From Sulfitobacter sp. (GTDB lineage Bacteria > Pseudomonadota > Alphaproteobacteria > Rhodobacterales > Rhodobacteraceae), in the NCBI GenBank assembly GCA_026421135.1, contig JAPKCR010000028.1:1-10793 (forward strand): a stretch of 10,793 bases of DNA. Direction: 5' to 3'. Of this stretch, positions 1-10,793 are shown piece by piece; the first letter of the stretch is position 1, and every line of letters starts with the position of its first letter. The notes under the pieces are model-generated. The model ran no database searches. It was not told the origin of the DNA and saw only the letters and a program-made list of their open reading frames with translations. A program made the translations under genes and the position numbers.

Positions 1-735
1 CGCACAATCACCGATGGCGGCACAGAATTTGACCGGGTTAATCCGGGTTACACAGGGCCGCTTTATGCTGAAATCTGCCCGCGCTCGTTTTCGGTCCTTG
101 TGCGCCCCGGAATGCGCCTAAACCAGATCCGTTTTTCAACCGGCGACGCGACTCTTAACGACGATGCCCTTCGGATTTTACACGCCGATACTCCGCTGGT
201 TGATGGCGAAGCGGTGATTGACGATGGGTTGGGCTTCTCGGTGGATCTCCGCCTGCCCGGCACCACCTTGGTGGGCTACCGTGCCAAACCGCACACTGGC
301 GTCATTGATCTGGATAAATTAGGCCATTATGCGCCCGCCGACTATTGGGAAGAAGTGCACAGCAATAACGGCCAGATTATCCTCGACCCCGGTGCATTCT
401 ATATTCTTGTCAGCCGCGAGGCCGTGACGATTCCCCCCGAATACGCAGCTGAAATGGCCCCCTATCTAGCGATGGTCGGTGAATTTCGAGTGCATTACGC
501 GGGCTTCTTCGATCCGGGGTTTGGTCACGATCAATCAGGCGGAACAGGATCACGCGGTGTGCTCGAAGTCCGCTGCCACGAGGCCCCGTTTGTGCTGGAG
601 CACGGCCAAGTTGTCGGCCGTCTGGTATACGAGAAAATGGCGCGCATCCCGACCCAGCTGTATGGAGCGGGCATCGCTTCAAACTACCAAGGTCAGGGTC
701 TCAAGCTCAGCAAACATTTTGCAGCGCCAAGCTAA
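1..735 (+). CDS. dcd: 2'-deoxycytidine 5'-triphosphate deaminase, 3' part (5' end outside window)
   Basis: This frame is open from base 1 and ends at TAA 733-735, giving the last 244 residues; the start lies upstream of the window. The enzyme deaminates dCTP to dUTP in the cytosol, feeding dTMP synthesis. The C-terminal part is the most diagnostic: residues around 543-720 read GVLEVRCHEAPFVLEHGQ, then VGRLVYEKMA, then SNYQGQGLKLSKHF, the typical end of the long alphaproteobacterial Dcd. That form is about 360 residues, roughly twice the enterobacterial enzyme, and has two dUTPase-like halves; about two thirds are seen here. The frame shows no break. It faces the small minus-strand gene ending at 806, with about 70 bp between. 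The family call is confident. Whether the protein is a mono-functional deaminase or a bifunctional deaminase/dUTPase cannot be told from this fragment. Confidence 0.9.
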   Translation, partial: RTITDGGTEFDRVNPGYTGPLYAEICPRSFSVLVRPGMRLNQIRFSTGDATLNDDALRILHADTPLVDGEAVIDDGLGFSVDLRLPGTTLVGYRAKPHTGVIDLDKLGHYAPADYWEEVHSNNGQIILDPGAFYILVSREAVTIPPEYAAEMAPYLAMVGEFRVHYAGFFDPGFGHDQSGGTGSRGVLEVRCHEAPFVLEHGQVVGRLVYEKMARIPTQLYGAGIASNYQGQGLKLSKHFAAPS

Positions 736-805
736 GCCCCTTCTCTGGTTATGAATTTCCAGAGGTACGCCGTTAAAAGCGGGAGGAAGCGCCCCCAACT
801 GAGGT

Positions 806-1036
806 CTAGAAACGTCCCAACCGGCGCATGTTTTTCAACATCTGACGGGATTGTTTGCCCTGTTGCTGCCCGGCGCGTTCGCGGCGGGCATCTTCTTCTG
901 GGGAGACATCAGGCTGAGCATCCGGACCCCGCTTGCCCTTGCCAATCTTGGATGCCTGAGCGAAACCAAAATTCACACCACGGTTGATCAACTGCCCCAT
1001 GACGCGGCGCATAATCATATTTATAATCTGGTTCAT
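806..1036 (-). CDS. small basic conserved-type hypothetical protein (76 aa)
   Basis: I do not recognise a named family. The 76-residue product starts MNQIINMIMRRVMGQLINRG, an amphipathic helix-like stretch with Ile/Met/Val on one side and Arg on the other. A flexible Gly/Pro/Asp/Glu-rich middle follows (about residues 30-50), then an Arg/Lys/Gln-rich tail ending MLKNMRRLGRF. There is no signal peptide and no cysteine. The ATG at 1036 is preceded by GAGGTCG with the usual spacing, which supports translation. The gene lies 84 bp downstream of scpB on the same strand. Its upstream interval holds a TATATA element and a 14-bp palindrome, so it may have its own promoter. Basic charge plus an amphipathic N-terminus would fit nucleic-acid or membrane-surface association, but this is only inference. 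Confidence 0.65.
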   Translation of the reverse strand: MNQIINMIMRRVMGQLINRGVNFGFAQASKIGKGKRGPDAQPDVSPEEDARRERAGQQQGKQSRQMLKNMRRLGRF

Positions 1037-1120
1037 TGTTCGACCTCGTTATTTTGCGCAAAATCGTATCTTGCCTTCTATATAGCGATTACTAAGGCAA
1101 TTTTCAGGCCAATTGGCCAT

Positions 1121-1777
1121 TTAATCCTCAAACAGTTCGCTTTGCCCTTCCACGTCCTCTATCTCATCTTCGTCGCCTGCCATCAGTGGCAGACCACCAA
1201 AGGCGGGTCGGCTCTCTAGCAATCCGGCAGATCGCAGTTCTTTTAGACCTGGCAAATCGCGCGGGCTTTCCAACCCGAAATGTGCCAAAAACGCTTGAGT
1301 CACGACGAAAGTGACAGGCCGCCCGGGGGTCATTTTGCGTCGGCCAAAGCGGATCCAATCCAGCTCAAGCAGTTGATCAAGCGTCCCACGTGATACGGAC
1401 ACGCCGCGAATTTCCTCGATCTCGGCGCGGGTGGCCGGTTGGTGATAGGCGATGATTGCCAAGGTTTCGATTGCCGCTCGCGACAGCTTGCGCACCTCGA
1501 CCGTTTCTTTCTGCATCAGATAACCCAGATCAGCGGCCGTGCGCATTGCATAGGCATCGCCGATCTTTGCCACCTGTACACCACGCCCGTCATAGCGTTT
1601 TCGAAGATGCACCATTGCTTCGCCCGCGTCGCAGCCGTGGGGCAGTCGCGCTTCGATTTCACGCAATGTTATCGGCTCTGCCACAGCAAAAAGGATCGCT
1701 TCAAGCATGCGTTCCTGCTCGGCCACCGGTGGGGCCTCGAACAGGCTTTCTTCTTTATCTTCAATCACTTCACTCAC
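1121..1777 (-). CDS. scpB: segregation and condensation protein B
   Basis: ScpB is the winged-helix (kite) subunit that, with ScpA, joins SMC in the bacterial condensin complex acting on the nucleoid. The 218-residue length is normal. Two winged-helix units are expected. The first begins near residue 24 (MLEAILFAVAEPITLREIEARL). The second carries the family signature around residues 101-128, with AAIETLAIIAYHQPATRAEI followed by EEIRGVS, then GRP near 151-153. The tail (about 205-218) is acidic, as is common in this family. The start is a GTG at 1775-1777 inside the overlap GTGAGTGA with the scpA stop, preceded by AGAGGA; no nearby ATG fits better. The 8-bp overlap indicates coupled translation with scpA, suited to complex subunits. 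Confidence is high. Confidence 0.95.
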   Translation of the reverse strand: MSEVIEDKEESLFEAPPVAEQERMLEAILFAVAEPITLREIEARLPHGCDAGEAMVHLRKRYDGRGVQVAKIGDAYAMRTAADLGYLMQKETVEVRKLSRAAIETLAIIAYHQPATRAEIEEIRGVSVSRGTLDQLLELDWIRFGRRKMTPGRPVTFVVTQAFLAHFGLESPRDLPGLKELRSAGLLESRPAFGGLPLMAGDEDEIEDVEGQSELFED

Positions 1778-2564
1778 GACGTTGTTTCCTCTTGCGCAGT
1801 TCTATCGGGGCAAACATGTCGGTTTGTCGGATTTCCAGATGGCCCTCTTTGACCAGCTCAAGCGAGGCCGCAAAAGTCGATGCCGTGGCCGATCTGCGCA
1901 TGACCGGGTCGTCGCCCCAACCGTCCGGCAAATAGCTGGTCAGATCGCCCCATTCGCCTGCAAAGCCGATCAGCCCGCGCATCCGTTCCAGTGCCTGCTC
2001 CATAGTGAATACCTTTTCGCGGTCCATCACAAAGGGGCGGAATTCATCGCGCGTGCGAATGCGGGCATAGCCTTGCATCAGGTCCAGCAATGTCGCGCTA
2101 TAGGTCACACGGCGCGTGCGCTTGACCTCGTGGGTTTGGCCACGCGCAAAGAAATCACGCCCCAGCTGATCACGTGCCATCAATCGTGCTGCGGCATCGC
2201 GCATCGCCTGCAAGCGTTCAAGTTGAAAGGCCAGATGTGCGGCCAGTTCCTCGCCGGAGGGGCCTTCTTCGGTCGGGTCTGGCGGCAAAAGTAGACGGGA
2301 TTTCAGGAATGCCAGCCACGCGGCCATCACCAGATAGTCAGCGGCCAATTCCAGACGCAGCGCCTTGGCCTTTTCGACAAACAGCAGATATTGCCGCGCC
2401 AATTGCAGAACCGAGATTTTGCGCAAATCGACTTTCTGGGTGCGGCTAAGCGTCAGCAAAAGGTCCAACGGCCCCTCGAACCCGTCCACATCCACTATCA
2501 ACGCTTCGGCGGCCAGCCTTTCGGCGACCGTGGTGTGGTCTTCCTCAAAAAGGTTGTTAGCCAT
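1770..2564 (-). CDS. scpA: segregation and condensation protein A
   Basis: ScpA is the kleisin subunit bridging the SMC heads and recruiting ScpB. The 264-residue product shows the hallmark N-terminal motif DGFEGPLDLLLTLSRTQKVD (about residues 27-46), the conserved stretch ILQLARQYL-like ISVLQLARQYLLF, and LAADYLVMAAWLAFLKSRLLLP, all typical of kleisin ScpA. The C-terminal winged-helix segment (about 215-264) is present. I chose the ATG at 2564 (MANNLFEED) over an upstream in-frame ATG at 2591. It overlaps the nagZ stop as ATGGCTAA and has a GGGCGGGG purine stretch upstream, while the upstream extension looks non-conserved. The gene overlaps nagZ by 8 bp at its start and scpB by 8 bp at its end, so the three are almost certainly on one message. 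Confidence 0.95.
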   Translation of the reverse strand: MANNLFEEDHTTVAERLAAEALIVDVDGFEGPLDLLLTLSRTQKVDLRKISVLQLARQYLLFVEKAKALRLELAADYLVMAAWLAFLKSRLLLPPDPTEEGPSGEELAAHLAFQLERLQAMRDAAARLMARDQLGRDFFARGQTHEVKRTRRVTYSATLLDLMQGYARIRTRDEFRPFVMDREKVFTMEQALERMRGLIGFAGEWGDLTSYLPDGWGDDPVMRRSATASTFAASLELVKEGHLEIRQTDMFAPIELRKRKQRRE

Positions 2565-3561
2565 GCAATTCCCCGCCCAAAAGCGCGTCAAGCTTCGCAG
2601 TCAGGGCGGAAATGTCAATCTCGTCAGGAGCCATGCGCATGGCAAGCGCCCGATCAGCGCGGGTTTGCGCCGCATCCGTCATCTCGCCAGCCGCATCAGC
2701 GACAAGGCCGCGGTCCTCAAGTGAGGCATTGCAGTACAAGATCACATCACAGCCCGCCGCCAAAGCGTCGCGGCTGATCTGGTCAACGCCGCCCTCAAGT
2801 GCCTTCATCGAGATGTCATCCGTCATGATCAAGTTATCAAATCCGATCTCGTCACGGATCAACTGCATCATCACGGGTGACAGTGTCGCAGGGCGCGGAT
2901 CAATCGCATTGTACACCAGATGTGCAGTCATCCCCATCGGCAGGTCGTTCAACGCCTTGAAGGGCGCAAAGTCACAGCCTGCAAGCTCGTCATGGGTCGC
3001 CGTGACCAAGGGCAGATTAAAATGGCTGTCCATCGTCGCGCGCCCATGACCAGGTATGTGCTTTACCACAGGCAACACGCCCCCCGCCAAAATCCCGTCA
3101 GCGGCTGCACGCCCTAGCGTTGTCACCTGCGTAGCATCGGTACCATAACACCGGTTTCGCAAAAATTCATGGGTTTGCGGACCTGCAACGTCGACCATCG
3201 GGGCACAATTGCTGTCGATCCCCAAGGTATGCAATTCCTGCGCAATCAGCCGAAAACGTGTGTACATCGCCTCAGCTGCATTGACACCGGCGGCCTGCAC
3301 GAATTCAAGCGGAGCAGTCCAATCACGCCAAACCGGACCCCGCAACCGCTGAACGCGGCCGCCTTCCTGATCCACCGTAATGACAGCGTTATGGCCCGCT
3401 GCTTCACGCATTTCGGCACAAAGGGCGCGTACCTGATCAGGCGTGTCGATGTTACGGGCAAACAGGATAAACCCAAAGGGTTTCACCGAACGGAACAACG
3501 CCTTTTCTTGCGCTGTCAGGCGGAGACCCGTCGCATCCAGTATCGTCGCCCCAAATCGCAT
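2557..3561 (-). CDS. nagZ: beta-N-acetylglucosaminidase NagZ (glycoside hydrolase family 3)
   Basis: NagZ removes N-acetylglucosamine from anhydromuropeptides in the cytosol during peptidoglycan recycling. The 334-residue product shows the GH3/NagZ motifs in order: DQEGGRVQRL (about 64-73), KHIPGHG (167-173) followed by the Asp-x-His dyad D178-S-H180 that acts as acid/base in this subfamily, and MTDDISM (246-252) containing the nucleophilic Asp. KHIPGHG differs from the commoner KHFPGHG by one conservative change. No signal peptide is seen, fitting a cytosolic enzyme. The ATG at 3561 overlaps the SPOR-gene stop by one base (TAATG). No good Shine-Dalgarno is visible there, so translation is probably coupled. 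An upstream in-frame ATG at 3585 also lacks one. NagZ often resides next to a SPOR protein and scpAB in alphaproteobacteria. Confidence 0.93.
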   Translation of the reverse strand: MRFGATILDATGLRLTAQEKALFRSVKPFGFILFARNIDTPDQVRALCAEMREAAGHNAVITVDQEGGRVQRLRGPVWRDWTAPLEFVQAAGVNAAEAMYTRFRLIAQELHTLGIDSNCAPMVDVAGPQTHEFLRNRCYGTDATQVTTLGRAAADGILAGGVLPVVKHIPGHGRATMDSHFNLPLVTATHDELAGCDFAPFKALNDLPMGMTAHLVYNAIDPRPATLSPVMMQLIRDEIGFDNLIMTDDISMKALEGGVDQISRDALAAGCDVILYCNASLEDRGLVADAAGEMTDAAQTRADRALAMRMAPDEIDISALTAKLDALLGGELHG

Positions 3562-4547
3562 TAACGGGTCACGACAGGGATGCAATCAGCATTTTCTGCG
3601 ACCAGTGCCGAACAAAAGCGTCGCGCGTCGGCGATGTCTTCGAAGCCGTGCGCGCGCAAACGATAGAATGTCCGCCCGCCACTGCTGGCTTCCTGAACAA
3701 TACGGGATTTACCTTCGAGATAGGCACCAAAACGTCCGTTCAACTGGTCCCACTGGTTGCGCGCAATTTCGGGCGTGTCAAAGGCACCAAGCTGTACCAA
3801 CCGTGTGCCCGTTGGCAGGCTGTCGGCCGACTTTTCATTGACGTTTGTCGACGATGCGCTGGCGTCAAAGGCGGCGGGCGTCACCACGGCACGCACAGCG
3901 GGCCGCGTTTTGGGGCGCAACGATGCTTTCACACCCGGCTCTGCGACCATGGCCACGGCAATGGCGTTTGAAACCGCCATGTCCAGCGCATCCGAGTCGA
4001 TCGACACACTTGCATTAATCGGCTCTAGCTCTGCCTCATCCATCGGGGCCATACCGTCGGTCAACTGCGCGACCAGATCTTCGACATTACCACTTTGAAG
4101 GGCCGCAGTGACATCTGGGGTTGGTTTTATTGGGGCAGCAGCCTGTGGCGCGGTTGCAACCATTGCTACCAGAATGGGCTGATCCTCGTCTTCTAAATCA
4201 AGCGGTTTGGGGGCTAAAATAACCTGATCGGCCATTTCATCTGCCGTCCCATTCGAGGCGACGGCATTCACTGACAGCCCCTGATTTTGGGCCAACTGAC
4301 CACCGGGGTTTTTGGGGCGCACCCGCATGTCACCTTGCGCGGCGCGTACGACCGGAATTCCTGTCACATCGCGTACCAACAGCTTGTAGCCCCAGACACC
4401 AATGCCAACAACTAGGGCAACCGACATGGCCGCGCCTATTAAATTTGTAAGCTTTGCCAACGGCTTACCCTGCGCGGGATGCACAGCATACATATCGGAT
4501 TCTGCGTTGTATCCCCCACCACGGGGAGAAGACGTGTAATCTGCCAT
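3561..4547 (-). CDS. SPOR-domain inner-membrane protein
   Basis: A 328-residue bitopic protein. After a short cytoplasmic N-terminus (MADYTSSPRGGGYNAES...) there is one transmembrane segment at about residues 34-58 (LTNLIGAAMSVALVVGIGVW), without a cleavage site. A long low-complexity Ala/Thr/Val/Asp-rich periplasmic linker follows. The C-terminal SPOR domain runs from about 244 to 328, with RLVQLGAF at its start and RTFYRLRAHGF later, the usual pattern. SPOR domains bind denuded glycan strands at division sites, so a role in division or septal peptidoglycan remodelling is inferred. I placed the start at 4547 (GAGGCAGAA before ATG). The frame is open further upstream, but that part overlaps the end of argS and is not protein-like. 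It is followed at once by nagZ, linking glycan binding with glycan recycling. Confidence 0.88.
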   Translation of the reverse strand: MADYTSSPRGGGYNAESDMYAVHPAQGKPLAKLTNLIGAAMSVALVVGIGVWGYKLLVRDVTGIPVVRAAQGDMRVRPKNPGGQLAQNQGLSVNAVASNGTADEMADQVILAPKPLDLEDEDQPILVAMVATAPQAAAPIKPTPDVTAALQSGNVEDLVAQLTDGMAPMDEAELEPINASVSIDSDALDMAVSNAIAVAMVAEPGVKASLRPKTRPAVRAVVTPAAFDASASSTNVNEKSADSLPTGTRLVQLGAFDTPEIARNQWDQLNGRFGAYLEGKSRIVQEASSGGRTFYRLRAHGFEDIADARRFCSALVAENADCIPVVTR

Positions 4548-4624
4548 TTCTGCCTCACTGCCCGCCACTCGTTTAATCGGCGCGGGTCTGAATCTTGATA
4601 TTTGCCTGTCCGGCGGGCGTGCGC

Positions 4625-6367
4625 TTAACGCATCTCTTCCGCTGGGGTTACGCCAAGAATACCAAGACCTGAAGCAATTACAATCGCTGTGGCCTTTGCG
4701 AGCGCGATTTTTGCCTGAGACACTGCAGCATCGTCCTGCAGGAACCGCAAAGACGGCACATCGTTGCCGCGGTTCCACAACCCGTGAAAATCACCTGCCA
4801 ATTCGTACAGATAGAACGCAATCCGATGCGGTTCGTTGCTGCGGGCCGCTGTCTCAACAAGACGCGGCCACTCGGCCAGTTTGCCTGCCAGCTTCAATTC
4901 GGCCTCATGGTCCAGCAGCGTCAGATCAGCAGCTTGCAAAGTTTCCATGTCCGTGGCGATGCCGGCCTCGGCCGCTTTGCGCAGAACCGAATTCACCCGC
5001 GCATGGGCATATTGAACGTAGAACACGGGGTTTTCGCGGGATTGCTCAAGAACCTTAGCAAAATCGAAATCCAGCATCGCGTCATTCTTGCGTGTCAGCA
5101 TCACAAAGCGGGTCACATCAGGGCCAACCTGATCAACCACGTCGCGCAGGGTAACAAACGTCCCTGCCCGCTTGGACATCTTGAATTCTTTGCCATCCTT
5201 GAACAGCTTCACCAACTGCGTCAGCTTGATATCCAGCGGCACAGTGCCACCGGACAGCGCCGATACCGCCGCCTTCATCCGTTTGACATAGCCACCATGA
5301 TCGGCCCCGAACACGTCAATCAGCATGTCAAAACCGCGCTGCACCTTGTCATAGTGATAGGCGATATCAGGCGCGAAATAGGTCCATCCGCCGTCTGATT
5401 TCATCACCGGGCGGTCCACATCATCGCCGTGCTCTGTAGACTTGAACAGCGTCTGTTCGCGCGGTTCCCAATCCTCGGGCAGCTTACCTTTTGGTGGCTC
5501 AAGCACGCCCTCATAAATCAGGCCCTTGGATTTGAGATCCTCGATTGCGGCCTCGATCAGGCCAGTGCCATACAGCGACTTTTCTGAAAAGAACACGTCC
5601 ATCTTGACGCCCAAAGACGCAAGATCAGCGCGGATCAATTCCATCATCGCTTCGGTGGCAAAGTTACGTACATCTTCCAGCCAGACATCTTCGTCCTTGT
5701 CGATATAGGCGTCGCCGACCTTTGCCTTCAGCGCCTCGCCAACATCAATCAGATAGTCGCCAGGGTACGTGCCTTCTGGCCAATCGACGGACAGATCATG
5801 CGCCTCAAGATAGCGGTTATAGACGGACCGCGCCAAGACATCGACCTGCGCGCCACCGTCGTTGATATAATATTCGCGCGTTACGTCATAACCTGCAAAA
5901 TCAAGCAAGGATGCCAAAGCATCGCCAAAAACCGCGCCCCGCGTGTGACCCACGTGCAGTGGCCCGGTTGGGTTTGCAGACACGTATTCAACGTTCACCC
6001 GCTTGCCCTTACCTAGATCACCGCGACCAAAATCAATGCCCTGCGCCAGAACCGCTCCTATAACGCCCTGCCACACGAATGGCGCAAGTCGCAGGTTCAA
6101 GAACCCCGGCCCTGCAACTTCGACGGATGTTATGCGCGGGTCTTCGGCCAGCTTTTCGGCCAGTTTTTCAGCAATCTCGCGTGGTTTCATGCCTGCCGGT
6201 TTCGCCAGCACCATCGCCGCATTAGTGGCCATGTCGCCATGAGCCGCATCTCGGGGTGGTTCCACCGCGATGGCGTCAAAGCTCAGGCCATCGGGCAAGA
6301 ACCCGTCGGCAACAAGCGCATCAAGCGTGGACAGCACATAGGTGCGGATATCGGCAAATAGGTTCAT
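4625..6367 (-). CDS. argS: arginyl-tRNA synthetase
   Basis: ArgRS charges tRNA-Arg with arginine in an ATP-dependent reaction. The 580-residue class I synthetase carries the HIGH-type motif as [14 protein letters not shown] (HVGH at about 138-141) and the KMSKS-type motif as FKMSKRAG (KMSK at about 396-399). An N-terminal Add1 domain precedes these, and a DALR anticodon-binding C-terminus ends with [20 protein letters not shown] residues. Length is normal. Two in-frame ATGs lie nine bases apart. The downstream one at 6367 (MNLFADIR) is preferred because AAGGA lies 9 nt before it, whereas AAGGA would be only one base from the upstream ATG at 6376. The gene follows dgt with a 63-bp gap on the same strand. 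Confidence 0.97.
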
Positions 6368-6430
6368 TTGGGGCATTCCTTCGTCTTAGGCCCGTGTATC
6401 GCCTGAAAAACCGCCGAACATCAAGGGCGC

Positions 6431-7570
6431 TTAGCCTTTGATCAGCCGTTCATGTTCCTGCAGGGCAAAGCGGTCGGTCATCCCCGAGATATAATCGCTA
6501 ACGATGCGCGCAAGTGCGGTGTCACCTTCCGCCTCTTCGACATCCTTGCGCCACTGTTTGGGTAACTCTTCTGGATGGGCGCAAAAATGTGGAAATAGGT
6601 CGTTGACCACCTCGGTCACCTGTTTGCGCATGAGCACCACGGATGGCGCACGGTACATTCGGTCGAACAGAAACGCGCGGATCACCTTGAGGTCTTGGAA
6701 AACCGGGTCCGAGAACCGGATCACCGTCCGGCCTGCCATGCGAATATCGGTCGGCGTCTGCGGCTCCATTTCGTCTAGACGGGTGCGTGCAAAGTTGATC
6801 ACGTCCTCGACCAGCACGCCAAAGAACCGGCGCAGCGCTTCGTGACGGCGGCGATAATAGTTCAAGCCGGGGTACAAACGGTCCACCTCGGCAAAGTTCC
6901 GGTCAAGAATGGGCAGCTCGGCCAGCTCGTCCGTCGAAAACAACTCGGCGCGCAGTCCGTCGTGCAGGTCATGGTGGTTATAGGCAACATCATCGGCAAT
7001 CGCGGCCACCTGCGCCTCGGCGCTGGCATAGGTGCCCAGTTCGAGGTCATGCTTGCGACCATAAACCTCAAGCGCCCAAGGCAGCGGGCCCGTGACCGGA
7101 CCGTTATGCTTGGCTAAACCCTCCAAGGTCTCCCACGTCAGGTTCAGCCCATCGAATTCCGCATAGTGCCGCTCAAGATGGGTAACGATGCGGATCGCCT
7201 GCGCGTTATGGTCAAACCCGCCATAGGGGGCCATCAAGGCCTGCAACGCGTCCTCGCCTGTATGACCGAAAGGCGGATGGCCTAGGTCATGTGCCAAGGC
7301 GACAGCCTCGGTCAGCTCGGCATTTAAGCCCAAAGCGCCCGAAATCGTGCGCGCTACCTGCGCCACCTCGATTGAGTGGGTCAGCCGCGTGCGATAATAA
7401 TCGCCCTCGTGTTCAATGAAAACCTGCGTCTTGTGCTTGAGCCTGCGAAAGGCGCTGGCATGGATAATCCGGTCGCGATCCCGCTGAAAGCAAGACCGAA
7501 AAGTGCTTTCCTCCTCCGGCATCAACCGTCCCCGGGTCGCTGCCGGATCAGAGGCAAAAGAAGCGCGCAT
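6431..7570 (-). CDS. dgt: deoxyguanosinetriphosphate triphosphohydrolase-like protein (HD domain)
   Basis: A 379-residue member of the dGTPase family of HD hydrolases, which cleave dNTPs to deoxynucleoside and triphosphate. Visible features are the N-terminal region FRSCFQRDRDRIIHASAFRR with KHKTQV (about 24-49), TRLTHSIEVAQVAR with the first metal-binding His at 65, the HD doublet in AHDLGHPPFGHTGED (H94, D95), and the distal Asp in AIADDVAYNHHDLHDG (D193/D194). The length fits the shorter type 2 family rather than the longer E. coli Dgt, so substrate range may be broader than dGTP. The ATG at 7570 has AAGGA 9 nt upstream. It heads the minus-strand block and diverges from the Fe-S carrier gene across an 84-bp region holding candidate promoters for both. 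Confidence 0.93.
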   Translation of the reverse strand: MRASFASDPAATRGRLMPEEESTFRSCFQRDRDRIIHASAFRRLKHKTQVFIEHEGDYYRTRLTHSIEVAQVARTISGALGLNAELTEAVALAHDLGHPPFGHTGEDALQALMAPYGGFDHNAQAIRIVTHLERHYAEFDGLNLTWETLEGLAKHNGPVTGPLPWALEVYGRKHDLELGTYASAEAQVAAIADDVAYNHHDLHDGLRAELFSTDELAELPILDRNFAEVDRLYPGLNYYRRRHEALRRFFGVLVEDVINFARTRLDEMEPQTPTDIRMAGRTVIRFSDPVFQDLKVIRAFLFDRMYRAPSVVLMRKQVTEVVNDLFPHFCAHPEELPKQWRKDVEEAEGDTALARIVSDYISGMTDRFALQEHERLIKG

Positions 7571-7654
7571 GTTCAGTGGTCCTTGTGGCCTGTCCTGTGG
7601 CTTTCTATATTGTAAGCAACGACAGATGGAAACCGATCACACCGGAGCCAGAAA
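7571..7654. promoter_or_regulatory. divergent promoter region, dgt / Fe-S carrier
   Basis: The 84 bp between two divergent ATGs must drive both genes. On the plus strand, TTGTGG (7583-7588), a 17-bp spacer and TATATT (7606-7611) form a plausible sigma70-type promoter for the Fe-S carrier. On the minus strand TACAAT (7614 to 7609) could be the dgt -10, overlapping the other -10 almost base for base; its -35 is weak. The Shine-Dalgarno for the carrier is GGAG at 7644-7647. Assignments come from motif matching by eye only. Confidence 0.4.
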
Positions 7655-7978
7655 ATGAACCTGCCACCCAAAGTTACCTCTCGTGCTTTTGAACGCCTTG
7701 CCGAAATCGGTGCGGCGGCCGATGGCAAGGCCCTGCGCGTCGCAGTCGAAGGCGGCGGATGCTCGGGTTTTCAGTATGAGATCATACTGGATGATCCCAA
7801 GGACGATGACATGATCCTAGAAGGATCCGGTCAAAAAGTCGTGGTCGACAGCATCTCACTGCCCTTTCTGGCCAATGCGACAATAGACTTTTCCGAAGAA
7901 TTGATCGGTGCGCGTTTCGTAATTGAAAACCCGAATGCAACCAGCGCCTGCGGCTGCGGTACGTCTTTCTCGATGTAG
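7655..7978 (+). CDS. erpA: A-type iron-sulfur cluster carrier (ErpA/IscA/HesB family)
   Basis: A 107-residue A-type carrier that accepts Fe-S clusters from the scaffold and delivers them to apo-proteins in the cytosol. The three family cysteines are all present: C36 in GGGCSGFQY, and C99 and C101 in the C-terminal SACGCGTSFSM. The intervening text (DSISLPFLANATIDF and GARFVIENPNA) is standard for the family. The name erpA is preferred over iscA because it stands alone and divergent from dgt, as is common in alphaproteobacteria, rather than inside an isc or suf cluster; this choice is inference. The ATG at 7655 has GGAG 7 nt upstream. It converges with the unknown minus-strand gene ending at 8031, with a hairpin at the junction. 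Confidence 0.9.
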   Translation: MNLPPKVTSRAFERLAEIGAAADGKALRVAVEGGGCSGFQYEIILDDPKDDDMILEGSGQKVVVDSISLPFLANATIDFSEELIGARFVIENPNATSACGCGTSFSM

Positions 7979-8025
7979 CGCATCTCCTTTAGTTTCATTT
8001 TGCCATGAAAACTTCCGCCGGAGGC

Positions 8026-8050
8026 TGGCCTCATGTTAATGAGGCCATTT
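8026..8050 (+). terminator. stem-loop at convergent junction, candidate terminator of the Fe-S carrier gene
   Basis: A perfect 9-bp stem, TGGCCTCAT (8026-8034) and ATGAGGCCA (8039-8047), encloses a 4-nt loop GTTA. On the plus strand it is followed by only a short TTT, so it is a modest intrinsic terminator for the upstream plus-strand gene. It overlaps the stop codon and last codons of the minus-strand gene (TGA at 8031-8033), so on that strand it would sit at the end of the reading frame. No T-run follows on the minus strand. Confidence 0.5.
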
Positions 8051-9107
8051 CCCCCGAGCAGGCCCGCGCAAATCCTTCAAAAAATTCCCCAAATTTTGGG
8101 CTGGACTGTTCTGCCGCCTCAATCACCGTTTGCTCGGCTTCGCTTAGTTCCGGCAACAAGCTAAGCCGCATGCGTGACCAGTCCGCCAACCGCTTTGGGC
8201 CTAGCTCAAACAAACCTTCTGACAACCGGCGCAATGCGCCTTGCCCCACCATTGCGCCGTGAATGGTCACCTGCCCCGTCGGTACAGCATGGCCAAATGC
8301 GCGGCGTCCGGTCATTTGGGCCAACCAGCCCGTGACAAGATACCCGTGATAAGCGTCTCCGGCGTGGGCCTGTGAACCGCCCGCAAAACTGCAGGCCTCA
8401 TGGGCCGCGACCACCAGACGTTCCCAGATCGGGCTGGGGGTTACGCCTGCAAGACGCAGTGCCGCACAGATTTCAGCCAGCAGATCACTGTCCTGATCCA
8501 GAAACGCCAGCAGACCGGCATATTCGAGACTGGTCAGTACCTCTGGGGCCACAGCGGGGTCGCGCTGGCCATAGTCACTCAGATAGAAAATAATATGGGC
8601 CAGCTCATAGGCCGCCTTTTTGTTGGGCAAGGCAAAGGTTTCAGACCGGGCGATAAACCGATGCAATCGCTCAGCAAGTTCAGTCCCCTGCTGTTGCCCC
8701 TTAACACCGCGCCGTGCCAACAGCCGCGCGGCCTCACCCCTTTGTAAATCTGACAGCTCCGCCTCGGGCAGCCCTTGCCGCGCGACCCAATCGCAAAGCG
8801 CCTCTCCCTGAGTGCCGCCTGCGCCCAGATCCTCAAGGTCCAGACAGATCGACAGAAAGAACCGATAGTACTGCGGGAAAAATTCAAGCTGCACGCGGAT
8901 GTCATCATAAAATGATGCATAGGGTGCCAGTGCAGCATCCTGAATTTCAGTCGACATGCTAGCCAAAATGCCCAGCCACTCGGCATTTTCTTTCAGCCAA
9001 AATACATCCCCCCGCGCCCGCCTGTGATCGGCAAACATAGAACTTAGCGCTACAAATCCGGAGGCGTTAACCTTGTCCGGCGGTACAAAAGAAAGAATAT
9101 TCGACAT
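8031..9107 (-). CDS. unknown, probably all-helical protein (358 aa), partner gene of the repeat peptide
   Basis: I cannot name the family. The protein is 358 residues, soluble, with no signal peptide or transmembrane segment. It seems helical throughout, with alternating Leu/Ala-rich helices. Notable stretches are FYDDIRVQLEFFPQYYRFFLSICLDLEDLG (about 66-95, aromatic-rich), KKAAYELAHIIFYLSDYG (163-180), and a His-containing segment near 236-256 (AHEACSF, then AHAGDAYHGYLVTGW). Cysteines are few and form no Fe-S or zinc motif. I see no radical-SAM, YcaO, LanM, ATP-grasp or kinase signature. The ATG at 9107 was chosen over an upstream one at 9155 because GGAGG lies 6 nt before it and the extension runs through the intercistronic hairpin. 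It follows the repeat-peptide gene by 63 bp on the same strand, so co-transcription is likely. A role in modifying, binding or exporting the peptide is inferred from position only. Confidence 0.8.
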   Translation of the reverse strand: MSNILSFVPPDKVNASGFVALSSMFADHRRARGDVFWLKENAEWLGILASMSTEIQDAALAPYASFYDDIRVQLEFFPQYYRFFLSICLDLEDLGAGGTQGEALCDWVARQGLPEAELSDLQRGEAARLLARRGVKGQQQGTELAERLHRFIARSETFALPNKKAAYELAHIIFYLSDYGQRDPAVAPEVLTSLEYAGLLAFLDQDSDLLAEICAALRLAGVTPSPIWERLVVAAHEACSFAGGSQAHAGDAYHGYLVTGWLAQMTGRRAFGHAVPTGQVTIHGAMVGQGALRRLSEGLFELGPKRLADWSRMRLSLLPELSEAEQTVIEAAEQSSPKFGEFFEGFARACSGEMASLT

Positions 9108-9110
9108 GGG

Positions 9111-9123
9111 CTGCCTCCGGCAG
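9111..9123 (-). promoter_or_regulatory. hairpin enclosing the Shine-Dalgarno of the 358-aa gene
   Basis: On the minus-strand message CTGCC-GGA-GGCAG forms a 5-bp stem with a 3-nt loop. The Shine-Dalgarno GGAGG occupies the loop and the start of the 3' arm, and the ATG follows 3 nt after the stem. Translation of the second gene may therefore be held down unless ribosomes or a factor open the stem. This is a structural reading by eye, not an energy calculation. Confidence 0.45.
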
Positions 9124-9153
9124 GATTCTGCGCCGATCTTCGGGCGCAGAATC
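9124..9153 (-). promoter_or_regulatory. 11-bp perfect intercistronic hairpin
   Basis: Arms 9124-9134 (GATTCTGCGCC) and 9143-9153 (GGCGCAGAATC) are perfect inverse complements around an 8-nt loop. The hairpin lies 17 bp after the stop of the repeat-peptide gene and just before the Shine-Dalgarno of the next gene. On the sense (minus) strand no T-run follows, so it is more likely an mRNA-stability, processing or partial-attenuation element than a full intrinsic terminator. Such hairpins often raise expression of a small upstream gene over the gene behind it. Confidence 0.6.
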
Positions 9154-9170
9154 AAATTTAAGATTTGAAA

Positions 9171-9578
9171 TTAGCAGCTTGTTGTAAACATCTCGACCAG
9201 ATGTCCCGATGTCATATCCGCACCGGACGGGGCGCAGCTGGTGGTAAACAGCTCGACTTGGTGTCCCGATTTCATATCGGTACCAGAAGGAGCGCAGCTG
9301 GTGGTAAACAGCTCAACCAGATGTCCCGATTTCATATCGGTATCAGACGGGGCGCAGCTTGTGGTAAACAGCTCGACCAGATGCCCGGAATTCATATCGG
9401 CTCCAGACGGGGCGCAGCTTGTGGTGTACAGTTCAGTGCCCCCACCGATCGCCATTTCAGCGGGTCCCGAACTGGATCCGGTCGTGAACAGGTCTGTTCC
9501 AAACCCAGCATGGATCGAGGTCAGTGATGACGGGGCGACCGAGGAAAGTGTGTCTTCGACATAGGAAAGTGCAGTCAT
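9171..9578 (-). CDS. cysteine-containing tandem-repeat peptide (135 aa), candidate multi-core precursor
   Basis: Not a family I can name. The first about 29 residues (MTALSYVEDTLSSVAPSSLT then SIHAGFGTD) look leader-like, without signal peptide or membrane segment. From residue 30 the protein is built of 20-residue units: one degenerate unit (30-49, Ser in place of Cys), four full units (50-69, 70-89, 90-109, 110-129) and a 6-residue partial unit ending the protein. Each full unit reads L-F/Y-T-T-S-C-A-P-S-G/D, then A/T-D-M-x-S-G-H-L/Q-V-E. Cysteines stand at 55, 75, 95, 115 and 135, the last being the C-terminal residue. Met (62, 82, 102, 122) and His (66, 86, 106, 126) recur in register. 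The ATG at 9578 has AAGGA 7 nt upstream; the longer frame to 9632 lacks support. It is followed by a hairpin and the 358-aa gene. A RiPP-type precursor with repeated cores or a soft-metal-binding peptide are the main readings. Confidence 0.85.
   Translation of the reverse strand: MTALSYVEDTLSSVAPSSLTSIHAGFGTDLFTTGSSSGPAEMAIGGGTELYTTSCAPSGADMNSGHLVELFTTSCAPSDTDMKSGHLVELFTTSCAPSGTDMKSGHQVELFTTSCAPSGADMTSGHLVEMFTTSC
9174..9491 (-). repeat. 60-bp coding tandem repeat, about 5.3 copies
   Basis: Period is exactly 60 bp. Copies in coding order are 9432-9491 (divergent), 9372-9431, 9312-9371, 9252-9311, 9192-9251, and 9174-9191 (first 18 bp of a unit only). The five inner copies share long near-identical blocks such as GGTAAACAGCTC and ATTTCATATCGG on the plus strand. 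Differences are both silent and amino-acid changing. The period equals 20 codons, so copy number can change without a frameshift. Confidence 0.95.
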
Positions 9579-9589
9579 TGTGATGTCCT

Positions 9590-9655
9590 TTTCGAGGTTA
9601 AATTCTAGGGCAATTGCGACCAGTGGTTGCAATTACCAATCAATTAATCTCGAAA
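9590..9655 (-). promoter_or_regulatory. nested dyad / structured leader upstream of the repeat-peptide gene
   Basis: Two inverted repeats share practically the same centre (about 9623). The outer arms 9590-9603 and 9642-9655 match at 12 of 14 positions (TTTCGAG, one mismatch, TTAA, one mismatch, T). The inner arms 9612-9622 and 9624-9634 match at 10 of 11 (AATTGC, one mismatch, ACCA), and on the sense RNA extend outward by a G-U and two G-C pairs. The message could fold into one long hairpin whose base touches the Shine-Dalgarno AAGGA (9586-9590). As DNA it could be a double operator. Confidence 0.55.
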
Positions 9656-9699
9656 GTAGTTACTCATGCGTTAATTTCGCCCATGCCGTGAATTGCCTA

Positions 9700-9726
9700 A
9701 AGTTATCCACATATCTGGCCCGTCAA
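9700..9726 (-). promoter_or_regulatory. weak candidate promoter for the repeat-peptide unit
   Basis: Read on the minus strand, TTGACG (9726 to 9721) is a good -35; the best -10 downstream, TAACTT (9705 to 9700), is poor and the spacing is 15 bp. Transcription from here would include the whole 9590-9655 dyad in the leader. An alternative -10, TAGAAT (9607 to 9602), with TTGCAA 19 bp before it, would instead place the inner palindrome across the promoter and give a leader of under 20 nt. I cannot decide between them. Confidence 0.25.
9703..9711 (+). promoter_or_regulatory. DnaA box (perfect consensus)
   Basis: TTATCCACA matches the classical high-affinity DnaA box exactly. A one-mismatch copy, CTATCCACA, lies in the same orientation at 9780-9788. 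Both lie in the AT-rich interval between the repeat-peptide gene and xth; the perfect box overlaps the weak candidate promoter of the peptide unit. No cluster of boxes or dnaA/dnaN neighbours is seen, so this is not an argument for a replication origin. Confidence 0.4.
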
Positions 9727-9818
9727 AATATGAGTAGAGCCATTTGAAAACATCCGGAAAAACCGAGAATGTCAGAATTCTATCCACATTCATTCTTGAG
9801 AAGCCAGAACACAGAATA

Positions 9819-9836
9819 TTTGTGCAATGCCACAAA
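9819..9836. promoter_or_regulatory. 18-bp inverted repeat upstream of xth, possible operator
   Basis: TTTGTG (9819-9824) and CACAAA (9831-9836) form perfect 6-bp arms around 6 bp. The form is that of a dimeric regulator site, about 110 bp before the xth start, but it does not match the CRP/FNR consensus TGTGA-N6-TCACA in register. The remainder of the 366-bp interval 9579-9944 is AT-rich and shows no convincing reading frame or tRNA. Confidence 0.25.
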
Positions 9837-9944
9837 ATTGGTCCGAATCAGGCACACTTTTAAGGTTATTTTAACGCGCGCTACCCTTGCCCCATTGCGC
9901 GGGATACGCGATAGCTGCGGGCTATACTTGCTTGGGGGCCAGCA

Positions 9945-10754
9945 ATGAAAATCGCAACTTTCAACATAAACGGGATCAAGGCGCGTATCGACGGCCTGCC
10001 ACAGTGGCTGGATGAGGCGCAGCCTGATGTCGTGATCCTGCAAGAGATCAAGTCGGTCGATGAAAACTTTCCGCGCGAGATATTCGAGGATCGCGGATAT
10101 AATGTGGAGACCCACGGGCAAAAGTCGTTCAACGGGGTCGCGATCCTTTCAAAGCTGCCGCTCGAAGACGTGACGCGGGGCCTGCCGGGCGATGAGAACG
10201 ACGATCAGGCCCGCTATATCGAAGCGTCTGTGATGGGTGACAACCAAGCCATCCGCATCTGTGGTCTGTACCTTCCCAACGGCAATCCGGTTGAATTGGA
10301 CAGCGCGGGGGCCCCTGTCGAGGGCGGCAAATATGCCTACAAGCTGGCATGGATGCAGCGCCTGCAAAACCGCGCCAGCGCATTGTTGGCCGAAGAGACG
10401 CCGTTTCTGATGACTGGAGATTTTAATATCATACCGCAGGCTGAAGATGCCGCGAACCCGGCAGCTTGGCGTGAGGACGCCCTGTTTCGTCCGGAATCGC
10501 GCGCTGCGTGGCGGAGCCTGCTTGCTCTTGGTCTGACCGAAGCATTTCGCGCCCGGGTTCAAGGTCCGGGACACTATAGTTTTTGGGATTACCAAGCCGG
10601 AGCATGGAACCGGAACAATGGTATCCGCATCGACCACTTCCTGCTCAGCCCCGCCTGTGCGGACATGCTCCGCGATTGTCAGATCGACAAGGATATACGC
10701 GGACGGGAAAAGCCTTCGGATCATGTCCCGGTTTGGGTTGATTTGGAATTTTAG
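9945..10754 (+). CDS. xth: exodeoxyribonuclease III
   Basis: A 269-residue AP endonuclease / 3'-5' exonuclease of the XthA family, acting in base-excision repair. All catalytic motifs are visible: FNINGIKAR (N7), ILQEIK (metal-binding E34), LYLPNG (Y109), LMTGDFNI (D159, N161), IRIDHFLLS (D230) and the C-terminal KPSDHVPVW (D259, H260). Length matches the family. The ATG at 9945 is preceded by GGGGG at 9934-9938 with 6-nt spacing, an unusual but workable ribosome site. TATACT at 9923-9928 resembles a -10 but is too close to the ribosome site to be convincing. It diverges from the repeat-peptide unit. No T-rich hairpin follows the stop within the window. Confidence 0.96.
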   Translation: MKIATFNINGIKARIDGLPQWLDEAQPDVVILQEIKSVDENFPREIFEDRGYNVETHGQKSFNGVAILSKLPLEDVTRGLPGDENDDQARYIEASVMGDNQAIRICGLYLPNGNPVELDSAGAPVEGGKYAYKLAWMQRLQNRASALLAEETPFLMTGDFNIIPQAEDAANPAAWREDALFRPESRAAWRSLLALGLTEAFRARVQGPGHYSFWDYQAGAWNRNNGIRIDHFLLSPACADMLRDCQIDKDIRGREKPSDHVPVWVDLEF

Positions 10755-10793
10755 GCCAATTTTCAAGCGCGGCGGTTTCGGATCACGTCCATT

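Follow-up and report, generated by a model that had tools for sequence, protein, structure and literature searches.

A repeat-peptide gene and its DUF6902 partner: a probable multi-core RiPP-like unit in Rhodobacteraceae-type bacteria

The stretch of DNA analysed here (10,793 nucleotides in all, hereafter the window) carries on its minus strand two adjoining genes, the first for a repeat peptide of 135 amino acids and the second for a protein of 358 amino acids belonging to the family DUF6902 (Table 1). The gap from the stop codon of the peptide gene to the start of the 358-aa gene is 63 bp. The pair is flanked on one side by an exonuclease III-like gene with an Exo_endo_phos domain (9945-10754, plus strand) and on the other by genes for a HesB-type Fe-S protein (7655-7978, plus strand) and an HD-domain dGTPase-like protein (6431-7570, minus strand); the assignments are from Pfam, and we take the three genes to be xthA, hesB and dgt. 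Neither reading frame of the pair is a product of chance, since scoring 8000 candidates against the 358-aa protein yields 1324 relatives at E<=0.001, and other genomes have, upstream of DUF6902, a repeat peptide that begins alike and is built of repeats of the same kind. Those relatives of the 358-aa protein that carry organism names come from Sulfitobacter, Roseobacter and Tritonibacter, for which reason we regard the bacterial family as Rhodobacteraceae-like; the bacterium of the window is probably marine. The original prediction had placed a two-gene unit at 8031-9578, with a leader-like start and 20-residue repeats in the peptide, and both frames lie exactly there in the predicted order, with a 60-bp array and six core sites spaced 20 residues apart.

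Table 1. Positions of the features of the repeat-peptide/DUF6902 unit in the window and, in the last three rows, of comparable small reading frames at other loci
Feature	Position	Strand	Basis
Repeat-peptide gene, 135 aa, stop codon included	9171..9578	-	ORF and relatives
Leader-like N-terminus, residues 1-23	9510..9578	-	boundary is a judgement
Core site 1, TTGS, residues 32-35	9474..9485	-	hand-counted
Core site 2, TTSC, residues 52-55	9414..9425	-	hand-counted
Core site 3, TTSC, residues 72-75	9354..9365	-	hand-counted
Core site 4, TTSC, residues 92-95	9294..9305	-	hand-counted
Core site 5, TTSC, residues 112-115	9234..9245	-	hand-counted
Core site 6, TTSC, residues 132-135, exactly C-terminal	9174..9185	-	hand-counted
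Tandem array, 60-bp units, 4.2 copies (20-residue units)	9174..9425	-	TRF
Intergenic stem-loop between peptide and DUF6902 genes, no T run	9124..9153	-	fold, covariation
DUF6902 protein gene (PF21843), 358 aa; distant relative of DUF6895	8031..9107	-	ORF, Pfam, alignment
Perfect DnaA-box motif TTATCCACA, upstream of peptide gene	9703..9711	+	motif scan
DnaA-box-like motif CTATCCACA, one mismatch, 77 bp from the first	9780..9788	+	motif scan
Small ORF(s), repeated aromatic motifs, preceding a DUF6895 gene that stands alone	L106:6107-6703
Small ORF(s), repeated aromatic motifs, preceding a DUF6895 gene that stands alone	L107:7937-8368
Small ORF(s), repeated aromatic motifs, preceding a DUF6895 gene that stands alone	L108:6769-7185

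The leader of the window peptide begins with MTAxAYxExT, a start common to most close relatives. The array behind it (85% matches, score 364) is the only one in the window with a TRF score of at least 50, and the six core sites of the peptide with their preceding residue read FTTGS once, YTTSC once and FTTSC four times. Between the two genes lies a stem-loop (-26.1 kcal/mol, z -4.34) with two-sided changes at 4 of its 10 pairs in 8 related loci, all of the window's clade; it may tune the level of the enzyme relative to that of the precursor, and it is not a general feature of the unit (median z -1.08 over 79 loci, with 24 of the 79 below -2).

The same design recurs across 89 precursors, which together contain 540 G-anchored units (median 6, maximum 20) spaced mostly 20 or 21 residues apart; all except two (L085 and L086, by this G-anchored count) have at least two units. 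The consensus of the unit is G-[DE]-[AG]-[VT]-[EQG]-[MLA]-F followed by four variable residues and x-P. These four residues, the core, are those most common in their own precursor in 527 of the 540 units. Because that count had filtered units by similarity to a hand-assigned core, it was repeated on unfiltered units, of which 475 out of 492 had the modal core; all units were identical in 61 of the 74 precursors having three or more. Identity at the four core positions is 0.94-0.99 within precursors and 0.32-0.56 between them, as against 0.77 between precursors for the F that precedes the core and 1.00, by construction, for the anchor G. Homogeneity is weaker in the window's clade, where one of the six window cores is TTGS and two relatives (L002 and L003) are mixed. 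By hand we assigned 41 core versions (that of L086 is uncertain), among them TTSC, TSGS, SSGS, TSWS, TSGL, SSCS, CSAS, TNWC, ITSC, PSGS and MCCS. When mapped on a rapidly built tree of DUF6902 (88 rows, with 39 of 85 inner branches weak), the cores change at least 54 times, compared with 67-71 times in five label shuffles, so that cores follow descent only loosely. In having a constant anchor beside a homogenised, switching core, these peptides are closer to multi-copy pheromone precursors than to a structural repeat. The emphasis that the prediction had laid on Cys does not carry over to the family, as core position 4 is Cys in 16 of the 89 precursors and Ser in 50. The repeat peptides also matched library families such as a dioxygenase N-domain, UBA_HYPK and several viral ones, matches that we put down to noise from the repeats, because no single stretch is significant on its own and the scores add up the repeats; several whole-protein scores passed the Pfam cut-off, for example UBA_HYPK with the precursor of L059 (49 bits against 27).

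A sample of 295 genomes from the window's bacterial family contains 82 with DUF6902, namely the window's own, 80 others whose loci were fetched (L013-L092), and one (G139) with a contig-end fragment that was left out. Adding ten loci from named genomes (11 loci, of which L007 and L008 share one assembly and were counted once), which may duplicate sampled genomes, gives 91 loci. The repeat peptide lies upstream on the same strand in 89 of these 91 and directly upstream in 78 of the 80 fetched loci, so that the genes are linked elsewhere, a point on which the prediction had been set to stand or fall. Several precursors with unusual cores were recognised by eye or by repeat score after an automatic pass, and some are cut by contig ends or N stretches; no precursor is visible at L075 or at the divergent L089. 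At two further DUF6902 loci, from a sample of the phylum (L101 and L102, outside all counts), a repeat peptide again lies upstream; its cores are of yet another type, STSSF, that the fixed core pattern missed. At L085 there are apparently two tandem precursor genes upstream of DUF6902, the cores being of the FTSGS type in one and of the FGSSC type in the other.

Searched in the reverse direction with one precursor as query, 60 of the 295 genomes gave matches, 57 of them DUF6902-positive; as the query recovers 57 of the 82 positives, this search is about 70% sensitive. It gave no convincing match among the 213 DUF6902-negative genomes, where three matches (E 2.6e-4 to 7.7e-4, 28-30% identity, two or three internal stops) look like noise. 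The unit occupies a fixed site between xthA and hesB-dgt, with xthA found at 83 of 90 loci and hesB at 77 of 90, figures that are partly limited by the flanks available. Of the 213 DUF6902-negative genomes, 40 were taken from among the higher-ranking xthA matches; in 35 of these 40 the distance between hesB and xthA is at most about 3.9 kb, and scanning there with a simple motif found no orphan precursor.

A third gene, of about 300 amino acids, follows DUF6902 in 62 of the 91 loci, and 38 of the 55 third genes with an intact predicted reading frame overlap the DUF6902 stop codon by 4 bases. All five third-gene proteins scanned with Pfam contain EamA (PF00892), a family that exports amino acids and small metabolites. 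The EamA gene was not seen at 29 of the 91 loci, including the window and its nine nearest relatives in the set; one of the 29, L091, ends too early to tell. The description of a two-gene unit holds for the window and its near relatives; the commoner unit has three genes, including the transporter. A search for the missing gene elsewhere in the window's genome gave seven relatives of 24-31% identity; as the assembly is 87% complete, the gene may yet be present in that genome. The full three-gene set is also present in a genome of another class (L165:1733-4251), with a precursor containing three GCYT cores, DUF6902 at 2.3e-102 and EamA at 2e-12, at a site other than xthA. The set thus behaves as a transferable module.

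Upstream of the precursor, DnaA-box motifs (TTATNCACA or TATCCACA, on either strand) were found in 55 of 80 loci and not in the other 25, the related genomes among them not being independent; these 80 leave out nine of the 89 precursors (five hand-read, three short-flanked and one without a unit). The same 80 loci have none in a 420-bp stretch of the DUF6902 gene, and there are none upstream of xthA in the 40 DUF6902-negative genomes, which argues that the motifs belong with the repeat-peptide unit and not with xthA. Since the number of matches within the window alone is unremarkable, the evidence lies in their recurrence across loci. Two same-strand boxes stand exactly 76 bp apart at 14 loci by hand count, and there is no such motif near the L165 set. 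We hypothesize that DnaA controls the peptide promoter. By eye, GATTC (GANTC), often as TGATTCGG, also seems recurrent upstream of the DnaA boxes, for example at L001 and L010.

The 358-aa protein matches DUF6902 (PF21843) over residues 1-349 (E 2.4e-135, 451 bits, cut-off 27) and DUF6895 (PF21836) more distantly (E 2.1e-19, 70.5 bits, cut-off 23.8); besides one sub-threshold family, there are no other Pfam matches, and no NCBIfam, PADLOC or PHROGs family was matched. Pfam and NCBIfam showed no described RiPP enzyme or recognition domain in it. By its title, Shi et al. 2026 (doi 10.1021/acscatal.5c08590, cited in review PMC13352647) deals with a lasso-peptide epimerase of the DUF6895 family, and we assume that the DUF6895 of that title is PF21836. 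When six DUF6902 proteins, of which one comes from another class, are aligned with three DUF6895 proteins that are 18-19% identical to the 358-aa protein, M1, H171, G180, A201, D208, E212 and H254 are invariant. Of these, His171, His254, Asp208 and Glu212 form a plausible acid/base or metal site, judged from the sequences; since a profile search found no solved structure related by sequence to the 358-aa protein, this site is inferred from conservation. Homology and shared residues place DUF6902 with the DUF6895-type family, and that title links the family to epimerase activity. We found no known unrelated role for DUF6902, in keeping with the prediction, its relative being titled a peptide epimerase.

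Precursor-like genes also accompany strong members of the superfamily outside DUF6902. At L106-L108, the loci of the three DUF6895 proteins aligned above (E 4e-22 to 1e-41), the DUF6895 gene is directly preceded in each case by one or two small reading frames, with the recurring motifs GPWFVLAG / GRWYVYVG, GPWYIYKE / GPWFVLKE, and DWTFVSPNYVYKGS / DWTFISHNYVYKGS, which look like another type of precursor. No adjoining precursor could be recognised at L166-L170, where DUF6895 matches are weaker (one below cut-off), or at the partial L109, so that pairing with a small peptide is seen for strong members only and does not extend to the whole superfamily. The weak matches of L166-L170 sit in other-looking proteins, in other genomes of the phylum. 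Within the family of one distant genome, DUF6895 was found in that genome only (1 of 151).

Some other identities were tried for the pair and rejected. None of the six window proteins is of a lasso type by Pfam, and between hesB and xthA there is, besides DUF6902 and the peptide's own frame, no ORF longer than 135 amino acids, which speaks against a lasso peptide. The 358-aa protein has no match at E<=1 to DUF692, the unrelated MNIO RiPP enzyme of similar number, and neither protein of the pair matched any anti-phage defence family at E<=0.01.

Given the gene pair, its close linkage, its homogenised and switching cores, the third gene and the recurrent promoter motif, we consider it probable that this is a compact multi-core RiPP-like unit, in which short cores are modified by DUF6902, perhaps by epimerisation, before their release and export. 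The small gene would encode the precursor, with a short leader and repeats in which four variable residues (mostly TTSC in the window) follow the anchor, G-[DE]-x-x-x-[ML]-F, and usually have x-Pro next. DUF6902 would be an enzyme dedicated to this precursor, recognising the anchor and modifying adjacent residues in each repeat. That the precursor is modified in some way is likely in our judgement; that the modification is epimerisation, from L to D and using the invariant His171, His254, Asp208 and Glu212, we propose tentatively. It is the likeliest chemistry because of the kinship with DUF6895, a peptide epimerase by title, and core positions 2 and 4 are the likeliest targets, as neither is Gly in any of the 89 precursors (position 3 is Gly in 42 and position 1 once). 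A general protease, encoded elsewhere in the genome, would free many copies of a very short product, and the EamA-type transporter would export it in most relatives; the window and its near relatives, which have no EamA gene at this site, would need another export route. The product may act in signalling or competition.

Two features by which RiPPs are recognised are found here, an encoded precursor with a leader and a variable core, and a dedicated neighbouring gene able to act on it (in the window and the 78 fetched loci). The multi-core precursor and partner gene of the prediction are in this sense supported, its Cys emphasis is not, and modification is what we would expect of the pair. Against a RiPP reading count the absence of a protease gene from the unit and the fixed chromosomal site, which is unusual for a secondary metabolite.

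The chemistry is where the first alternative departs. With the same precursor and processing, DUF6902 might install another modification, such as dehydration, crosslinking or cyclisation at a Ser, Thr or Cys in core position 2, and we regard this as possible, if somewhat unlikely. Position 2 is indeed Ser, Thr or Cys in 86 of the 89 precursors, and the polar residues kept across the superfamily suggest an enzyme. The remaining three have Asn, Ala and Pro (the Pro, in L086, uncertain), so that no single side-chain chemistry at position 2 fits all; moreover, none of the Pfam families that the 358-aa protein matches at E<=1 binds ATP, SAM or Fe-S, and the sole functional lead in the superfamily is the epimerase title.

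It is improbable that DUF6902 is instead a non-catalytic binding partner (a chaperone, an export adaptor or an immunity protein) of an unmodified repeat peptide. Many of the positions invariant within DUF6902 are aromatic or structural-looking, no known cofactor motif is present, and the modification is a prediction from sequence, all of which would suit such a role. His171, Asp208, Glu212 and His254 nevertheless persist at 18-19% identity, which fits catalysis better, a paper title calls the relative DUF6895 an enzyme, and transport is already supplied by the EamA gene in most loci.

We give just as little credence to the idea that the repeat protein stays intact and uncut, with a structural or regulatory role in which its repeats offer multiple binding sites to DUF6902 or some other partner. 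The missing protease gene, the fixed site and an anchor conserved as well as the core would agree with it; cores that are homogenised within precursors and switch between related genomes beside a constant anchor, as for a released product, argue against it, as do unit numbers of up to 20 and a third gene for a small-solute-type transporter.

Returning to the reading of a modified and released core, the concerted switching of four-residue cores, the small-solute-type transporter and the DnaA-box motifs point to a short peptide product, one that genome mining by known RiPP enzymes would miss. More speculatively, and with considerable doubt, the system may constitute a RiPP class of its own, with products four to six residues long that probably contain D-amino acids, of which each precursor would give many copies through a single DUF6902 enzyme, exported by a dedicated EamA-type transporter and expressed from a DnaA-box promoter, whose output would follow chromosome replication by virtue of those motifs, and which would serve as a pheromone-like signal of recognition or competition. 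If so, strain-specific cores that switch in concert would be a recognition or competition signal of Rhodobacteraceae-type bacteria.

Set beside known systems, the anatomy is RiPP-like, and we could not match the enzyme family, the core design or the gene set to a described class. Among the titles and abstract beginnings listed, which leave most subscription literature outside their scope, there is no description of a repeat-peptide/DUF6902 system. Some databases call such peptides DUF6749, the name borne by 4 among the 82 precursor relatives listed, whose repeat design is the same; the DUF6749 model gave no match in the Pfam copy used, and no mention of it was found in the literature searched. 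The unit therefore offers a testable joint function for two unexplained families, DUF6902 and these peptides. Multi-core RiPP precursors carry several cores behind one leader, and the present ones share with them the leader, the tandem and variable cores and the dedicated neighbouring gene; they differ in having up to 20 repeats with a four-residue variable region, and no described RiPP enzyme family is matched except through kinship with DUF6895. The lasso epimerase MslH epimerises a ribosomal peptide at its C-terminus, and here the core is the exact C-terminal end of 51 of the 89 precursors; MslH has a metallophosphatase-type fold, whereas no lasso-epimerase structure was found by sequence for DUF6902. 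Closest is the DUF6895 lasso-peptide epimerase, going by its title: its substrate is a peptide, and DUF6902 matches its profile and shares H171, D208, E212 and H254. DUF6902 is nonetheless a Pfam family of its own, its substrate would be a tandem repeat, and no ORF of lasso-cyclase size adjoins it. The just-described peptide-epimerase superfamily would be extended to a stand-alone system present in 82 of the 295 genomes sampled.
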